A stretch of DNA of 64,000 bases from Thermincola carboxydiphila (lineage in GTDB: Bacteria; Bacillota; Thermincolia; Thermincolales; UBA2595). A model generated the notes under the pieces. It was not told the origin of the DNA. It did no database searches and saw only the letters and a list, made by a program, of their open reading frames with translations. The stretch lies in contig JAENZX010000001.1 in the NCBI GenBank assembly GCA_016841045.1, positions 267,541 through 331,540 on the forward strand, given 5' to 3'. Below are positions 1-64,000 of this stretch, piece after piece (the stretch's first letter is position 1; each line of letters opens with the position of its first letter). The position numbers were made by a program, and so were the translations under genes.

Positions 1-318
1 ATTACCATTGAGGATATTATTGAGGAATTGATTGGAGAAATATATGATGAGTTTGATCAGGATGATCCAGATATCAAGAAGATCAGCGATTTTGAATTTG
101 AGTTAAACGGGCGCGTATTGTTGGAGGATGTTACAGAACTTACAGGTATAAGTCTGGATGAACAGGAAGTCCTGACCGTTGGCGGATATATATTCGCACG
201 GCTTGGCAGTAAACCCAAAAAAGGGGATTCGATTAATGTAGGCGACCATGTTTTTCAGGTTCTGGAAGTAGCCGGGACCAGAATATTAAAAGTGAAAATT
301 TTAAAGAAACAATCTTAA
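1..318 (+). CDS. C-terminal end of a CBS/CorC-HlyC domain membrane protein (partial)
   Basis: The open frame runs in from the left edge; its first visible residues (ITIEDIIEELIGEIYDE) are the typical end of the second CBS domain of CNNM/CorC (hemolysin C-like) proteins. The following ~85 residues form the transporter-associated CorC/HlyC domain (pattern FELNGRVLLEDVTELTG, then GGYIFARLG and VLEVAGTRILKVKI). In this family an N-terminal CNNM membrane domain, outside the window, is linked to divalent-cation or sodium handling. There is no internal start: the first ATG is only codon 16 of the visible frame. htpX follows after 32 bp. Family assignment is firm; substrate is unknown. Confidence 0.85.
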   Translation: MTIEDIIEELIGEIYDEFDQDDPDIKKISDFEFELNGRVLLEDVTELTGISLDEQEVLTVGGYIFARLGSKPKKGDSINVGDHVFQVLEVAGTRILKVKILKKQS

Positions 319-350
319 AATTTAGATATTAATAAGGAGGAGAGAAAATT

Positions 351-1211
351 ATGAGCGGATTCGGCAATCAGGTTAAGACCCTTATTTTCATGAGTGTTCT
401 GACAGCTTTGGTGGTTCTGGCAGGAAGTGCATTGGGTGGAAAATCAGGTATGATCATGGCCTTCGGCTTTGCAGTCCTTATGAATGGGGCCAGTTACTGG
501 TATAGTGACAAAATGGTAATCAAGATGACCAGGTCCTATCCCATTGAGCGGGGTGACAATCCACAGCTCTATGACATGATTGATAACCTTTCCAGAGCTG
601 CGGCTATACCAATGCCTAAACTGTATATTACACCTTCAGCTCAGCCAAATGCCTTTGCCACCGGACGCAACCCGTCTCATGCGGCTGTTGCTGTCACCGA
701 AGGTTTACTGCGTACTATGGAGCGCGATGAATTGGAAGGAGTTCTCGCTCACGAGCTGGCTCACATCAAAAATAGAGACATTCTAATAGGCACACTCGCC
801 GCAGTTATGGCCGGGGTTATTTCAATGCTGGCAAACTGGGCTCAATGGGCGCTGTTATTTGGAGGTTTAGGCGGTGGTGATGATGATGAAGGAGCCGGCG
901 GTCTTGCGGCACTGCCGGTGATTATCCTGGCTCCTCTGGCCGCAATGCTTATACAGATGGCTATTTCCCGTTCAAGAGAGTATCTGGCCGACTCCACCGG
1001 AGCACATATTGCCGGCAACAGCAGAGGTCTTGCTCATGCTCTGTTGAAGCTGGAGCAAGGTGCGCGCCAGAGGCCTATGGAAGTATCACCGGCAGCAAGT
1101 CACATGTTTATCGTTAACCCACTAAGTGCCAAACGACTGATTAACCTATTCAGCACCCACCCCCCTATTGCCGAGAGAGTTAGAAGGCTCTCAAACTTAA
1201 ATGTGAGGTAA
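351..1211 (+). CDS. htpX: Membrane zinc metalloprotease HtpX (M48B)
   Basis: 286 residues, the usual HtpX length. Two N-terminal membrane segments (about 10-28 and 33-50) precede the zinc site HELAH at residues 134-138; the third ligand is predicted as Glu211 in the SRSREYLAD motif. Two more hydrophobic segments (about 148-172 and 186-205) surround a Gly/Asp-rich loop. HtpX degrades misfolded membrane proteins and is usually stress related. The ATG follows an AAGGAGG-type ribosome site. It lies 32 bp after the CorC-like gene and ends before the terminator at 1279. Confidence 0.95.
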   Translation: MSGFGNQVKTLIFMSVLTALVVLAGSALGGKSGMIMAFGFAVLMNGASYWYSDKMVIKMTRSYPIERGDNPQLYDMIDNLSRAAAIPMPKLYITPSAQPNAFATGRNPSHAAVAVTEGLLRTMERDELEGVLAHELAHIKNRDILIGTLAAVMAGVISMLANWAQWALLFGGLGGGDDDEGAGGLAALPVIILAPLAAMLIQMAISRSREYLADSTGAHIAGNSRGLAHALLKLEQGARQRPMEVSPAASHMFIVNPLSAKRLINLFSTHPPIAERVRRLSNLNVR

Positions 1212-1278
1212 GCAATATAATAACATCAGATAAACAATAAAATTTAGCTGCGAAACAAACAGTAAAATTTTTAGAACA

Positions 1279-1316
1279 GGCTGGTCGGCATGTGTATGCG
1301 CAGACCGGCCTTTCTT
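1279..1316 (+). terminator. Intrinsic terminator after htpX
   Basis: GGCTGGTC at 1279-1286 can pair with GACCGGCC at 1303-1310, with further partial pairing inside (GGCAT/ATGCG), and is followed by TTTCTT. It separates htpX from the permease and argues against the permease starting at the upstream in-frame ATG, which lies inside this hairpin. Confidence 0.7.
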
Positions 1317-1414
1317 CATTAATAAGAAAAGGCAGTCCTGGCAATAATAACCCAAAGCAATATTATACCAAACAATATTTGCAAGCCGAAATCTGCAAAA
1401 AAGGGGAAATTAAT

Positions 1415-2887
1415 ATGTCAGACAAAAATGCCGGGTTATCTGTTTGGCACTTGACAATGCTAGCTCTTGGAACAGTAGTCGGAGGCTCGTTCTTTTTAGG
1501 CTCAGCAATTGCTATTAAAGCTGCCGGTCCTGCGATTCTCATTTCATTTATTCTGGGAGGAATTCTGGTTTACATTGTCCTTACCGCTTTATCAGAAATG
1601 ACTGTAGCCTCTCAGACTGCCGGTTCATTTAGGACCTTCGCAGAACAGATGTATGGTCCCGCTATCGGTTTTGTTGTAGGATGGCTTTATTGGACAGGCC
1701 TCACTCTTGCTATGTCCAGTGAAGCAACAGCTGCTGCAGTCTTTATCAATGCCTGGATTCCCGGACTGTCTCTTCCGGCAATGGCTGCCATAATTATTGT
1801 TGCTGTAACCCTTCTAAACCTGATTGGAGCCAGAACCCTTGCTTCACTGGAAAGCGGCCTTGCATTTTTGAAGCTCTCTGCTATTATAGGTTTCATTGTA
1901 TTAGCAGTTGCATTAATATCAGGACTTATACCAGGTAAAGCCCCTGTCGGATTAGGTGTTCTCAGGACCGAGCCATTTTTCCCTGCAGGTCTGGCTGGTA
2001 TTGCCGGAAGTATGCTGATTGTTATGTTTACATACGCCGGGTTTGAAGTAATCGGGCTGGCAGCTTCAGAGGCCCGTGACCCTCACCGTACTGTCCCAAG
2101 AGCTATACTTTTTACAATACTGGGACTTGTAGGCTTGTATGTCGCAGCTATATCTGTTTTACTTCCTCTGGTACGAACTCAAATTATGACAGAAAGTGTC
2201 AGCCCCCTTGTTGCCGGTCTAACTGCCGGGGGGTTTGGTGTGGTCGCAGCCGCTACCAATGTAATCCTTGTTACAGCGATTCTTTCAACAATGCTTGCTG
2301 CTATGTTTGGCATGGGCAGGATGGTCCGTTCTTTGGCTGAGGCAGGATATGCTCCTGCATGGCTTAGGGAGAAATGGGATATCCCACGCCGTGGTATTCT
2401 TTTCTCCGGAGCGGCAATGCTTGCCGGTGTTGCTCTGGCTTTCATTTTACCAAGCCGTATCTATATCTTTTTAGTAAGTTCAGGCGGGTTTGCCTTATTG
2501 TTTACCTATGTGGTGATAATGGCTACACATTATAAGTATAGAAAACTTCACGGCTGTCCCCCTAAAGGCCACTGCCAGCTCAAGGGCTTCCCATTTACAA
2601 CACTAATTGGTCTCTTCAGCCTGATACTAATCATTCTAAGCATGCCTTTGATCCCAGGGCAGGGTTCAGGCCTCGTGGCCGGTTTAACACTTGTAATTTT
2701 CTACACAGTAATTTATATTGCATTTAGAAGCTTTACCTTAGTAAGATCACAGGAAAGAGTAAGCATAAGAAGCCTCCTTGGGAGTGTAATGCCAAGCACT
2801 TTAAACCCCATTGTAGATATGGAAGCCGGAGAAGAGATTCAGCCGAAAAAATCCTACGATAAAATTTCTAAAAAAGGTTCAGATTAA
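1415..2887 (+). CDS. APC-superfamily amino acid permease
   Basis: 490 residues from the ATG at 1415, which has AAAAGGGGAAA just upstream; an in-frame ATG at 1292 lies within a terminator and is rejected. About twelve hydrophobic segments are seen. The N-terminus (LGTVVGGSFFLGSAIAIKAAGP) carries the glycine-rich unwound TM1 of APC transporters, and TM6 has the GFEVIGLAASEARDP pattern typical of amino-acid/polyamine antiporters and symporters. A short Cys/His-containing cytoplasmic loop (HGCPPKGHCQLKG) is present near residue 385. It sits upstream of the abl genes but separate from their riboswitch, so a link with lysine or osmolyte transport is only suggestive. Confidence 0.88.
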   Translation: MSDKNAGLSVWHLTMLALGTVVGGSFFLGSAIAIKAAGPAILISFILGGILVYIVLTALSEMTVASQTAGSFRTFAEQMYGPAIGFVVGWLYWTGLTLAMSSEATAAAVFINAWIPGLSLPAMAAIIIVAVTLLNLIGARTLASLESGLAFLKLSAIIGFIVLAVALISGLIPGKAPVGLGVLRTEPFFPAGLAGIAGSMLIVMFTYAGFEVIGLAASEARDPHRTVPRAILFTILGLVGLYVAAISVLLPLVRTQIMTESVSPLVAGLTAGGFGVVAAATNVILVTAILSTMLAAMFGMGRMVRSLAEAGYAPAWLREKWDIPRRGILFSGAAMLAGVALAFILPSRIYIFLVSSGGFALLFTYVVIMATHYKYRKLHGCPPKGHCQLKGFPFTTLIGLFSLILIILSMPLIPGQGSGLVAGLTLVIFYTVIYIAFRSFTLVRSQERVSIRSLLGSVMPSTLNPIVDMEAGEEIQPKKSYDKISKKGSD

Positions 2888-2940
2888 GAGTTTCACTACA
2901 TTTTCGGGCTATCTGTTTCAGTGCAATCCAGAACTTAACA

Positions 2941-2969
2941 TAGACTGCTTTGGCTTTCTATGGTATAAT
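2941..2969 (+). promoter_or_regulatory. Probable sigma-A promoter for the c-di-AMP riboswitch/abl operon
   Basis: TAGACT at 2941-2946 and a consensus TATAAT at 2964-2969 are separated by 17 bp. Transcription from here would begin about 25 nt before the riboswitch aptamer. Confidence 0.6.
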
Positions 2970-3002
2970 ATTACAAGTTACAAATTAACTTCATAATTCT
3001 CC

Positions 3003-3150
3003 GTATCGCTGAGTTCTCATTTTAGAGAAACGGGGGAACCACATCATCGGGGTGAATCCATACCGGGGACGCAAGTCCGAAGTATGGTAGGGCTACTTTC
3101 GGCCCTAATCCGGCAGCTAACTTCGTAAGCGTTGAAAGGGAGAGCACATT
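3003..3150 (+). ncRNA. ydaO/yuaA-type c-di-AMP riboswitch
   Basis: The conserved blocks occur in order: CGCTGA at 3007, GGGGGAACC near 3032, GGGGTGAATCC at 3049-3059, GGTAGGGCTACTTTCGGCCC then AATCCGGCAGCTAAC, and TTCGTAAGCG ending at 3131, with a trailing GAAAGGGAGAG. These are the signature sequences of the ydaO class. Cyclic di-AMP binding to this class generally switches expression off. Hairpins at 3162 and 3238 provide an expression platform. The controlled genes, ablA and ablB, make an osmolyte, fitting the known role of c-di-AMP in osmotic control. Confidence 0.93.
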
Positions 3151-3161
3151 ACGCATGCACT

Positions 3162-3191
3162 AAACAAAGTTCCTGTGCGAACTTTTTGTTT
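3162..3191 (+). terminator. First hairpin of the riboswitch expression platform
   Basis: AAAGTTC (3166-3172) pairs with GAACTTT (3179-3185) around loop CTGTGC, followed by TTGTTT; outer AAC/GTT pairs extend it with a small bulge. It lies directly after the c-di-AMP aptamer and could be an intrinsic terminator or part of an alternative fold. Confidence 0.5.
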
Positions 3192-3237
3192 GGCCTGTAT
3201 TTGCTTTCGCTTTGGCATGTCTTCATATTATGACGTT

Positions 3238-3265
3238 AACCCCGGATTATCTCCGGGGTTTTAAT
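3238..3265 (+). terminator. Strong terminator hairpin just upstream of ablA
   Basis: A perfect 9-bp stem AACCCCGGA (3238-3246)/TCCGGGGTT (3252-3260) with loop TTATC and a TTTT run. It sits between the c-di-AMP aptamer and the ablA ribosome site, so it is the most likely regulated terminator of the riboswitch. Confidence 0.75.
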
Positions 3266-3292
3266 ACTTTCCGAGGAGGTTTCAAAAAAAAT

Positions 3293-4570
3293 ATGCGTGA
3301 CTTTAAATCCATTCCTTTGTGGCAGAATGTTTCAGATGAACAATGGAACGACTGGCACTGGCAAATCAAAAACCGTATAACTACACTGGAGCAGCTCCAG
3401 CAGGTTGTTAAACTAACTCCTGAAGAAATACAAGGGGTCAACTTGTGCCTGCAAAGCCTGAGAATGGCTATTACACCTTACTATGCAACATTGATGGACC
3501 CAAACAACACAGATTGCCCAATTCGCAAACAGGCAATACCAACCATTCATGAAACGGTTAAATCAGACTCCGATCTACGGGATCCCCTCCATGAGGAAGC
3601 TGATTCTCCTGCACCGGGAATAACCCACAGATATCCTGACCGGGTGCTGCTGCTGGTTACAGATCAATGCAGCATGTACTGCCGCCATTGCACAAGGAGG
3701 CGCTTGGCAGGAAACACTGACAAAACTCTGCCAACAAGCCAGACAGAGCAGGCAATTAATTATATCAGGGGTAATCCAGAAATTCGTGATGTGTTAATTT
3801 CCGGTGGTGATCCATTATGTCTTCCAACTCACAAGCTTGAACACATAATTGCCAGCCTGAGAGCTATTCCGCATGTGGAGGTTATTCGCATCGGAACACG
3901 TACACCTGTAGTACTTCCTCACCGGATTACTGATAAATTGGTCAGGATGCTGTCAAAATATCATCCGTTGTGGATAAATACTCATTTTAATCATCCCAAA
4001 GAACTTACTCCTCAAAGCATCGAGGCCTGCAACAAGCTTGCTAATGCAGGAATCCCACTGGGTAACCAATGTGTTCTGCTTAAGGGTGTTAACGATTGTC
4101 CCGGGATAATGAAAAAGCTAATGCACGGGCTGGTTAAAACCAGAGTAAGGCCTTATTACATGTACCAGTGTGATCTGTCTGAAGGAATTGAACATTTCCG
4201 GACATCTGTGTCCCGGGGAATAGAAATAATAGAGCTTCTACGAGGACATACCTCGGGGTTTGCCGTTCCGACATACGTTATTGATGCCCCTGGGGGAGGA
4301 GGAAAAATACCTGTCAATCCACAGTATATGATTTCCCAGTCACAAGATAAAGTAATTCTCAGAAATTACGAAGGAATAATCACCACTTATGCAGAGCCGG
4401 TGGATAAGACAAGTGACTGCAGTAACTGCGGACTATGTGGATCAACTCAGGGCAACCTCAATTTTGGCCTCGGCAAACTCATAAATGATGACAAAATCAG
4501 CCTGATACCTAAGGATAACAATAGAATTCTACGCAGAGGCAATAAATTAAAACGGGCAGGTGAATGTTAA
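3293..4570 (+). CDS. ablA: L-lysine 2,3-aminomutase
   Basis: 425 residues. A radical-SAM, PLP-dependent enzyme converting L-alpha-lysine to L-beta-lysine. The iron-sulfur motif CSMYCRHC places the three cysteines at residues 126, 130 and 133; the predicted PLP lysine is Lys338 in GGGGKIPVNPQY, and a C-terminal cysteine cluster (376, 379, 382) matches the zinc-binding end of clostridial enzymes. The ATG at 3293 is chosen because GAGGAGGT lies 13 nt before it and because an earlier in-frame ATG at 3212 lies upstream of the terminator hairpin. ablB begins 1 bp after the stop. With ablB and a c-di-AMP riboswitch, osmolyte synthesis is much more likely than lysine fermentation. Confidence 0.95.
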   Translation: MRDFKSIPLWQNVSDEQWNDWHWQIKNRITTLEQLQQVVKLTPEEIQGVNLCLQSLRMAITPYYATLMDPNNTDCPIRKQAIPTIHETVKSDSDLRDPLHEEADSPAPGITHRYPDRVLLLVTDQCSMYCRHCTRRRLAGNTDKTLPTSQTEQAINYIRGNPEIRDVLISGGDPLCLPTHKLEHIIASLRAIPHVEVIRIGTRTPVVLPHRITDKLVRMLSKYHPLWINTHFNHPKELTPQSIEACNKLANAGIPLGNQCVLLKGVNDCPGIMKKLMHGLVKTRVRPYYMYQCDLSEGIEHFRTSVSRGIEIIELLRGHTSGFAVPTYVIDAPGGGGKIPVNPQYMISQSQDKVILRNYEGIITTYAEPVDKTSDCSNCGLCGSTQGNLNFGLGKLINDDKISLIPKDNNRILRRGNKLKRAGEC

Positions 4571-4571
4571 T

Positions 4572-5420
4572 ATGAACCAGGTTCAAGACAAGGTTATAGA
4601 ATCCAGTCTTGACGGGTGCCAAGTAAAAATTCATCTCGATTATTTAAACCAACGAATTAAAGTTACAAGCTATAATACAGAAGACGTTGTTCCCCTAAGC
4701 CAATACTTAGATGTATTGGCTTCAGGAAATGTCTTTGGTAAAATAATCATTTCAGCCCGTGAGGACGAATGGCGAATGTTTCTTTCACAAGGCTACGTAC
4801 TTGAGGCTTTCAATCCGGGCTATTTTTCGGGACGCCCCTGTTACTACCTCGCCAAATTCACAAAGAGCCAGCGCAATTATGCCTCTACTCTTATTGAAGA
4901 AGATAAAATACTGGAAAAAGTACTCAAGAAGCAGAAGCATTATAGATCTCTCCCATTGCCTTCAGGCTTCACCCTAAGAAGTGCTGTGCCAACTGATATC
5001 CCACGGCTTGTTGAACTGTATGGACGTGTTTTCTCCACTTACCCTTCTTCAATCACTGACCCGGAGTATCTAAAAAAGCTGGTTGACAGCAATTTTTTCA
5101 AAGTAGTTCTATATCAGGACGAGATAGTCAGTGCTGCTTCTTTGGAGGTAAATCATGAATTTTTGTCGGCAGAAGTAACAGACTGCCTGTGCATACCCGA
5201 ATTCGAAGGTCAGGGCCTCATGTACCGTCTAATTTACGCCTTGGAACAGGATGCAAAAAAGGCTGGTTTAAAAAACCTTTATAGTATCGCCCGGGCTCAA
5301 TCCCCTGGAATTAATGCAGTACTTAAAAAATTAGGTTATGAATACGGAGGACGTTTCACCAATAACTGTACCATCTGTGGTGGGTTTGAAAACATGAATT
5401 TATGGAACAAAGCCTGTTAG
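4572..5420 (+). CDS. ablB: Beta-lysine N6-acetyltransferase
   Basis: 282 residues from ATG 4572; a GTG at 4560 is an alternative, but AGGTGA at 4557-4562 is correctly spaced only for the ATG. The C-terminal half (about 135-265) is a GNAT domain with the acetyl-CoA loop region around IPEFEGQGLMYRLIYALE; the N-terminal half is specific to the AblB family. It acetylates L-beta-lysine to N-epsilon-acetyl-beta-lysine, a compatible solute of methanogens and some anaerobic bacteria. It sits immediately after ablA and shares its riboswitch. Confidence 0.92.
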   Translation: MNQVQDKVIESSLDGCQVKIHLDYLNQRIKVTSYNTEDVVPLSQYLDVLASGNVFGKIIISAREDEWRMFLSQGYVLEAFNPGYFSGRPCYYLAKFTKSQRNYASTLIEEDKILEKVLKKQKHYRSLPLPSGFTLRSAVPTDIPRLVELYGRVFSTYPSSITDPEYLKKLVDSNFFKVVLYQDEIVSAASLEVNHEFLSAEVTDCLCIPEFEGQGLMYRLIYALEQDAKKAGLKNLYSIARAQSPGINAVLKKLGYEYGGRFTNNCTICGGFENMNLWNKAC

Positions 5421-5436
5421 ATTGGTATATTGATAT

Positions 5437-5473
5437 AATAATACCGTTTTCGACCCGGTTTTTATTATTCTAC
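5437..5473 (+). terminator. Weak terminator-like hairpin after ablB
   Basis: AATAATACCG and CGGTTTTTATTATT flank a short loop and can form an imperfect stem with a T-rich end. Stability looks modest; no other terminator is visible after ablB. Confidence 0.4.
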
Positions 5474-5552
5474 CCTCCTTTTTCGCCATGGTTTTGATAT
5501 GTCGGTGAGTTACAATTAATATTGAAAGCTGATATATCAGGAGGGGACATAA

Positions 5553-6224
5553 ATGAGCGCAGTAGATGTAAAGTATATGTTGACTGCAACCAAATTCGAT
5601 ATCATTGATTTCGTGTACAATCATTTCCATAAGTACGGGTGGAAAACCACATACAACTACCTTGTACACCAGCCACAAGAATTTTATGATAAATTAATCA
5701 CACTTCCGAAAGGTAACAATTTTGAATTTAAAAAGTATGTTAACTACTGTTACTTACTCTCTAGAAATTTTACAGATAAAGATGAAGTGGCAAAATATAC
5801 CGCCAGAAATGGGACAAGCATCTATTTTTCAATAGTTCTTTACTGGCTGTTAATTTACTTTGGCGTATTAAATGAAAACAAACTTAAATTCAATCAGGGT
5901 TACTTTAGATACAAAAAAAGAGAAGATGGCTGCAGCCAAACCCGATACAGGGCTGGAATGCACGCTTGGTTAAGTTATGACGATTCGGTGCTTGATGTAA
6001 CAATCTGGCAGCAAAAAGACCTTTTTGACTCTGCAGAGGACGAGCCTAAAAACGCCGTTCTGATAGGTGAAATGCCCTCCGAGCTCGAGCTTTTTGGTTT
6101 TAAAGAAAAGAAAAGCCTTGCGAAGGAATACGCAAGGCTTTTTGCCAAAGATTCAGGTATGACATTTTATCAATGGGTCAGTTTTCATAAGCAGCAGGCC
6201 GATCTTTTAGAAAAAGAAAGATGA
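5553..6224 (+). CDS. Uncharacterised protein with a transglutaminase-like HAWL..DVT motif
   Basis: 223 residues, with a good AGGAGGGG ribosome site 6 nt before the ATG. I do not recognise the family. The sequence is rich in aromatic residues. Around residues 137-150 it has MHAWLSYDDSVLDVT, resembling the His...Asp half of papain-fold transglutaminase-like proteins; Cys130 lies only a few residues before the His, which is not the usual spacing, so a catalytic role is unproven. A hydrophobic stretch near 90-104 (YFSIVLYWLLIYFG) could be buried or membrane associated. The 3' end overlaps the convergent ABC-F gene by 18 bp. Confidence 0.7.
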   Translation: MSAVDVKYMLTATKFDIIDFVYNHFHKYGWKTTYNYLVHQPQEFYDKLITLPKGNNFEFKKYVNYCYLLSRNFTDKDEVAKYTARNGTSIYFSIVLYWLLIYFGVLNENKLKFNQGYFRYKKREDGCSQTRYRAGMHAWLSYDDSVLDVTIWQQKDLFDSAEDEPKNAVLIGEMPSELELFGFKEKKSLAKEYARLFAKDSGMTFYQWVSFHKQQADLLEKER

Positions 6225-7763
6225 CCAGTCTTCAACATTCCAGACTTCAGTTACCACATCTTCATAAAATTCAGGCTCATGACATACAAGAACAACTGTA
6301 CCCCTAAATTCTTTTATGGCTTTTTTCAACTCTTCCTTTGCGTCCACATCAAGGTGGTTAGTAGGTTCATCTAAAACAAGCCAGTTTGTTTCTCTTAACA
6401 TCAGCTTGCATAGTCGTACCTTGGCCTGTTCCCCACCGCTTAACACCTGCATCTGACTTGTTATATGCTCATTTTTTAATCCACACCGGGCTAGAGCAGC
6501 TCGTGCTTCAAACTGATTCAACCCAGGGAATTCATCCCAGACTTCCTGAAGGGCAGTCTTGGAATTTCGAGGTTGGTTTTCCTGTTCAAAGTAACCTGGA
6601 TAAAGATAGTCACCTGCTTCTAGCGAACCGGTCACCGGAGGAAGCAGCCCCAGCATGGTCTTTAATAGAGTTGATTTGCCCAAGCCGTTACAGCCCTTAA
6701 TAGCAATCTTCTGACCTCTTTCCAGCTGAATGTTCAGAGGTTTGGTCAAAGCTTTGTCATAGCCAATCTGCATATTATCCGCCCTGAAAATTATCCGTCC
6801 CGGAGTTCGTGCTTCTATAAACTTAAAGTTTGGCTTGACTTTGTCCCTGGGCTTTTCAATGAGTTCCATTTTATCCAGTTGTTTTTGCCGACTTTTGGCT
6901 CGTCCGGTTGTAGATATTCTTGCTTTATTTCGGGCTACGAAATCTTCCAGACGGGCAATTTCCTGCTGTTGTTTCTCGTAAGCCTGCTGATGCCTGGCCT
7001 TATTCGTTTCATAAAGTTCCATAAACTTGTTGTAGTCCCCTACATAACGGGTTAACTTGGCCTGCTCCACATGATATATTACGTTTATTACCTTGTTTAA
7101 AAATTCTATGTCATGGGAAATCAGGATGAATGCATTTTCGTAGTCCTGCAGATACTTGGTCAGCCAGGTAATATGCTCTTCATCAAGATAATTTGTAGGC
7201 TCATCCAGCAATAAAATTGTCGGGTTTTCAAGAAGAAGTTTAGCCAACAGTACCTTAGTCCGCTGTCCTCCGCTCAGTTCCTGGACTTCACGATCCAGAC
7301 CAATACTACCAAGACCTAGACCATTGGCAACCGCCTCTACGTTGGCATCAATCGTATAAAACCCACTATGATCCAGGATATCCTGTATGTCTCCTACAGC
7401 TTCCAGCAATCTATTCATTTCGTCTTCATCGGCTGAGGCCATTTGTTCGTAGGCCTCCTGCATTTCACGCTCTAAGTCAAAAAGCCGGGCAAAAGCCCCG
7501 CGAAGTACTTCCCTGATGGTATGACCCGCAGTAAGCTTAGCATGCTGGTCCAGATACCCTACCGTAACCCTGGAAGACCACTGAACTTTTCCCGCATCGG
7601 GCATAAGCTGCCCGGTGATAATATTGAGAAAGGTAGATTTACCTTCCCCATTTGCGCCAATAAGCCCCACATGTTCACCTTTCAATAAACGGAAAGAAAC
7701 GTCATCAAGTATAGTTCTGTCACCAAATCCGTGACTGACATTCTCAACATTCAATACACTCAC
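6207..7763 (-). CDS. yfmM: ABC-F family ATPase (YfmM-like)
   Basis: 518 residues from a GTG at 7763, preceded by AGGGGGAG; the longer frame reaching 7832 only adds residues encoded by tandem 15-bp repeats. Two ABC ATPase domains have Walker A (GANGEGKST and GCNGLGKST), LSGGQ/LSGGE signatures and LLLDEPTNYLD/LVLDEPTNHLD Walker B, with the ABC-F linker helices between them (about 235-300). No membrane domain is present. ABC-F proteins act on the ribosome, in translation-factor or antibiotic-protection roles. The start (SVLNVENVSHGFGDR) resembles Bacillus YfmM. It follows yfmR and a small ORF, with a terminator at 7862-7885 between. Confidence 0.88.
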   Translation of the reverse strand: MSVLNVENVSHGFGDRTILDDVSFRLLKGEHVGLIGANGEGKSTFLNIITGQLMPDAGKVQWSSRVTVGYLDQHAKLTAGHTIREVLRGAFARLFDLEREMQEAYEQMASADEDEMNRLLEAVGDIQDILDHSGFYTIDANVEAVANGLGLGSIGLDREVQELSGGQRTKVLLAKLLLENPTILLLDEPTNYLDEEHITWLTKYLQDYENAFILISHDIEFLNKVINVIYHVEQAKLTRYVGDYNKFMELYETNKARHQQAYEKQQQEIARLEDFVARNKARISTTGRAKSRQKQLDKMELIEKPRDKVKPNFKFIEARTPGRIIFRADNMQIGYDKALTKPLNIQLERGQKIAIKGCNGLGKSTLLKTMLGLLPPVTGSLEAGDYLYPGYFEQENQPRNSKTALQEVWDEFPGLNQFEARAALARCGLKNEHITSQMQVLSGGEQAKVRLCKLMLRETNWLVLDEPTNHLDVDAKEELKKAIKEFRGTVVLVCHEPEFYEDVVTEVWNVEDWSSFFF

Positions 7764-7787
7764 AATTTTTCTCCCCCTGCTGTTGTT

Positions 7788-7831
7788 CAAACTACTTTTC
7801 ATCAATCTACTTTTCAACAAACTACTTTTCA
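7788..7831. repeat. Three 15-bp tandem repeats upstream of the yfmM-like gene
   Basis: CAAACTACTTTTCA, CAATCTACTTTTCA and CAAACTACTTTTCA begin at 7788, 7803 and 7818, a period of exactly 15 bp. They lie 25-68 bp before the likely GTG start and stay in frame with the gene, so they could encode an optional N-terminal extension or be a leader element. Confidence 0.8.
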
Positions 7832-7861
7832 ATTATAGCTAAATTTCAAATAAATTCAAAG

Positions 7862-7885
7862 AAAAAAGCACAAGCAATGTGCTTT
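7862..7885 (-). terminator. Intrinsic terminator after the small ORF
   Basis: On the minus strand AAAGCACA and TGTGCTTT form an 8-bp stem around TTGCT, followed by TTTC. It closes the yfmR/small-ORF unit. Confidence 0.75.
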
Positions 7886-7912
7886 CATATTCTGTCAATA
7901 ATGGATTTCCTC

Positions 7913-8068
7913 TCATTTATCAAATAAGCCGCCCTTTTTAAATTTCTTTACAGCTGTTCGCTGTTCACCGATTGTTTTGTCATGCCGTACAATTCCGCTC
8001 TGTTCGGAACTTTTCTGCTTTTGGGCCTCAATTAATTTCTTCATCATTTCAAGATTCTTTTTTGTCAT
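7913..8068 (-). CDS. Small basic protein of 51 residues downstream of yfmR
   Basis: A short ORF with ATG at 8068 and the ribosome site GGAGGAGCA directly before it, starting 10 bp after the yfmR-like stop codon. The product begins MTKKNLEMMKKLIEAQKQK and ends KKFKKGGLFDK; it is highly charged, lysine rich and probably helical in its first half. No cysteines or membrane segment. I do not recognise a named family. Strong ribosome site, tight operon spacing and a terminator 28 bp after the stop all support a real gene. Confidence 0.75.
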   Translation of the reverse strand: MTKKNLEMMKKLIEAQKQKSSEQSGIVRHDKTIGEQRTAVKKFKKGGLFDK

Positions 8069-8078
8069 TGCTCCTCCA

Positions 8079-9935
8079 TTAGACTTTATTGTTTTTATTC
8101 CGGGCTATTTCATCCGCTAATTCATTCAAATATGTCCATCTCTCCATCAGCTCGTCCAGTCTTTGTTCCAGCCTCTGCTGTTCATCCAGCAGCTGCTGAA
8201 GGCGGACAAAGTCACTCCCGGCTTCCTCTACTTGAGCTTTTATATCCTGTAATTCATCTTCCAGACCGGCAATAATATCGTCAATCTGCTCATATTCTCT
8301 TTGCTCGTTAAATGAAAATTTTAGCCGCCGGCTTTTGTTTTTCTCTTCAGTACCTTCAGATTTGCTGTGGCTAATCTGATCATTTCCAGCATTAAACTCA
8401 TTAAATAAGCCAGTCTTTCTGTTATTGGCATCTACCGCTGCCCTTGACCGGGCATTCTCTATATAATCTGAATAGCTGCCAAGGTATTTCTCTATATTCC
8501 CGTTACCGGTAAAAGCCAGAATTTTATCTGTAACCCGATCAAGAAAGTAACGGTCATGGGATACAGCTATTACTGCCCCTGGAAATTCATCAAGATAATC
8601 CTCTAGAATTGTTAGTGTCTGAATATCAAGGTCATTGGTAGGCTCGTCCAAAAGTAATACATTAGGAGCTTCCATCAACACCCTTAGTAAGAACAATCGC
8701 CTTCTTTCCCCACCGGAAATCTTTGAAACCGGAGTCCACTGCAGCTCTGAAGGAAACAAGAATCTCTCCAGCATTTGAGAAGCGCTGATAAGCTTACCAT
8801 CTGAGGTCGGAACAAATTCAGCCTGCTCTTTTATATACTCAATGACCCTCAGGTCTTGATTCATCTCTTTATTTTCCTGAGAAAAAACACCTACTTTTAC
8901 AGTAGGTCCGACGTCAACCCTGCCGCTGTCAGGCTCCAGCCTGCCTGCAATTATGTTAAGCAGTGTTGATTTCCCGGCACCATTTGGCCCAACAATACCT
9001 ATACGGTCATCTCTGGAAAAGGTTAAACTAAAATCATGGATCAATCTGCTTCCTGAAAAGCCCTTATTTATATTTTCCAGAGAAATTATTTTCTTACCAA
9101 GTCGGCTGGCTACCGCTGATATTTCTACGTTACCCTGGCTCTCCTGGGGTTTTTCCGAGGCCAGATTTTCAAATCGGTCAATTCTTGCCTTTTGCTTGGT
9201 AGTCCGGGCTTTTGCCCCCCTCTTAATCCATTTCAGTTCATTACGCAGGAGATTCAACCGTTTCAGCTCTGATGACCGCTCCTGTTCCTCCCGCTCCAGT
9301 TTTAATTCCAGGTATTTGCTATAATTGCCCTGGTATCCAAACAGCCGTCCTCTGTCCAGTTCAATTATGCGATTCACTACCCTGTCCAGGAAGTATCTAT
9401 CATGGGTTATCATAAGAAGTGCACCTTTGCGTCTGTTCAGGTACTTTTCCAACCAGGCAACAGTTTCATTATCGATATGGTTTGTTGGTTCATCAAGAAT
9501 CAACAGGTCAGCAGGATTAATTAATGCCGCTGCCAGAGCAACTCTTTTTCTCTGCCCCCCTGAAAGGGTCCCAACCCTGGCATCAAAATCAAATATCCCC
9601 AGTTTAGTCAGGATCGTTTTAGCTTCACTTTCAGCCTGCCATTCTTCCTCAGGAGGCGCAGAGCTCCCTCTAAACACCTGCTGCAAAACAGTAGCCTCAT
9701 CATCAAAAAGAGGGTTTTGCGGCAGGAATTCAATCCGTACCGTATTCCCTATAACCACCTGACCGCAATCAGGTTCTTCAATCCCGGCCAGAACTTTAAG
9801 GAAGGTGGATTTACCAGTTCCGTTAACACCAATGAGGCCAATTTTATCCCCTTCGGCAATACCGAACGATATATTGCCAAACAACTTCTTCATACCGTAG
9901 TCTTTAGCTATATTTTCAACTGATAATAAATTCAT
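8079..9935 (-). CDS. yfmR: ABC-F family ATPase with C-terminal coiled coil (YfmR/Uup-like)
   Basis: 618 residues from the ATG at 9935 (GGAG 5 nt upstream; a longer frame to 9956 lacks a better site). Two ABC domains show GVNGTGKST and GPNGAGKST Walker A, LSGGQ and ISGGE signatures and LDEPTNHID/LDEPTNDLD Walker B motifs. A ~60-residue C-terminal coiled coil (from about 540, rich in Glu/Gln/Leu) is the Uup/YfmR hallmark and contacts nucleic acid or ribosome in that family. It is the first gene of a unit with the 51-residue ORF. Confidence 0.9.
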   Translation of the reverse strand: MNLLSVENIAKDYGMKKLFGNISFGIAEGDKIGLIGVNGTGKSTFLKVLAGIEEPDCGQVVIGNTVRIEFLPQNPLFDDEATVLQQVFRGSSAPPEEEWQAESEAKTILTKLGIFDFDARVGTLSGGQRKRVALAAALINPADLLILDEPTNHIDNETVAWLEKYLNRRKGALLMITHDRYFLDRVVNRIIELDRGRLFGYQGNYSKYLELKLEREEQERSSELKRLNLLRNELKWIKRGAKARTTKQKARIDRFENLASEKPQESQGNVEISAVASRLGKKIISLENINKGFSGSRLIHDFSLTFSRDDRIGIVGPNGAGKSTLLNIIAGRLEPDSGRVDVGPTVKVGVFSQENKEMNQDLRVIEYIKEQAEFVPTSDGKLISASQMLERFLFPSELQWTPVSKISGGERRRLFLLRVLMEAPNVLLLDEPTNDLDIQTLTILEDYLDEFPGAVIAVSHDRYFLDRVTDKILAFTGNGNIEKYLGSYSDYIENARSRAAVDANNRKTGLFNEFNAGNDQISHSKSEGTEEKNKSRRLKFSFNEQREYEQIDDIIAGLEDELQDIKAQVEEAGSDFVRLQQLLDEQQRLEQRLDELMERWTYLNELADEIARNKNNKV

Positions 9936-10007
9936 AGTTTCTCCATCCCTTTGCACTTCACTGCTTCTTATTATACAACAGGAACAGGAATAAAATCACC
10001 CCTAAAC

Positions 10008-10466
10008 AAAGGGAATGTCCATAGTATGGGGCGTTCCTTTTTTTCAACCTTGCCAAACTGAGTGCCGGGGAATCCGGCGAGGCATTGCGCCAATTTTCCG
10101 CACCTGCGTCGGAGGAATCTAACCTTGCTCCTGGCGAAGTCACAGACTAAACCGCCCAATTCGGCGTCCTACCTCAGGGGCGGCTCCGCCATCCGTGGCT
10201 CCGGTCTGTGACTTCGCTTAGCGGAGGCTTCGGTAAGATTCCTCACGACGCCGGTGCAAGGAAATATTTGCGCAACACCCCGCCAGATTCCCGGACTTAT
10301 TCGCAAGGTCAATAAAAAATCCTGGGCAAGCACCCCACGTACCTATGGGCGGGATGGCGGCCGGCAACCATTCAGCGGGCGTGACAAAAAGCCCCCTGAA
10401 TTTCTTTTACAAAAATTAGAGGGGGCGGTTCAATATAAGGTTTGAACTTATGGGACGCTCCCTTAT
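10008..10466. mobile_element. MITE-like long imperfect inverted repeat, non-coding
   Basis: The stretch between yfmR and the polyferredoxin gene is visibly more GC rich than its neighbours and folds on itself. A perfect 14-bp inverted repeat, GCGAAGTCACAGAC (10134-10147) and GTCTGTGACTTCGC (10204-10217), marks the centre. Outside it the arms remain related: the complement of about 10040-10128 resembles about 10232-10320 (shared AAGATTCCTC, GACGCC/AGGTGC and GCAAGGT blocks). The left end carries the hairpin GGGAATGTCC/GGGGCGTTCC (10011-10037); the right end is TATGGGACGCTCCC. Such ends recall REP-type hairpins of IS200-like tyrosine transposases. No transposase ORF is present. A 63-residue ORF inside shows no protein-like features. 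Confidence 0.65.
10391..10426 (+). repeat. Strong hairpin within the inverted-repeat element
   Basis: GCCCCCT (10391-10397) and AGGGGGC (10420-10426) form a 7-bp GC stem extended by AATTT/AAATT. It lies in the right arm; it lacks a T-run on the plus strand, so it is not called a terminator. Confidence 0.6.
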
Positions 10467-10702
10467 CAACTCACCTATGAATCTACTACCCCTTCAAATA
10501 AGTAGACCCTGTTTTTATCCTACGTTATGGTTACTTTGGGGATAACATAGTTTCAATTGATAGAAAGCCTTAGTTTGGGAGACCTCTAACTCTCTGCGTA
10601 CTTTGCGTCCTCTCTCTTTTGCCCTGAATGAATCTATTCATCTTTGCGTTTAATTTTTTTTTGCTTTCTTTTGAAAACTGGCTAACGTTACTAGATGAGG
10701 CA
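10467..10702. other. Intergenic sequence with nothing recognisable
   Basis: The stretch between the inverted-repeat element and the end of the polyferredoxin gene shows no ORF with a ribosome site, no convincing terminator and no RNA motif. Confidence 0.5.
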
Positions 10703-11767
10703 CTAGAATCCCCTGCTTGGCAACATGTTGTACAGCATCTGATAATCATACAGTGTCGCAGTCGACTCCCAGTAACCGGTTACCTTTGCCAGGACAATCA
10801 AACCGAAAAATGCCACTAAAAATCCGGCAGAAAAGATTAAGGGTTTAACCGGAATAATTCCCAAAAACTTAAACTCCAGTGTATTTGCCTTCGGGCACTC
10901 AGCAACACAGGAGGCGCAGCCGGTGCACTCTGTAGAAATAACAAGGCTTTTTTTACCCTGTACATTAACCTTGCTGGGGCAAACTTTGTTACAGCGACCA
11001 CAGTTAATACATGTTTCACTGTTCTTTTTCAAAACAAAGGGACTGAAAACACCAAGCAAACCAACTAATGCACCATATGGGCAAAGATACCTGCACCAGA
11101 AGTTCTTAAACAAAAATGATAACAGCATTAAGACTCCAATAAAAGCGAGACTTCTTGTACCCAGGTTTAAAAATAATTCAAACATCTTAACGTCGGAAAC
11201 AGTATAATAAGGGAGCTGCATAAAAGATGCAGCATATTCAGCAGGCAGGAAGATAAAAGCTCTTATCACATATAGAAATAAGGCATACTTTAGAATTAAC
11301 AGCGGAATATCAAGCCATTTGGGAATATTAAAGTTTCGGCCCATCAGCTTTTTACCCAGTTTACCAAGGTACTCCGATAGTGTTCCAATGGGACAGATCC
11401 ATGAGCATAAAGCTCTCCTAAATATCCAGCCTGTCAGCAATACAATAAGCAGGATAACCAATCCAGCCGGGTGAACAGGGTCGATTTCCCCTGTAACAAA
11501 CATAGCTTTAAAAGCAACTATTGCTGCAATGGGCAGAAAACCTTCGACAACAGCCGGACGTTCGGGAGCGAAACTAGTATAGCCTTGGACTGCTTCATAA
11601 AAACCATAAAACTGCCAGGCTGCGAACAGCATTACTGCAACCACATAAATCTGAATAACCAAACGCAGTGATATATTTCTTCTGATAAAATTTTTTAGCC
11701 CACTTTCCGGCTCCTTAATTTCCGGGGCTATTAATTCTTCTTCCGTATCAGCTATTTTCATTTCCAC
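10703..11767 (-). CDS. Membrane 4Fe-4S polyferredoxin (NapH/YccM-like)
   Basis: 354 residues. About five membrane segments are interleaved with cysteine motifs: CSWICP near residue 121 and CRYLCPYGA near 229 (the CxxxCP pairs of the NapH/NosR/RdxA type), then two soluble 4Fe-4S clusters CINCGRCNKVCP and CTGCASCVAECP at about 257-300, and a final membrane helix. Such proteins pass electrons between a quinone pool or ferredoxin and a periplasmic or cytoplasmic partner; the partner is not encoded nearby. The TetR-family gene lies 27 bp upstream in the same direction, so it is likely its regulator and co-transcribed. Confidence 0.88.
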   Translation of the reverse strand: MEMKIADTEEELIAPEIKEPESGLKNFIRRNISLRLVIQIYVVAVMLFAAWQFYGFYEAVQGYTSFAPERPAVVEGFLPIAAIVAFKAMFVTGEIDPVHPAGLVILLIVLLTGWIFRRALCSWICPIGTLSEYLGKLGKKLMGRNFNIPKWLDIPLLILKYALFLYVIRAFIFLPAEYAASFMQLPYYTVSDVKMFELFLNLGTRSLAFIGVLMLLSFLFKNFWCRYLCPYGALVGLLGVFSPFVLKKNSETCINCGRCNKVCPSKVNVQGKKSLVISTECTGCASCVAECPKANTLEFKFLGIIPVKPLIFSAGFLVAFFGLIVLAKVTGYWESTATLYDYQMLYNMLPSRGF

Positions 11768-11794
11768 TGGGCCTCATTCCTTTCCATTTCTTTG

Positions 11795-12400
11795 TTAGTC
11801 TCTTTTGGTGAATACTCCTTCAAAGAGAATCTTAAGCTTAAATTTAAGGTTTTCACTAAATGAAATACCGGTATTACCGCTTACCACGGAAGACTGCAAA
11901 ATCCCAAAAATCATTTCAGCAACCACTTCGCCTGGAATATCATTTCTGAATTGGCCTTTTTCCTGCCCCAGCTTATAGACATCAGCAAATATATCTCCAA
12001 AAACATTGTTGTGGGGTGGGATTTCTACAGTGCTCTGGCCTGTCCTTCTAAGCTGCATAAATAGTCCCATTAAATAACGGTTTTCTTCAAACACTTTACC
12101 AATTGAGAGGAGAATTTTTGAGATTAACTCCGAAGGCGGACCCGTGGGTTTTTCTTTTAATTTTTCTATCAAAAGTTGTGCTTCAGAAATTTTTTCACTA
12201 ATACAGTATGTCACCAGGTCTTCCTTGGACTGAAAATAGTTATAGAATGTTCCAGTTCCAAGGTCGGCTTCTTCCATGATTTCTACAATAGTTGTTTCAT
12301 TGAAGCCCTTTTCCACAAAAACCTTTAGGGCCGAATTAATAATCCTGTCTCTGACTTCGGATTTTTTTCGTTCCCGGCGTCCTGCAGTTCCATTTGCCAC
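11795..12400 (-). CDS. TetR-family transcriptional regulator
   Basis: 201 residues from a GTG at 12400 preceded by GGGAGGGGTGAACA. The N-terminal helix-turn-helix (about 14-60: ALKVFVEKGFNETTIVEIM then GTGTFYNYFQSKEDL) is typical TetR; the C-terminal ligand domain is not assignable. Located upstream of the polyferredoxin gene in one apparent unit, with a palindrome at 12435-12455 that could be its operator. Confidence 0.9.
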   Translation of the reverse strand: MANGTAGRRERKKSEVRDRIINSALKVFVEKGFNETTIVEIMEEADLGTGTFYNYFQSKEDLVTYCISEKISEAQLLIEKLKEKPTGPPSELISKILLSIGKVFEENRYLMGLFMQLRRTGQSTVEIPPHNNVFGDIFADVYKLGQEKGQFRNDIPGEVVAEMIFGILQSSVVSGNTGISFSENLKFKLKILFEGVFTKRD

Positions 12401-12434
12401 TGTTCACCCCTCCCGCATCAATGAACAATATTCT

Positions 12435-12455
12435 AAAATGAATTTTATTCATTTT
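12435..12455. promoter_or_regulatory. Candidate TetR operator
   Basis: A perfect 9-bp inverted repeat AAAATGAAT/ATTCATTTT with a 3-bp spacer, 35 bp upstream of the TetR start. Position and symmetry suit autoregulation. Confidence 0.55.
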
Positions 12456-12543
12456 TTATTTTAATCCCCAGTGCGTCTTTTGTAAATAGTTTCACAAATT
12501 ATAATCCGGTATCACTACAAATAAAAAATGGATATTCAAAAGC

Positions 12544-12583
12544 AAAAAAGCAGGTTAGCGAATATTTTTTCCCTAAACCTGCT
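12544..12583 (-). terminator. Intrinsic terminator of the DEAD-box gene
   Basis: Reading the minus strand, AGCAGGTT and AACCTGCT form an 8-bp stem followed by TTTTTTGCTTTT. Confidence 0.75.
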
Positions 12584-12599
12584 CTTTCTTTAAAGGGAC

Positions 12600-13973
12600 T
12601 TACGCCCTTTTACTTTTTTTTGTATCCCGGCCTGTTCCCTTGCCTGCTTTCCTCGCCCCTTCCTTTTCGGGTCCCTTTGCAATCTTTTGAATCCCTTCCC
12701 CGGCTTTAGCCCTACCAGCTTTCTTCATAGCTTCCCTGGCAGCTTTCTTTTTCGCATTGGGGCCGGTAAACTTCTTGACAGCCTTTTTGCGGCCATTCAC
12801 AGATTTCTCTTCATCACGGGTTTTGTCCCCTCTGCGACTAGCCGGTTTCTCCTGTATACTACCGTTTTTAATAACCATTTCTATAATGGGCAGACCCAGC
12901 CTTGCCTCAAAGAACCTTAACTTATCTTGATCTGCAGCAGTGATTATATTTATGGCGGTACCGGTATCCCCCATCCTGCCGGTGCGCCCTACACGGTGAA
13001 TGTATTGGTCCACATTAATGGGAAGATCGAAGTTAAAAATATGAGTAACTCCTTCTATATCCAGTCCCCGCGAAGCTATATCAGTAGCTACAAGAATCTG
13101 TGCTTCTGCTTCTCTAAAACGCTGCATCACCTGTTTGCGGCGCCCCCGCTGCAAATCCCCGTAAAGTCCTTCAGCATCAACCCCGGACTGGCGCAGCTGG
13201 GTTACCAGGTCATCCACCTGTTCCTTTTTTCTCACAAAGACTATACCCAAATAGGGGTTGTACAACCTCACCAAATCAAGGAGCAGATCTTCCTTGCCAT
13301 TATTACGGGCTCTAAAATACACATTCTGAATAGTGGAAACAGCTTCCCCTGGGTTAATCTCAATACGGAAGGGACGGTTCATAAAATCATTGACCATTCC
13401 TACCACTTTAGGCGGCAGTGTAGCCGCAAATAACAATATTTGTGCATCTTTTTTTATCTTTTGAATAATTTGTTCAATGTCTTCCCTAAAACCCATCTCC
13501 AGCATTGTATCCGCTTCATCTAATACCAGGACTTTAGCAGTATAAGAAGTAAGTTTTTCCTGGTTAACCAACTCCACGACCCTGCCGGGAGTCCCAACAA
13601 TTATCTGCGGGTTTCGTCTCAGTTTCTGAATCTGGCGATTGATATCCACTCCACCCTGAATTAATACTACGTCTATTCCTGTATCCTCAGTTAAATGGCC
13701 GACAACTTCCGCAATCTGGCGCGTTAATTCTCTGGTAGGCCCTAAAATTAATACCTGCAATTCCCGCCTTGCTATTTCAATCTTCTGCAGCACTGGCAGC
13801 ACATATGCCAATGTCTTGCCTGTGCCGGTCTGTGACTGACCAACTACATCCCTTCCCTTTATGATAGCTGGGATTGCCTGTTGCTGCACAGGCGTAGGTT
13901 TGGCAATACCCATCTTGTGCAGACCAGCAAGAAGGAAATCGCGCAGTTCAAATTGTTTAAATGACTGATTCAT
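12600..13973 (-). CDS. DEAD-box RNA helicase with basic C-terminal tail
   Basis: 457 residues, CshA/DeaD-like. Visible motifs: Q motif (F-x-PTPVQ), Walker A QTGTGKT at 48-54, PTRELT, TPGR, DEAD at 152-155, an AAT variant of motif III (usually SAT), and HRVGRTGRMG. After about residue 375 the protein ends in a ~80-residue Lys/Arg/Gly-rich tail, a common RNA-binding extension. The family unwinds RNA in ribosome assembly, decay or cold adaptation. ATG at 13973 follows GGAGATTATA. Confidence 0.92.
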   Translation of the reverse strand: MNQSFKQFELRDFLLAGLHKMGIAKPTPVQQQAIPAIIKGRDVVGQSQTGTGKTLAYVLPVLQKIEIARRELQVLILGPTRELTRQIAEVVGHLTEDTGIDVVLIQGGVDINRQIQKLRRNPQIIVGTPGRVVELVNQEKLTSYTAKVLVLDEADTMLEMGFREDIEQIIQKIKKDAQILLFAATLPPKVVGMVNDFMNRPFRIEINPGEAVSTIQNVYFRARNNGKEDLLLDLVRLYNPYLGIVFVRKKEQVDDLVTQLRQSGVDAEGLYGDLQRGRRKQVMQRFREAEAQILVATDIASRGLDIEGVTHIFNFDLPINVDQYIHRVGRTGRMGDTGTAINIITAADQDKLRFFEARLGLPIIEMVIKNGSIQEKPASRRGDKTRDEEKSVNGRKKAVKKFTGPNAKKKAAREAMKKAGRAKAGEGIQKIAKGPEKEGARKAGKGTGRDTKKSKRA

Positions 13974-14057
13974 TATAATCTCCTTTGTATCCGATAGTGA
14001 CGTACTCTCTCAACCGTCATTGGTATATATTATACAACAGAATCAAGGAGAATAAAA

Positions 14058-14795
14058 ATGCACCGCTTTAGACAGCAGCTAACACCTCCTGACGGATTAA
14101 AAAATATATTAATAAAAAATACAGGTTTGTTAATTCCAAAGGGGTGTATATATGCCGTGAATATTAAAAGAAAGGGATTTCGGAATGTAAAGGGGAACAA
14201 TAAAACCCAAGCAGTTCAGGAAGGGTTAGAATTATTACATGAAATCTACAATAGTCAAAATAAGACCGAGCCTGTGAAACCAAAGAATGGGGATGTTCTT
14301 GGGTTAAGGAGAACACAGGGTTTAATAGGGAATCTATACGAACATTACGGTGTTTATACCGATAATCATACAGTAATACACTACACTTCCCGAACACCGG
14401 GTTTCACCATGGATTTTGAGATTATGGAGACATCCTTTAAAGACTTTATAAAATCCGAAAAAGAATTCTTTATACTTAATTTTGACCATCTTAAAAAACC
14501 GGTTAAATCAAAACCAATTCCCGCTTACGAGGCTAATCATATCACGTACTCAGATAGCTGGGACATTTTAAGGGCAATACTGGAAATGAGAGAGATGCTT
14601 CATAAATCGCAAATGAAAATATATTCTCCCGAAAAAACTGTTAAAAGAGCCAGAAGCAGATTGGGAGAAAAAGAGTATAATCTTTTGCTTAATAACTGTG
14701 AACACTTTGCAATCTGGTGCAAAACCGGATTGAGCAAAAGTTATCAAATTGAAAACCTACTGAAAGTGTTAAAACCTGAAAAAGGTTTTCTATAA
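14058..14795 (+). CDS. LRAT-domain (NlpC/P60 superfamily) protein
   Basis: 245 residues, AAGGAG 8 nt before the ATG. The LRAT signature is present: His96 in YEHYGVY, a second His at 108 (VIHYT) and the NNCEHF motif with catalytic-type Cys214. LRAT proteins are circularly permuted papain-fold thiol enzymes, often acyltransferases or phospholipases. An insert of ~75 residues separates the His and Cys parts and the first ~75 residues have no clear domain. No signal peptide, so probably cytoplasmic. Lipid-acyl substrate is inferred only from the family. Confidence 0.82.
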   Translation: MHRFRQQLTPPDGLKNILIKNTGLLIPKGCIYAVNIKRKGFRNVKGNNKTQAVQEGLELLHEIYNSQNKTEPVKPKNGDVLGLRRTQGLIGNLYEHYGVYTDNHTVIHYTSRTPGFTMDFEIMETSFKDFIKSEKEFFILNFDHLKKPVKSKPIPAYEANHITYSDSWDILRAILEMREMLHKSQMKIYSPEKTVKRARSRLGEKEYNLLLNNCEHFAIWCKTGLSKSYQIENLLKVLKPEKGFL

Positions 14796-14901
14796 TAACC
14801 CAGCATAATTGGGCAGTATGCCGAAATAATTCTTACGAAAATTGGAACACTTTAGATATGCGATTCAGTTTTGTTTATTACCTTGTTTGGGAGTGAAACG
14901 C

Positions 14902-15636
14902 TTGTTACAAATCTCAGAGCTTAGTCAGGCAATACTTAATTCTCTCATTGTCTTTGTCCTGCTTATAATATTGGCCCGGATAATAGGAAAGAAATTATTG
15001 GCTCAAATGACATTTTTTGACTTCGTCATCGGGATCACCATTGGTACAATTGGTGGTGCTTTTGTCACGACCGAAGTAAAAGGTTATTACGTACTTATAA
15101 GTCCAATTTTCTTAACACTGCTGGTACTTCTTACAGGTTACTTATCATTGAGAAGTGTACCGGCACGTAAATTCATTGAAGGTGAACCTTTGGTTATAAT
15201 ACAGAATGGTAAAATATATGAGAAAAACATGCGTAAAATAAGATACAATGTTGATGACCTATTAATGCAATTGCGCGAAAAAGGAGTATTTAATATGTCT
15301 CAGGTGGAGTTCGCCATTATTGAACCCCATGGACAATTAAGTGTTTTGAAAAAAAGTCAGTTCCTGCCTGTGACCCCGGGGGATTTAAATATTCCTACGA
15401 AATACCAGGGGGTATCATCAGAGATTATCAGAGACGGGAAAATAGTTGAGCAAAATCTAAAGCAGAACAGCCTTTCTCACGAATGGCTTTATAACGAGCT
15501 TGCCGCCAGAAACATCAGAAACATCCGCAATGTATTTTTAGCTTCATTATCAACTGACGGCAACCTATATGTTGACCTTCGCGATGACAATCCGGAATAT
15601 ATCCAGGAAATCGAAGATGACGATTCCGTGATATGA
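14902..15636 (+). CDS. DUF421 (YetF/YkjA-like) membrane protein
   Basis: 244 residues from a TTG at 14902, chosen because GGGAG lies 8 nt upstream and because it gives the family-like start MLQISELSQAILN; a GTG at 14893 and a TTG at 14842 lack a good site. Three N-terminal membrane segments with RIIGKKLLAQMTFFDFVIGI, then two cytoplasmic repeats (from about 90) with EGEPLVIIQNGKI and the partner motif QGVSSEIIRDGKI. YetF-type proteins occur widely in spore formers and have been tied to spore membrane properties; the biochemical function is not assigned here. Confidence 0.85.
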   Translation: MLQISELSQAILNSLIVFVLLIILARIIGKKLLAQMTFFDFVIGITIGTIGGAFVTTEVKGYYVLISPIFLTLLVLLTGYLSLRSVPARKFIEGEPLVIIQNGKIYEKNMRKIRYNVDDLLMQLREKGVFNMSQVEFAIIEPHGQLSVLKKSQFLPVTPGDLNIPTKYQGVSSEIIRDGKIVEQNLKQNSLSHEWLYNELAARNIRNIRNVFLASLSTDGNLYVDLRDDNPEYIQEIEDDDSVI

Positions 15637-15691
15637 TTTTCTGATGATTTCCATGATATGATTTTCAAATGAGTCTATTAAACTGAATCTT

Positions 15692-17872
15692 TTATACGCA
15701 AGACTTGATACCATGTTTACACATGACAGCTTTGATAGAAAAGTAGCTTATATCTCCTGGTAAAGCGTCTTTTAGTGGTCTTAGCCTTTCAACTCCTACG
15801 GAGTTAATAGTTTCCAAAATCAGCGTTTCATACTCTTGAGGGATAATAGTATCCCAAGGAACAGGTAAACCCTCTTCTCCGCAGCGGATTATATGATTTT
15901 CAATGGTCGTACGGTTGAGGCCTCGTTTTTTGGCAATATCATCCACATTTTTCCCTGCCTCATACATTTTGAACGATATGACATGGCTTGGCTCGTCTCC
16001 CAAATCACCTTTGATGGTGTTGCCTTGACATTCGTTCCCTAAAGGGCTCTCCGTATTGGAACCTTCGAACCGGGAACCCGTACACTTAGGCAAAAGATTA
16101 TGTGCCAAAGCATACTCACTTATTACTTCCAGAAACCGCATGCCATATCTGGCAAACTTAGTTTCACCTACACCTTTAACGGACAGCATAGTTTCGCGGT
16201 CTGTAGGAAGAAACGCACACATTTCACGTAAGGTGCTGTCAGCAAAAACAACAAAGGGTGGAACGCCTTCTTCTTCTGAAATCTCTTTTCGCAAAGTCCG
16301 GAGTAATTCAAATAGAGTTCCATCCTCTTTGGGTTTCTCTTGACTTTTTTGTATCCTCTGATAAACACTGCACTCCCCTTTAAGTACGGGCAGAGCTTTT
16401 TGGGTTAGTCTAACCACAGGGTATTGCCCCTCAGAGGAATTAATGTAGCCTTCTGCTATTAGTACATTAATAATATCCTTTATTTCCTTTAGTGTGTAAT
16501 CCTTCATCAAGCCATACGTGGACAAGCGTTGGAAACCAAACTGGTTCACTTTTTTGGTTTGGGAGCCCCTTAATACTTCAGCTACAAAAGAAGCGCCAAA
16601 TTTCTCACGCATATGTACTATACATGATAGTATCTTTTGTGCTTCTACAGTTATATCAGTAAGCTCGCTCTCATCATTACAACTGCTGCAATTGCCACAG
16701 TGATCCGGAGACTCCTCTTCCCCAAAGTACTCTAAAATGTACTTTCGCAGACAGGCAGTCGTATGGCAGTAGTCAATCATGGTCTGCAGCTTGCTGTATT
16801 CACCGGCTTTCCTCTCAGGTGACAACACAGTCTGCTCTATCAGAAATTTCTGCAGGAAAATATCCTGGGAACCAAACAGCAGGATACACTGTCCGGGATC
16901 CCCATCACGTCCCGCTCTTCCGGCTTCCTGATAATAGGCCTCCATATTTTTTGGCATATTGTTGTGGATAACATATCTCACATTTGATTTATCAATTCCC
17001 ATACCAAAGGCATTAGTTGCCACCATTATATTAATATCATCATAAATGAAGGCTTCCTGGGCTTTAAGCCTGTCACTGTCACTAAGCCCTGCATGATACC
17101 TGCCAACGGGGTATCCTTTTTTCGTTAGGAGGGTGTAGAGACCGTCAACTTCTTTCCTGGTAGCCGCATAGATAATACCGGCTTGTCCAGGGTTTTTTTG
17201 AAGGAAATCCAAAACAAAATCCTTTTTATTTTGTCCACGGACAACGGAAAAAGACAGGTTTTCCCTATTGAAACCTAGTATAAAAGCTGCCGATTTGTTC
17301 ATACCTAAAAGGCGTACAATATCACCAGTTACTTCTTCTGTCGCAGTAGCGGTAAAAGCGGTTACGACCGGCCGCCTGGCCAGTTTTTTTATAAAAGGCA
17401 GGATACTGCGGTAGCTGGGCCTAAAATCATGGCCCCATTGAGAAATACAGTGGGCTTCATCAATGGCAACCATGGAGACATTCAAAGATTTACAGACTTC
17501 CCGAAAGCGCTCCGACTCCAGCCTCTCAGGAGCAATATAAAGGATTTTATAGTTACCCTGGCCTGCTTCACGAATCCGCTCAGTCACTTGTCTCTGATCG
17601 AGGGAACTGTTAATGAATGATGCGGCAATACCTAGACTGTTAAGACTATCCACCTGATCTTTCATAAGGGAAATCAGCGGAGATATTACAAGCGTAACTC
17701 CCGAAAACAAAAGAGCTGGTATCTGGTAACAAATTGACTTCCCCCCACCTGTGGGCATAATCCCAAGAGTGTCATTACCCTGCAGAATACTTTTAATTAT
17801 TTTTTCCTGACCGACTCTAAAGAAATCATAACCGAAATACTGCTTTAGGGTCCTTTGAGCTTTATACAACAT
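15692..17872 (-). CDS. recQ: ATP-dependent DNA helicase RecQ
   Basis: 726 residues. Motifs: Walker A TGGGKS at 41-46, DEAH at 138-141 with the RecQ aromatic loop (HCISQWGHDFRPSY), helicase C domain with GMGIDKSNVRYVIH, a zinc site (YCHTTACLRKYILEYFGE and CGNCSSC), winged helix (about 405-480), HRDC domain (about 510-590) and an extra C-terminal helix-turn-helix (about 635-720). GGAGTAAATT precedes the ATG. A LexA-type box overlaps its probable promoter. RecQ works with topoisomerase III, which is encoded 1.3 kb away on the same strand (topB). Confidence 0.94.
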   Translation of the reverse strand: MLYKAQRTLKQYFGYDFFRVGQEKIIKSILQGNDTLGIMPTGGGKSICYQIPALLFSGVTLVISPLISLMKDQVDSLNSLGIAASFINSSLDQRQVTERIREAGQGNYKILYIAPERLESERFREVCKSLNVSMVAIDEAHCISQWGHDFRPSYRSILPFIKKLARRPVVTAFTATATEEVTGDIVRLLGMNKSAAFILGFNRENLSFSVVRGQNKKDFVLDFLQKNPGQAGIIYAATRKEVDGLYTLLTKKGYPVGRYHAGLSDSDRLKAQEAFIYDDINIMVATNAFGMGIDKSNVRYVIHNNMPKNMEAYYQEAGRAGRDGDPGQCILLFGSQDIFLQKFLIEQTVLSPERKAGEYSKLQTMIDYCHTTACLRKYILEYFGEEESPDHCGNCSSCNDESELTDITVEAQKILSCIVHMREKFGASFVAEVLRGSQTKKVNQFGFQRLSTYGLMKDYTLKEIKDIINVLIAEGYINSSEGQYPVVRLTQKALPVLKGECSVYQRIQKSQEKPKEDGTLFELLRTLRKEISEEEGVPPFVVFADSTLREMCAFLPTDRETMLSVKGVGETKFARYGMRFLEVISEYALAHNLLPKCTGSRFEGSNTESPLGNECQGNTIKGDLGDEPSHVISFKMYEAGKNVDDIAKKRGLNRTTIENHIIRCGEEGLPVPWDTIIPQEYETLILETINSVGVERLRPLKDALPGDISYFSIKAVMCKHGIKSCV

Positions 17873-17905
17873 AATTTACTCCTTCAAAAATTTTCCAACA
17901 ACATC

Positions 17906-17934
17906 ATAATAACATAAATAGAACAAATGTTCTA
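17906..17934 (-). promoter_or_regulatory. recQ promoter with LexA (SOS) box
   Basis: GAACAAATGTTC at 17921-17932 is an exact GAACNNNNGTTC match to the Gram-positive LexA/DinR box, embedded in TAGAACAAATGTTCTA. On the minus strand it overlaps a candidate promoter with TAGAAC (17929-17934), 17 bp, and TATTAT (17906-17911), about 35 bp before the recQ ATG. LexA bound here would block the polymerase. Confidence 0.72.
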
Positions 17935-18019
17935 TAAAAATATGGGAATACATGAGCAAAATTTAGCAAATTATATAGATAGCATATCATAAAAGAAGGT
18001 GTTCAGAATAGTTGACATA

Positions 18020-18529
18020 ATGGATAAGTTGCAAAAGATAGCCAATATTGGGAAGTCAACCAAAGAAAAACAGAGTGTTATTAGTGTAGTCGAAGTCTTC
18101 TATGTTTGGGATATTTTGGTTACTAAGCTGGATATTATGGAAGCAGTTCAGATTTTTCAAAATATGATTGAAGATGACGACTTAAAATTTGTCAACAGAC
18201 AGGTAGCAAATACTCTTAGCAGCGGAATTATGGATATGGAGAGAATAATGCGTGATTACGATTTGCCATTTCCTCCAAGACCTCCTGCAGCTGTTAATTC
18301 TACAGTGCGTTTGGAAAATATTACAGACAGGGATATTTTTCAAATGCTGTATGAAGCAATTCAGGCATTCTTCCCCATTCTGGGTATTGGCTTCATGCAG
18401 AGTACCACGCCTGATGTCAGAAAAGCTATAAAGGAACATTTACTTATAACTATAGAAATGCAGGAAATTTTGGTTGAATACGGTAAATTGAAGAATTTTT
18501 TATATATGCCTCCTGTTTACAGACCATAG
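18020..18529 (+). CDS. DUF3231 protein, first of a tandem pair
   Basis: 169 residues from ATG 18020; an in-frame GTG at 17999 is possible and neither has an ideal ribosome site. The PFPPRPP motif near residue 90, the FMQSTTPDVRKAIKEHL segment and the ending MPPVY are characteristic of DUF3231, a helical ferritin-like family common in spore-forming Firmicutes. The downstream gene is a paralogue with the same landmarks (KSTK..Q, PLPNRPP, FIHSTSPKLRE, KPPLY). Function is not established. Confidence 0.8.
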   Translation: MDKLQKIANIGKSTKEKQSVISVVEVFYVWDILVTKLDIMEAVQIFQNMIEDDDLKFVNRQVANTLSSGIMDMERIMRDYDLPFPPRPPAAVNSTVRLENITDRDIFQMLYEAIQAFFPILGIGFMQSTTPDVRKAIKEHLLITIEMQEILVEYGKLKNFLYMPPVYRP

Positions 18530-18559
18530 ACTTAAAAATATAAGAATAGGATTGATATT

Positions 18560-19078
18560 ATGAAGATTTTACGGTATGCCAGCAGAATTTCTGAGTTAGC
18601 TAAGTCGACCAAAGATAGGCAGAAAACTATTAATACAAGTGAGGTATATCATCTTTGGAATCATTTAATGCAGAGATATAACATTATATACGTTACAGAT
18701 CTTCTGGAGAATTTCGTTAAAGATGAAGATTTCAAATTGATTCTTAACACTGGATCAAAGGTTCTTAGCAAACATGTTCAGCTATTGGAAAAGGAGATGT
18801 TAAATTACGGTATCCCTCTACCAAATAGACCACCAAAAGAAACTCAACGTACGGTTAGTTTGGAGCTGATTTCCGACAGTCTGATTTTCAGACGTGTATT
18901 AAGAGGTATTCAGGCTTTTTTGCCTGTTCACACTATGGCCTTTATTCACAGTACTTCTCCAAAACTACGGGAACTGTTTATGTCATTTATGATTGAAGAA
19001 ATGAAGGTATATGATAAATTTATCGAATACGGAAAAATGAAAGAATACTTATTTAAACCACCCCTCTATAGGACATAA
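18560..19078 (+). CDS. DUF3231 protein, second of a tandem pair
   Basis: 172 residues, starting 30 bp after the first copy, with AGGA 9 nt before the ATG. It aligns end to end with its neighbour: LAKSTKDRQ, a PLPNRPP motif, HSTSPKLRELF and the terminal FKPPLYRT. The two have diverged well beyond half of the positions, so the duplication is old. Probably an operon with the first copy. Confidence 0.8.
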   Translation: MKILRYASRISELAKSTKDRQKTINTSEVYHLWNHLMQRYNIIYVTDLLENFVKDEDFKLILNTGSKVLSKHVQLLEKEMLNYGIPLPNRPPKETQRTVSLELISDSLIFRRVLRGIQAFLPVHTMAFIHSTSPKLRELFMSFMIEEMKVYDKFIEYGKMKEYLFKPPLYRT

Positions 19079-19126
19079 CAAAGACAAAATTAATCAAAAA
19101 AGCAAAAAAAACGTCGGTTATAAACT

Positions 19127-21295
19127 TTATTTTTTCAACTTTGACAATGCATCAGCCAGCGCAGTATTGATTGGGCGGTTATCATTTTGCTGCTTCAAGA
19201 ACCTGCTGGCTTCCTTCTTATTCATAGTTCCTTTTTCCTGCTCCTTTCTTTTGTTGAAAGCAGATAATTTCTCCCGGTAACCACAGGAACAGGCAAATAG
19301 CTTGTTTTCTCCTTCACCGCGTATTTCCATTTTTTTATGGCACTGGGGACACCTGGCATTAGAAGTTATGGAGGTTGACTTGCGGTAGCCGCATTCACGG
19401 TCTTCACACACAAGCATTTCGCCTTTTTTGCCCTTAACCTGCAGCAGAAATTTACCGCAGTCGGGGCATTTTGTTCGCGTTAGGTTATCGTGCCTGTAAG
19501 TTAAGCTGCTGTTAGCAACTGTAGATACCAACTGAGAGGCGTAATTCCTGATTCCGCTAATAAACTGTTCCCTTTTGGCCCGGCCTTTGCTTATCTCTGT
19601 CAGCTGCTGTTCCCATTTGGCCGTCAGTTCAGGCGATTTGAGTTCAGAAGGAACCAGGCCGATTAACTGAATCCCCTTAGAGGTTGGATAGATTTCTTTG
19701 CCGTTTCTCTCTACATAGAAGGAATTGAACAGCTTTTCAATAATTTCTGCCCTGGTAGCCGGTGTCCCGAGACCACTGGCATTCTCCATTGCTTCCCTAA
19801 GCTCCCGGTTCTCTATCAGTTTACCAGGGTGTTCCATAGCCGAAAGCAGGGTGGCTTCAGTAAACCTGGCAGGAGGCTTGGTCTTGCCCGCCGATGATTT
19901 GACGGAAAGGATTTCGAGCCTATCTCCTTTACGTACTTCTGGCAGTGTTTGCTCCTGGTCCTCTTCATCGGCCTCGTCATCCCATTCCCCGTCATATACA
20001 CTACGCCAGCCCTTTGATTTGACAATCTTACCCCTTGCAGTAAAAACCTCTCCTTGGATTAAGGCCCTAATGGTCGTCTGCTCATACTCAAAAGGCGGGG
20101 AAAGAACCGCAATAAATCTTTTTACAATCAGATCAAATATTTTCATCTCTTCACTACTCAGTTTACTTAAGTTTACAAACTGTTCTGTGGGTATGATAGC
20201 ATGGTGGTCACTGACCTTGGAATTGTCCACAAACCTTTTGGTGGTAACCAGCTTATTCTTAAGCACCCGGTTCACCATTTGGGCATAAGGGCCTATAGCA
20301 ACACTCTTCAGCCGCTCAGTAAGGGTCGGCACAATATCATCACTGATATATCTGGAATCTGTCCGCGGATAAGTGACAATTTTATGGTTTTCGTACAACC
20401 GCTGCATGATTGAAGAGGTTTCCTTTGCCGAAAAACCAAACTTCCGGTTAGCATCTCTCTGCAGTTCCGTCAGGTCGTAAGCCAGCGGAGGCAGTTCCTT
20501 TTTGGCTTCCTTTTTAACTTCCGCAATCTCACCGGCGGCCCCGTTAAGTTTTACTGCAATATCATCTGCTCTGGCCTTGTCAAATATACGGGTTTGCCCA
20601 TTTTTGTCCTGCCACCTCAGGGAAAAACCCTTAGAGGCAGCGCTTATGGTCCAGTAGTCTTTTGGTACAAATCTTTTAATCTCGTTCTCCCGCTCTACAA
20701 TCATAGCCAGGGTAGGTGTCTGCACCCTGCCTGCAGAAAGCTGGGCATTGTATTTACAGGTCAAAGCTCTTGTTACATTTAATCCTACCAGCCAGTCGGC
20801 TTCCGCCCTGCTCTCGGCAGAAGCAAACAGATTATCGTACTCCCTGCCGGGTTTCAGCTTGCTGAAACCTTCTTTGATGGCCTTATCGGTCTGGGAAGAA
20901 ATCCACAAACGCTTTATAGGCTTTCGCCAGCCTGCTTTTTTCATAATCCACCGGGCTACCAGTTCCCCTTCACGCCCCGCATCAGTAGCGATAATTAATT
21001 CATCCACATCAGGCATCTTCATTAAGTTTTTTACTGCGTTAAACTGTTTAGAGGTCTGCCTAATAACCACCAATTCCATCTTGGAAGGCAGCATGGGCAG
21101 GTCTTCTGCCCGCCAGGATTTATAACGATCGTCGTACATTTCAGGGTCCGCCAGTGTGACCAGGTGACCCAACGCCCAGGTGACAATATATTTAGAACCA
21201 ATAAAGCAGCCGCTGCCCTTTTGGCTGCAGTTAAGTATTTTTGCAAGATCACGGCCTACAGAGGGCTTTTCGGCCAATACCAGACTTTTTCCCAT
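19127..21295 (-). CDS. topB: DNA topoisomerase III
   Basis: 722 residues, type IA. Toprim domain at the N-terminus (LVLAEKPSVGRDLA, then ATDAGREGE at about 103-111), the catalytic tyrosine is Tyr309 in VTYPRTDSRYI, and the QTPTLAMIVER strand-passage motif lies at 192-202. The C-terminus carries zinc-ribbon-like cysteines (CPDCGKF...CEDRECGYR and CPQCHKK...CSCGYR), as in Bacillus TopB. It decatenates single-strand-containing DNA. Paired with recQ on the same strand across the DUF3231 genes. Confidence 0.94.
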   Translation of the reverse strand: MGKSLVLAEKPSVGRDLAKILNCSQKGSGCFIGSKYIVTWALGHLVTLADPEMYDDRYKSWRAEDLPMLPSKMELVVIRQTSKQFNAVKNLMKMPDVDELIIATDAGREGELVARWIMKKAGWRKPIKRLWISSQTDKAIKEGFSKLKPGREYDNLFASAESRAEADWLVGLNVTRALTCKYNAQLSAGRVQTPTLAMIVERENEIKRFVPKDYWTISAASKGFSLRWQDKNGQTRIFDKARADDIAVKLNGAAGEIAEVKKEAKKELPPLAYDLTELQRDANRKFGFSAKETSSIMQRLYENHKIVTYPRTDSRYISDDIVPTLTERLKSVAIGPYAQMVNRVLKNKLVTTKRFVDNSKVSDHHAIIPTEQFVNLSKLSSEEMKIFDLIVKRFIAVLSPPFEYEQTTIRALIQGEVFTARGKIVKSKGWRSVYDGEWDDEADEEDQEQTLPEVRKGDRLEILSVKSSAGKTKPPARFTEATLLSAMEHPGKLIENRELREAMENASGLGTPATRAEIIEKLFNSFYVERNGKEIYPTSKGIQLIGLVPSELKSPELTAKWEQQLTEISKGRAKREQFISGIRNYASQLVSTVANSSLTYRHDNLTRTKCPDCGKFLLQVKGKKGEMLVCEDRECGYRKSTSITSNARCPQCHKKMEIRGEGENKLFACSCGYREKLSAFNKRKEQEKGTMNKKEASRFLKQQNDNRPINTALADALSKLKK

Positions 21296-21455
21296 GTATG
21301 TATCCTACTTTCTTTGTGAGTTTAGCGAAATCATAGCGCTTCACGCCTCGGTTTTTATTATACTATAGATTTAGGGGGAAGAAAAATAAATGCCTTCTCA
21401 GAGTAGCATGTACTCTTTCCATGTCGGTAATACTGTACATATTAACATAAATACA

Positions 21456-21484
21456 TTGACAACTGCTATATTCGACGATAATCT
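21456..21484 (+). promoter_or_regulatory. Probable promoter of trkA-trkH
   Basis: Consensus TTGACA at 21456-21461 and TAATCT at 21479-21484 with a 17-bp spacer, about 80 bp before the trkA ribosome site. The rest of the gap back to topB shows no riboswitch. Confidence 0.6.
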
Positions 21485-21572
21485 TAATGATGTATGTAAC
21501 TTATCTTTTTGTAGCGTTACTTAAACAAAATCCCATTAGTTAAGATTCACTTATTAGAGGAGGCTTGTTTCA

Positions 21573-23018
21573 ATGCACGCCATAATCATCGGTGCCGGCA
21601 AAGTTGGTTTCAGTATTGCCGAAATCCTGTCACAGGCAGGCCACGATGTAGTTGTTATCGAAAAGGATGAGGATCGCTGGGAAAGAGTACAGGAGAGTCT
21701 GGATGTTCATACTATTCTGGGCAGCGGTTCCGCTCCGGCAGTCTTGGAAGAGGCCGGCGTAACTAACTCCGACCTGGTTGTTGCCGTTACCGAGACGGAT
21801 GAGCTGAATATTGTCGCCTGCCTCATGGCTAAACAGTATGGTGTCCCGCAGACAGTTGCCAGAGTACGAAATCCGGAATACATTGAAACAACCCACAAGT
21901 CACCTACCTTCTCTTTAGGAATAGATTTGATAATCAATCCTGAGATGGTAACTGCAAAAGAAATACTTAAACTTCTGGAAGTTCCGGAAGCAATAAATGT
22001 AGATTATTATGCCGACAGGCAAATTCAGCTTTTGGAGCTCAAACTGACCAAGGCGGCACAAGTGGTTGGAAAGCAGCTTAAGGACCTGGATCTGGCTCAC
22101 CGTGCATTGATAGTAGCCATATCCCGTGAAGGACAAATTATTATTCCCAGAGGCGAAGACCGCCTGGAAGTCAATGATACTGTTTTTGTGGTTGCCAGGA
22201 CTGAAGAAATGATAGAATTTGAACAGCTTCTCGGTAAAACCAGGACAGTCATTGAAAAAGTAATGATCCTGGGTGGCGGGAGGATTGGGTACTACCTGGC
22301 GCGACTATTGGAAGAAAGAAAGATACAGGTTACGATCATTGAGAGAGACAGGAAGAAATGTAAGATTATTTCCAACAAACTGAAAAATACTCTCGTTATT
22401 AATGGAGATGGAACAGATACAGATCTCTTAAAGGAGGAAGGCGCCGGTGAAGCTGACGTCTTTGTTACCGCCACCGGTGATGATAAACTAAACCTGCTGG
22501 TGTCTCTGTTAAGCAGACACCTTGGTGTACAAAACACTATAACGGTTATCAGGAGGGCAGATTTAGTACCCCTGGTGGAACAAGCTAATCTATATCCTGT
22601 AGTTAGCCCCCGCCTGCTGACCTCCAGTACAATCCTGAAACTTATCGTTCCAAACGAAATATTATCGGTAAATTTTCTGGGCGGATATGACGCAGAAACA
22701 ATGGAATTAATAGTTCCAGAAAACTGCAGGGCAAATTACAAAAAGCTCAAAGATCTTAAGATTCCGAAGGGATCAATAATTGGTTCTATAATGCGAAACA
22801 ATAACGTTATCGTTCCTATAGGGGATGACATAATCATGCCTGGGGACCGGATTATGATATTTGCCTTACCTCAGGCTATTCCTAAGGTAAACGAGTTTTT
22901 CGATGTCGGCAGGAGAGGGAATCTGGATGAACTTTTCAGTGGTATTAAAAAACATTGGGTTAATCCTGGCAATAGTGGGAACGGCAATGGCAGCTCCGGT
23001 CCTGATAAGCATATATAA
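21573..23018 (+). CDS. trkA: Trk potassium uptake NAD-binding subunit
   Basis: 481 residues. Two tandem RCK units: each has a Rossmann TrkA-N domain (IIGAGKVG at 5-12 and ILGGGRIG near 230) followed by a TrkA-C domain. It is the cytoplasmic gating ring of the TrkH potassium channel; TrkA-C domains are a known class of c-di-AMP receptor, which is of note given the c-di-AMP riboswitch in this window. GAGGAGGC precedes the ATG. The last ~30 residues (Gly/Asn/Ser rich) are encoded within the overlap with trkH and look like an unstructured tail. Confidence 0.94.
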   Translation: MHAIIIGAGKVGFSIAEILSQAGHDVVVIEKDEDRWERVQESLDVHTILGSGSAPAVLEEAGVTNSDLVVAVTETDELNIVACLMAKQYGVPQTVARVRNPEYIETTHKSPTFSLGIDLIINPEMVTAKEILKLLEVPEAINVDYYADRQIQLLELKLTKAAQVVGKQLKDLDLAHRALIVAISREGQIIIPRGEDRLEVNDTVFVVARTEEMIEFEQLLGKTRTVIEKVMILGGGRIGYYLARLLEERKIQVTIIERDRKKCKIISNKLKNTLVINGDGTDTDLLKEEGAGEADVFVTATGDDKLNLLVSLLSRHLGVQNTITVIRRADLVPLVEQANLYPVVSPRLLTSSTILKLIVPNEILSVNFLGGYDAETMELIVPENCRANYKKLKDLKIPKGSIIGSIMRNNNVIVPIGDDIIMPGDRIMIFALPQAIPKVNEFFDVGRRGNLDELFSGIKKHWVNPGNSGNGNGSSGPDKHI

Positions 23019-24366
23019 CCAGGAGCCTTATATCCCTGTATTAAGCGCGATTGCCTTAATCACCACACTTCTTGGGGCTATCCTTTTTCTTGTTATCAGG
23101 TCAAGAAAAACCATTGGTTACCGGGAGGGTTTTACCATGGTAACCTTTGGCTGGATTGCCGCTACAATATTTGGTGCTCTGCCATTTTGGTTAACCGGGG
23201 TAATACCCGAATTTGCTGATGCTTTTTTTGAAAGTATGTCTGGGTTTACGACTACAGGAGCCAGTATACTTTCTGACATTGAAAGCCTGCCCAAAAGTCT
23301 CTTATTCTGGCGCAGTCTTACCCATTGGCTGGGCGGTATGGGAATTATGGTCTTGTTCGTAGCCCTTCTTTCTCAGTTGGGAGCCGGAGGAATGCAGGTA
23401 TTTAAAGCGGAAGCACCGGGTCCCATCACCGAAAAAATCAAACCCCGGATAAGTGCAACTGCAAAAATTCTCTGGTTCACCTATGTAATTATGACTATTA
23501 TAGAGACACTCATTCTTTTGGCTGCGGGCATGAACTGGTTTGATGCCTTAACTCATGCATTTGCTACAATGGCAACCGGAGGTTTCTCTACCAAAAACCA
23601 AAGTGTTGCCTTCTTTCAAAACCCTGTAATAGAGTGGACAATTGCCGTGTTCATGTTTGCTGCCGGAGCTAATTTTGCTCTCTACTATTTAGCTATGAAA
23701 GATAAGTCCCTGAAAAACTTCTGGCGAAGCGAAGAATTCAAACTGTACACTTTTATAGTGTTACTATGCACTGCAGTCATTTGGGCGACTCTTACTCCAA
23801 AATACACTCCTGCAGAAGCCCTCAGACTTGCAGCCTTTCAGGTTACAACAATTATTAGTACAACCGGTTTCGCTACTGCCGATTACGGTTTTTGGCCATC
23901 TCTGGCCAAAGGAGTTTTATTACTGTTGATGTTAGTGGGGGGCTGCGCCGGGTCTACAGCCGGTGGAATGAAAGTTAGTCGTTATCTCGTACTCTTTAAG
24001 AACTCCACCCTGCAGCTGAAAAAGTTCTTTCACCCCAGGGCAGTTTTCTCCTTAAAAATTGGAGGAAAAGGTTACTCCGAGAGTGTAATTATATCTATTC
24101 TACAATTTTTCTTCCTGTATGTTATTACAGTAATTATAGGTACAGTTACTATGACAGGTTTTGGCCTCGACTTAACTTCCGCAATTACATCTGTACTGGC
24201 GACTTTAGGTAATATCGGTCCTGGATTCGGAGCAGTCGGCCCGGCCCAAAATTACGGCTTTTTATCATCTGAAGCAAAGTATATCTTAAGTTTCTTTATG
24301 CTTCTTGGCAGGCTCGAAATTTATACAGTCCTAGTCCTGTTTATACCCATGTTTTGGAAAAGATGA
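22927..24366 (+). CDS. trkH: Trk-type potassium channel subunit
   Basis: 479 residues from ATG 22927, preceded by GGAGAGGG; a frame start at 22903 has no site. Four pore-loop repeats are visible, with selectivity-type segments SGFTTTGAS, MATGGFST, STTGFATADYG and TLGNIGPGFG. The start lies inside trkA, giving a 92-bp overlap in another frame, so expression is probably translationally coupled. Ends before a hairpin at 24370. Confidence 0.94.
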   Translation: MNFSVVLKNIGLILAIVGTAMAAPVLISIYNQEPYIPVLSAIALITTLLGAILFLVIRSRKTIGYREGFTMVTFGWIAATIFGALPFWLTGVIPEFADAFFESMSGFTTTGASILSDIESLPKSLLFWRSLTHWLGGMGIMVLFVALLSQLGAGGMQVFKAEAPGPITEKIKPRISATAKILWFTYVIMTIIETLILLAAGMNWFDALTHAFATMATGGFSTKNQSVAFFQNPVIEWTIAVFMFAAGANFALYYLAMKDKSLKNFWRSEEFKLYTFIVLLCTAVIWATLTPKYTPAEALRLAAFQVTTIISTTGFATADYGFWPSLAKGVLLLLMLVGGCAGSTAGGMKVSRYLVLFKNSTLQLKKFFHPRAVFSLKIGGKGYSESVIISILQFFFLYVITVIIGTVTMTGFGLDLTSAITSVLATLGNIGPGFGAVGPAQNYGFLSSEAKYILSFFMLLGRLEIYTVLVLFIPMFWKR

Positions 24367-24369
24367 AAT

Positions 24370-24412
24370 TAAAGGCATCCGGCAGGCTCACGCCCGTCCA
24401 GATGCCTTTAAT
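24370..24412. terminator. Hairpin between convergent trkH and DEAD-box genes
   Basis: A perfect 10-bp stem TAAAGGCATC (24370-24379)/GATGCCTTTA (24401-24410) lies 4 bp after the trkH stop and 12 bp before the end of the convergent helicase gene. The T-runs are short on both sides; it probably serves both. Confidence 0.6.
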
Positions 24413-24422
24413 ATTTGCTCAC

Positions 24423-25580
24423 TTAACTCTTACGTCTTTTCTTCAGAGGAAATACTTTGTCCTCGGAAGCAGCCCATTCCTCAATGCTTATACCGAGCTG
24501 CTTCTCATACTTCACCATAATAAATTTCTGTTCAGGTGTCACAAAGTTCACTGCCAGTCCGGACTCTCCGGCCCGACCGGTGCGGCCCGCTCTATGGATA
24601 TAGTACTCACTGTTTACGGGTATATCAAAGTTAAAAATTATCCCAACATCCTTTATATCCATCCCCCGGGCGAACAGATCTGTGGTTATCAGGAGCTGAG
24701 CCTTACCGGAACGGAATTTCTCCAGAACTACTTTCCTCTCCTGAGGATTAAGCTCGGAGTGTAAACCTTCTGTCCTTAAGCCAAAGTCCTGAAAGCGTCT
24801 GGCGAATGGTATAACCCCTTTGTTGCTGTTAATAAATATAATAGCTTTCGAGGGCTTATAGTGATTAATTAACCTGCGAAGCATATCTGATTTCTTATTT
24901 TCCTGAGTAAGGAAATAAATATGCTTTATCGTAGCTGCTATTTGGGTGTCCCCTGAGATATTAACCATTTCAGGTTCATTTAACATGCCTATAGATTCAG
25001 CCACTAGCTCGGGACTAACAGTTGCCGAAACCATTATGACCTGACGATCCCGCAGAGTCGATTTTACTATAGCCTGAACATCCTCTTTAAAACCCATCTG
25101 CCACATTTTATCTGCTTCATCGATTACCACAGTTTTAATACCCTGTGCGTTAATCTTCCGCATACGAATTAGTTCTAACACCCGTCCAGGAGTACCTACT
25201 ATCAGATGGGGTTTCTTTTTTAGACTATCCACCTGGCGCTGAAGGTTTACTCCACCCAAAACAGGAACCGTTAGTATTCCAGGTTCATTCCCCATATCAA
25301 TGGCCAGTTTGGTTATCTGCATTGCCAATTCCCTGGTGGGAACCAGAACAACAGCCTGTATAGTTTTACTTTCAGGGCTTATTCTGGAGAGCAGAGGTAA
25401 TAAATAAGCCAGTGTTTTGCCTGTTCCTGTAGGGGACTGACCAATAACATCCTTTCCTTGCAGAATAAGAGGAATGGCCTCAGCCTGCACTTCGGTCGGA
25501 ACCCGGATATTGTTATTTTGCAGCTTCTCAACAAATGGATCAGGAATCCCCAGACTTGCAAAGGTTAGATTCTTAGTCAC
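24423..25580 (-). CDS. DEAD-box RNA helicase (second copy)
   Basis: 385 residues from a GTG at 25580, chosen because GAGGAG lies 7 nt before it; the frame continues to a TTG at 25598. Motifs: VPTEVQ Q-motif, Walker A SPTGTGKT, PTRELA, TPGR, DEAD written as VIDEADK, SAT, and HRAGRTGRAG. Unlike the helicase at 12600, it ends soon after the core, with only a short KKRRKS tail. Confidence 0.9.
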   Translation of the reverse strand: MTKNLTFASLGIPDPFVEKLQNNNIRVPTEVQAEAIPLILQGKDVIGQSPTGTGKTLAYLLPLLSRISPESKTIQAVVLVPTRELAMQITKLAIDMGNEPGILTVPVLGGVNLQRQVDSLKKKPHLIVGTPGRVLELIRMRKINAQGIKTVVIDEADKMWQMGFKEDVQAIVKSTLRDRQVIMVSATVSPELVAESIGMLNEPEMVNISGDTQIAATIKHIYFLTQENKKSDMLRRLINHYKPSKAIIFINSNKGVIPFARRFQDFGLRTEGLHSELNPQERKVVLEKFRSGKAQLLITTDLFARGMDIKDVGIIFNFDIPVNSEYYIHRAGRTGRAGESGLAVNFVTPEQKFIMVKYEKQLGISIEEWAASEDKVFPLKKRRKS

Positions 25581-25700
25581 GGTATCGCTCCTCATCAAAC
25601 ATTCCCATCAGTAAATGTCAGTAAAATTGCACTATTCCCTCAGCAGTGCTGTACTTAGAATACCTTCCTCTAATGAGTTATATTCATCTAATAGCTATAT

Positions 25701-27341
25701 TCATATTGCAGCCGGCAGCTGATCATCCTGCCGGTACATTTCTTCCCTCAGCCTAGCAACATCTTCATTTTCAAGGTACTCGTCAAAGGTTATTTCCCTG
25801 TCAATTATACCCTTAGGTGTAAGCTCAATAATACGGGTCGCTATAGTCTGAACAAACTGGTGGTCATGTGACGCAAACAGGATTGTTCCTTTAAAGTTAA
25901 TAAGACCGTTGTTTAAAGCCGTAATAGATTCCAAATCCAGGTGGTTAGTGGGTTCATCCAGTAAAAGTACATTAGCACCGCTAAGCATCATTCTGGAAAG
26001 CATACAACGTACTTTTTCCCCTCCTGATAAAACACTAGCCTTTTTCAGCGCTTCTTCACCTGAGAAAAACATTCTGCCCAAAAAGCCCCGGACAAAGTTT
26101 TCGTCCTGGTCCGTTGAGTACTGGCGCAGCCAGTCCACGAGATTTAAATCAACATCAAAATAATTGGAGTTTTCCTTAGGGAAGTACGTTTGGGAAGTAG
26201 TAACACCCCATTTGTATTCACCACTGTCCGGAGTTATTTCACCCATTAAAATTTGGAAAAGGGTGGTTCTGGCCAACTCACTGGTGCCCACTAGAGCTAT
26301 TTTATCACCGGTATTTACCGTAAAAGATATTTTGTCTAGAACCTTTTCTCCATCAATAGTTTTTGAAAGCTCTTTAACCGACAGTAAGTTGTTACCGGCT
26401 TCCCGGTCTGGTTTAAAGTCAATAAAAGGGTATTTTCTGGACGAAGGCTTAATGTCTTCAAGGGTCAGCTTTTCCAACTGCTTCTTTCTGGCCGTAGCCT
26501 GTTTTGCCTTTGATGCATTGGAACTAAATCTTTCAATAAATTTTTTCAGTTCCTGGGCTTTTTCTTCTATTTTCTTGTTAGCATCCCGCAGTATTTTTAC
26601 AGCCAATTGACTAGACTCATACCAAAAATCGTAATTGCCTACATACAGTTGAAGCTTTCCGTAGTCTATATCAGCAATGTGTGTACAGACCTTATTAAGA
26701 AAGTGCCTATCATGCGATATCACAATAACGGTATTTTTGTAGTTGTATATAAAATGTTCGAGCCAGTTTATAGATTGCAAATCCAGGTGATTAGTAGGCT
26801 CGTCCAGAAGAAGAATATCAGGGTTACCGAATAAGGCCTGGGCCAGCAAAACCCGTACCTTTTCTTTGCCACTGATCTCTTTCATTTTCTTATCATGCAG
26901 CTCGACAGAAATACCTAAGCCTGTTAACAATGTTGCCGCTTCAGATTCTGCTTCCCAGCCGTTAAGCTCCGCAAACTCAGCCTCAAGTTCTGCCGCTTTC
27001 ATACCGTCTTCATCTGAAAAATCTGCTTTGGCATAAAGAGCATCTTTGGCTTCCATAATTTCATAGAGCCTCTTATGTCCAATAATTACAGTCTTTAGGA
27101 CCTCAAATTCATCGAACTCATTATGGTCCTGTTTCAGTACTGCGAGCCTTTCGCCAGGGGTAATTACCACTTCCCCTTTTGTGGGGTCAATTTCCCCGGA
27201 GAGTATTTTCAAAAAAGTTGATTTTCCTGCCCCATTGGCCCCAATCAGTCCATAACAGTTGCCGGGAGTAAATTTAACAGTAACATCTTCAAACAAAGTC
27301 CTTTTACCATATCGTAATGTAATACCATTTGTACTAATCAA
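25701..27341 (-). CDS. ykpA: ABC-F family ATPase (YkpA/YbiT-like)
   Basis: 546 residues from a TTG at 27341, which has GGCAGGT 6 nt upstream and yields the family start LISTNGITLRYGKR; a TTG at 27377 has a poorer site. Two ATPase domains, with GANGAGKST in the first and a degenerate Walker A (GTSELARTT) in the second; both Walker B motifs are LLLDEPTNHLD. The atypical second P-loop is a feature of the YkpA/YbiT (EttA-related) branch. No membrane part. Third ABC-F gene in 20 kb. Confidence 0.88.
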   Translation of the reverse strand: MISTNGITLRYGKRTLFEDVTVKFTPGNCYGLIGANGAGKSTFLKILSGEIDPTKGEVVITPGERLAVLKQDHNEFDEFEVLKTVIIGHKRLYEIMEAKDALYAKADFSDEDGMKAAELEAEFAELNGWEAESEAATLLTGLGISVELHDKKMKEISGKEKVRVLLAQALFGNPDILLLDEPTNHLDLQSINWLEHFIYNYKNTVIVISHDRHFLNKVCTHIADIDYGKLQLYVGNYDFWYESSQLAVKILRDANKKIEEKAQELKKFIERFSSNASKAKQATARKKQLEKLTLEDIKPSSRKYPFIDFKPDREAGNNLLSVKELSKTIDGEKVLDKISFTVNTGDKIALVGTSELARTTLFQILMGEITPDSGEYKWGVTTSQTYFPKENSNYFDVDLNLVDWLRQYSTDQDENFVRGFLGRMFFSGEEALKKASVLSGGEKVRCMLSRMMLSGANVLLLDEPTNHLDLESITALNNGLINFKGTILFASHDHQFVQTIATRIIELTPKGIIDREITFDEYLENEDVARLREEMYRQDDQLPAAI

Positions 27342-27505
27342 TTTATTACCTGCCTTTATCAAGTTTTTTTGTTTCAAATAAGCCTAGAAACACTAAATAT
27401 CATTATATATCAAAGCCCCAGGTAAATCAATTAGTGTGGAATAGGTAACTCCTTCAGCAGTACCTTTAGAATGGAAATTTGAGTTTAAAGAGGACTTGTT
27501 ATACA

Positions 27506-27534
27506 TTGAATACTTAACCCAAATATGGTAATAT
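27506..27534 (+). promoter_or_regulatory. Probable promoter of the IDEAL-like gene
   Basis: TTGAAT at 27506-27511, a 17-bp spacer and TAATAT at 27529-27534, about 45 bp before the AAGGAAGG ribosome site. Confidence 0.55.
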
Positions 27535-27587
27535 GTTAGTGAAAATAATTACATAGTCAAAAAATCAACACAAAGGAAGGATTTGAA

Positions 27588-28133
27588 ATGACAAATAAGA
27601 CTATCACAACAAAAACCAAGACGGGTATTTTAACTTGTTTCGCGAAAGAATACGGGATCAGAAACAGTTTAACCCTGGGGGTTATTTTCCGAATGTGGAG
27701 CGAACAGGAAGTAATCCATAAAGGTTTTTTTGTGAGCGACCTTGCCTTCACAACCGGAGAACCGGTATTATTTATTGGCCCTGATAACCATGAAGTCCCA
27801 ACCAGATTAACATATAAAGGCACTGACTGTAGTAACATTAACAAAATATTTGAAATTATACAGTTATGTGATAAGTATTACATCTATCTTAGTTTTCCGG
27901 ATACCCCTCCACAGTGTTACCTGGATTTGTGCGAGCCGAACCCCTATGTCCAGGCAGCTGCTGTGACTAAAAGGCTCATTAGCGAACTAGAGCAAAGAAA
28001 GACTGTTAATTACGATTTCATGAAGATCTACAAAGAAGCGCTGATGATTCTTATTAACGGTGCACTTGATCAAAAGGATAAACAGCAGTTTATGGCTCTG
28101 GTGGAAGAGTGGAAAAATTTTGACCAAAGTTAA
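27588..28133 (+). CDS. Hypothetical protein with a C-terminal IDEAL-like motif
   Basis: 181 residues. The first ~120 residues are unknown to me, soluble and contain three scattered cysteines. The C-terminus (about 150-178) reads EALMILINGALDQKDKQQFM then ALVEEW, which fits the IDEAL motif found at the C-terminus of several Firmicutes proteins such as YpiB. IDEAL motifs are short helical interaction modules; function here is unassigned. Single-gene unit with its own promoter and terminator. Confidence 0.72.
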   Translation: MTNKTITTKTKTGILTCFAKEYGIRNSLTLGVIFRMWSEQEVIHKGFFVSDLAFTTGEPVLFIGPDNHEVPTRLTYKGTDCSNINKIFEIIQLCDKYYIYLSFPDTPPQCYLDLCEPNPYVQAAAVTKRLISELEQRKTVNYDFMKIYKEALMILINGALDQKDKQQFMALVEEWKNFDQS

Positions 28134-28151
28134 AATCTTGATAAAAGCTGT

Positions 28152-28182
28152 AAAGGGAGGGGTAACCCCTCCCTTTATTATA
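28152..28182. terminator. Strong bidirectional terminator
   Basis: A perfect 11-bp stem AAAGGGAGGGG (28152-28162)/CCCCTCCCTTT (28166-28176) around TAA, with TTTATTATAA after it on the plus strand. It can also serve the convergent DivIVA-like gene ending at 28219. Confidence 0.85.
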
Positions 28183-28218
28183 ACCATGAATTACTAATTA
28201 CCCTAGTAAATTACTAGA

Positions 28219-28869
28219 CTAAAATTTAGTTTTGACTCTGCTTTGAAGCTCAGATACCAACTGCCCAAAATCAGCCAAATCCTTCTCGGCTTTCTCCGCC
28301 CTGGCTCTTTCCTGCATAAGCTGCTGTTTAAGCTGGTTATTCGCATTTGACATTTCCTCCAAATCACCCAACTGCCTGCACATAAATTCCATGTCATTTT
28401 TGATTCCTGACATCCATGTTGTGAGTCCACTGTTTTCACTGTTAAGCCTTTGTTCCAGCTGTAGCTGCACATTGGCAAGTTCATCTCGCTCCCTGACAAG
28501 TTGAGAATCTAAATCATTATTCGCAGTGTTCTCAAGTTCTTTCTGGAGTGCTTCTTTTTCCTTTTCCAAGCGTTTAATTACTTTATTCAACTCATCTACT
28601 TTAGCTACTGCTTTACAAAACTTGTCCTTATGTGCTTCCAAATCATCTTGAAGCTTCTTTTTTGAATGCTCAATCTCATCAATTCTTACCTTAAAGTTTT
28701 CCTCTGTCTTTTGAATCTGTTCACCTAGAGTTTTGAAGTGCTTAATGACATCCTCCTCATCAAATCCTCCCATTAGCTTCTTCTTAAACTCCACTTGGGA
28801 CACTTCCTCCATTCTGTTTCTAAGCTGCTCAAAATTACCGTGAATAAAAGATACGTTCCCTCCACTCAT
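28219..28869 (-). CDS. DivIVA-like coiled-coil protein
   Basis: 216 residues from ATG 28869 with AAGGAGG 8 nt upstream; the frame's further extension to 28965 lies inside the upstream terminator hairpin and is rejected. Residues about 24-45 (EFKKKLMGGFDEEDVIKHF) match the DivIVA N-terminal pattern (F-x3-L-x-G-Y/F-D-x2-x-V), followed by about 170 residues of heptad-type coiled coil rich in Glu, Lys and Leu. DivIVA-family proteins bind curved membranes and recruit division, polarity or cell-wall partners. The gene is controlled by a c-di-GMP riboswitch, which is unusual. Alternatively it could be a generic coiled-coil scaffold. Confidence 0.8.
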   Translation of the reverse strand: MSGGNVSFIHGNFEQLRNRMEEVSQVEFKKKLMGGFDEEDVIKHFKTLGEQIQKTEENFKVRIDEIEHSKKKLQDDLEAHKDKFCKAVAKVDELNKVIKRLEKEKEALQKELENTANNDLDSQLVRERDELANVQLQLEQRLNSENSGLTTWMSGIKNDMEFMCRQLGDLEEMSNANNQLKQQLMQERARAEKAEKDLADFGQLVSELQSRVKTKF

Positions 28870-28923
28870 CTGCTTTGCCTCCTTGTTAAAACAGCTTACC
28901 ACCCTAACTTTCAGTCTATTACA

Positions 28924-28960
28924 TAAAAAACCGCAGTACGGCCAGTTACCGTTCTGCGGT
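28924..28960 (-). terminator. Riboswitch-controlled intrinsic terminator
   Basis: On the minus strand ACCGCAG and CTGCGGT form a 7-bp stem, with ACGG/CCGT pairs inside, followed by TTTTTTATG. The 5' part contains GGTAACTGGC (complement of 28941-28950), which is exactly complementary to GCCAGTTACC at the 3' end of the c-di-GMP aptamer. Confidence 0.82.
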
Positions 28961-29030
28961 TGCATACATAAAGTATTGCCATCATGTCATAAAGACCTCT
29001 CATCGATGACAAATAATTAGTCTGCTGCTT

Positions 29031-29114
29031 ACGTTAGGTAACTGGCTGCCTTAGGCTTCACCCACAGGCCCTATAGCTTTGCGTCCCAGCCTTTCGACTG
29101 GTTTGCCTTTATCA
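29031..29114 (-). ncRNA. c-di-GMP-I (GEMM) riboswitch
   Basis: On the minus strand the conserved blocks occur in order: AAAGGCAAACC, a CCAG...GAAA...CTGG stem with GAAA tetraloop, GGGACGCAAAGC, TATAGGGCCT, AAGCCTAAGGCAGCCAG and TTACC. These match the GEMM-I consensus, including the tetraloop and its receptor-like CCTAAG. The RNA leads into a terminator at 28924-28960 and the DivIVA-like gene. The 10-nt segment GCCAGTTACC can pair either within the aptamer or with the terminator's 5' arm, giving a visible switch; whether ligand turns the gene on or off cannot be decided by eye. Confidence 0.9.
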
Positions 29115-29153
29115 TTGTAAGTAATTTTTGTTAAGATAATTTTAGATAATTTA

Positions 29154-29182
29154 TTTATAACACAACATAGTAACAAATACAA
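29154..29182 (-). promoter_or_regulatory. Candidate promoter of the c-di-GMP riboswitch transcript
   Basis: Minus-strand TTGTAT (29177-29182) and TATAAA (29154-29159) with a 17-bp spacer, about 40 nt before the aptamer. Confidence 0.45.
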
Positions 29183-29244
29183 GATATCCTTACAAATTAT
29201 TTCCTAAAAAAGGTAAGTAAAAGTTAACTTCCTTAAATACTATT

Positions 29245-29979
29245 CTAGTTTTCACTATTTAATTGCCTAATTTCATCCAGGATTTTTTCTTTATCCCCAG
29301 CTGGCGCATCTACATACCTAATCAAATTATCTGCCCCTATTTTGTCTGTAAATTTACTCAGCCTTTGCCCCTTACGTGCCGTATTTCTAAATAAGGTGAT
29401 AATGCTATCTACTATATCCAAAACTTCTTCCCCGGTTTTCCCTTCATAAATCATATCAGCAATTCTCGGCTGGCTGCCTGCATTTCCTCCAACCAGTACT
29501 TTAAAGCCATTTGAAGTACCTATGATTCCAATATCCTTAACTGCACTTTCAGCACAGCTGTTCGGGCACCCACTAACTCCAATCTTTAGTTTATTGGGCA
29601 GAGCCATCCCATGATACTTGCTGTCAAGCTTAAGTCCAATTCCTACAGAATCCTGCTTTGCCCTTTTGCAGAAGTCTAAGCCTGGACAAATTTTCACACT
29701 GCGTACACATAAACCAATTGCGGCACCCTTGTCCATGCCAAGTTCTTCCCAGGTTTTTTCGAGATCTTCTTCCCTCAGGCCTACTAATGCAATTCGCTGG
29801 GCAGATGTTACTTTTACCAGTTTACAGCCATATTTATCCCCTATATCAGCAAGCTTTCTTAAAGTTGCCGTATCTGTTATTCCACCTGGCAGATGTGGTG
29901 CAATAGCGTATGTTTCCCTATCCCTCTGTACAATCGCACCTTGTTCCATAATGTCTTTTTTCAATTCATTAGCCTTCAT
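29245..29979 (-). CDS. Small siroheme/4Fe-4S sulfite (or nitrite) reductase-like protein
   Basis: 244 residues. It has one ferredoxin-like half-domain (about 10-75, including TSAQRIALVGL) and the siroheme-4Fe-4S cysteine pattern CPGLDFC near 98-104 and GCPNSC near 136-141. This is about half the size of classical two-repeat assimilatory reductases, and resembles the small single-repeat reductases of anaerobes and archaea. Six-electron reduction of sulfite is plausible and would complete the sulfate operon at 33.4-40.9 kb, but it is not in that operon. ATG follows GGGGGGTTATT. Confidence 0.82.
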   Translation of the reverse strand: MKANELKKDIMEQGAIVQRDRETYAIAPHLPGGITDTATLRKLADIGDKYGCKLVKVTSAQRIALVGLREEDLEKTWEELGMDKGAAIGLCVRSVKICPGLDFCKRAKQDSVGIGLKLDSKYHGMALPNKLKIGVSGCPNSCAESAVKDIGIIGTSNGFKVLVGGNAGSQPRIADMIYEGKTGEEVLDIVDSIITLFRNTARKGQRLSKFTDKIGADNLIRYVDAPAGDKEKILDEIRQLNSEN

Positions 29980-30027
29980 AATAACCCCCCATTAATATGT
30001 ATTCTCCACTTACCAATCCCAAAGTAC

Positions 30028-30074
30028 TAATGTTTACTAGTTGGGTGTACTTTTTGGGCAAAAATAATGTTTAC
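30028..30074. repeat. Two 10-bp direct repeats upstream of the reductase
   Basis: TAATGTTTAC occurs at 30028-30037 and again at 30065-30074, 37 bp apart, within 100 bp of the reductase start. They may be regulator sites. Confidence 0.45.
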
Positions 30075-30195
30075 CCATTTGGTATAGTTTTATTTTAATA
30101 GTTGTTTATTTCTTTGTCAACTAATTTCTTGGACTTTTTGAACTGAATTTTTTTGGGTTTTGGGTTTTTTAGAACTGAATTTTATTTTTGGTTCA

Positions 30196-31347
30196 TCAAT
30201 CAGAAGAGAAGCTATTATAATGCCTAACTATCTCGTCTTGAACCTTAAAAAAGGCATCAACAATTTTAGGACAGAATTGTTTTCCAGTTTGTTCACGAAT
30301 TTCATTAGCTGCACCGGTAAATGACATCTTTTTACGGTATGGTCGGTCACTGGTCATGGCATCAAATGCATCAGCTAATGCCAAAATCCTCGCTTCCAGG
30401 GGAATTTCTTCACCTTTTAGGCCTTTGGGGTAACCACTGCCGTCATAACGCTCATGATGATAAAGCACCATGGGTACTGCTACCTTTAAAGAATTAGCGC
30501 TGGCAATAATTCTGCTTCCCATCTCTGGATGTTTTTTAATTAGTAACAAATCTTCCTTAGTTAGTTCTTTATCTTCAGTTAAAACTGAATCAGATATGCC
30601 AATTTTCCCTATGTCGTGAAGTAAACAAGCATCTGTAAAAACATCAGGCTGAATACTCAAATCAAAGCATTTGGCTATGATTTTAGCATAGCAGCTTGTT
30701 CTAAATGCATGACCTTTGGTATATTTATCTCTTAATTCTAATGCCTGAATCAGAGCATTACTACTATCGGAAAAAGCAGTTTTAAAAACTTCATCATTTT
30801 TCTGCAGCAGCTTTCCCCTAACTTCCTGCGTGTAGTGATTTAGCAAGTCAATTAATACCGCAACTATGACAAACGTGGTTAGTCTGGTTATCAATAAGGA
30901 AACTACCGAATCTTCCATGGTTGCTTTAGGCAAAATACCGGGAACAGCTAATGAAATTATTAAATAAGAACTAATCTGAATACAAGAACTGGTTAAGTGC
31001 AAAATCCTGTCTCTATACGACGTGTTAATAGCCATTATCATATAATAGAGACCAAACATTTCTGGGTTGTTCATAATAACGATTATTGTATTAACCATTA
31101 AAATCAAAATTAAGTTTACAAAATATTTCAGATAATTACTTGCAATCTTATATTTGTAAAGTATAGAAACGAATCCAAAACCCAAAACCAATGCAAACAT
31201 CATCTCTACTACCTGGCCTACTGTTCCTGTAGTGAAAGGTGAATAAATAATCAGTACTGAAATAAAAGATGCTATACCAACAGCAAACCAGCAGAGTTTT
31301 AAGATCTTTAAATTAACAGCTCTTTCAAATTCCACAAGCTCCCTCAA
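30196..31347 (-). CDS. Membrane HD-GYP domain protein (probable c-di-GMP phosphodiesterase)
   Basis: 383 residues. Six or so hydrophobic segments occupy residues 10-175, then the HD-GYP domain (about 190-370) with HDIGKIGISD, HPEMG and HHERYDGSGYPKGL, DAFDAMTSDRPYR. The metal-binding HD and the GYP triad are intact, so hydrolysis of c-di-GMP is expected. The N-terminal domain is probably a membrane sensor of unknown signal. The start is TTG 31347 or GTG 31335. It lies 1 kb from the c-di-GMP riboswitch on the same strand, without evidence of co-transcription. Confidence 0.9.
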   Translation of the reverse strand: MRELVEFERAVNLKILKLCWFAVGIASFISVLIIYSPFTTGTVGQVVEMMFALVLGFGFVSILYKYKIASNYLKYFVNLILILMVNTIIVIMNNPEMFGLYYMIMAINTSYRDRILHLTSSCIQISSYLIISLAVPGILPKATMEDSVVSLLITRLTTFVIVAVLIDLLNHYTQEVRGKLLQKNDEVFKTAFSDSSNALIQALELRDKYTKGHAFRTSCYAKIIAKCFDLSIQPDVFTDACLLHDIGKIGISDSVLTEDKELTKEDLLLIKKHPEMGSRIIASANSLKVAVPMVLYHHERYDGSGYPKGLKGEEIPLEARILALADAFDAMTSDRPYRKKMSFTGAANEIREQTGKQFCPKIVDAFFKVQDEIVRHYNSFSSD

Positions 31348-31381
31348 AGCCTTCCACCTTCCTTATCTCTTATATTCTGCC

Positions 31382-31417
31382 AAAATTATCTATTCCCTTT
31401 TTCATGTTGATAATTTT
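31382..31417. repeat. Inverted repeat upstream of the HD-GYP gene
   Basis: AAAATTATC (31382-31390) and GATAATTTT (31409-31417) are perfect inverted copies with an 18-bp spacer, about 40-70 bp before the HD-GYP start. Possible operator. Confidence 0.45.
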
Positions 31418-31498
31418 ACACAATTCGTTCTGTGTTTTTTGACAGCATTCAGCAGAGAACTTTGGTGTTTTTTGCAAATATGACTAGTGTTTTTAGAA

Positions 31499-31585
31499 TT
31501 GTTGTGAGAATAATCAACATTTTTATCTAACTTTAAGAGAAAAAACTGCAAATGCAATGACATTTTTCTCACAACAAAATATGCT
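31499..31585 (+). promoter_or_regulatory. Promoter with 12-bp inverted repeat before the oxoamine synthase operon
   Basis: TTGTTGTGAGAA (31499-31510) and TTCTCACAACAA (31566-31577) are exact inverted copies 55 bp apart. The right copy falls in the spacer of a candidate promoter, ATGACA (31557-31562) and TATGCT (31580-31585), 17 bp apart. Two operator halves flanking a loop-sized interval suggest repression by a dimer or looping. Confidence 0.55.
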
Positions 31586-31629
31586 ATTTAATTTAGAATT
31601 GTAAAAAATGAGGAGGTGTTAAGGAAAAA

Positions 31630-32034
31630 ATGATTTTTTTGTTGTTATGTGTCTTAATTGTACCGTATTTTCTGATGTGGGTTAACGAGAAGAAATTCCT
31701 GCATCGTAATGCCCAGCTCTACGGTAAATGTATTAACGTCTCACACCTTAGTCTGCTGACAATTGACGGCGAAGACCAACTATGTTGGGGCAGTAAGGTT
31801 TACTTGCATGAGAAGTGCATTATTATAGCCCCGCCGCTGACGTCCTGGAGTCTAATGATACCCTATGAAAACATCCAATTTCCACGCGTTACAAGACAAC
31901 TCATTTCCTTCTGTTGTCCGAGTGACAAACATGCGTTCCAAAGATTTAATCTGCAAACCAGTTTGACAAATAACGACATTTCAACAAATTTGATTGATCT
32001 CTTATCTAATAATAACGGGGTGATTACATGTTAA
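31630..32034 (+). CDS. Small membrane-anchored protein of unknown function
   Basis: 134 residues with one N-terminal membrane helix (about 2-18) and a soluble, cysteine-containing remainder. The ATG has AAGGAAAAA directly before it and GGAGGT slightly further. I do not recognise the family. The 3' end overlaps the next gene by 7 bp, so the two are surely one operon, and the protein probably works with the PLP enzyme. Confidence 0.65.
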   Translation: MIFLLLCVLIVPYFLMWVNEKKFLHRNAQLYGKCINVSHLSLLTIDGEDQLCWGSKVYLHEKCIIIAPPLTSWSLMIPYENIQFPRVTRQLISFCCPSDKHAFQRFNLQTSLTNNDISTNLIDLLSNNNGVITC

Positions 32035-33329
32035 ATCGCTTAGAACACAACAGCTATTTTGAGGACTTTAGTAATAAGAGCTCTGCCGACTACTATGACT
32101 TGGAGATTCCCTCCAAAGATCTCTTTGATAAAACCTATGCCTTTAGTGCCTGGAAACAATATCTGGTATCAACTGACAATTATTTCTTACGCCGTACCAT
32201 CTTAGGACCAAGTTCTCACCGTTGTTTAGTTAAATGTCACGACGGCAAAATACGTAATATGATTATGCTGGGTGGTAACAGTTATTTTGAAATGAATAAC
32301 CACCCAGAAGTAAAAAAAGCGGCTGTTGAGGCAGTTTCGAAATACGGTACAGGTTCGGGCAGCGCACCATTACTAGCAGGCACCCTGGAGGTACACAGAG
32401 AATTGGAGCGAAAATTGGCTGAATTTAAATCCTGTGAGGCTGCTATGATTTTTCCTTCCGGTTTCCAAACTAATTACACTTTAATTAATGGATTGCTGCG
32501 AAGCCAGGATGCTGTAATTAACGATATATTAAACCATGCCTCGATTATCGAGGGATGTAAGGGAGTTCAGGCAAAATTCGGAACTTATGTTGATTTTTAC
32601 GCCCATAATAATGTGAAGAGTTTACGTAGAAAGCTGGAAATTGCTAAAAACAAATGCACCGGGGGCCAGCTTGTTATCTGCGATGGAGTTTTCAGTATGG
32701 ATGGTGATATTGCCCCACTCCCGGAAATTTGCGCTTTGGCCAGAGAGTATGGAGCCAAGGTAGCAGTAGATGAAGCCCATGCTACCGGCATATTGGGAGC
32801 TACTGGCCGTGGAACTTGTGAACATTTCTCGATGGAAGGACAGGTCGACTTAGTTGTTGGTACCTTTAGTAAAACCTTTGGAGTAGTTGGAGGCTTCATA
32901 GCAGGAAAACAAGAAGTCATTGATTATCTACGCGTGTATGGGCCGGGATATATGTTTTCAACAGCAATGTCGCCGGTAGATGCCGCAGCAGTCTTAAAAT
33001 CTTTGGATTTGCTTGAACAAGACAGTACTTACCGACGACAGCTATGGGAAAACACATACTACTTGCACAAAGAATTGCTTGGACTTGGCTTTGATATCAA
33101 TGGAACCGAAACCCCCATTATTCCTGTGAAAATACCTAATGATAAAGCCTGGGCAATAACATACGACCTGCAAAAAAGAAACATTTTTGTTAATCCTGTA
33201 CTTTATCCCGCCGTCAGTAAAAACCGCGCCAGACTTAGAATCAGCCTTATGTCAACCCTTACCAGGGAAGAACTCGACCAAAGTCTGTACGCCCTTGAAA
33301 GTGTTGGAAAGAAATTTGGAGTAATCTAA
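32028..33329 (+). CDS. Alpha-oxoamine synthase family PLP enzyme (AONS/KBL/SPT-like)
   Basis: 433 residues. Fold-type I PLP enzyme: GTGSGSAPLLAGT (cofactor region), the pyridine-nitrogen aspartate in VDEAHATG and the Schiff-base lysine in VGTFSKTFG. An N-terminal extension of ~50 residues (FSAWKQYLVSTDNYF) precedes the core. The family condenses an amino acid with an acyl thioester: biotin synthesis (alanine), threonine catabolism (glycine) or sphingolipid-type synthesis (serine). No other bio or threonine genes are nearby, and the extension plus membrane-protein partner point away from KBL. Which product it makes cannot be told from sequence. Confidence 0.88.
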   Translation: MLNRLEHNSYFEDFSNKSSADYYDLEIPSKDLFDKTYAFSAWKQYLVSTDNYFLRRTILGPSSHRCLVKCHDGKIRNMIMLGGNSYFEMNNHPEVKKAAVEAVSKYGTGSGSAPLLAGTLEVHRELERKLAEFKSCEAAMIFPSGFQTNYTLINGLLRSQDAVINDILNHASIIEGCKGVQAKFGTYVDFYAHNNVKSLRRKLEIAKNKCTGGQLVICDGVFSMDGDIAPLPEICALAREYGAKVAVDEAHATGILGATGRGTCEHFSMEGQVDLVVGTFSKTFGVVGGFIAGKQEVIDYLRVYGPGYMFSTAMSPVDAAAVLKSLDLLEQDSTYRRQLWENTYYLHKELLGLGFDINGTETPIIPVKIPNDKAWAITYDLQKRNIFVNPVLYPAVSKNRARLRISLMSTLTREELDQSLYALESVGKKFGVI

Positions 33330-33337
33330 ATTAATTA

Positions 33338-33376
33338 TAAAGACCATTGGGTACATTTTGTTACCCAATGGTCTTC
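33338..33376. terminator. Bidirectional terminator between oxoamine synthase and cysN
   Basis: AAGACCATTGGGTA (33340-33353) pairs with TACCCAATGGTCTT (33362-33375), a 14-bp perfect stem. It lies between two convergent operons; the T-rich flank is better on the minus strand. Confidence 0.75.
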
Positions 33377-33429
33377 AATGTCATATCAACGCCTCACCCG
33401 ATTCCCAGACTTATCCGCATTACCCAGTC

Positions 33430-35211
33430 CTATGCTGTAAAAAGAATCTTGGAACCTACTAACATTTTCTTAATCTTATGGTATACACTGTCTTTCGTCT
33501 CATTTGCTTCAATTATTAAATCAACTGGTACTAAATCAACTGGAACATTGTGGTCCTCTACATCTCCTACCCATACCAGTTTTATATCCTGCGGATCAAT
33601 TACATTATTTAAAATGTCTAAATCACTTTTATGGATATCGTCCTCAACTAATATTACAATATTTCCAGCTTTAAGTAATACATCTGATACCTTAACCATG
33701 CTTTCTAAAAGAGCTGCTCTGTTGGTTATGTCATCATCTCGCCAGCTATCAAGATAATAGACATTTCTTCCCTCTATAAAAAGTCCTCTTTCAAGATAAC
33801 CTGCAAAATTCTTCTTTCCAACGCCTTTTTTGCCTGATATGAGAATTAACACAGGTTTTTGCGCAAACTTAACTGCTCTTTCTTCCTTTGTAACAGCACT
33901 CTCACTCCATCTAACCTGAGTGTTTACTCGTTCTCCTAGGCCGTATTGCCCATCTTTTAAATTGTCTACAACAATCCCACCACCGGATATTTCATAATTA
34001 TCGACTAGGACAAATCGTGAGGTTTCTGTTAAATTCTCAGCAACATCCAAGGCAATCTCTTTTTCCAGGCTAAAAATAACTTCTGCAACTTCATGTCTTT
34101 TCACGTACTGTCTCGTTGTGGTAGATAAAGTGGAGGCGTCGAGGACCGTAACTACTTCTTCGAGCTCGGCTGTTACCTTCTGTGTGCCAATCTTAATATG
34201 GTATCTCCTGTCTTTATTCAGATCCTTTTTACCCAGCCAAAACAACTTTGTTTTTACCCTATTTGCAACTTCCGGCTTGGGTTCTTTCGCTATACAGGCC
34301 AGTTCCCCCCGGGTAACATAAATCTGCTGTTCAAGAGTAAAGCCGGTGGCACTGCCTGCTGTGTCTTCATCCATTTCAGGTACATTAAACCGCTCTATAG
34401 ATTTCACTTTGGATCTTTTTCCGCTGGGATAAAAAACTACCTCATCTCCAACTTTTATAACTCCTGTCTCTATGGTTCCTGCCACTATCCTTCTATCATC
34501 ACCGCCGGCAGTAAATTTATAAACACCCTGTACCGGCATTCTAAAAACCTGTTTTTTCACGTCTTTCTTATTATCCAGTACATCTAGTTTTTCTAATACA
34601 GTCAGACCTTGGTACCATGGCATGTTACCAGTTCCTGCCGCAATATTATCCCCCCTGAAACCGCTGACAGGGATAAACGAATCAGCTTCCACACCGATTT
34701 CTAATAAAAATGCTTTATACTCCTCAACAATTTGTTTGTATCTAGCCTGATCATAATCTATCAAATCCATTTTATTTACCAATACAACAACCTGTTTTAT
34801 ACCCAGCATGGATAACAGATAGCCATGCCTTTTGGAATTTTCCATAACTCCTTCATTGGCATCTATAACAAGCAGGGCTGCTTCTGCCCTGGCGGCACCA
34901 GTAACCATATTTTTCAGGAACTCAATATGTCCCGGGGCATCGATAATAATGTATTTTCTTTTTGGGGTTTTAAAAAACACCCTGGCTGCATCTATTGTAA
35001 TCCCCTGTGCCTGCTCATCTTTTAAAGCATCCAGTAAAAAAGCAAATTCGAAAGGTTTTGAATTTCGCCTGCAGGTTTCCTTTACCTGTTCTAGCTTTCC
35101 TTCAGGCAACGAATTTGTATCTGCCAACAGCCGACCAATAATGGTACTTTTCCCATGATCAACGTGACCTACGATAACTATGTTCATATTGTCAAAGTTA
35201 TTATTAATCAT
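33430..35211 (-). CDS. cysN: Sulfate adenylyltransferase GTPase subunit with degenerate APS-kinase-like tail
   Basis: 593 residues. GTPase motifs GHVDHGKS (15-22), DAPGH (91-95) and NKMD (146-149), followed by two beta-barrel domains to about 440. CysN drives APS formation by CysD at the cost of GTP. Residues about 450-590 resemble an APS kinase fused as in NodQ/CysNC, but the P-loop reads GKKGVGKK instead of GxSGSGKS and the next block is YYLDSWRDD instead of LDGDNxRHG, so kinase activity is unlikely. A separate intact cysC lies upstream in the operon. Last gene of the operon; cysD precedes it. Confidence 0.92.
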
Positions 35212-35284
35212 CAGTTCTATCCCTCACAATTTATATTCCATTATCCGGCCCTTGCATTTTACATTATCCGGCTTATTCATTTAA

Positions 35285-36166
35285 TTACATATAGCCAGCC
35301 TTCCTCAATTCTTCCAACCCGCCGCCGTCTTCTTTATCCTGCGCTCTTCCACTTCTTTCAGCAATGTTTGCAAATTTACCAGATCTCAATTCCTCTACAA
35401 TTTCCGCTACTGTACCCGCATTGGAGTCAACTGCATGAGTACATGGCCAGCAGCCTAAGGACCTGTATCTCTTACCTTCTCCCTTATCAAAATACAAAGA
35501 TACCAAGGGGATATTTTCTCTTTGAATATATTCCCAGAGATCTAATTCTGTCCAATCGAGAAGAGGATGAATCCTAACATGTGTACCAGGAGCAAAATCA
35601 GTTTTATATTGATTCCAGAATTCAGGTGGTTGATCTCCTACATGCCAATCATTTCTTTGATCTCTTGGTGAAAAATATCTCTCTTTTGACCTTGACCCTT
35701 CCTCATCAGACCTTACACCCACAATTATTCCTGTAAAGGCAGCAGGATTTTTATCCAACTCGTATTTGCCGGTTTCATGATTCATTCGGTATCTTGGGCC
35801 TGTCCCATTAAGTGTTGCCGTCAGCGCTTCAGTTTTCAACAGTCGGCAGCATTCTAACCGGCTGCAGTTGCCATCTGGAAAAGTCCTTTTGGCTTTTAAG
35901 GCTTCAGTGTTTTCACCGTAAATCATATCCAGCTTCCATTTCCTGGCGTAGTTATCCCTGTATTCAATCATCTCGGGAATTTTAAAATGGGTATCTATAT
36001 GAATCAAAGGAAATGGAACATGGCCAAAGAATGCCTTTCTGGCAAGGTGAACAAGAACAGTACTGTCCTTACCTATAGACCAGAGCATGCCCAAGTCTTT
36101 AAAGTTCGCATAAGCTTCCCGGAAAATATGAATTGATTTGTTCTCCAGTTTAGTCAAATGGTCCAC
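35285..36166 (-). CDS. cysD: Sulfate adenylyltransferase subunit 2
   Basis: 293 residues from a GTG at 36166 preceded by AGGGGGGAAATTCT. PP-loop ATP pyrophosphatase with WSIGKDSTV near residues 29-37 and the conserved C-terminal [16 protein letters not shown] and RSGRAQDKE. Forms the ATP sulfurylase with CysN to make APS from sulfate. 73 bp before cysN and 12 bp after the AprB-like gene. Confidence 0.95.
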
Positions 36167-36178
36167 AGAATTTCCCCC

Positions 36179-36493
36179 CTAATATTTGTTTGACTCCTTT
36201 TTGTTGATTGTTATATGATATTTGGCGCTGTCAGGACTTATAATATACCAGTCAATGCTCTCACTGTGATTCCGGGTAAGCAGGTAACCACCTTTACCAC
36301 CTATGTCTGCGCCCAGATAATATTTAATAGCTCCTGTTGGACACTCCTTAAGACAGGCAGTACAGCCCCAGCATTCCATAGGAAATTTCATAATTGCCTT
36401 CAGAGCCTCGTCTCTCTCAATCAGATTGCCGGGGCATACATCACAACACCTGCCACAGGAGATACATTTATAATGGTCAATCTGTATGCTCAT
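36179..36493 (-). CDS. AprB-like 4Fe-4S ferredoxin subunit
   Basis: 104 residues. Two 4Fe-4S motifs, CISCGRCCDVCPG (about 10-22) and CWGCTACLKECP (about 41-52), then a ~50-residue tail. The MECWGCTACLKECPTGAI block is like the beta subunit of APS reductase, but the protein is shorter than dissimilatory AprB. It overlaps the end of the AprA-like gene by 17 bp, and would carry electrons to its flavin. Confidence 0.85.
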   Translation of the reverse strand: MSIQIDHYKCISCGRCCDVCPGNLIERDEALKAIMKFPMECWGCTACLKECPTGAIKYYLGADIGGKGGYLLTRNHSESIDWYIISPDSAKYHITINKKESNKY

Positions 36494-38171
36494 AGATTGT
36501 ATCCCTCCCCACCAAGTCTCTGAAGATAAATTCTACTTTACCGTCTCTAAACACTGAATTCACGTACTTCATCCAGTTTTGATCATCTTTTTGCGGGTAA
36601 TCAATGTTTTCCTGGTAACATCTCCATCTGGTTTCTTTCCTGGCTGCTAAATGCCTAATCAGTACTTTACACACATACAACCTGTCAATTATTTCAAATA
36701 TAGCGAGCAATTGACGGCTGTCACCGGCTTTTAGAGTATCAGCTATTGTTAGAAGTTCCTCAATGCGCTTAGCTGCTATATTGAGTCTTGTTTCGTTATA
36801 GCCATAAGATGAAGATATCCCACCCGCATATTCGTCCATTACCTTCTGCATTGCTTCTTCAACCTCTCCTATACTATAAAGAGGCGAACTATTATCAAAA
36901 AAGCGGGAGATATGTTTAACTTTTTCATTTATCTCTTTATTGCTGAGCTTTATGACCTGGGAATGTTCAATTACATTCAATATTGACATGGCCGCTATCT
37001 GGCCTTCAGCAAGACAACCGGTTACATACTTCTTCGGACTTCCACCTGCCACGTCACCTACAGCATATAGGTTCTTCAGAGTTGTTTTTCGCTCATGGTC
37101 TACCCAATAGCCGCTGGCAGTGTGGCCTCCGACGATATATGGCTCAGTTCCCTCAATCTCCACATTTTCCTCTGCCGGCCCCGTATTACTTTCCAACCAT
37201 TTTAAGGTCTGGGCGGGAGCCATATTCAGGTAAGCTTTAAACAGTTCCTGCTGCTGGTCCGCTGTAATTCCCTCCGTTTTTAGAAAACAAGGACCATTCC
37301 CCTTAAGATTTTCCATAACCGTCGAATAAAGCCTTATATGGGTGGAAGGCCTGCCGTACTTTTCCACATACTCCTGGCCCCGAGCATTTACTTGCACTGC
37401 TTTAATTCCCTGGGCGATGGTGCCGGTAGGCGCTATGGTATCTTTACATCTTAGGGCTATAAATCTCATCTCAAAAGAGGTCATTTCTGCCCCTGCCCTG
37501 ATGCCCATTGCATAACCGGCTCCTGTATTAAAGGGGCTATACCACATTTTATGCTTCGAAAAAGTGGGGTTATTGGGTTTATAAAGGCCTGCTGCGCCAC
37601 CGGTGGCACATATAGTTTTTTTGGAATTAATTACGTAAATAATCTTCTCTCTCAAAGAAAAGCCCAGGGCACCAATGACACAACCATCCAAAACCTGATA
37701 ATCCACAATATTAACATTATTCAAAACAGTGATATTGTCATGGGCCGCTACCGCATCGGCAAGAAGGGGCTTTATATTTTCACCGTTAATTTTGATACTT
37801 CTTTTTCCTCTTTGTACATATTCTCCATCTGCATCTTTTAAAATGGCCAGCCCCAGGTCTTCAAGTTTTCTGGTTACATTATTCAGAAGTTTAGCTACGC
37901 CATAGACCAAATCTTCCCGAACAATGCTCTCAGAGTCTCTTTTAACGTACCCTACAAAAGACTCAGGGGTTTCCCCTTTTCCTATATAGGCGTTAAGAGC
38001 ATTGACACCTGCTGCCAGACACCCACTTCTTTTAATATTGGCTTTCTCTGCAATAACAACTTTCAAATTGGAATTTTCAGCAAGTGTAAGTGCACTAAAA
38101 CACCCTGCCGTCCCTCCACCAATAATTAGAACATCTGTATCTATACTCTGAATATCGAACTTCAAGACCAT
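36477..38171 (-). CDS. AprA-like adenylylsulfate reductase flavoprotein
   Basis: 564 residues from ATG 38171; a TTG at 38165 has the better-spaced AGGGGTG. FAD-binding motif VLIIGGGTAGCFSALTLAE at the N-terminus, a VGGHTASGYWVD active-site-type block and NLYAVGDVAGG near residue 370 place it in the fumarate reductase/APS reductase alpha family. The operon (permease, APS kinase, ferredoxin, cysD, cysN) makes APS the likely substrate, giving sulfite plus AMP. It is shorter than dissimilatory AprA (about 620-660 residues), and no dissimilatory sulfite reductase genes are here, so an assimilatory role is inferred. Confidence 0.85.
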   Translation of the reverse strand: MVLKFDIQSIDTDVLIIGGGTAGCFSALTLAENSNLKVVIAEKANIKRSGCLAAGVNALNAYIGKGETPESFVGYVKRDSESIVREDLVYGVAKLLNNVTRKLEDLGLAILKDADGEYVQRGKRSIKINGENIKPLLADAVAAHDNITVLNNVNIVDYQVLDGCVIGALGFSLREKIIYVINSKKTICATGGAAGLYKPNNPTFSKHKMWYSPFNTGAGYAMGIRAGAEMTSFEMRFIALRCKDTIAPTGTIAQGIKAVQVNARGQEYVEKYGRPSTHIRLYSTVMENLKGNGPCFLKTEGITADQQQELFKAYLNMAPAQTLKWLESNTGPAEENVEIEGTEPYIVGGHTASGYWVDHERKTTLKNLYAVGDVAGGSPKKYVTGCLAEGQIAAMSILNVIEHSQVIKLSNKEINEKVKHISRFFDNSSPLYSIGEVEEAMQKVMDEYAGGISSSYGYNETRLNIAAKRIEELLTIADTLKAGDSRQLLAIFEIIDRLYVCKVLIRHLAARKETRWRCYQENIDYPQKDDQNWMKYVNSVFRDGKVEFIFRDLVGRDTIYEHTD

Positions 38172-38207
38172 CACCCCTATAAACTTGCAAAGCTGCAATC
38201 AAAAAAT

Positions 38208-38810
38208 TTAGCCCGTTATAAACCCATTATCAATCAAGTATTCGACTATTTCGCCTGCACATACATCAACACTTTGGGTGCCTGTTTTAATAGTAATCTC
38301 AGGATTTTCCGGTCTCTCATAGGGAGAGTCTATACCGGTGAAACTTTTTATTTCCCCGGTTCTGGCTTTTTTATAAAGTCCTTTAGGATCTCTGCCTTCA
38401 CAAACATCCAAAGAACAGTCAACGAATATTTCTATAAATCTGTCTTTAAGGAGCTGCCTGACCTTGTCTCTGTCTTCACGGAGTGGTGATATAAAAGCAG
38501 TCAGAGTAATAATACCGGCGTCTGTGAAAAGTTTACTTACTTCAGCAATTCTTCTTATATTTTCTATACGGTCACTTATAGTAAACCCTAAATCTTTGTT
38601 GAGACCATGCCTTATGTTGTCACCGTCCAGCAAATACGTAAGTTTGCCGGCTTCAAAAAGCTTCTTTTCAACAGCATTGGCAACAGTGGACTTGCCTGAG
38701 CCGGACAAACCGGTAAACCAAAGCACTACACCTTTCTGCTTCAACAGTGCCTCCCGGTCTTCTCTTGTTATACTTGCTGTATGCCAAACTATGTTTTTAT
38801 CGCCGTTCAT
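38208..38810 (-). CDS. cysC: Adenylylsulfate kinase
   Basis: 200 residues from ATG 38810 with AGGAGGAGA directly upstream; the frame extends to 38840 without a better site. P-loop GLSGSGKST near 34-42, [16 protein letters not shown], and the [21 protein letters not shown] block are all intact. It phosphorylates APS to PAPS. Its presence next to an APS-type reductase means PAPS may serve sulfation, or both routes coexist. Fifth-last gene of the operon. Confidence 0.94.
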
Positions 38811-38820
38811 GGTTCTCCTC

Positions 38821-40251
38821 CTAGTAGATATTAATTGCACGCCAGTACGTTAACGCAAAAGCCATGACTACCACCAAACATAAGATGCATAATATAAAAC
38901 CTTTCTTTGCAGTCTCTCCCGTTTTGATGAACCCTGACGAATACGCTATAGCATTAGGTGGTGAACTCATAGGAAACATAAAAGCTAGTCCTGAGGGTAC
39001 AGCCACCAAATATACCGCCAGTGTGGGCGGAAGGTGCATGCTTATTGCTGTTTTCATAACTACCGGAAGCAGGATAACAACAACTGCAGCATTGGAAACA
39101 CCTTCTGTCAGAAATACACTTAGGGTAAAGACAACTAGCATAAACGACAGGGTAGAAAAATTCATGTTGGAGATATAGTTTTCATTGATATATTCAAGCA
39201 GGCCGGTTTGTTCTAAAGCTGTGCCTAATGCAATAGCTCCGCCATACATAAGAATTGCGCCCCAGTTGATTTCATTTTTGGCATCCTCCCAATTGGTCAC
39301 ATTTAATACAAAAAATAGAGCTGCACTGATAAGGGCTACATTGGCAATTCCAAATCTACTGCTTTCAAAAACCCACATATAAATTGTGCCTATGAGTATC
39401 AGCAAAGCCTTTATTTCTTTAAAATGGATCTTGCCTATCCTTTCCCCACCCTCAGAAAACATGATTTTAAGAATCTGCGTATCTTTTGTTGATGCACGTA
39501 CCTGCCTGGAAAGATAAATAGCTACCAGAATAATAACCAGGTAGATTGGCGGGGCAACTGTTATCATCCATTCAAGAAAGCCAATGCTTTGTCCGGTAGT
39601 TTGCTCCAGGATTCCTATAGCCAGAGGATTCCTTGCTCCACCAAGGAATGTCACCACCCCGCCCAAGACACTACCCCAGGCAAGGGCATAGAAAATGTAT
39701 TTTCCCAAAATTGAACCACTTTTTAAATTTAGCCTATTGCACATTGACATTAATATAGGGAACAGCATTGCTGCTACTGCATGCTCGGGCATAACATGAG
39801 ATAAGGCTGCAGATAGAAAAAAAACGGCAAGAACTAGTTTTTGCGGCTTGTCCCCGAATTTTGATAAAATATAATAGGATATCCTTTTACTTAACCCTGA
39901 ACCGGAAATACCGGCTGAAATGATGAAAGCGCCAATGATAAAAAATAACGATTTGTTCCCAAAAAAGGAAAATATCTTTTCATCCGGAAGCACTTTGAAT
40001 GTTGCCAAAAGGCCCATAACCATAAGGCTTGTTATAGCAAGGGGAATGAGATTTGTGGTCCATAGAAAAATAGCAAACACAAATATCACCAGTGCATGAT
40101 AAGCATGAATTGACATTCCCTGAGGAATGTTTTCATTTGAAATAAATAAAAGGAAAAAAATAAAAGAAAACAGCAGCAGAATTGCATTTTTATATTCAAT
40201 TAAAAAAAGCGTGGTTAATGGTCTTCTGTCGACATAAACTCTGTTTTTCAT
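38821..40251 (-). CDS. SLC13/DASS-type anion permease, probable sulfate transporter
   Basis: 476 residues from ATG 40251 (AGGAGG 10 nt upstream). Some twelve hydrophobic segments, with the family motifs [17 protein letters not shown] and the C-terminal [25 protein letters not shown], where [15 protein letters not shown] correspond to the substrate- and sodium-binding hairpins. SLC13 members take up sulfate or dicarboxylates with sodium; position in a sulfate-activation operon argues for sulfate. Ends 11 bp before cysC starts. Confidence 0.88.
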
Positions 40252-40265
40252 TAAGACCATTCCTC

Positions 40266-40889
40266 CTAAAGTCCACTGGACTCAAAAGACTCATCTACAT
40301 TTTTCAGCATTAGTTTTTGCCTGAAATTTATGGATTCCAAGATCATTTTCATTCTAATCTTGTCTGTGAAGGAATAGTTAGAATGGTCCTGGTCCAACAA
40401 AGGCACTGATTTTAAGTTTGGGGCAATCTTGTTAAAACACTTATGTGACTTAATAAACTTAGTAAGCTTAGGTTCATATTGAGAAGGTACAGGTATTATT
40501 TTTAGAGAGAGCAGCTTATTGATTATACTTTTATTATTTTTAATACTCGCAAAAACCCAGCCACGTGGGAATAATTCCGTGGCAAAAGTCATTATCTTAA
40601 CCTGTTCTTTCAAATAAGTTTCAGTACCTATATTAAAAAAAAGACCATGCACACCGTAGGAGAAGTATTCTTCTACATCTTGCTTAGAATCAGGAATATC
40701 CGTTTTTAACACTACAAAAATATCGAAGCACTTTTTGATTCTATCCACAATTTCCTTTCTGTCCGCGGCATTTATATCATACTGAAATGATATGACTATG
40801 TATCTTGCCTGGCGGTTGGCTATTTCATCATTTATACAATCCAATACAGCTTCTATAGGGTTATCGTTAAATATATCTATTGTATGAAT
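40266..40889 (-). CDS. Unknown protein heading the sulfate operon, possible ATT start
   Basis: The frame is open from a stop near 40930. The only conventional start is a TTG at 40844 with no ribosome site. An ATT at 40889 has AGGGGAGAGGG 5 nt upstream and gives a natural-looking N-terminus (IHTIDIFNDNPIEAVLDCI). From there the protein is 208 residues, mixed alpha/beta, with strand-like blocks RYIVISFQYD and GLFFNIGTETYL recalling the barrel of radical-SAM enzymes, but there is no CxxxCxxC. I do not recognise the family. It is 14 bp before the permease, so probably functions in sulfur metabolism. Confidence 0.6.
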   Translation of the reverse strand: MHTIDIFNDNPIEAVLDCINDEIANRQARYIVISFQYDINAADRKEIVDRIKKCFDIFVVLKTDIPDSKQDVEEYFSYGVHGLFFNIGTETYLKEQVKIMTFATELFPRGWVFASIKNNKSIINKLLSLKIIPVPSQYEPKLTKFIKSHKCFNKIAPNLKSVPLLDQDHSNYSFTDKIRMKMILESINFRQKLMLKNVDESFESSGL

Positions 40890-41138
40890 GGTAACCCTCT
40901 CCCCTCTAAGCTTCCTTGGCAGTTTTACTTATTCCTAGTATTTCTATCGGAATTTAAGGTTTTGTTTTATAAAATTTATCATTTCTACTTCAATTAGTCA
41001 ATAGTCATTTTAATTTTTAATTAAAAAATGATTATAAAGTCGTTAGTAACGAATCAATAACAATTAACATAATATTTACTAACATCCCTTTTGACTGCTT
41101 CCTGTCAAGAGCGAATTAACCCCTGGGAGGATGGGCTA

Positions 41139-42257
41139 ATGTTATTCGGCTTATTAGTCAGTGAACCTTCCCTTGTTCAGCTATCCAATTTAAGCAAGCC
41201 TTCCTACCTGCAATTTCTTGCCAGCGCAGCAATTATGGAAGACATTGATGTTATAGTATTTACTTATTCAAAGGTATGTTGGCCAGACTGCACTGTAAGT
41301 GGCCTTGTGTTTGACTGCAGAAAAAAAGCATGGAAATCAGGATATACTTCATTTCCTGACATTATTTATGATCGGGCCACTTTGGACTTCCGGAAAAAAG
41401 ATAAAATTACGGCCAAATATACCACAAATCGTCTGATAGAGGAGTATCATATTCCCTTTTTAAATAGCATTAATTTTTTTGACAAATGGAAAACCTATGA
41501 GGCCCTTTTTGTACATCCTAACTTGCATAAGTTTTTACCTGACACTCAATTGTACATTGACACCAGCGATCTGGCACATTTCCTGTGTAAATACGGTATT
41601 GTATATGTTAAACCCTGTGTTGGAAGTAACGGCCGGAATGTAATTCAGGTAAAACATTGGCAAAACGGAAGGTATCTCTTCCGTTACAGGGAAAAAGGCA
41701 AAAACCAACAGAACTTGTTAACACTGGAAGAGTTTCATAATAGTTTTATGAAAGGCAGATTAGCAGGCAAAAGTTTAATTGTACAACAGGGAATCAATTT
41801 AGAGACTCTGAACGAAAAACCGTTTGATATGAGAGTACGGGTACAAAAAAACGGTACAGGAAACTGGGAAATTGTAGGCAATTGGGTCAGAACTGCAGCA
41901 CCTGGCAGTGTTGTAACAAATAGCAGTAATGGCGGAAGCGGGGACCACTTTTCTAAAGTCTTTCCTACTATCTATTCTAAGACTGTATCCAGGATTAATA
42001 CAGAAATCGAATCTCTGGTATACTCAGCCTGTAGACGTCTGGAAGAAAATTTCGGCGGGCTGGGTGATCTGGGCTTTGATATAGCTCTTGACCGTGCGGG
42101 CAAACTCTGGATTTTAGAAGTAAACGCAAAACCTACAAATGTCTGGCATTTTGATGGGAGCGGTGCAAACCGTTTCATTAATCCTGTCAGCTATGCCAAG
42201 TACCTATGGGAAAACATGCAAAAGGAATCCACTGACGGCCCCAAGTCATCTCCATGA
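41139..42257 (+). CDS. YheC/YheD-type ATP-grasp protein (first copy)
   Basis: 372 residues from ATG 41139 with GGGAGG 8 nt upstream. The ATP-grasp part shows VYVKPCVGSNGRNVIQV (about 162-178), IVQQGINLETLNEKPFDMRVRV and the metal-binding end GFDIALDRAGKLWILEVNAKP (about 318-340), which is the YheC/YheD pattern. The family is annotated as endospore coat associated, but the fold predicts ATP-dependent carboxylate-amine ligation. The gene heads a cluster with amino-acid ABC transporter genes and a second ATP-grasp gene at 43824. Confidence 0.88.
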   Translation: MLFGLLVSEPSLVQLSNLSKPSYLQFLASAAIMEDIDVIVFTYSKVCWPDCTVSGLVFDCRKKAWKSGYTSFPDIIYDRATLDFRKKDKITAKYTTNRLIEEYHIPFLNSINFFDKWKTYEALFVHPNLHKFLPDTQLYIDTSDLAHFLCKYGIVYVKPCVGSNGRNVIQVKHWQNGRYLFRYREKGKNQQNLLTLEEFHNSFMKGRLAGKSLIVQQGINLETLNEKPFDMRVRVQKNGTGNWEIVGNWVRTAAPGSVVTNSSNGGSGDHFSKVFPTIYSKTVSRINTEIESLVYSACRRLEENFGGLGDLGFDIALDRAGKLWILEVNAKPTNVWHFDGSGANRFINPVSYAKYLWENMQKESTDGPKSSP

Positions 42258-42278
42258 GTGTAGGAAGGAGCGGATGAT

Positions 42279-43067
42279 GTGAAAAGAACTTTATACATTA
42301 TAATAATAACTGCTTTTATACTGGGGCTAACGTTCTCAGGCGGGTGTTTCCTAAAAGAGGACACTGCGGTCACAAATTTACAGAAGCCAGTTACCTATAA
42401 AGTTGCTGTTTCGGGAACTTTCCCGCCTTTCGGTTTTGTCGGAAAAGACGGGAATCCCCAAGGTTTTGAAATAGATCTGATTAATGCTATTGCCAAAGAA
42501 GAAGGATTTAAAGTCAAATGTGAGGTTACGTCCTGGCAGGGTATAATGTCGGCTTTAAAATCAAAAAATGCAGACATTTTGCTGGAATCAATGACGATTA
42601 CAGATGAACGAAAAAAAGAAGTTGATTTTTCTGACCCTTATTTTGAGTCCACAAACTATATTATGGTCCCTAAAGATTCCCAAATTCAATCTCTTGAGGA
42701 TTTAAAAGGTAAAACGATTGCGTGTTCACTAGGCACAACCAGTGATGTTACCATTACAAAATTTTTAGGAAAAGATTATGAAGGTATTAAAAGATTTAAG
42801 AAAACGACTCTTGCATTCCTGGAACTCAGAAACCGCAAGGTCGATGCTGCTATAGGAGATTCCGGCATTGTTATGTACTATATCAAAAGCAATCCTGAAG
42901 CTAAATTAATAGTCCTTGAAGATATCAACTTCCCCAAAGAATATTATGGCATGGCGGTAAGAAAAGGGGATAGAGAAACACTGCAAAGAATTAACAGCGG
43001 GCTAAAAAAGATCAAAGAAAACGGTAAATACGAAGAAATCTTCCAGAAGTGGTTTAACAAGCAATGA
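42279..43067 (+). CDS. Amino-acid ABC transporter substrate-binding lipoprotein (first copy)
   Basis: 262 residues from a GTG at 42279 with AAGGAG upstream. A type II signal peptide ends in the lipobox FSGGC (Cys at about 24). SBP family 3 signatures include [46 protein letters not shown] and [16 protein letters not shown]. It binds a polar amino acid or derivative outside the membrane. The lipoprotein at 45205 is a close paralogue. Its stop overlaps the start of the ATPase gene by 4 bp. Confidence 0.92.
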
Positions 43068-43786
43068 TTCGCATCATAAACCTGCATAAAAGTTTTGGAA
43101 ACTTAAAAGTTTTAAATGGCGTATCCTGCCACATTAAAGAAAAAGAAGTTGTCGTAATCATCGGTCCCTCCGGTTCCGGGAAAAGTACTTTACTGCGATG
43201 TATTAATAAGCTTGAAGACCCTACTTCGGGAGAAATAATCGTTGATGATATGTCACTACACAGTTCATCGGTTAATATTAACAAAATAAGAGCGGAGGTG
43301 GGGATGGTTTTTCAGCAGTTCAATCTTTTTCCCCATAAAACCGTTCTGGAAAACATCGCTCTGGCGCCAATCAAAGTTCGCAAAATGTTCACAGAAAAAG
43401 CTTATAGAACCGCAGTTCAATTATTGGAGAAAGTGGGACTTGAAGATAAAGCAAATGCCTATCCCTATCAGCTTTCAGGCGGTCAGCAGCAGAGAGTGGC
43501 AATCGCAAGGGCCTTGGCCATGCAGCCGAAAATTATGCTGTTTGACGAACCTACTTCCGCCCTGGACCCTGAAATGATTGGAGAGGTCCTGGCTGTTATA
43601 AGGCAGCTTGCCCAGGAAGGGATGACGATGGTTGTTGTCTCTCACGAAATGGGCTTTGTCAGAGAGGTAGGAGATAGGGTTGTTTTTTTGGAGAAGGGAG
43701 TTATCGTGGAAGAAGGGATGCCTGAAGAGCTGTTTGGCAATCCAAGACACGAACGTACCAAGCTATTTCTCAGTAAAATATTGTAA
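43064..43786 (+). CDS. Polar amino acid ABC transporter ATP-binding protein (GlnQ-like)
   Basis: 240 residues, ATG overlapping the previous stop (ATGA). Walker [10 protein letters not shown] at 33-41, Q-loop [16 protein letters not shown], signature LSGGQQQR and Walker [16 protein letters not shown]. Typical GlnQ/HisP length and sequence. The matching permease is 2.3 kb downstream. Confidence 0.94.
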
Positions 43787-43823
43787 CTATGTTGATGTAA
43801 ACCCGTTATCGTTGGTGATTTAG

Positions 43824-45179
43824 ATGTTAAAAACCTTTAAAATTTATAAAAATAATATAAAAGGATTAGTTTGGGAAATCCCGCCAAATCTAAAAAGCCT
43901 TCTAAATTTGCAAGAGAAACAGCATGTAATACTAAGATTCGGGTCCTTATCAGTTCGGACAAAAGTTGTTACGAACCAATTGTCCTGTGGGTTCGGAGAA
44001 TGTATGAGTCTTTCAAAAGCTGCCTGTGAGTCACTGAAAATAACTGAAGGCTTGTCTCTGAACATTAAATCAGTTGGCCCTGGAGAATTTCGTCTTGGCC
44101 CCATAATAGGGATTCTGACTTTTCCCCATGTGATTGTTAAAAAAAGGCTAATAACGTACTTAAATTATGCAAAAAGAATGACCCGCACAGGGTTACTCTA
44201 TATTTTCAAACCTGAAGATATTAATTCTAAAACTAACACCATAATAGGTTATCGTTATAACGAAGCAGCCAACTCCTGGCAAAAAGGAGTCTTCCCCTAC
44301 CCAGATGCGGTTATAGACCGTATCTACCCGAATAACCCCGAATCCCACCATAAACTCGAAAAAGTAATTGGGCAGAATAGAATTTTTAATAAGAAAAACC
44401 TGATTAATAAAATGGAATTCTATAGAGCACTAACCAATGACTCATTTCTTAAGGAGTTCATTCCGGAAACAAGACTATTTCGACATATATCAGACCTGGA
44501 CTATTTCTTAAACAAGTACCCGGAAGTCTTCCTAAAGCCGATGGACGGAATGAAAGGAAAAGGTATTATCAGCGTTATTCCCCGAAATGGCCGTTTGCTG
44601 TGTCAATATATGGACAGTAAAATACCTGTATCAAAACAAGTAGACCAAACCAGTCAGTTGCCTGAAATAATGAGACGGGTCGGTGGGCACAGTCGTTCAT
44701 ACATAGTTCAGGCAGCAATCCAAAGAATGGAATACCGTAGACGCCCCTTCAACTTCAGAGTTCTGGTTACAAAAAATAGCAGCGGAAAATGGGCTGCTCC
44801 TGCTGTATTTGCAAAAGCTGCAATCCCGGGCGGCTTCCTCACAAACCGTTCTCTAGGCGCCGAATATATCCTTCTAAAAAATCTTTTCGACAACATCAAA
44901 GACCACCTGCCATACTCCAAAGATGATTTTTATGATTTAGTGACTGACCTGTCTCTAAAGGCCGCAACAGCGCTTGATAATGAGTTTGGGCCACTTGGGA
45001 AGCTTGGCATAGATATAATAGTGGATGCCTTGGGAAAACCTTGGCTAATTGAAGCTAACGGCAACCCCGGGCGTATATGTCCAAGGGTCCAGGATGAATT
45101 CCCTGAGTGGAAGAATCAGGTTTATGACCATCCCCTTGCTTATGCACGATACTTAGCAGGCTTCAACACCCCTATTTAG
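43824..45179 (+). CDS. YheC/YheD-type ATP-grasp protein (second copy)
   Basis: 451 residues. An extra N-terminal domain of ~100 residues (beta rich) precedes IIGILTFPHVIVKKRL and the ATP-grasp core with VFLKPMDGMKGKGIISV (about 236-252), IVQAAIQRMEYRRRPFNFRV and LGIDIIVDALGKPWLIEANGNPG (about 395-420). This fuller architecture is the classic YheC/YheD form. The ribosome site is weak (GGTGATTT). It is placed between the ATPase and the second lipoprotein gene, so it is part of the transporter cluster. Confidence 0.88.
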   Translation: MLKTFKIYKNNIKGLVWEIPPNLKSLLNLQEKQHVILRFGSLSVRTKVVTNQLSCGFGECMSLSKAACESLKITEGLSLNIKSVGPGEFRLGPIIGILTFPHVIVKKRLITYLNYAKRMTRTGLLYIFKPEDINSKTNTIIGYRYNEAANSWQKGVFPYPDAVIDRIYPNNPESHHKLEKVIGQNRIFNKKNLINKMEFYRALTNDSFLKEFIPETRLFRHISDLDYFLNKYPEVFLKPMDGMKGKGIISVIPRNGRLLCQYMDSKIPVSKQVDQTSQLPEIMRRVGGHSRSYIVQAAIQRMEYRRRPFNFRVLVTKNSSGKWAAPAVFAKAAIPGGFLTNRSLGAEYILLKNLFDNIKDHLPYSKDDFYDLVTDLSLKAATALDNEFGPLGKLGIDIIVDALGKPWLIEANGNPGRICPRVQDEFPEWKNQVYDHPLAYARYLAGFNTPI

Positions 45180-45204
45180 TAATAATAAGAAAGGGAGAAT
45201 TCAA

Positions 45205-45984
45205 TTGAAAAAGAGTTTAGCTATTTTATTCATGACCACTTTGTTACTAGGGCTAATTTTCTCTGGCGGATGTTTCCAAAAAGCAACTTCAGTTAATCCG
45301 GAAGAAAAAGTATATAAAGTTGCTGTCACCGGTGGTACCGCTTCTTTTAATTCTCTTAATAAGGACGGTAATCTCGAGGGGTTTGAATCAGACCTGATGA
45401 ATGCAATTGCCAAAGAAGAAGGTTTTAAAGTTAAATACGAGATAACAGCCAGACCAGCCAGAATACCGTCTTTAAAGACAAAACAGGCAGACATCATCCT
45501 CGCCGTAATGACAATTACTGATGAACGGAAAAAGGAAGTTGATTTTTCCGACCCCTATTTTGAGGCCACAATCTATATAATGGTTCCTCATGATTCACCA
45601 ATAAAATCACTGGAGGACTTAAAGGGTAAAACTGTTGCCTGTGCAATGGCGACAACAGGTGACATTGCTGTTTCAAAGTTTTTAGGTAAAAATTATGAAG
45701 GTATTAAAAGATTCAAAGATACATCTGTAGGGTTTCTCGAACTGACAAATGGTAAAGTCGATGCTGCAGTCGGAGATTGTGCCATTGTTACGCAGTATGT
45801 CAAAAATAACCCCGGAGCTAAGTTAAGAATAGTCAAGGACAATTGGTTCCCCAAAGAATATTACGGCATGGCGGTAAGAAAGGGAGATATAGAAACACTG
45901 CAAAAAATGAATAGCGGGCTCAAAAAAATAAAAGATAACGGCAAGTACGAAAAAATTTACCAAAAGTGGTTTATGGATCTTTAA
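45205..45984 (+). CDS. Amino-acid ABC transporter substrate-binding lipoprotein (second copy)
   Basis: 259 residues from a TTG at 45205 (AAAGGGAGAA upstream). Lipobox IFSGGC near residue 24, then SBP family 3 blocks [40 protein letters not shown] and LKGKTVACAMATTGDI. It is more than half identical to the first copy but differs around the ligand pocket (AVMT for ESMT, CAMATTGD for CSLGTTSD), so the two may bind related ligands. Followed by a terminator at 46003. Confidence 0.92.
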   Translation: MKKSLAILFMTTLLLGLIFSGGCFQKATSVNPEEKVYKVAVTGGTASFNSLNKDGNLEGFESDLMNAIAKEEGFKVKYEITARPARIPSLKTKQADIILAVMTITDERKKEVDFSDPYFEATIYIMVPHDSPIKSLEDLKGKTVACAMATTGDIAVSKFLGKNYEGIKRFKDTSVGFLELTNGKVDAAVGDCAIVTQYVKNNPGAKLRIVKDNWFPKEYYGMAVRKGDIETLQKMNSGLKKIKDNGKYEKIYQKWFMDL

Positions 45985-46002
45985 GTACCATTTCTTTTAT
46001 TC

Positions 46003-46034
46003 AGCGTAATGTTTCCAATACATTACGCTTTTTT
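46003..46034 (+). terminator. Intrinsic terminator after the second lipoprotein gene
   Basis: AGCGTAATG (46003-46011) pairs with CATTACGCT (46021-46029) and is followed by a T6 run. It lies within the cluster, before the permease gene, so it probably lowers permease expression relative to the binding proteins. Confidence 0.85.
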
Positions 46035-46060
46035 CATAACTGTGAGAACGAGGTATGTTT

Positions 46061-46744
46061 ATGATAATTACATTAGGCTCGATAAGGTATGACATTTTGA
46101 TAGACTATTACCCTTTGTTGCTGAAGGGAGCTATTACAACCATAAAGTTTTCTTTGATTTCGGTAGTGATAGGAACAATCCTGGGACTTTTTTTATGTTT
46201 TTTATACCTATCTAATTTAAAACTGCCGAAGTTTATTTATACTGTTTATATTACCGTTTTTAGGGGGACCCCCTCACTGGTTCAAATCCTTATATTCCAT
46301 TTTGCAGTTCTTCCTTCCATAGGTGTATTCCCGGCAGCCGTCTCAGGAATTGTGGCACTAAGTTTTAACAGTGGAGCATATATCTCAGAAATCTTCAGAG
46401 CCGGTATCATGTCTGTTGAACGCGGGCAAATGGAGGCCGCACGTTCCCTCGGTATGACCTATAACCAGGCCATGCGTTATGTTATTCTTCCACAGGCTTT
46501 TAAAAGGGTTATCCCTCCTTTGGGCAATGTGTTCATTTCCATGCTTAAAAACTCTTCTCTGGTTTCAATCATTTCAATACAGGATCTGACATATACCGGC
46601 TCTCTGATTAGTGAAAGTACTTTAAGAGTATGGGAAGCCTGGCTGGCAGTTGCATTACTGTATCTAATCATGACTCTATTTCTCTCATGGGGGCTGCGAC
46701 GACTGGAGAGTAGTATGACAAAAAGCGAAAAAGGGGAGAAATAA
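46061..46744 (+). CDS. Polar amino acid ABC transporter permease
   Basis: 227 residues from ATG 46061 (GAGGT 6 nt upstream; ATG 46055 overlaps that site). About five membrane segments and the EAA loop GQMEAARSLGMTYNQAMRYV that contacts the ATPase. HisM/GlnP family. As the only permease, it presumably forms a homodimer used by both lipoproteins and the GlnQ-like ATPase. Confidence 0.92.
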   Translation: MIITLGSIRYDILIDYYPLLLKGAITTIKFSLISVVIGTILGLFLCFLYLSNLKLPKFIYTVYITVFRGTPSLVQILIFHFAVLPSIGVFPAAVSGIVALSFNSGAYISEIFRAGIMSVERGQMEAARSLGMTYNQAMRYVILPQAFKRVIPPLGNVFISMLKNSSLVSIISIQDLTYTGSLISESTLRVWEAWLAVALLYLIMTLFLSWGLRRLESSMTKSEKGEK

Positions 46745-46783
46745 CTTTATTTACGACATATGCTAATTTATAGATTTTTTATA

Positions 46784-46812
46784 TTGACATTTCCAATTTT
46801 AAACACTATTAT
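46784..46812 (+). promoter_or_regulatory. Strong promoter of the TetR gene
   Basis: Consensus TTGACA at 46784-46789 and TATTAT at 46807-46812, 17 bp apart. Confidence 0.72.
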
Positions 46813-46816
46813 AATA

Positions 46817-46850
46817 TTAAACGGTGTTAAATTTGTTGAACACAGTTTAA
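46817..46850. promoter_or_regulatory. Operator-like inverted repeat before the TetR gene
   Basis: TTAAACGGTGTT (46817-46828) and AACACAGTTTAA (46839-46850) are inverted copies with one mismatch, placed over the transcription start and just before the AGGAGG. Suits autorepression by the TetR protein. Confidence 0.7.
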
Positions 46851-46863
46851 GGAGGTGGTTTTA

Positions 46864-47490
46864 ATGGGACCAAAAGAACGAAAAGAACGTGAGCGAAAAG
46901 AAAGACAGGAACTTATTTTAAGTGCAGCAGCTGAAATTATGAAAGAGGAAGGCATAGATAATATTTCTGTCAGAAAAATAGCAAGCAGAATAGAATATTC
47001 ACCGGCAATTATCTATCATTATTTTAAGGATAAAGACGAAATAATAAGTCACCTGATGAAAAAAGGCTATCAAAAAATATTAGATGGGTTATCCTCCGCA
47101 TTGGACCCAAAAGATAAACCGGAAGAAAAACTCAAAAAACTGACGCAAAGATACATAGAGGTATCTCTGCAAATGTCAGATGAATACAGAACTGTACAGC
47201 TTAACAGCTCACCTGAGGTTATTGAACATACCGCTTCACTTTTTAAAGGAGCTTCTGTAAAAAAACCTGCCCTGAAGGTACTTGCCCAATGCCTCAGGGA
47301 GCTATACAAAGACAATGATATAGATGACAGCTCTATCGAACTTACTGCCCAAATTATAGCAGCAAGCACTTTTGGCCTTATTATAAGACTTATTATGGAA
47401 AAGGACCTCGTGACGGAAGAGCAAAAGAGTAATCTTATTGAACACTTCATAAAAGTTACAGTGAACGGAGTAGTACCGGGTAATTTGTAG
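46864..47490 (+). CDS. TetR-family transcriptional regulator
   Basis: 208 residues from ATG 46864 with AAGGAGG 8 nt upstream. An unusually charged N-terminus (KERKERERKERQ) precedes the helix-turn-helix (about 18-60: AAEIMKEEGIDNISVRKIAS, IIYHYFKDKDEII). The C-terminal domain includes a TetR_C-type dimerisation region. It probably controls itself and the two membrane protein genes behind it, which follow in the same direction. Confidence 0.9.
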   Translation: MGPKERKERERKERQELILSAAAEIMKEEGIDNISVRKIASRIEYSPAIIYHYFKDKDEIISHLMKKGYQKILDGLSSALDPKDKPEEKLKKLTQRYIEVSLQMSDEYRTVQLNSSPEVIEHTASLFKGASVKKPALKVLAQCLRELYKDNDIDDSSIELTAQIIAASTFGLIIRLIMEKDLVTEEQKSNLIEHFIKVTVNGVVPGNL

Positions 47491-47538
47491 TATTGGGTAA
47501 TTCACTATATCTTTTTAAGGAAAGGGGATATCTTTGGT

Positions 47539-48369
47539 ATGAATATAGGAAGAAGCCGGCTAGCGGCAGCTATGGCTTTTGCGCTATCATGCCTGGCATT
47601 ATATGCAGCACTGGAAGGACTGCTGGACAAGAACCTCTACCAAGAAGTGGTGTCAGTGGGCACAATCACAAAATCACTGATGATAGGCTCACTTGCCCAG
47701 GATATCATATCTGTTCCACTAAGTGTTATTCTAGCCTTGCTTTCATTGTTATTTATAAAACAGCCGGGATTTAAGAAACTGATAACCATTCTGGGTCTGA
47801 CCGGATATTTCTTCTACGGTTACGGACTCTACGTCATTCAGGGGCAATATACTTCCATTTTTCTTGTTTACCTGGCTATTTTCAGCCTTTCAATATACAG
47901 CATAATTCTAGGTCTTCTGAGCTTTGAAACCTCTGCATTGAAAGCATACCATCTCCCTTCATTATTGCGGTGGTCTATAATAATTTTCTTTTGTCTAGTC
48001 TTATCAATTCTCATCCCTGGATGGCTTCTTAGGATTTCTCCGGACATTGCAAAACATATTCCCTTAGGTGCATATGCTGTTTTTATTCTCGATTTATGTG
48101 TGGTTTTTCCCGCAATTGGCGTGACTGCAGGACAACTTATACAGCGTAAGGCCTTTAGCGTTGTACTGGCCGGGGTTGTTCTTTTTAAATTATTTACTGT
48201 CTGCCTGTCCTGGGGATTCAGCGAATGGTTCCTGCAGTTTTACGGCTTTGGAATTAATTATAGCTTGCTGGCTATTTCAGGCACGCTGACTATAGTAAGT
48301 TTATTGCTGATTGTTTTATTTCTACTTAATTTAAGAACTGAGCTGAATCCAGTTACATCTCAAAATTAA
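47539..48369 (+). CDS. Polytopic membrane protein of unknown function
   Basis: 276 residues with about eight membrane segments and short loops; no recognised motif. GGAAAGGGG lies 13 nt before the ATG. It is 48 bp after the TetR gene and 13 bp before a DUF6544-like gene, so the three form an operon. No transport motif can be named. Confidence 0.75.
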   Translation: MNIGRSRLAAAMAFALSCLALYAALEGLLDKNLYQEVVSVGTITKSLMIGSLAQDIISVPLSVILALLSLLFIKQPGFKKLITILGLTGYFFYGYGLYVIQGQYTSIFLVYLAIFSLSIYSIILGLLSFETSALKAYHLPSLLRWSIIIFFCLVLSILIPGWLLRISPDIAKHIPLGAYAVFILDLCVVFPAIGVTAGQLIQRKAFSVVLAGVVLFKLFTVCLSWGFSEWFLQFYGFGINYSLLAISGTLTIVSLLLIVLFLLNLRTELNPVTSQN

Positions 48370-48382
48370 AGGGGTTGAGAAA

Positions 48383-49237
48383 ATGCCTAAAATTATAAGT
48401 GTCTCCCTTATTATTCTTGGTTCTGCAGTAATACTTCTGAGCGCGGCGTCATTTATTGCAGACTTCCTGTTCACCCGTAGTGCAAAAAAAGAGGTCAGGG
48501 AGCTTTTTAAAAATGTTGATAACAAGACTGAAATTGTGCAAAAAAATGACCTTGACGGATTGCCCCGCTCTGTTCAGAAATGGCTTGAGCACTCTCAAGT
48601 GATTGGAAAAGAGAAAATCAAAACAGTCCGCCTGAAACAAAAAGGGATGATGCGAACTACAGAAGACGGAAAGTGGATGCCTGCCGAAGCGGTGCAGTAT
48701 TTTAATGTGGACGAGCCGGGTTTTATCTGGATAGCCAAAATCAAAATGGCGCCTTTTATGTACATTGCAGGAAGGGATAAGTATTTTGAAGGCACAGGTC
48801 ATATGCTTATCAAGCTTATTTCATTAATTCCACTGGCCGATTCCCGGGGAAAGGAAATAGACCAGGGTACACTCTTAAGGTACATGGCCGAAATGCAATG
48901 GTTTCCTACAGCAGCCTTAAGCAGCTACATAAAATGGGAAGAAATTGATGCAAACCAAGCCAAAGCAACTATGAGCTATGGAGGAGTTACTGCTTCGGGG
49001 ATTTTTGAGTTTGATGAAAACGGTAAACTTGTAAGCTTTATAGCCAATAGATACAGGGAAATTAACGGCAGGTATGAACTTCAGGACTGGGGAGGCATCA
49101 CCAAAGGATATAGAGAGTTTAACGGTATAAATATCCCTAACAAAACTGATATCATCTGGAGGCCCGAAACAGGCGATTTTAACTGGTATAAATGTGAAAT
49201 TACAGATATTGAATATAACAAACCAATTCTATATTAA
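48383..49237 (+). CDS. DUF6544-like membrane-anchored protein
   Basis: 284 residues: one N-terminal membrane helix (about 5-25), then a soluble domain with LPRSVQKWLEHS, VRLKQKGMMRTTEDGKWMP and AEAVQYFNVDEPGFIW. This LPxxVxxWLxxS...W(M)PAxA pattern is what I associate with DUF6544. The soluble part may sit outside the membrane and bind lipid or a hydrophobic ligand, but that is speculative. AAAGGGG precedes the ATG. Confidence 0.72.
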   Translation: MPKIISVSLIILGSAVILLSAASFIADFLFTRSAKKEVRELFKNVDNKTEIVQKNDLDGLPRSVQKWLEHSQVIGKEKIKTVRLKQKGMMRTTEDGKWMPAEAVQYFNVDEPGFIWIAKIKMAPFMYIAGRDKYFEGTGHMLIKLISLIPLADSRGKEIDQGTLLRYMAEMQWFPTAALSSYIKWEEIDANQAKATMSYGGVTASGIFEFDENGKLVSFIANRYREINGRYELQDWGGITKGYREFNGINIPNKTDIIWRPETGDFNWYKCEITDIEYNKPILY

Positions 49238-49313
49238 TATACCAACTTTAGCGAACTCATAGTTTTCCAGCTTTACACCATCTACAAAGCCCAGCACATT
49301 TGCGTATCATTGA

Positions 49314-49350
49314 ACAAACGAGCTGTCAATAGAGCAGCTCGTTTGTGTTT
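49314..49350 (+). terminator. Intrinsic terminator of the TetR operon
   Basis: A perfect 12-bp stem ACAAACGAGCTG (49314-49325)/CAGCTCGTTTGT (49335-49346) ending in GTTT. Confidence 0.8.
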
Positions 49351-49418
49351 CTGCATGATTTTTGTCGAAACATGTCATATCTAGCAGGCATTAAGGCATT
49401 TTAACAGAATTAAAATTC

Positions 49419-50531
49419 CTACTTAGTTTTCCCAAACCTATGTACATTAGTCTGTACTTTTACAGTTACAGGCACGTTAGGATAAACTTTTGGCCAATCC
49501 AGTTTTCTATACAGCTGTGGATCGTTAATTTCTAAAGCTTTACCAAAACCGAGATAGTCAGTTCTTAACTCCTTTTGGGATTTGTAAACCGCGTTTGTAA
49601 CCTGGTCGATTACAATTGCAGAAAGTATTTTTTCTAACCTTTCCAGATTCTTGTGTTGTGAGAGGTCCTGTCCAAAATGCCCTTCTTCTATATTCCCTGA
49701 AGCATTTACCTTTATTAAAAAGCTTAAGCTGCCCGCGTTTGTTATGGGTATTATTTTGGTTGATCTTTTGGCAATAGAATATGTATACAGAGCGCCTCCA
49801 ACTTTAGCGCTAACTTTAGGCTTTGGGCTCTCAAGAAACCAATTTGCAGCTTTGCCCTCATTTTCATCAAGCCAGCCAATAATACGCCAGTCTTTTATAA
49901 CCGCCCCGCCTTCATATTCAATAAAGGGCTTTTTGTTCTTATTATTTATGATAAGCCTTGAGGCAAGTACCGTACCATTGTTTTTTAATAATCCTTTTCG
50001 GACGTCTTGAAAACCAACAGTCCTTACTAAAGCATTATCTCGCCCTATCATAGCCATACCAACCAGTTCTGATGCAAGAGAGCGATTTAAAATTGGTGAA
50101 ACCTCAAGTACATCTATAGCCTCTCCCCCATGAACAAACATGAGTCTTGTTCTCAGTGCAATCTCAGGATTTCTGCTAAACAAATCTATAATTCCCCGAA
50201 AATTTTTCCTGGATAGTTTTTCGCCAATAACAATGACCTGTAAATGCCCAAACCGTACCTTACGGGATAACCTTGTCCCCAACTTTTCAACTGCCCTGGT
50301 TAGACTTTCAACCTCTACTGTCTCACTAATGGCATAGTTCTGGTCGGACCGGTTTCTTATTTTCGAAGGTCTTGGTATAACAAAAGTTACTTTTATCATG
50401 CCTGGGTTTTTAGAAATATCCAGACCAATAGCTGTAATAAAGGCTGTATTGGCAACATCCTGCACATCCCAACAGCTCACCTGGGTAAATAGGAGACATA
50501 TTACCAAGACAATACCTGTGAATCTATTCAT
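49419..50531 (-). CDS. gerC: Spore germination lipoprotein GerC
   Basis: 370 residues. Signal peptide with lipobox TQVSC (Cys at about 20) followed by WDVQDVANTAFITAIGLD, the standard GerC opening. The rest follows the Ger(x)C domain pattern, including FGHLQVIVIGEKLS and the C-terminal NDPQLYRKLDWPKVYPNVPV. It is part of the inner-membrane germinant receptor with GerA and GerB. Third gene of the operon, 4 bp after gerB. Confidence 0.92.
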   Translation of the reverse strand: MNRFTGIVLVICLLFTQVSCWDVQDVANTAFITAIGLDISKNPGMIKVTFVIPRPSKIRNRSDQNYAISETVEVESLTRAVEKLGTRLSRKVRFGHLQVIVIGEKLSRKNFRGIIDLFSRNPEIALRTRLMFVHGGEAIDVLEVSPILNRSLASELVGMAMIGRDNALVRTVGFQDVRKGLLKNNGTVLASRLIINNKNKKPFIEYEGGAVIKDWRIIGWLDENEGKAANWFLESPKPKVSAKVGGALYTYSIAKRSTKIIPITNAGSLSFLIKVNASGNIEEGHFGQDLSQHKNLERLEKILSAIVIDQVTNAVYKSQKELRTDYLGFGKALEINDPQLYRKLDWPKVYPNVPVTVKVQTNVHRFGKTK

Positions 50532-50535
50532 TAGT

Positions 50536-51636
50536 TCAACCTCTCTTCGAACGGATAGTTGCTGCTACAAGTGTAAGTATAGGAATTGCATAGACAAAAA
50601 GCAGAGTGGCATAAATAAAAGAATTTCTCACTTCTTGCTCAACGGCAGTATTTGGAAAAAGGTATGACGCCGCTATAGTCAAAGCACTCACCAAAAAGCA
50701 AACTAATCTCTTTCTTTTTAGGTTGAATATCTGCATGATACCGTAGGACGAAAGATATACCATTAAGCAGATTGTAGTAAAAACACCAAAGATCCACGGA
50801 AAAGTGAGGAATAATTCAAATCTTTGTACAGGGAAACCAGGAAGTTCAATTACGGTAATAGAATCAACCCCCGGGTATATCGATAGATTTACGCTTTCAA
50901 CGCCAAGCAAACCAACAGCTGCGGTTAATTGGAACATTACAGTAGTCAATAGCACGCCAATGGACAGCAGAACCGGTTTTACTGACCTGGTTACATCGTT
51001 TAAAAAGGGACCTAAAAACAAAATTAGCTCTAATCCCTGCAGTGCTCCTACAATATTAAACGACCCCTTAAGCACCGGCGTAATCCCATTACTGAGTATT
51101 GGTAAGAAGCTGGTTATTTCAATTTTAGCTATACTTAATGCAAATATAATTGTTAAGGGAATTATTATGAATGGAAATGAAATCTGAAAAAATCGTATTA
51201 GGGCCGTTAATCCATATAGAGCCGACAAAGCGGCAGCTATACCAAAAAAAGCCAGGGGCACTATTGAAGGAGTCTCCCTGAGAAAAAATAGTTTGTTAGC
51301 CTCATTAACGTCTTCCCATAGCAGCACTAAATATGTAAACCAGTAAATCAAATAAGCGATTGCGATGACGAAGGCAATATATTTCCCCCAAACCCTTCTA
51401 TTATATTGAAAAAAATTCTCATTAGGAAAGCGTGCTGCCAGCTTGACCAAAAGATAAGCCAGAAAAATCGCAATAACCCCACCTAACACCACACAAATCC
51501 ATGCATCAGATCCGGCAGTTTTGACTACTCCTTTGGACATAGTGAATAGTTCAAATTCAACGATTCCAACGAAAAGTGCTACTGTCATGACCCTGGGGTC
51601 TAGTTTATCAGGAATTGTATTCTTAAAATTGTGCAC
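50536..51636 (-). CDS. gerB: Spore germination permease-like protein GerB
   Basis: 366 residues with about ten membrane segments, APC-superfamily fold (GerAB/Spore_permease). Features: LDPRVMTVALFVGIVEFELF at the start and the FPNENFFQYNRRVWGKYI loop. It holds the germinant-binding pocket in characterised receptors. 12 bp after gerA and 4 bp before gerC. Confidence 0.93.
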   Translation of the reverse strand: MHNFKNTIPDKLDPRVMTVALFVGIVEFELFTMSKGVVKTAGSDAWICVVLGGVIAIFLAYLLVKLAARFPNENFFQYNRRVWGKYIAFVIAIAYLIYWFTYLVLLWEDVNEANKLFFLRETPSIVPLAFFGIAAALSALYGLTALIRFFQISFPFIIIPLTIIFALSIAKIEITSFLPILSNGITPVLKGSFNIVGALQGLELILFLGPFLNDVTRSVKPVLLSIGVLLTTVMFQLTAAVGLLGVESVNLSIYPGVDSITVIELPGFPVQRFELFLTFPWIFGVFTTICLMVYLSSYGIMQIFNLKRKRLVCFLVSALTIAASYLFPNTAVEQEVRNSFIYATLLFVYAIPILTLVAATIRSKRG

Positions 51637-51648
51637 TGTTCATCACCT

Positions 51649-52830
51649 TTAACTCATTTTCTTGGGATTGTATGTTTCGTCTTGAGGCATTTGGGATGTA
51701 TTCCCCCTGAGAACGGTATGCTCCAAGCCACTGGCCTCAGTTGGAGCTAAAGGACTCATGTAGGGTATGCCAAAAGATTTCAGGGCAGCAATATGTATTG
51801 CTATAAAAAAGAAAGCTGTGGCATATCCGAATATGCCCAGTAATGAAGACATTATCATAGTAAAGAATTGAATAATCCTGACTGCTGCCCGGAGATCGTA
51901 GCTAGGGATACCGAACGAAGCAACCATTGTTAAAGTGGGAATTATTACTGCTGCAGGACCGATTACATTAGAAACAACTCCTACCCCAATCAGACTAAGC
52001 CCGGATATTATTGCAATTGTGTACCCTACCTGGCTCGGTATTCGTATCATCATCATCCTAATCGCTTCTATAATACCCATCATGAGAAAAATTTCAAAAT
52101 ATATAGGAAAAGGGGTCTCTTCACGACTGGCTAATATTTGAAGCATCAGTTTAGTCGGAATCATTTCAGGGTTAAATGATGTCAGTGCAATGTAAAAGCC
52201 GGGCAGTGAAGCTGCCAGCAAAAACATAATATAACGGGCAATCCTAAAAAAACTGGCAGCAAAAAACCACCGGGAATACGCATCGTCAGGTGTATCCATC
52301 AAGTCAAAAAAAGTTGTCGGCGCCAGCAATACGTCAGGACTTCCATCAACGATGACAGCCACTCTTCCCTGCATCAGAGCTGATTCCACTACATCTGGCT
52401 TTTGGGTAACCTCAATTTGAGGAAAAGGACTGAGATTTGAATCTTCTATATTCCGCTCAATAAAGCTGCTATCAAGAATATTTGGTGCTTTAATGGCCGC
52501 AATTCTATCCTTGACTTCAGAGACAATCCCCTGGTTTGCAATGTTTTTGAGGTATAGTATATAAATTGTTTTTGTTGAGACAGAACCTAATTTAAACTGC
52601 TCGCAGACGAGATTCTCAGTAGACACCCGTTTAGACATTATACTAAGATTATACCTTGCGCTCTCAGAGAAGCGTTTCTTACTGCCACGTAATGACTGCT
52701 GCGAATCTCTAGGCGAAACTTCCACAAAACGGATTGATTCCATTTCTTCGTTATTGCACGAAATTTGTTCTGATTTATTTGAGGGCTGCTGCGCATGCCG
52801 CTCTTTATTTCGTCTGAAGAATTTTAACAT
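51649..52830 (-). CDS. gerA: Spore germination protein GerA lacking the first N-terminal subdomain
   Basis: 393 residues from ATG 52830 (AGGAGAAGG upstream). The C-terminal two thirds are normal: SVSTKTIYILYLKNIAN, VAVIVDGSPDVLLAPTTFFD and five membrane segments ending in FGIPYMSPLAP. Typical GerA proteins have 460-550 residues, with a first subdomain (LVYIDGLVD-like) that is absent. Here about 60 polar Lys/Arg/Gln-rich residues precede the GPREGFTESLR-equivalent (GSKKRFSESARYNL). The upstream 200 bp contain no missing piece in any frame, so this is not a simple frameshift. The operon is otherwise intact. Confidence 0.9.
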   Translation of the reverse strand: MLKFFRRNKERHAQQPSNKSEQISCNNEEMESIRFVEVSPRDSQQSLRGSKKRFSESARYNLSIMSKRVSTENLVCEQFKLGSVSTKTIYILYLKNIANQGIVSEVKDRIAAIKAPNILDSSFIERNIEDSNLSPFPQIEVTQKPDVVESALMQGRVAVIVDGSPDVLLAPTTFFDLMDTPDDAYSRWFFAASFFRIARYIMFLLAASLPGFYIALTSFNPEMIPTKLMLQILASREETPFPIYFEIFLMMGIIEAIRMMMIRIPSQVGYTIAIISGLSLIGVGVVSNVIGPAAVIIPTLTMVASFGIPSYDLRAAVRIIQFFTMIMSSLLGIFGYATAFFFIAIHIAALKSFGIPYMSPLAPTEASGLEHTVLRGNTSQMPQDETYNPKKMS

Positions 52831-53050
52831 TGCGACCTTCTCCTGATTACTGAAATACCTGAATATTATCATGCTCAATATATATAAAAAAATGTATTGG
52901 CCCAGAAAGCATCCAAAACAATTAAAAGAAGGATATTGTTAAAGCAAAGCCCTTAAACTATAGGAGATATATACCACCGCAAATTTATCAAGTCACCGTG
53001 ACATTTGTTAATCCACTGCGTTTTAGTTATTAAGGGAGGTGGTAATAGCA

Positions 53051-53581
53051 GTGAACATATTTAGGAGGGCAAATTCTACAACTGACCAACAACATATTCA
53101 GAAATGGTGTGATAACACCTGGCCGATGATTTATCGTTATGTTTACGGATCTGTACAAAACCGTGAAGAAGCTGAAGATATTACTCAGGAAACTTTTGTA
53201 CGTGCCCTCAAAAAATGGTCATCTCCGGATAATCTTCCAACCAACAGTTATCTAAAGACAGTAGCATTGAATTTAATTCGCGACCGATGGCGGCGCCTAA
53301 AAGCACGGGGGACCCGGGTGCCTTTGGAAGATTACATGCTTAGTGACATCAGTGTTACAGATAAAGTAGATATACAAGCTTTGATGCAGCAAATGTTAGC
53401 AAAACTTCCGGAAGATTATCAAACTGTATTGCGGCTGCGCATCATTCAGGGCTTTTCCCGCAGCGAAACTGCAGCTCAAATGAGACGTTCCGAGGATTCA
53501 ATTCGCGGTCTGCAGTATAGGGCCGTTCAGGCTCTGAAAAACCTTGTTGACAAGCATTTTGAGGAGGCGGATATACATTGA
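53051..53581 (+). CDS. ECF-type RNA polymerase sigma factor
   Basis: 176 residues from a GTG at 53051 with GGAGGTGG 8 nt upstream. Region 2 (YRYVYGSVQNREEAEDITQE then TFVRALKKW) and region 4 (LPEDYQTVLRLRIIQGFSRS then ETAAQMRRSEDSIRGLQYRA) are clear. The stop overlaps the start of the next gene, a likely anti-sigma factor. Target regulon unknown. Confidence 0.92.
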   Translation: MNIFRRANSTTDQQHIQKWCDNTWPMIYRYVYGSVQNREEAEDITQETFVRALKKWSSPDNLPTNSYLKTVALNLIRDRWRRLKARGTRVPLEDYMLSDISVTDKVDIQALMQQMLAKLPEDYQTVLRLRIIQGFSRSETAAQMRRSEDSIRGLQYRAVQALKNLVDKHFEEADIH

Positions 53582-55068
53582 AAAGAACTTCTGAGGAAGA
53601 ACTGGATATACTTATTGACTCACTAAATCATGAACGTGAACCCAGGCAAAAATTAAATTATGAAACATCACAATTATTAGCTGTGGTTAGCGCTGTGAAA
53701 AGCATACGTCCACAGGCTGAACCCACAAAAAACCTGGGTCAGCGGATTTACCACTCCATAACAAAATCAATCCGTCGTCCCCAGCTGCTCTTGCCAACAG
53801 CAGCCTTAACCGCCGGGCTGTTAGTTTTCATATTCCTTACTACTTTATGGACAGGTGCTAACGATGTGGTACATGCAATGAACAAAGCAGCTGCCAATTT
53901 AGCCAATTACCATGGTATGCTGGAAGTTCGTGTGAAAAATCAGGCCGGGGATGACTGGTTAGTGCAAAAAGCTGAACTATGGTCAGAAGGAGATAAATAC
54001 GCTGTTCGTCAGAATGACGGAACTTTAACCGTCAATAATAACCAACGTAAATGGCAGGTTCGTCCTCAAAGCAGAGAAGTTGCCTTGCTGCCTCTTTTGC
54101 CAGATCCGGTAGGGCAAGGGTTTGACCTAAAAGATGAAGCCAAACGAGCCAAACAGTACCCCTATTCTGTTGTCGGCGAAGAGTTAATTTCCGGACATAA
54201 AACAACAAAGCTGCGAATTTTACCACCCGGAGGGCAGCCCTATTATCTTTGGGTTGACAGGGATACAAATCTGCCTCTGCAGCTTCAAACCGCTATGCAA
54301 AATGCTTTGCAAACTACTTATAGCTTTACAAGCTTCGAACCAAATATTAAAGTAGATCCGGCAATTTTCACTTACCAGCCGCCGAAAGGATATAAAATAA
54401 TAGAAAAAGACCCGGGACAGCAGGTAAACACTGCAGAACAGGCATCTGTAATAAGCAGATTTGTTCCTCTTTTACCACAAGAAGCACCAAAGCGTATTTT
54501 TGCATTTCATAACCGGATTGTTCTGGACTATGGCAATACCATAATTGAACAAACCCCGGCCAAGGGAGCTCTTAAACCGGAAAATTACGGTGCGTTGGGT
54601 AAAGCTGCAGGAGGTCCGGTTGAGGTTATTCATGAACAACTCAGATGGATCCAGGATGGAGTCGAGATTCTAATTACAGGGCCTAAACGAATAGAACTGG
54701 CCCGACAGATTGCAAAGGACCTTACTCTTTCAGATACCGGTGAGAGTCTATCTGCCAGGGCCCAGATTAAAGTACCGGTAGATATAGAAATTGCAAAAGC
54801 AGATCAGCAGCAGGTAGATGGGGGACACAGTCCATGGCAGCTCGATCCACTTTATGTGGCATTCACCTTCGTTAACTTGAAGGTATCTCCGGAAGGAATA
54901 AAAGGTGAAGGAGAGATACCAGAATCATCTCTTAAGACTACAGCCAATAATGGCATCGAAGCCATAGTCAAGGTTAACGTTGGCCCGGTCAAACATGTAT
55001 ATCTTAAGCGCATTGTTCGGCAGAACGATACCGGTATTTGGTCAGTGATTGGTTACGACCCGCGGTAG
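53578..55068 (+). CDS. Membrane anti-sigma factor with LolA/RseB-like sensor domain
   Basis: 496 residues from a TTG at 53578, overlapping the sigma stop by 4 bp. Cytoplasmic part to about 75, one membrane helix at about 76-95, then an extracytoplasmic domain (about 100-270) of the outer-membrane-lipoprotein/RseB-like type (LANYHGMLEVRVKNQAGDDW, QNDGTLTVNNNQRKWQVRP, LPLQLQTAM), a DUF4367-like part and a ~90-residue C-terminal region. It probably sequesters the sigma factor until an envelope signal. No typical zinc HxxxCxxC motif is visible. Confidence 0.82.
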   Translation: MKRTSEEELDILIDSLNHEREPRQKLNYETSQLLAVVSAVKSIRPQAEPTKNLGQRIYHSITKSIRRPQLLLPTAALTAGLLVFIFLTTLWTGANDVVHAMNKAAANLANYHGMLEVRVKNQAGDDWLVQKAELWSEGDKYAVRQNDGTLTVNNNQRKWQVRPQSREVALLPLLPDPVGQGFDLKDEAKRAKQYPYSVVGEELISGHKTTKLRILPPGGQPYYLWVDRDTNLPLQLQTAMQNALQTTYSFTSFEPNIKVDPAIFTYQPPKGYKIIEKDPGQQVNTAEQASVISRFVPLLPQEAPKRIFAFHNRIVLDYGNTIIEQTPAKGALKPENYGALGKAAGGPVEVIHEQLRWIQDGVEILITGPKRIELARQIAKDLTLSDTGESLSARAQIKVPVDIEIAKADQQQVDGGHSPWQLDPLYVAFTFVNLKVSPEGIKGEGEIPESSLKTTANNGIEAIVKVNVGPVKHVYLKRIVRQNDTGIWSVIGYDPR

Positions 55069-55095
55069 AAAAAACCAGAGAAGGCAAACTCACAA

Positions 55096-55142
55096 AAACC
55101 CGCCGGTTTGGGGATATGTCAGCCCAAAACGGCGGGTTTAGC
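55096..55142 (+). terminator. Intrinsic terminator of the sigma/anti-sigma operon
   Basis: AAACCCGCCG (55096-55105) pairs with CGGCGGGTTT (55130-55139) with TTTGGG/CCCAAA inside. The T-run is short, but the stem is very strong. Confidence 0.75.
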
Positions 55143-55242
55143 ATCTCATAGATAAACCTGTTCACATAAGAGAAAAGTTTTATAATCCCTCATACCGTTA
55201 TCGCGGTTCGGGGAACTCTTCTGAATGGTCAACTTTAGCCCC

Positions 55243-55271
55243 TTTACTTATATACCCCCGCGGGGTATAAT
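55243..55271 (+). promoter_or_regulatory. Ferredoxin promoter with CsoR/CstR-type operator
   Basis: TTTACT (55243-55248) and consensus TATAAT (55266-55271) are 17 bp apart. The perfect palindrome TATACCCC-CGC-GGGGTATA (55251-55269) fills the spacer; its ATACCCC/GGGGTAT arms are the operator class of CsoR-family repressors (copper CsoR, persulfide CstR). No CsoR gene is in the window. Confidence 0.75.
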
Positions 55272-55301
55272 GGATAAGTAAACTGCAATTGGAGGTGCCC
55301 A

Positions 55302-55511
55302 ATGAAAACAAAGAAAAAAGCCGTCCTTAACAAGAATCAATGTGACCATTCACCATTCTGCCCCGCAAAAAAAGCGTGCCCCTTAGGCGCCATTACTCAA
55401 AAGAAAAAATGGTTCTTCAAAGCAGAAATTCCGGAAATTGATCTTGATAAATGCGTAGGATGCGGCAGGTGTGTCAACTTCTGCCCACATCGGGCAATTA
55501 AAATGAAATAG
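55302..55511 (+). CDS. Small 4Fe-4S ferredoxin-like protein
   Basis: 69 residues. First cysteine set is atypical (NQCDHSPFCPAKKACPLGAI), the second is canonical (KCVGCGRCVNFCPHRAI). The N-terminus is lysine rich. GGAGGTG precedes the ATG. The upstream palindrome suggests control by a CsoR-family sensor of metal or sulfur species; the gene is monocistronic with its own terminator. Confidence 0.88.
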   Translation: MKTKKKAVLNKNQCDHSPFCPAKKACPLGAITQKKKWFFKAEIPEIDLDKCVGCGRCVNFCPHRAIKMK

Positions 55512-55527
55512 AAAATCCCGCAGCATA

Positions 55528-55576
55528 AAACTAGCCGTTTGGCCTTTTTTTTAGACCGAAACGGCTAGTTTTTAAA
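55528..55576 (+). terminator. Terminator after the ferredoxin gene
   Basis: AAAACTAGCCGTTT (55528-55541) pairs with AAACGGCTAGTTTT (55560-55573), followed by T. It may also serve the convergent regulator gene ending at 55588. Confidence 0.85.
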
Positions 55577-55587
55577 GTTTATTAGCT

Positions 55588-57528
55588 TTATAACTTATTT
55601 TTTATTTGGTCCTTTCCCGATAATTGCAGGATATTTAATGCAAATTGGAGATTAAACCAGGATTGAGCATCTTTCAGTTTCAGCCCTGCAATCTCTTCTA
55701 TCCGTTGAATCCGGTACTTCAGGCCACTTATCGACATATTCATTGTTCGAGCTGTAGCCTCGATATTTCCAAGGTGGTTTAGAAACTCCTCCAGTGTTGG
55801 TATAAGTTGAGCTTGATAGGTTTCATCATAAGTTAACAAGGCACCTAATTGGTTAGCGGCAAAGTCATACAAATCATTTGGATTTACGGCGCTAAATAAC
55901 ATGGCGTGAGCACCAAATTGCTCTAAAGAAATTACCTGGCCATATTTCTTTAGGGCTTTTCCTATTTCGATAGCTTTTTGAGCAGATAGAAAAGAATGGT
56001 AATAGTCTGACAGATCTGAGCAGATACTTCCTATTCCTACAGTCAAAGTCACTTTGGGAAAACGATTGGAGATATGCTTAATAATCTTTTCCGCCAAATG
56101 TCTGGTATCTGTTTCAGAATTATCCTGCTTAGTTTGTTGAACAAGCATAATTATAATATCGCTTTTGTTAACAACCATTCCTTTTCCCAGCTGATCTAAG
56201 CAAGATTGAATTGCATTAACAAGTTCTGTCTTGAAATGCAAAATCTTTTTTTCGTTATGCCTAAAGGATTGTATTAGCTTAGTAAAGTCGTGAATGTCCA
56301 GAATAACTACCCGGTGAGGTAGTGTAATATCATATTGAAGTCTAAAAGCCCGGTTTATGATTGATTTGCTGTCAGAAAATTTCCCGGAAAGCAAATCATC
56401 AATGAAATCTCCTTTTAAGCGCCTCTCTACCTCTGCAATTTTAATTCCTTCTAATATTGCCAGGGCAAAGACGCTGGAAGCATGTTCTAGGGCAATCCTT
56501 TCCAGTTCTTTAAAAGCAAGTCCTATCCGAAGCAAGGATATGAAACCATGTAATTCATTGCCTACGATTATTGGTGAAACCAGGCGGAAAACATGAAAAT
56601 CTGAGTATTCGTCAACTATCTGAAAGGGACGCCTTTGCTTTAAGTAATGTTTTGAAGCTGTTTTGAAAGAAGGACTGGTAATGATATTAAGATACGGTTT
56701 CAATAAATCTTCTTCAGCAGTTTGCGTAGAAAAGGAGAATTGCGGCGTCAAATCGCGATTCTCTAAAATTACCGTACACTTCAGCAGTTCGGAAAGATTA
56801 GCGGTAATATCTTCAACACCTTTTCCCTGTAATATGCATTGAGTCAGCTGTTCGTGTACGATAACTGCCTGTTCAAGAATCTTGTTCTGAGCCTTAATAC
56901 GCTGATGAGCTGCTTCCAGTTCTTCACTGATTTTACTTACTTCATAATAGGCCAGTTCAGAATTTATCTCGTCACCCCATTCTTCAAGGGTCTTTCCGAT
57001 AATATGGCAGCGCTCATCTCCCTGTCCGACACATTGTATCTCTTTATAAATAACTTTTTTTCCCAAATATGCAGAACCATAACCGCCTGCATACCCCACC
57101 AACATCCAACAAACCGGTTCATAGTGGTGACCAAAATGCAGTAGGTGCTGCTCTGCCTCAAAGGAATTATTCCAGTTTACATCAATCAACCATGTACCCT
57201 TTTGCCGGTCTATTTCAATAATGTTTGGCTGGACCAGGGCATGTCCGGTCAAAGTATGCATAGTAGGACCGGCATATATCCACTCCAACTCATTGTCCCA
57301 CTGAAACTGTTCTTTAATGCTCATTGCCGCCTCAAAACCACATGACCAGCCATACCTAATAAGGAATCCTTTTGCCCTGTCCATGCCCAGTGTGTCAATT
57401 AAATCTTTGCGTAGTTTTCCAAGGGCTGCAGCATCAAAGACAAGTACCCGGGAGTCCTTTAAACGAATTTTACCCTGTTCAGGTGAAAAACTGAGAAGTT
57501 CCTGCATGTTTAATTCTGAAGCACGCAT
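55588..57528 (-). CDS. XylR-N/V4R sensor fused to PucR-type helix-turn-helix regulator
   Basis: 646 residues, GGAGG upstream. Residues about 10-105 form a XylR-N domain (RAKGFLIRYGWSCGFEAA, GPTMHTLTGHALVQP), about 140-205 a V4R domain (HLLHFGHHYEPVCWMLVGYA, CVGQGDERCHIIGKT), as in the aromatic-effector sensors of XylR/DmpR. After a coiled linker the rest is a PucR/CdaR-type regulator with a GGDEF-like middle region and a C-terminal helix-turn-helix (about 580-630, LGNIEATARTMNMSISGLKY and RIQRI). There is no AAA+ sigma-54 domain. It is divergent from MFS, aor and alcohol dehydrogenase genes, which it probably controls in response to an aromatic or aldehyde-related compound. Confidence 0.86.
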   Translation of the reverse strand: MRASELNMQELLSFSPEQGKIRLKDSRVLVFDAAALGKLRKDLIDTLGMDRAKGFLIRYGWSCGFEAAMSIKEQFQWDNELEWIYAGPTMHTLTGHALVQPNIIEIDRQKGTWLIDVNWNNSFEAEQHLLHFGHHYEPVCWMLVGYAGGYGSAYLGKKVIYKEIQCVGQGDERCHIIGKTLEEWGDEINSELAYYEVSKISEELEAAHQRIKAQNKILEQAVIVHEQLTQCILQGKGVEDITANLSELLKCTVILENRDLTPQFSFSTQTAEEDLLKPYLNIITSPSFKTASKHYLKQRRPFQIVDEYSDFHVFRLVSPIIVGNELHGFISLLRIGLAFKELERIALEHASSVFALAILEGIKIAEVERRLKGDFIDDLLSGKFSDSKSIINRAFRLQYDITLPHRVVILDIHDFTKLIQSFRHNEKKILHFKTELVNAIQSCLDQLGKGMVVNKSDIIIMLVQQTKQDNSETDTRHLAEKIIKHISNRFPKVTLTVGIGSICSDLSDYYHSFLSAQKAIEIGKALKKYGQVISLEQFGAHAMLFSAVNPNDLYDFAANQLGALLTYDETYQAQLIPTLEEFLNHLGNIEATARTMNMSISGLKYRIQRIEEIAGLKLKDAQSWFNLQFALNILQLSGKDQIKNKL

Positions 57529-57548
57529 CTGATTTTCCTCCGTGGTGT

Positions 57549-57605
57549 TTTTTAATCTTCTTACCTATTTTTTAATCTTCTTACCTATTTTTTAATCTTC
57601 TTTAC
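57549..57605. repeat. 20-bp tandem repeats upstream of the regulator
   Basis: TTTAATCTTCTTACCTATTT is repeated at 57551-57570 and 57571-57590, with a partial third copy (TTTAATCTTC) from 57591. It lies 20-75 bp before the regulator's start and may affect its expression. Confidence 0.8.
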
Positions 57606-58102
57606 ATGATAGTACCTAATCATTTCTCAACCTACCTCAATTTTCCCTTAAATGACCATATTTGCCCCCTTAAAGGTAAGTCTAAATAGTTATTTTGCTT
57701 CTGTCACTAAAAATGCATAATCAGCATTTCACTGGTTTATCCATTTTCCAGTCACTGAACATTTTAGTCGCTAGAGCAAAAATAAAGAACCGTTCGCGCA
57801 AATTTTGAAGTAACATGACAGCAAAGCTAGGTCCAATTTTAGGTGGAAACAGGCGGAATTTTGCAGAAGTTTTCACCTGGTTCAGAGGTAGTAATAAAAA
57901 TCCGACGTGTGCTATTCTAGACCTAATTTATCCGATAGCTAAACGCCGCTAAGACTGATACTTCTTCAGGTGGCAGATAGGCGGTGCCGATAAGGAGGGA
58001 TGCTGCATGATAAAGTGAGTACCAGATATCAAAAAAACTATAAGAAATGGTGAATCTTAGTAAGTACGGTAATTGGTCTTATGTATAGAGGAGGGATTGA
58101 TG
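57606..58102. other. Long divergent control region between the regulator and the MFS gene
   Basis: No ORF of note. It holds an inverted repeat AGGTGGAAAC (57841-57850)/GTTTTCACCT (57869-57878), one mismatch in ten, which may be the regulator's site; a GC-rich, stem-capable segment at 57945-57990; and a three-codon ORF with a strong ribosome site at 58007. No riboswitch class was recognised. Confidence 0.5.
58007..58018 (+). other. Minimal ORF (Met-Ile-Lys-stop) with perfect ribosome site
   Basis: ATG ATA AAG TGA at 58007-58018 follows AAGGAGGG at 57992-57999 by 7 nt, 85 bp before the MFS start. Could be a leader peptide or a ribosome stand-by site; may be chance. Confidence 0.35.
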
Positions 58103-59380
58103 ATGGAAAAAGAACAAAGATCTAAATGGTATGAGTGGAAAATCGTAATTCTTTTGGCTCTGCTTCATGGAACACTTGGTTTGGATCGCTTAGTTATCGT
58201 TTATCTGTTTCCAATTCTGATGCCTGAGTTCGGCCTAAACAATACTCAAGCAGGTGCAATAACTGCTGTTTTAGCCATGACATGGGCAGTATCAGCGTGG
58301 GTTATGGGAAGTTTATCAGATCGTATCGGACGGAAAAAAGTCCTTATACCTTCGGCAATCTTTTTTTCTTTGATGTCTTGGGTAACAGGTGTGGTGAAAT
58401 CATACGGAGGACTACTGGTTGTCCGGGGCCTGATGGGCGTCGGTGAAGGTGGCGTATTTTCTACCAGCGCTGCGACAATTGGCGAAGAGTCTACTCCTAA
58501 GAAGAGAGGGCTTAATCTTGGTATTCACCAGAGTTTTTTCCCAGGTATAGGCATTGGTCTAGGAGCAATAATAGCCACCCAGCTAGCCACTGAATTTGGC
58601 TGGCGCCCTGTTTTCTTCATTGTCGGAATTCCCGGTTTAGTTTTGGCTGCAATAATTGCATATGTAATGAAGGAGCCATTGTCATTTAGCCAAAAAGAAG
58701 AAAAGAAACCGGTTTCAGATATTGCTATTAAAAGTGAGGAAACAAAGCCCGGATTTTTTGCAGCTCTGAAATATAGAAATGTATGGGTTTCAACTATAGT
58801 AAGCTGCTTGTTTATGAACTGGTTGTTTGTTTTTGCTGCCTTTGCTGTTTTATTTCTTACTCAGGTCAGAGGGTTGTCTTTGCCTACAGCCGGAGTTGTC
58901 CTCTCAGCATGGGGCTTTGGCGGATTTATCGGCATGATTGGGATTGCCGCTATATCTGACTACTTGGGCAGACGACCGGTCATGATTGTATCTTCTATTA
59001 TCACCGGAATTTCAGTCATATGGTTTGCTCTCGCCGGGTCAAATCCCGTGACATTATTTTGCATCCTATTTGTTGGAGCAATCTTTGGGTGGGGAACTTA
59101 TCCAATCTTCCTGGCTTTGACCACAACTGAGTCTGTGCCCGCGAAATTAGCTGGGTCCGCAGTCGGGATACCTACTTCTATTGGGGAAATTTTTGGGGCT
59201 ATGGTAATGCCTATTATAGCAGGAAGCCTGGCAGATAAGTTTGGTTTAATCTACCCAATGTATTTGGCAGGTATAGCACCTATTATTGCGGCAGTAGTTT
59301 CTTTCTGGTACATCGAAACTGCACCGCGTGTTTTAAGCCGTAAAAATCAGGGAATAGAGACTAGCCAAGTGACCGCTTAG
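58103..59380 (+). CDS. MFS transporter
   Basis: 425 residues from ATG 58103 (GAGGAGGG 7 nt upstream; an adjacent ATG at 58100 is also possible). Twelve membrane segments; loop motif GSLSDRIGRKKVLIP between TM2 and TM3 and the related DYLGRRPVMIV between TM8 and TM9. Likely a substrate:proton symporter for an organic acid such as an aromatic carboxylate, judged from the downstream oxidoreductases and the XylR-type regulator. Starts the operon with aor and the dehydrogenase. Confidence 0.9.
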   Translation: MEKEQRSKWYEWKIVILLALLHGTLGLDRLVIVYLFPILMPEFGLNNTQAGAITAVLAMTWAVSAWVMGSLSDRIGRKKVLIPSAIFFSLMSWVTGVVKSYGGLLVVRGLMGVGEGGVFSTSAATIGEESTPKKRGLNLGIHQSFFPGIGIGLGAIIATQLATEFGWRPVFFIVGIPGLVLAAIIAYVMKEPLSFSQKEEKKPVSDIAIKSEETKPGFFAALKYRNVWVSTIVSCLFMNWLFVFAAFAVLFLTQVRGLSLPTAGVVLSAWGFGGFIGMIGIAAISDYLGRRPVMIVSSIITGISVIWFALAGSNPVTLFCILFVGAIFGWGTYPIFLALTTTESVPAKLAGSAVGIPTSIGEIFGAMVMPIIAGSLADKFGLIYPMYLAGIAPIIAAVVSFWYIETAPRVLSRKNQGIETSQVTA

Positions 59381-59410
59381 CAGGCTGTCAAAACCATGGA
59401 GGTGATCATT

Positions 59411-61291
59411 ATGAAACACGGGTATATGGGTAAATTTTTACGGGTAAATCTAACAGATAAAACTTTTGTTGAAGAGACTATATCGGAGAAATTGGCTAAG
59501 GAGTTTATTGGCGGTGCAGGTTTTGGACTTAAATACCTGTTTGATGAAGTTCCCGCCAAAAGTAACCCCTTGGGGCCACATAATAAACTGATTTTTTCGG
59601 TTGGCCCTTTAAGCGGTACTTCAGCCCCTTGCGCCAGTCGAATGGCTGTCACAGCAAAATCTCCCTTAACCGGAGCGGTAGGAATGTCCCTAACAGGGGG
59701 GTATTTCCCCGTGGAACTAAAATTCGCCGGTTATGATGCCTTAATTATTGAGGGAAAATCTGATGAACCGGTTTATATTTGGATAAATAATGGGAAAGTC
59801 AGTTTTCGCTCCGCAGAGAAAGTATGGGGAACTACCAGTATTGATTGTCAACAACTGATTAAAGATGAGCTTAACGACCAGAACATCAGGATTGCCTGCA
59901 TCGGTCCTGCAGGGGAGAACCAGTCGAAATTAGCCTGTATAATTAATGAACGCAGGGCTGCCGGTCGTAAAGGCCTGGGTGCGGTAATGGGTGCTAAAAA
60001 CTTAAAAGCCATTGCCATAAGAGGAAGCCAACCTGTACCTGTATCCTCCGAGAGCCAGTTTAATCAGGCAAAAACCAGCATGCAGAATGCCATGAAAGAA
60101 AGCCCGGTGCTCTACTCTACATTTGCCCATACAGGTACACCCCTGGTAGTTGAAGTTACTTCAGGGTTGGGCATTTTCCCTGCTAAGAACTGGAGTGAAA
60201 CCGGTGTTACAACCCCAGTAGAGTCGTTAGGAGTAGAAGCAAATACGGCTAAGAAGGTCGGTAAAGAACACTGCTATAAGTGCCCTGTCGCCTGCAGTCA
60301 ACTTAAGTTGGTGCGTGAGGGGGCTTATGCCGGGGCCATGTCAGTTCCTGAATTCGAAGCTATGTATTGTTTCGGTGGTCAAACCGGGGTAAATAATCTG
60401 GACAGCATTATTGCAGCTGACCGTCTCTGTGATGAGTTGGGTTTAGATACCATGTCAACTGGTGTAACCATTGGGTTTGCCATGGAACTGTACGAGAAGG
60501 GGATTCTTACTAATGAAGATACTAATGGTACAAAGTTGAACTTTGGTAATCATGAGGCAATGGTTAGGCTTATTTCCGAAATGGCTTATCGCCGGGGAAT
60601 CGGTGCCGTTCTTGCTGATGGAGTGAAGGATGCCGCAGCTAAAATAGGCAAAGGGGCAGAGAAGTATGCCCTGCATGTAAAAGGTCTAGAACTACCCGGC
60701 TATGATGTCCGAGGGGCAAAAGCCCATGGCTTGAATTACGCTACTGCATATACAGGAGCAGACCACAACCGGGGATATGCTTTTCAGGAAATTTTCGGAA
60801 TCCCTGTGCCGGAAACTATAGACCGTTTCACACCTGATGGCAAAGGCAAATTAACTAAATGGAACCAGGATATCCGCACTGCCACCTGTGACTGCCCTAC
60901 AATGTGCGCCTTCTTGCTGGATATGGCTTTCCCCGCTACTGCTGCCCAAAATGCGGCAGATATGCTTAATGCCGTAACAGGATTGAATTTTACCGCAGCA
61001 GATATTGAGAAAGTAGGAGAACGGGTGAATAATCTGGCCCGGGCTTTTAACGTACGGGAGGGTTTTACCCGGGATGATGATAGCCTTCCAGAAAGAATCC
61101 TCACAGAACCGTTAAAGGAAGGTGGCTCTAAAGGCCACTACATTTCCAAAGCTGAGTTAAATCAAATGCTGGATGAATATTATACCGAACGGGGCTGGAC
61201 CGCTCAGGGAGTTCCCACCAGACAAAAGCTGCTGGAGCTGAGTCTGGAAAACGCTGTCGCTGAACTTGAAAAGGCAGGCGCCTTAAGTTGA
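59411..61291 (+). CDS. aor: Tungsten-type aldehyde:ferredoxin oxidoreductase
   Basis: 626 residues from ATG 59411 with GGAGGTGATC upstream. AOR N-domain (FLRVNLTDKTFVEETISEKL, FIGGAGFGLKYLF), pterin-contact region RRAAGRKGLGAVMG, 4Fe-4S cysteines HCYKCPVAC (about 294-302) with the last ligand near 503 (TCDCPTMC), and the KGLELPGYDVRGA motif. Oxidises aldehydes to acids with ferredoxin, or runs in reverse. It is next to an alcohol dehydrogenase, so the pair can interconvert alcohol, aldehyde and acid. No cofactor genes are nearby. Confidence 0.94.
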   Translation: MKHGYMGKFLRVNLTDKTFVEETISEKLAKEFIGGAGFGLKYLFDEVPAKSNPLGPHNKLIFSVGPLSGTSAPCASRMAVTAKSPLTGAVGMSLTGGYFPVELKFAGYDALIIEGKSDEPVYIWINNGKVSFRSAEKVWGTTSIDCQQLIKDELNDQNIRIACIGPAGENQSKLACIINERRAAGRKGLGAVMGAKNLKAIAIRGSQPVPVSSESQFNQAKTSMQNAMKESPVLYSTFAHTGTPLVVEVTSGLGIFPAKNWSETGVTTPVESLGVEANTAKKVGKEHCYKCPVACSQLKLVREGAYAGAMSVPEFEAMYCFGGQTGVNNLDSIIAADRLCDELGLDTMSTGVTIGFAMELYEKGILTNEDTNGTKLNFGNHEAMVRLISEMAYRRGIGAVLADGVKDAAAKIGKGAEKYALHVKGLELPGYDVRGAKAHGLNYATAYTGADHNRGYAFQEIFGIPVPETIDRFTPDGKGKLTKWNQDIRTATCDCPTMCAFLLDMAFPATAAQNAADMLNAVTGLNFTAADIEKVGERVNNLARAFNVREGFTRDDDSLPERILTEPLKEGGSKGHYISKAELNQMLDEYYTERGWTAQGVPTRQKLLELSLENAVAELEKAGALS

Positions 61292-61358
61292 TTTCAATAG
61301 TTCTCATGAATCTATAAAATGCTTCAATAAATAAATAAATAATAAGGGGGAGGTTCTT

Positions 61359-62447
61359 ATGAAGATAAAAGCAGCAGTTACCCATGGTTTAGGTGAAGAT
61401 TTTAAACTGGAAGAAGTCAAATTAAAAGAACCAAGGGAAGATGAAGTTCTCGTCAAGATAGCAGCTTGCGGTGTATGCCATACAGATGCTGTCGCCAGGG
61501 ATTTGGGCATAACACCTTTTCCTGTGGTACTTGGCCACGAAGGTTCAGGTATTGTTGAAAAAGTCGGATCAGCTGTAAAAACAGTCAAACCTGGTGATCA
61601 CGTTGTTCTTACATTTGCATCGTGTGGACAATGCGAGAATTGTTTAACAGGTCACTCTTCAGTATGTTTGGAGTTTAATCCACTGAATTTTGGAGGAAGG
61701 ATGGGTGACGGCACTAATCGTATCTACCAGGATAATAATGCTGTTTCCACTTTTTTTGGGCAGTCATCTTTTGCAACATTTGCGGTGGCAAACGAAAGAA
61801 ATGTTGTAGTAGTGGATAAAGATGTGGATTTGGCTCTTTTAGGACCATTAGGTTGTGGAATTCAAACAGGAAGCGGAACTGTCATAAACAGGCTGCAGCC
61901 AGCCTTTGGCTCCTCCATTGCCGTGTACGGAAGCGGTGCGGTAGGGTTAAGCGCTATAATGGCAGCCAAAATTGCCGGCTGCAAAAATGTCATTGCTGTA
62001 GATATACATGATAGTCGTCTGGAGCTGGCTAAAGAATTAGGCGCCACTCATACATTAAATGGCAGTAAAGTTGATGTAGTAAAAGAGATTAAAGACATTA
62101 CCAACGGCGGTACCCATTTTGCCGTTGAAACAACCGGCGTTCCTGCTGTTGTCAAGCAATCCATTCATGCGTTACGCCCGCTTGGACAGTGTGCCATTGT
62201 CGGAATAACACCGGAAATTAACTTTGATGTACATAACGATATCATGGCTGAAGGAAAAACTGTCATGGGTGTTATTGAAGGAGATACTGTCCCAAAAGTA
62301 TTCATTCCTCAGTTGGTTGAATATTATAAAAAGGGGCAATTCCCATTGGATAAATTAGTTAAGTTCTACAATTTTGAAGAAATTAACGAGGCATTCGAAG
62401 ATTCTAAGAATGGCATAACAGTTAAACCGATTCTTAAAATATCATAA
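61359..62447 (+). CDS. Zinc-dependent aryl/benzyl-alcohol-type dehydrogenase
   Basis: 362 residues, GGGGGAGG upstream. Medium-chain dehydrogenase: catalytic zinc Cys in CGVCHTDAVARD, HEGSG (GHE motif), the structural zinc loop CGQCENCLTGHSSVC and the NAD-binding VYGSGAVGLSAI. The FNPLNFGGRMGDG and LGPLGCGIQTGSG blocks resemble benzyl/aryl alcohol dehydrogenases (XylB type). It likely converts an aromatic alcohol and its aldehyde, feeding or taking from AOR. 67 bp after aor; followed by a terminator. Confidence 0.9.
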   Translation: MKIKAAVTHGLGEDFKLEEVKLKEPREDEVLVKIAACGVCHTDAVARDLGITPFPVVLGHEGSGIVEKVGSAVKTVKPGDHVVLTFASCGQCENCLTGHSSVCLEFNPLNFGGRMGDGTNRIYQDNNAVSTFFGQSSFATFAVANERNVVVVDKDVDLALLGPLGCGIQTGSGTVINRLQPAFGSSIAVYGSGAVGLSAIMAAKIAGCKNVIAVDIHDSRLELAKELGATHTLNGSKVDVVKEIKDITNGGTHFAVETTGVPAVVKQSIHALRPLGQCAIVGITPEINFDVHNDIMAEGKTVMGVIEGDTVPKVFIPQLVEYYKKGQFPLDKLVKFYNFEEINEAFEDSKNGITVKPILKIS

Positions 62448-62465
62448 TCGTTGAAAACCGTAGAC

Positions 62466-62496
62466 AAACGCCGCTTGGCATAAGCGGCGTTTTGCT
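62466..62496 (+). terminator. Intrinsic terminator of the MFS-aor-dehydrogenase operon
   Basis: AAACGCCGCTT (62466-62476) and AAGCGGCGTTT (62482-62492) form an 11-bp perfect stem around GGCAT, with TTTTGC at the end. Confidence 0.88.
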
Positions 62497-62529
62497 TTGC
62501 ATATATTAGGCTGCTGGCACTGCACGTAA

Positions 62530-64000
62530 TCATAATATCTCTAAATCAGCCCATTTAGAGGCTTCTAATGACTTCTCCGTTAAATATCTTATAAACATTT
62601 CTAACAACTCAGGATCAAATTGAAGCCCTGACCACCGTTTCAACTCTTTTATCGCGAGAGTACTACTCATCGCTTCTCTATAAGGCCGGTCACTAGTCAT
62701 AGCGTCATACGCATCAACAATTGATAAAATACGACATTCCAACGGTATCTCTTTACCCCTAATACCAAGAGGATATCCACTACCATTCCACCATTCATGA
62801 TGCTTTAATATCCAATCAGCTATTCGAGCTAAATCCGGCGAAGTACGTGCAATTCGGTATCCTATTTCACAGTGCCTGCGCATTTCATCCATTTCATGCT
62901 TTGTTAAAGGTTGTTTTTTAAATAAAACGCGGTCTGATATACCTACCTTTCCAATGTCATGAAATTTGGCGAATAACCTTAAATCTGAAATTTCATATTC
63001 TCTAAAACCCACTAAACGTGCCAATTCTGCTACGTAATCTTGTAGTCGTTCGGCGTGCCCCCCCGTTATGAAGTCCCTGGCTTCGATAGCTTTTGAGAGA
63101 GTATTTAATACCTGCCCTTGTCTACTATGGCTGTTAAGGAGCTTTTCCCGATACATATTATCATCCGCCTCTTTGAACACCTCGTTTAAAGATTTGGATT
63201 CTTCCGTCTTAAAAGAAAAACCTAACGAGATATTTAAATCAAGGTTTGGCTTACTCCGATTTCTGCTTAGCAAATTGTTTTTAATTTTAGTGCTTACATC
63301 CCGAAGCATTACTGGGTTTGAATTTGGTATCAAAATAGCAAACTCGTCCCCACCAATTCTGGCTAAAATATGATCAGTACCTATAGATTTTTTAAGTATT
63401 TTTGAAGCAGCCACCAATAAAGCATCTCCGGCCATGTGACCTTCAGTATTATTAATCAGTTTCAGTCCGTCAAGATCACATAAAATAATTCCAACTCCGG
63501 TTCTTTTCTGCCGCTCTAACTTATTAAATTCTTCTTCAAAATAAGTTCGATTGTAAAGCCCTGTAAGAGCATCATGGTAGCTTAAATGTATTAACTTCTT
63601 GTCCGCATTTTTTTGAACAGTAATATCAGTAAATGATATTATGCTTTTCTTCATTCCGGGCAGCATAGCAACATGTACCAAAACATATTTTCTATTACCG
63701 AATTTATCAACAAGCTGCGCTTCGTAATTATTGGGTACAATCTTTTCAACACTTCTTCGCAGGTAATGATATTTAAGCATGGTTTCTAAAGTGTCTTCGC
63801 AAAAAAACTGAGTCCATTTTATCTTTCCTTCTAATTGTTCCCTGTCATCAAACCCAATCAATTTTACAAATTCGTCATTTGCAAGTACAATCAAAGTATT
63901 TTCATCAGTGATAATAGTTGCAGTTCCTGTATTAGCAAAAATTGCTTTGTAGCTTGCTTCCGATTCCCTCAATCTTTTCTCAAACAAGTGGCGGCTGAGA
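62530..64000 (-). CDS. PAS-GGDEF-HD-GYP signalling protein (partial at right edge)
   Basis: At least 485 residues; the frame stays open to the window edge with residues LSRHLFEKRLRESEASYKAIF, a typical linker before a PAS domain, so more lies beyond. PAS (about 10-125), GGDEF domain with intact RIGGDEFAIL (about 135-285), then HD-GYP with FHDIGKVGISD and HHEWWNGSGYPLGI. Both diguanylate cyclase and c-di-GMP phosphodiesterase sites look intact, so net activity cannot be predicted. A TTG at 63987 is possible but not convincing as a start. Confidence 0.9.
   Translation of the reverse strand, partial: LSRHLFEKRLRESEASYKAIFANTGTATIITDENTLIVLANDEFVKLIGFDDREQLEGKIKWTQFFCEDTLETMLKYHYLRRSVEKIVPNNYEAQLVDKFGNRKYVLVHVAMLPGMKKSIISFTDITVQKNADKKLIHLSYHDALTGLYNRTYFEEEFNKLERQKRTGVGIILCDLDGLKLINNTEGHMAGDALLVAASKILKKSIGTDHILARIGGDEFAILIPNSNPVMLRDVSTKIKNNLLSRNRSKPNLDLNISLGFSFKTEESKSLNEVFKEADDNMYREKLLNSHSRQGQVLNTLSKAIEARDFITGGHAERLQDYVAELARLVGFREYEISDLRLFAKFHDIGKVGISDRVLFKKQPLTKHEMDEMRRHCEIGYRIARTSPDLARIADWILKHHEWWNGSGYPLGIRGKEIPLECRILSIVDAYDAMTSDRPYREAMSSTLAIKELKRWSGLQFDPELLEMFIRYLTEKSLEASKWADLEIL

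Follow-up and report, generated by a model that had tools for sequence, protein, structure and literature searches.

A complete c-di-GMP-I (GEMM-I) aptamer lies on the minus strand of the window (i.e., the whole stretch of 64,000 nucleotides that was analyzed), and it is followed by an intrinsic terminator and a gene for a coiled-coil protein with a DivIVA-like N-terminus. The leader can adopt two mutually exclusive folds, the combination of sensor and gene is conserved in a second genus, and the N-terminus of the product is remotely similar to that of DivIVA/GpsB proteins. Based on folding, the leader is probably a transcriptional OFF switch of the Cd1 type. We assign a probability of roughly 0.7 to the joint reading of a c-di-GMP-I riboswitch, an OFF sign, and a DivIVA-like coiled-coil target; this value does not cover a role in Tad pili. 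The riboswitch itself is of a known type; its target is unusual and conserved. We favor the interpretation that c-di-GMP gates the production of a scaffold that serves the cell pole or surface machinery, possibly Tad pili. These analyses confirm the observation made in the initial annotation and partly support its interpretation; the interval given there contains the leader elements but ends at the start codon, leaving the gene outside.

The gene (28869-28222, minus strand, with the stop codon to 28219) encodes a protein of 216 aa and starts with an ATG at 28869, which is preceded at a distance of 8 nt by the Shine-Dalgarno sequence AAGGAGG (28884-28878, minus strand). A second terminator with a 12-bp stem (28177-28151, minus strand) closes the transcript and is convergent with the downstream gene. 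This convergent neighbor (27588-28130, plus strand) codes for a protein with a C-terminal IDEAL domain and a weak likeness to the ReoY family proteolytic degradation factors (47 bits versus a cut-off of 182). The product of the riboswitch-associated gene is predicted to be a cytoplasmic coiled-coil protein with an N-terminal DivIVA/GpsB-like module comprising a helix, a GG-F/L/Y loop, and a long coiled coil. In the AlphaFold model, helices spanning residues 4-24 and 38-215 are connected by a loop (residues 25-37), and the confidence is moderate over the first 40 residues (block means 53-73). The C-terminal helix is common to the protein and its closer relatives.

Of the alternatives, the one that survives best is a generic coiled coil that came to resemble DivIVA at its N-terminus by convergence and does not function as a membrane-curvature scaffold; we regard this as a serious, if less probable, possibility. 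Consistent with this idea, the protein scores below the threshold of TIGR03544 (17.4 bits versus a cut-off of 22) and does not match PF05103, and the invariant RGY of DivIVA/GpsB is replaced by GGF in the window protein and by GGF, GGL, GGY, or GGI in its relatives. PF05103 reaches 12.7 bits (cut-off 28) on the N-terminus of a relative, and a PDB sequence search with the N-terminus returned nothing relevant. However, the hhalign score of the N-terminal profile against DivIVA/GpsB (21.6) exceeds the maximum of 200 column shuffles (15.8), and in each of three sub-groups, the alignment falls on the same region of DivIVA, with scores above those of the sub-group's own shuffles. Moreover, 10 of 36 Foldseek hits are N-terminal domains of GpsB/DivIVA (e.g., 6gp7 with a TMt of 0.70 and 4ug3 with 0.67), an enrichment in which none of the hits is significant (all E > 0.001), and the module is correctly placed, i.e., N-terminal to a long coiled coil. 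The structure model of a relative, which is of low confidence, gave no GpsB/DivIVA hit in Foldseek. Matches to Pfam coiled-coil families (MscS_porin etc.) were dismissed as composition matches below the cut-offs. We suggest that the N-terminus is remotely DivIVA/GpsB-like and refer to the protein as DivIVA-like, not as DivIVA; the DivIVA-like N-terminus proposed initially holds as a remote likeness and not as membership of the curated families.

Among the nine genomes of the family that were searched, we found a single relative besides the window protein. It is encoded in another genus (genome G008) and has 33% identity in the best segment and 38% over the alignment. When genome contigs were scanned, the protein alone gave no match, and a two-row alignment recovered only this known relative. 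A GEMM-I aptamer (L024 9254-9172, called as RF03167 with 65.4 bits) is located 43 nt before the start of the longest ORF of this relative, and the sensor is therefore present on two of the two family members of the protein in the nine genomes. Because the neighbors of the G008 gene differ from those of the window gene, we conclude that sensor and gene constitute a conserved unit; with roughly 20 such aptamers per genome of that size, we estimate the chance of finding a repeated aptamer at a given gene at about 0.5%. The expression platform in G008 differs: its terminator-like hairpin is weaker, and a helix (AAATCTTCTTTAG/CTAAAGGAGGTTT) may cover the Shine-Dalgarno sequence; the mode of control may therefore have diverged between the two genes, and its sign may not be conserved. 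On the same contig (L024 13977-14217, plus strand), a BsrG-like match of 51 bits (gathering cut-off 55) marks a possible type I toxin/antitoxin-like RNA.

A wider search identified longer relatives in two further families of the phylum (f16 and f24); relatives are present in 8 of 398 phylum genomes, including the window genome and G008, giving a patchy distribution. All relatives share an N-terminal signature of LR, then a GG-[FLYI] loop, and then V, and the f16 members also share a C-terminal helix around N-x-L-x2-QL. No aptamer is present at the examined f16 and f24 relatives. While the f16 relatives adjoin unrelated genes, a Tad-pilus operon ends with the homolog in three f24 genomes. At two loci (L070 and L071), the order is TadE, TadG, CpaB, TadZ, TadA, TadB, TadC, DUF192, and then the homolog (TadG, CpaB, and TadZ were named from translations and gene order), and at L082, TadC and DUF192 precede the homolog. 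The N-termini of these relatives and the window protein are homologous (hhalign probability 96, E = 2e-9). The Tad operon of the window genome matches this order as far as DUF192 and does not include the DivIVA-like gene, which is not linked to it; the gene is part of a Tad operon only among the f24 relatives. In the window genome, the Tad operon has three GEMM-I aptamers (L074 2282-3708): a tandem pair ahead of the Flp pilin region and a single one ahead of the prepilin peptidase. Where three other family genomes and G008 carry tandem aptamers, these precede other genes and not Tad operons. TadA is encoded in 8 of the 9 family genomes and the DivIVA-like gene in 2 of 9, with no correlation between the presence or absence of the gene and Tad in this set, arguing that the gene is not a required part of the Tad system. 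DivIVA is established as a polar hub in other species (PMC11025332), and our literature search found no paper connecting DivIVA and Tad. Because relatives in another family end Tad-pilus operons, we suggest Tad (type IVc) pili as the leading candidate partner of the protein. A Tad-related role is tentative, and the greater weight goes to some other polar, envelope, or division role.

DivIVA functions in division and sporulation, and the initial annotation proposed a scaffold for one of these processes. Besides the resemblance to DivIVA itself, a parallel in Clostridioides difficile lends this proposal some credit: the cmrRST operon, which is positively regulated by a c-di-GMP riboswitch, affects cell elongation and chaining, and MrpA/MrpB, which are under Cmr regulation, associate with MinD, MinC, and DivIVA (PMC12694794). 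The literature offers no closer parallel for a division or sporulation role. However, the window genome has a separate canonical DivIVA, a protein of 170 aa encoded elsewhere, behind an S4-domain-like gene; the patchy distribution also speaks against such a role, and no division or sporulation gene was recognized near the window gene in its genome. Moreover, the only functional signal in the neighborhoods of the relatives is Tad-pilus assembly. Altogether, we consider a scaffold for division or sporulation unlikely and did not retain this link.

The architecture of the leader underlies the predicted OFF sign. As initially annotated, GCCAGTTACC (29046-29037) and GGTAACTGGC (28950-28941) are exactly complementary over 10 nt. 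The first segment, strand A (GCCAGUUACC, 29046-29037, minus strand), contributes the 3' strand of an aptamer helix when ligand is bound and the 5' strand of the antiterminator when it is not; the second, strand T (GGUAACUGGC, 28950-28941, minus strand), is located in the 5' half/loop of the terminator and is the antiterminator partner of strand A. The A/T helix of 10 bp has a duplex energy of -16.7 kcal/mol. When the downstream leader was shuffled 20,000 times with its dinucleotide composition kept, a perfect 10-nt match to the aptamer occurred in 0.53% of the shuffles for the whole aptamer and in 0.105% for its last 40 nt; thus, the complementarity is unlikely to be a product of chance (P about 0.001-0.005). 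The intrinsic terminator, which the initial annotation correctly placed between aptamer and gene, consists of a hairpin (28961-28929; -20.0 kcal/mol) and a U-tract (AACCGCAGAACGGTAACTGGCCGTACTGCGGTT, 28961-28925, minus strand), and a spacer rich in hairpins separates it from the 3' strand of the P1 helix. In the predicted folds, strand A pairs either in the aptamer or with the 5' half of the terminator, while the terminator is compatible with the aptamer, as in Cd1. In folding of the growing transcript, the aptamer fold is ahead until strand T starts to emerge; for 3' ends at 28945-28933, the antiterminator is then favored (antiterminator minus aptamer fold, -1.1 to -11.2 kcal/mol in ensemble free energies along the transcript), and once the terminator is complete (3' ends 28931-28915), the difference is +0.4 to +2.1 kcal/mol. 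For the full-length leader, the minimum free energy (MFE) is -61.0 kcal/mol with aptamer, P1, and terminator versus -57.3 kcal/mol with the antiterminator. Because ligand bound before the antiterminator window would hold strand A and free the terminator, we predict an OFF switch; folding supports the mutually exclusive folds noticed initially and adds a sign, which had not been given. In the same genome, strand A pairing into the 5' half/loop of the terminator is found on a smaller scale in four other GEMM-I leaders (L004, L012, L014, and L017), and this shared layout indicates that the switch design recurs.

Even with a genuine aptamer, the switch could work weakly, not at all, or in the opposite direction in vivo. 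Of the 16 c-di-GMP riboswitches in C. difficile, only 11 are functional. Its functional class I switches are OFF without exception (7 of 7), but ON switches of this class exist in other species (PMC6366702), so that the sign needs testing in each context. Equilibrium folding without ligand already slightly favors the terminator in the window leader. Nevertheless, the low probability of a 10-bp A/T helix by chance, the clear co-transcriptional antiterminator window, and the fact that a second genus retains the aptamer at this gene make a failing or inverted switch improbable. As for the start of the transcript, no convincing promoter was found at 29245-29121, with the overall number of matches at chance level and a single 9-of-12 match at 29269-29242. 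It is therefore possible that the leader is co-transcribed from the upstream reductase gene. This gene (29245-29979, minus strand), directly upstream of the leader, codes for a stand-alone siroheme reductase half (NirB C-terminal-like).

The aptamer (29117-29034, minus strand) is assigned to the c-di-GMP-I class by covariance model, in agreement with the initial annotation: it matches RF01051 over its full length (model positions 1-87 of 87) with 77.9 bits and E = 1.4e-13 in an Rfam scan (gathering cut-off 35 bits), and 20 of 20 mappable consensus pairs are standard pairs. P1, with the 5' strand CUUAC (29121-29117, minus strand) and the complementary 3' strand GUAAG (29032-29028, minus strand), forms 5 bp in the MFE structure of the aptamer state. 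The CGAAAG loop and AAAGGCAAACC are both found in the aptamer sequence; P2 thus carries a GAAA tetraloop, and the GGCAAAC segment has a G, not an A, where it contacts the ligand. We take position 20 to lie in the AAAGGCAAACC segment, a mapping of our own based on established knowledge and the report cited next. G20A is the mark of cGAMP-type GEMM aptamers (PMC6274999). That the aptamer senses another cyclic dinucleotide, i.e., that it is a 3',3'-cGAMP-type GEMM-Ib or a c-di-GMP-I-GGC aptamer of altered specificity, is very unlikely, because the RF03167 (c-di-GMP-I-GGC) match at the window site (65.5 bits versus a gathering cut-off of 59) and the RF03167 call in G008 are offset by the better score of RF01051, by the G in place of the cGAMP-type A, and by a candidate HD-GYP c-di-GMP phosphodiesterase encoded two genes upstream. 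Most GEMM-I aptamers of the genome match both RF03167 and RF01051; the RF03167 label therefore does not discriminate between ligands, and we dropped it as a sign of a different one.

The HD-GYP domain protein (30196-31347, minus strand) has an N-terminal membrane region, matches PF13487 with 116 bits and NF053512 with 134 bits (below the cut-off of 400), and contains HD and HHE..DGSGYP motifs. It is a candidate phosphodiesterase and a possible local eraser of c-di-GMP. In total, the window genome has 21 GEMM-I aptamers, and the genes beside them include the Tad operon and genes for a chemotaxis receptor, a sulfatase-domain protein, copper-amine-oxidase-domain and transglutaminase-like proteins, and a PBP-like binding protein. 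Two of the leaders (L018 and L019) have short AGTGGGTAGTGG/TCACTAC-type repeats in and after the P3 region of the aptamer, resembling repeats that invade or expand in an aptamer. The window also contains a c-di-AMP (ydaO) riboswitch (2997-3146, plus strand, 91.5 bits) directly before genes at 3212-5420 (plus strand) whose translations read as a lysine 2,3-aminomutase-like and an acetyltransferase-like protein (ablA/ablB-like, for the osmolyte N-epsilon-acetyl-beta-lysine). This placement would tie c-di-AMP to compatible-solute synthesis; a literature search returned no paper that pairs a c-di-AMP riboswitch with ablA/ablB-like compatible-solute synthesis.

We propose the following model for the riboswitch-associated gene. 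At low c-di-GMP, strand A (29046-29037) would leave the aptamer and pair with strand T (28950-28941) once the latter is transcribed, which would block closure of the terminator and allow the gene to be expressed. With c-di-GMP bound, the aptamer and P1 (29121-29117/29032-29028) would retain strand A, the terminator (28961-28925) would form, and transcription would halt. The product, in turn, would self-assemble at a membrane site, probably the pole, and act as a scaffold for surface machinery. We infer that the switch responds to its ligand in vivo and that the protein localizes to the membrane or pole. On the simplest joint reading, the protein is a scaffold for Tad pili or another surface apparatus and belongs to the c-di-GMP regulon. 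More speculatively, it could be a dedicated DivIVA-like scaffold, separate from the housekeeping DivIVA and under direct riboswitch control, such that c-di-GMP decides whether a pole or pilus organizer is built, in parallel to the GEMM-I-controlled Tad operon.

The targets of c-di-GMP riboswitches known so far are mostly genes for motility, adhesion, and signaling, and a DivIVA-type gene preceded by a c-di-GMP riboswitch did not turn up in our literature search. A polarity-type scaffold as a direct target, conserved together with its sensor in two genera, would join the decision between free-living and attached life to the placement of machinery. In addition, the readable switch makes this leader an easy test case in vitro, and the relatives in Tad operons offer a first functional handle on an uncharacterized family of coiled-coil proteins. 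Compared with DivIVA/GpsB (PF05103 and TIGR03544; 2WUJ, 4UG3, and 6GP7), the family is predicted to share the N-terminal helix, a G-F/Y-D/E-E-x-x-V loop, and the long coiled coil; it differs in that GGF/GGL/GGY replaces RGY, in one extra residue that separates the aromatic residue from the loop, in a longer first helix, and in scores below the curated cut-offs. The proteins encoded at the end of the f24 Tad operons (L070, L071, and L082) are homologous to the window protein over the N-terminal 60 residues, and the gene order of these operons matches that of the Tad operon in the window genome up to DUF192; however, these relatives have no riboswitch nearby, and their coiled coil is longer and divergent. 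Finally, the leader resembles Cd1 (Cdi-1-3, before flgB) of C. difficile, in which a GEMM-I aptamer also acts with transcriptional OFF logic, and in both leaders, strand A is common to aptamer and antiterminator and strand T to antiterminator and terminator, following the P-A-T-H scheme (PMC9262584). The two differ in P1, which is undetected in Cd1 and predicted with 5 bp in the window leader, and in their targets: Cd1 controls a flagellar operon, whereas the window leader precedes a single coiled-coil gene.
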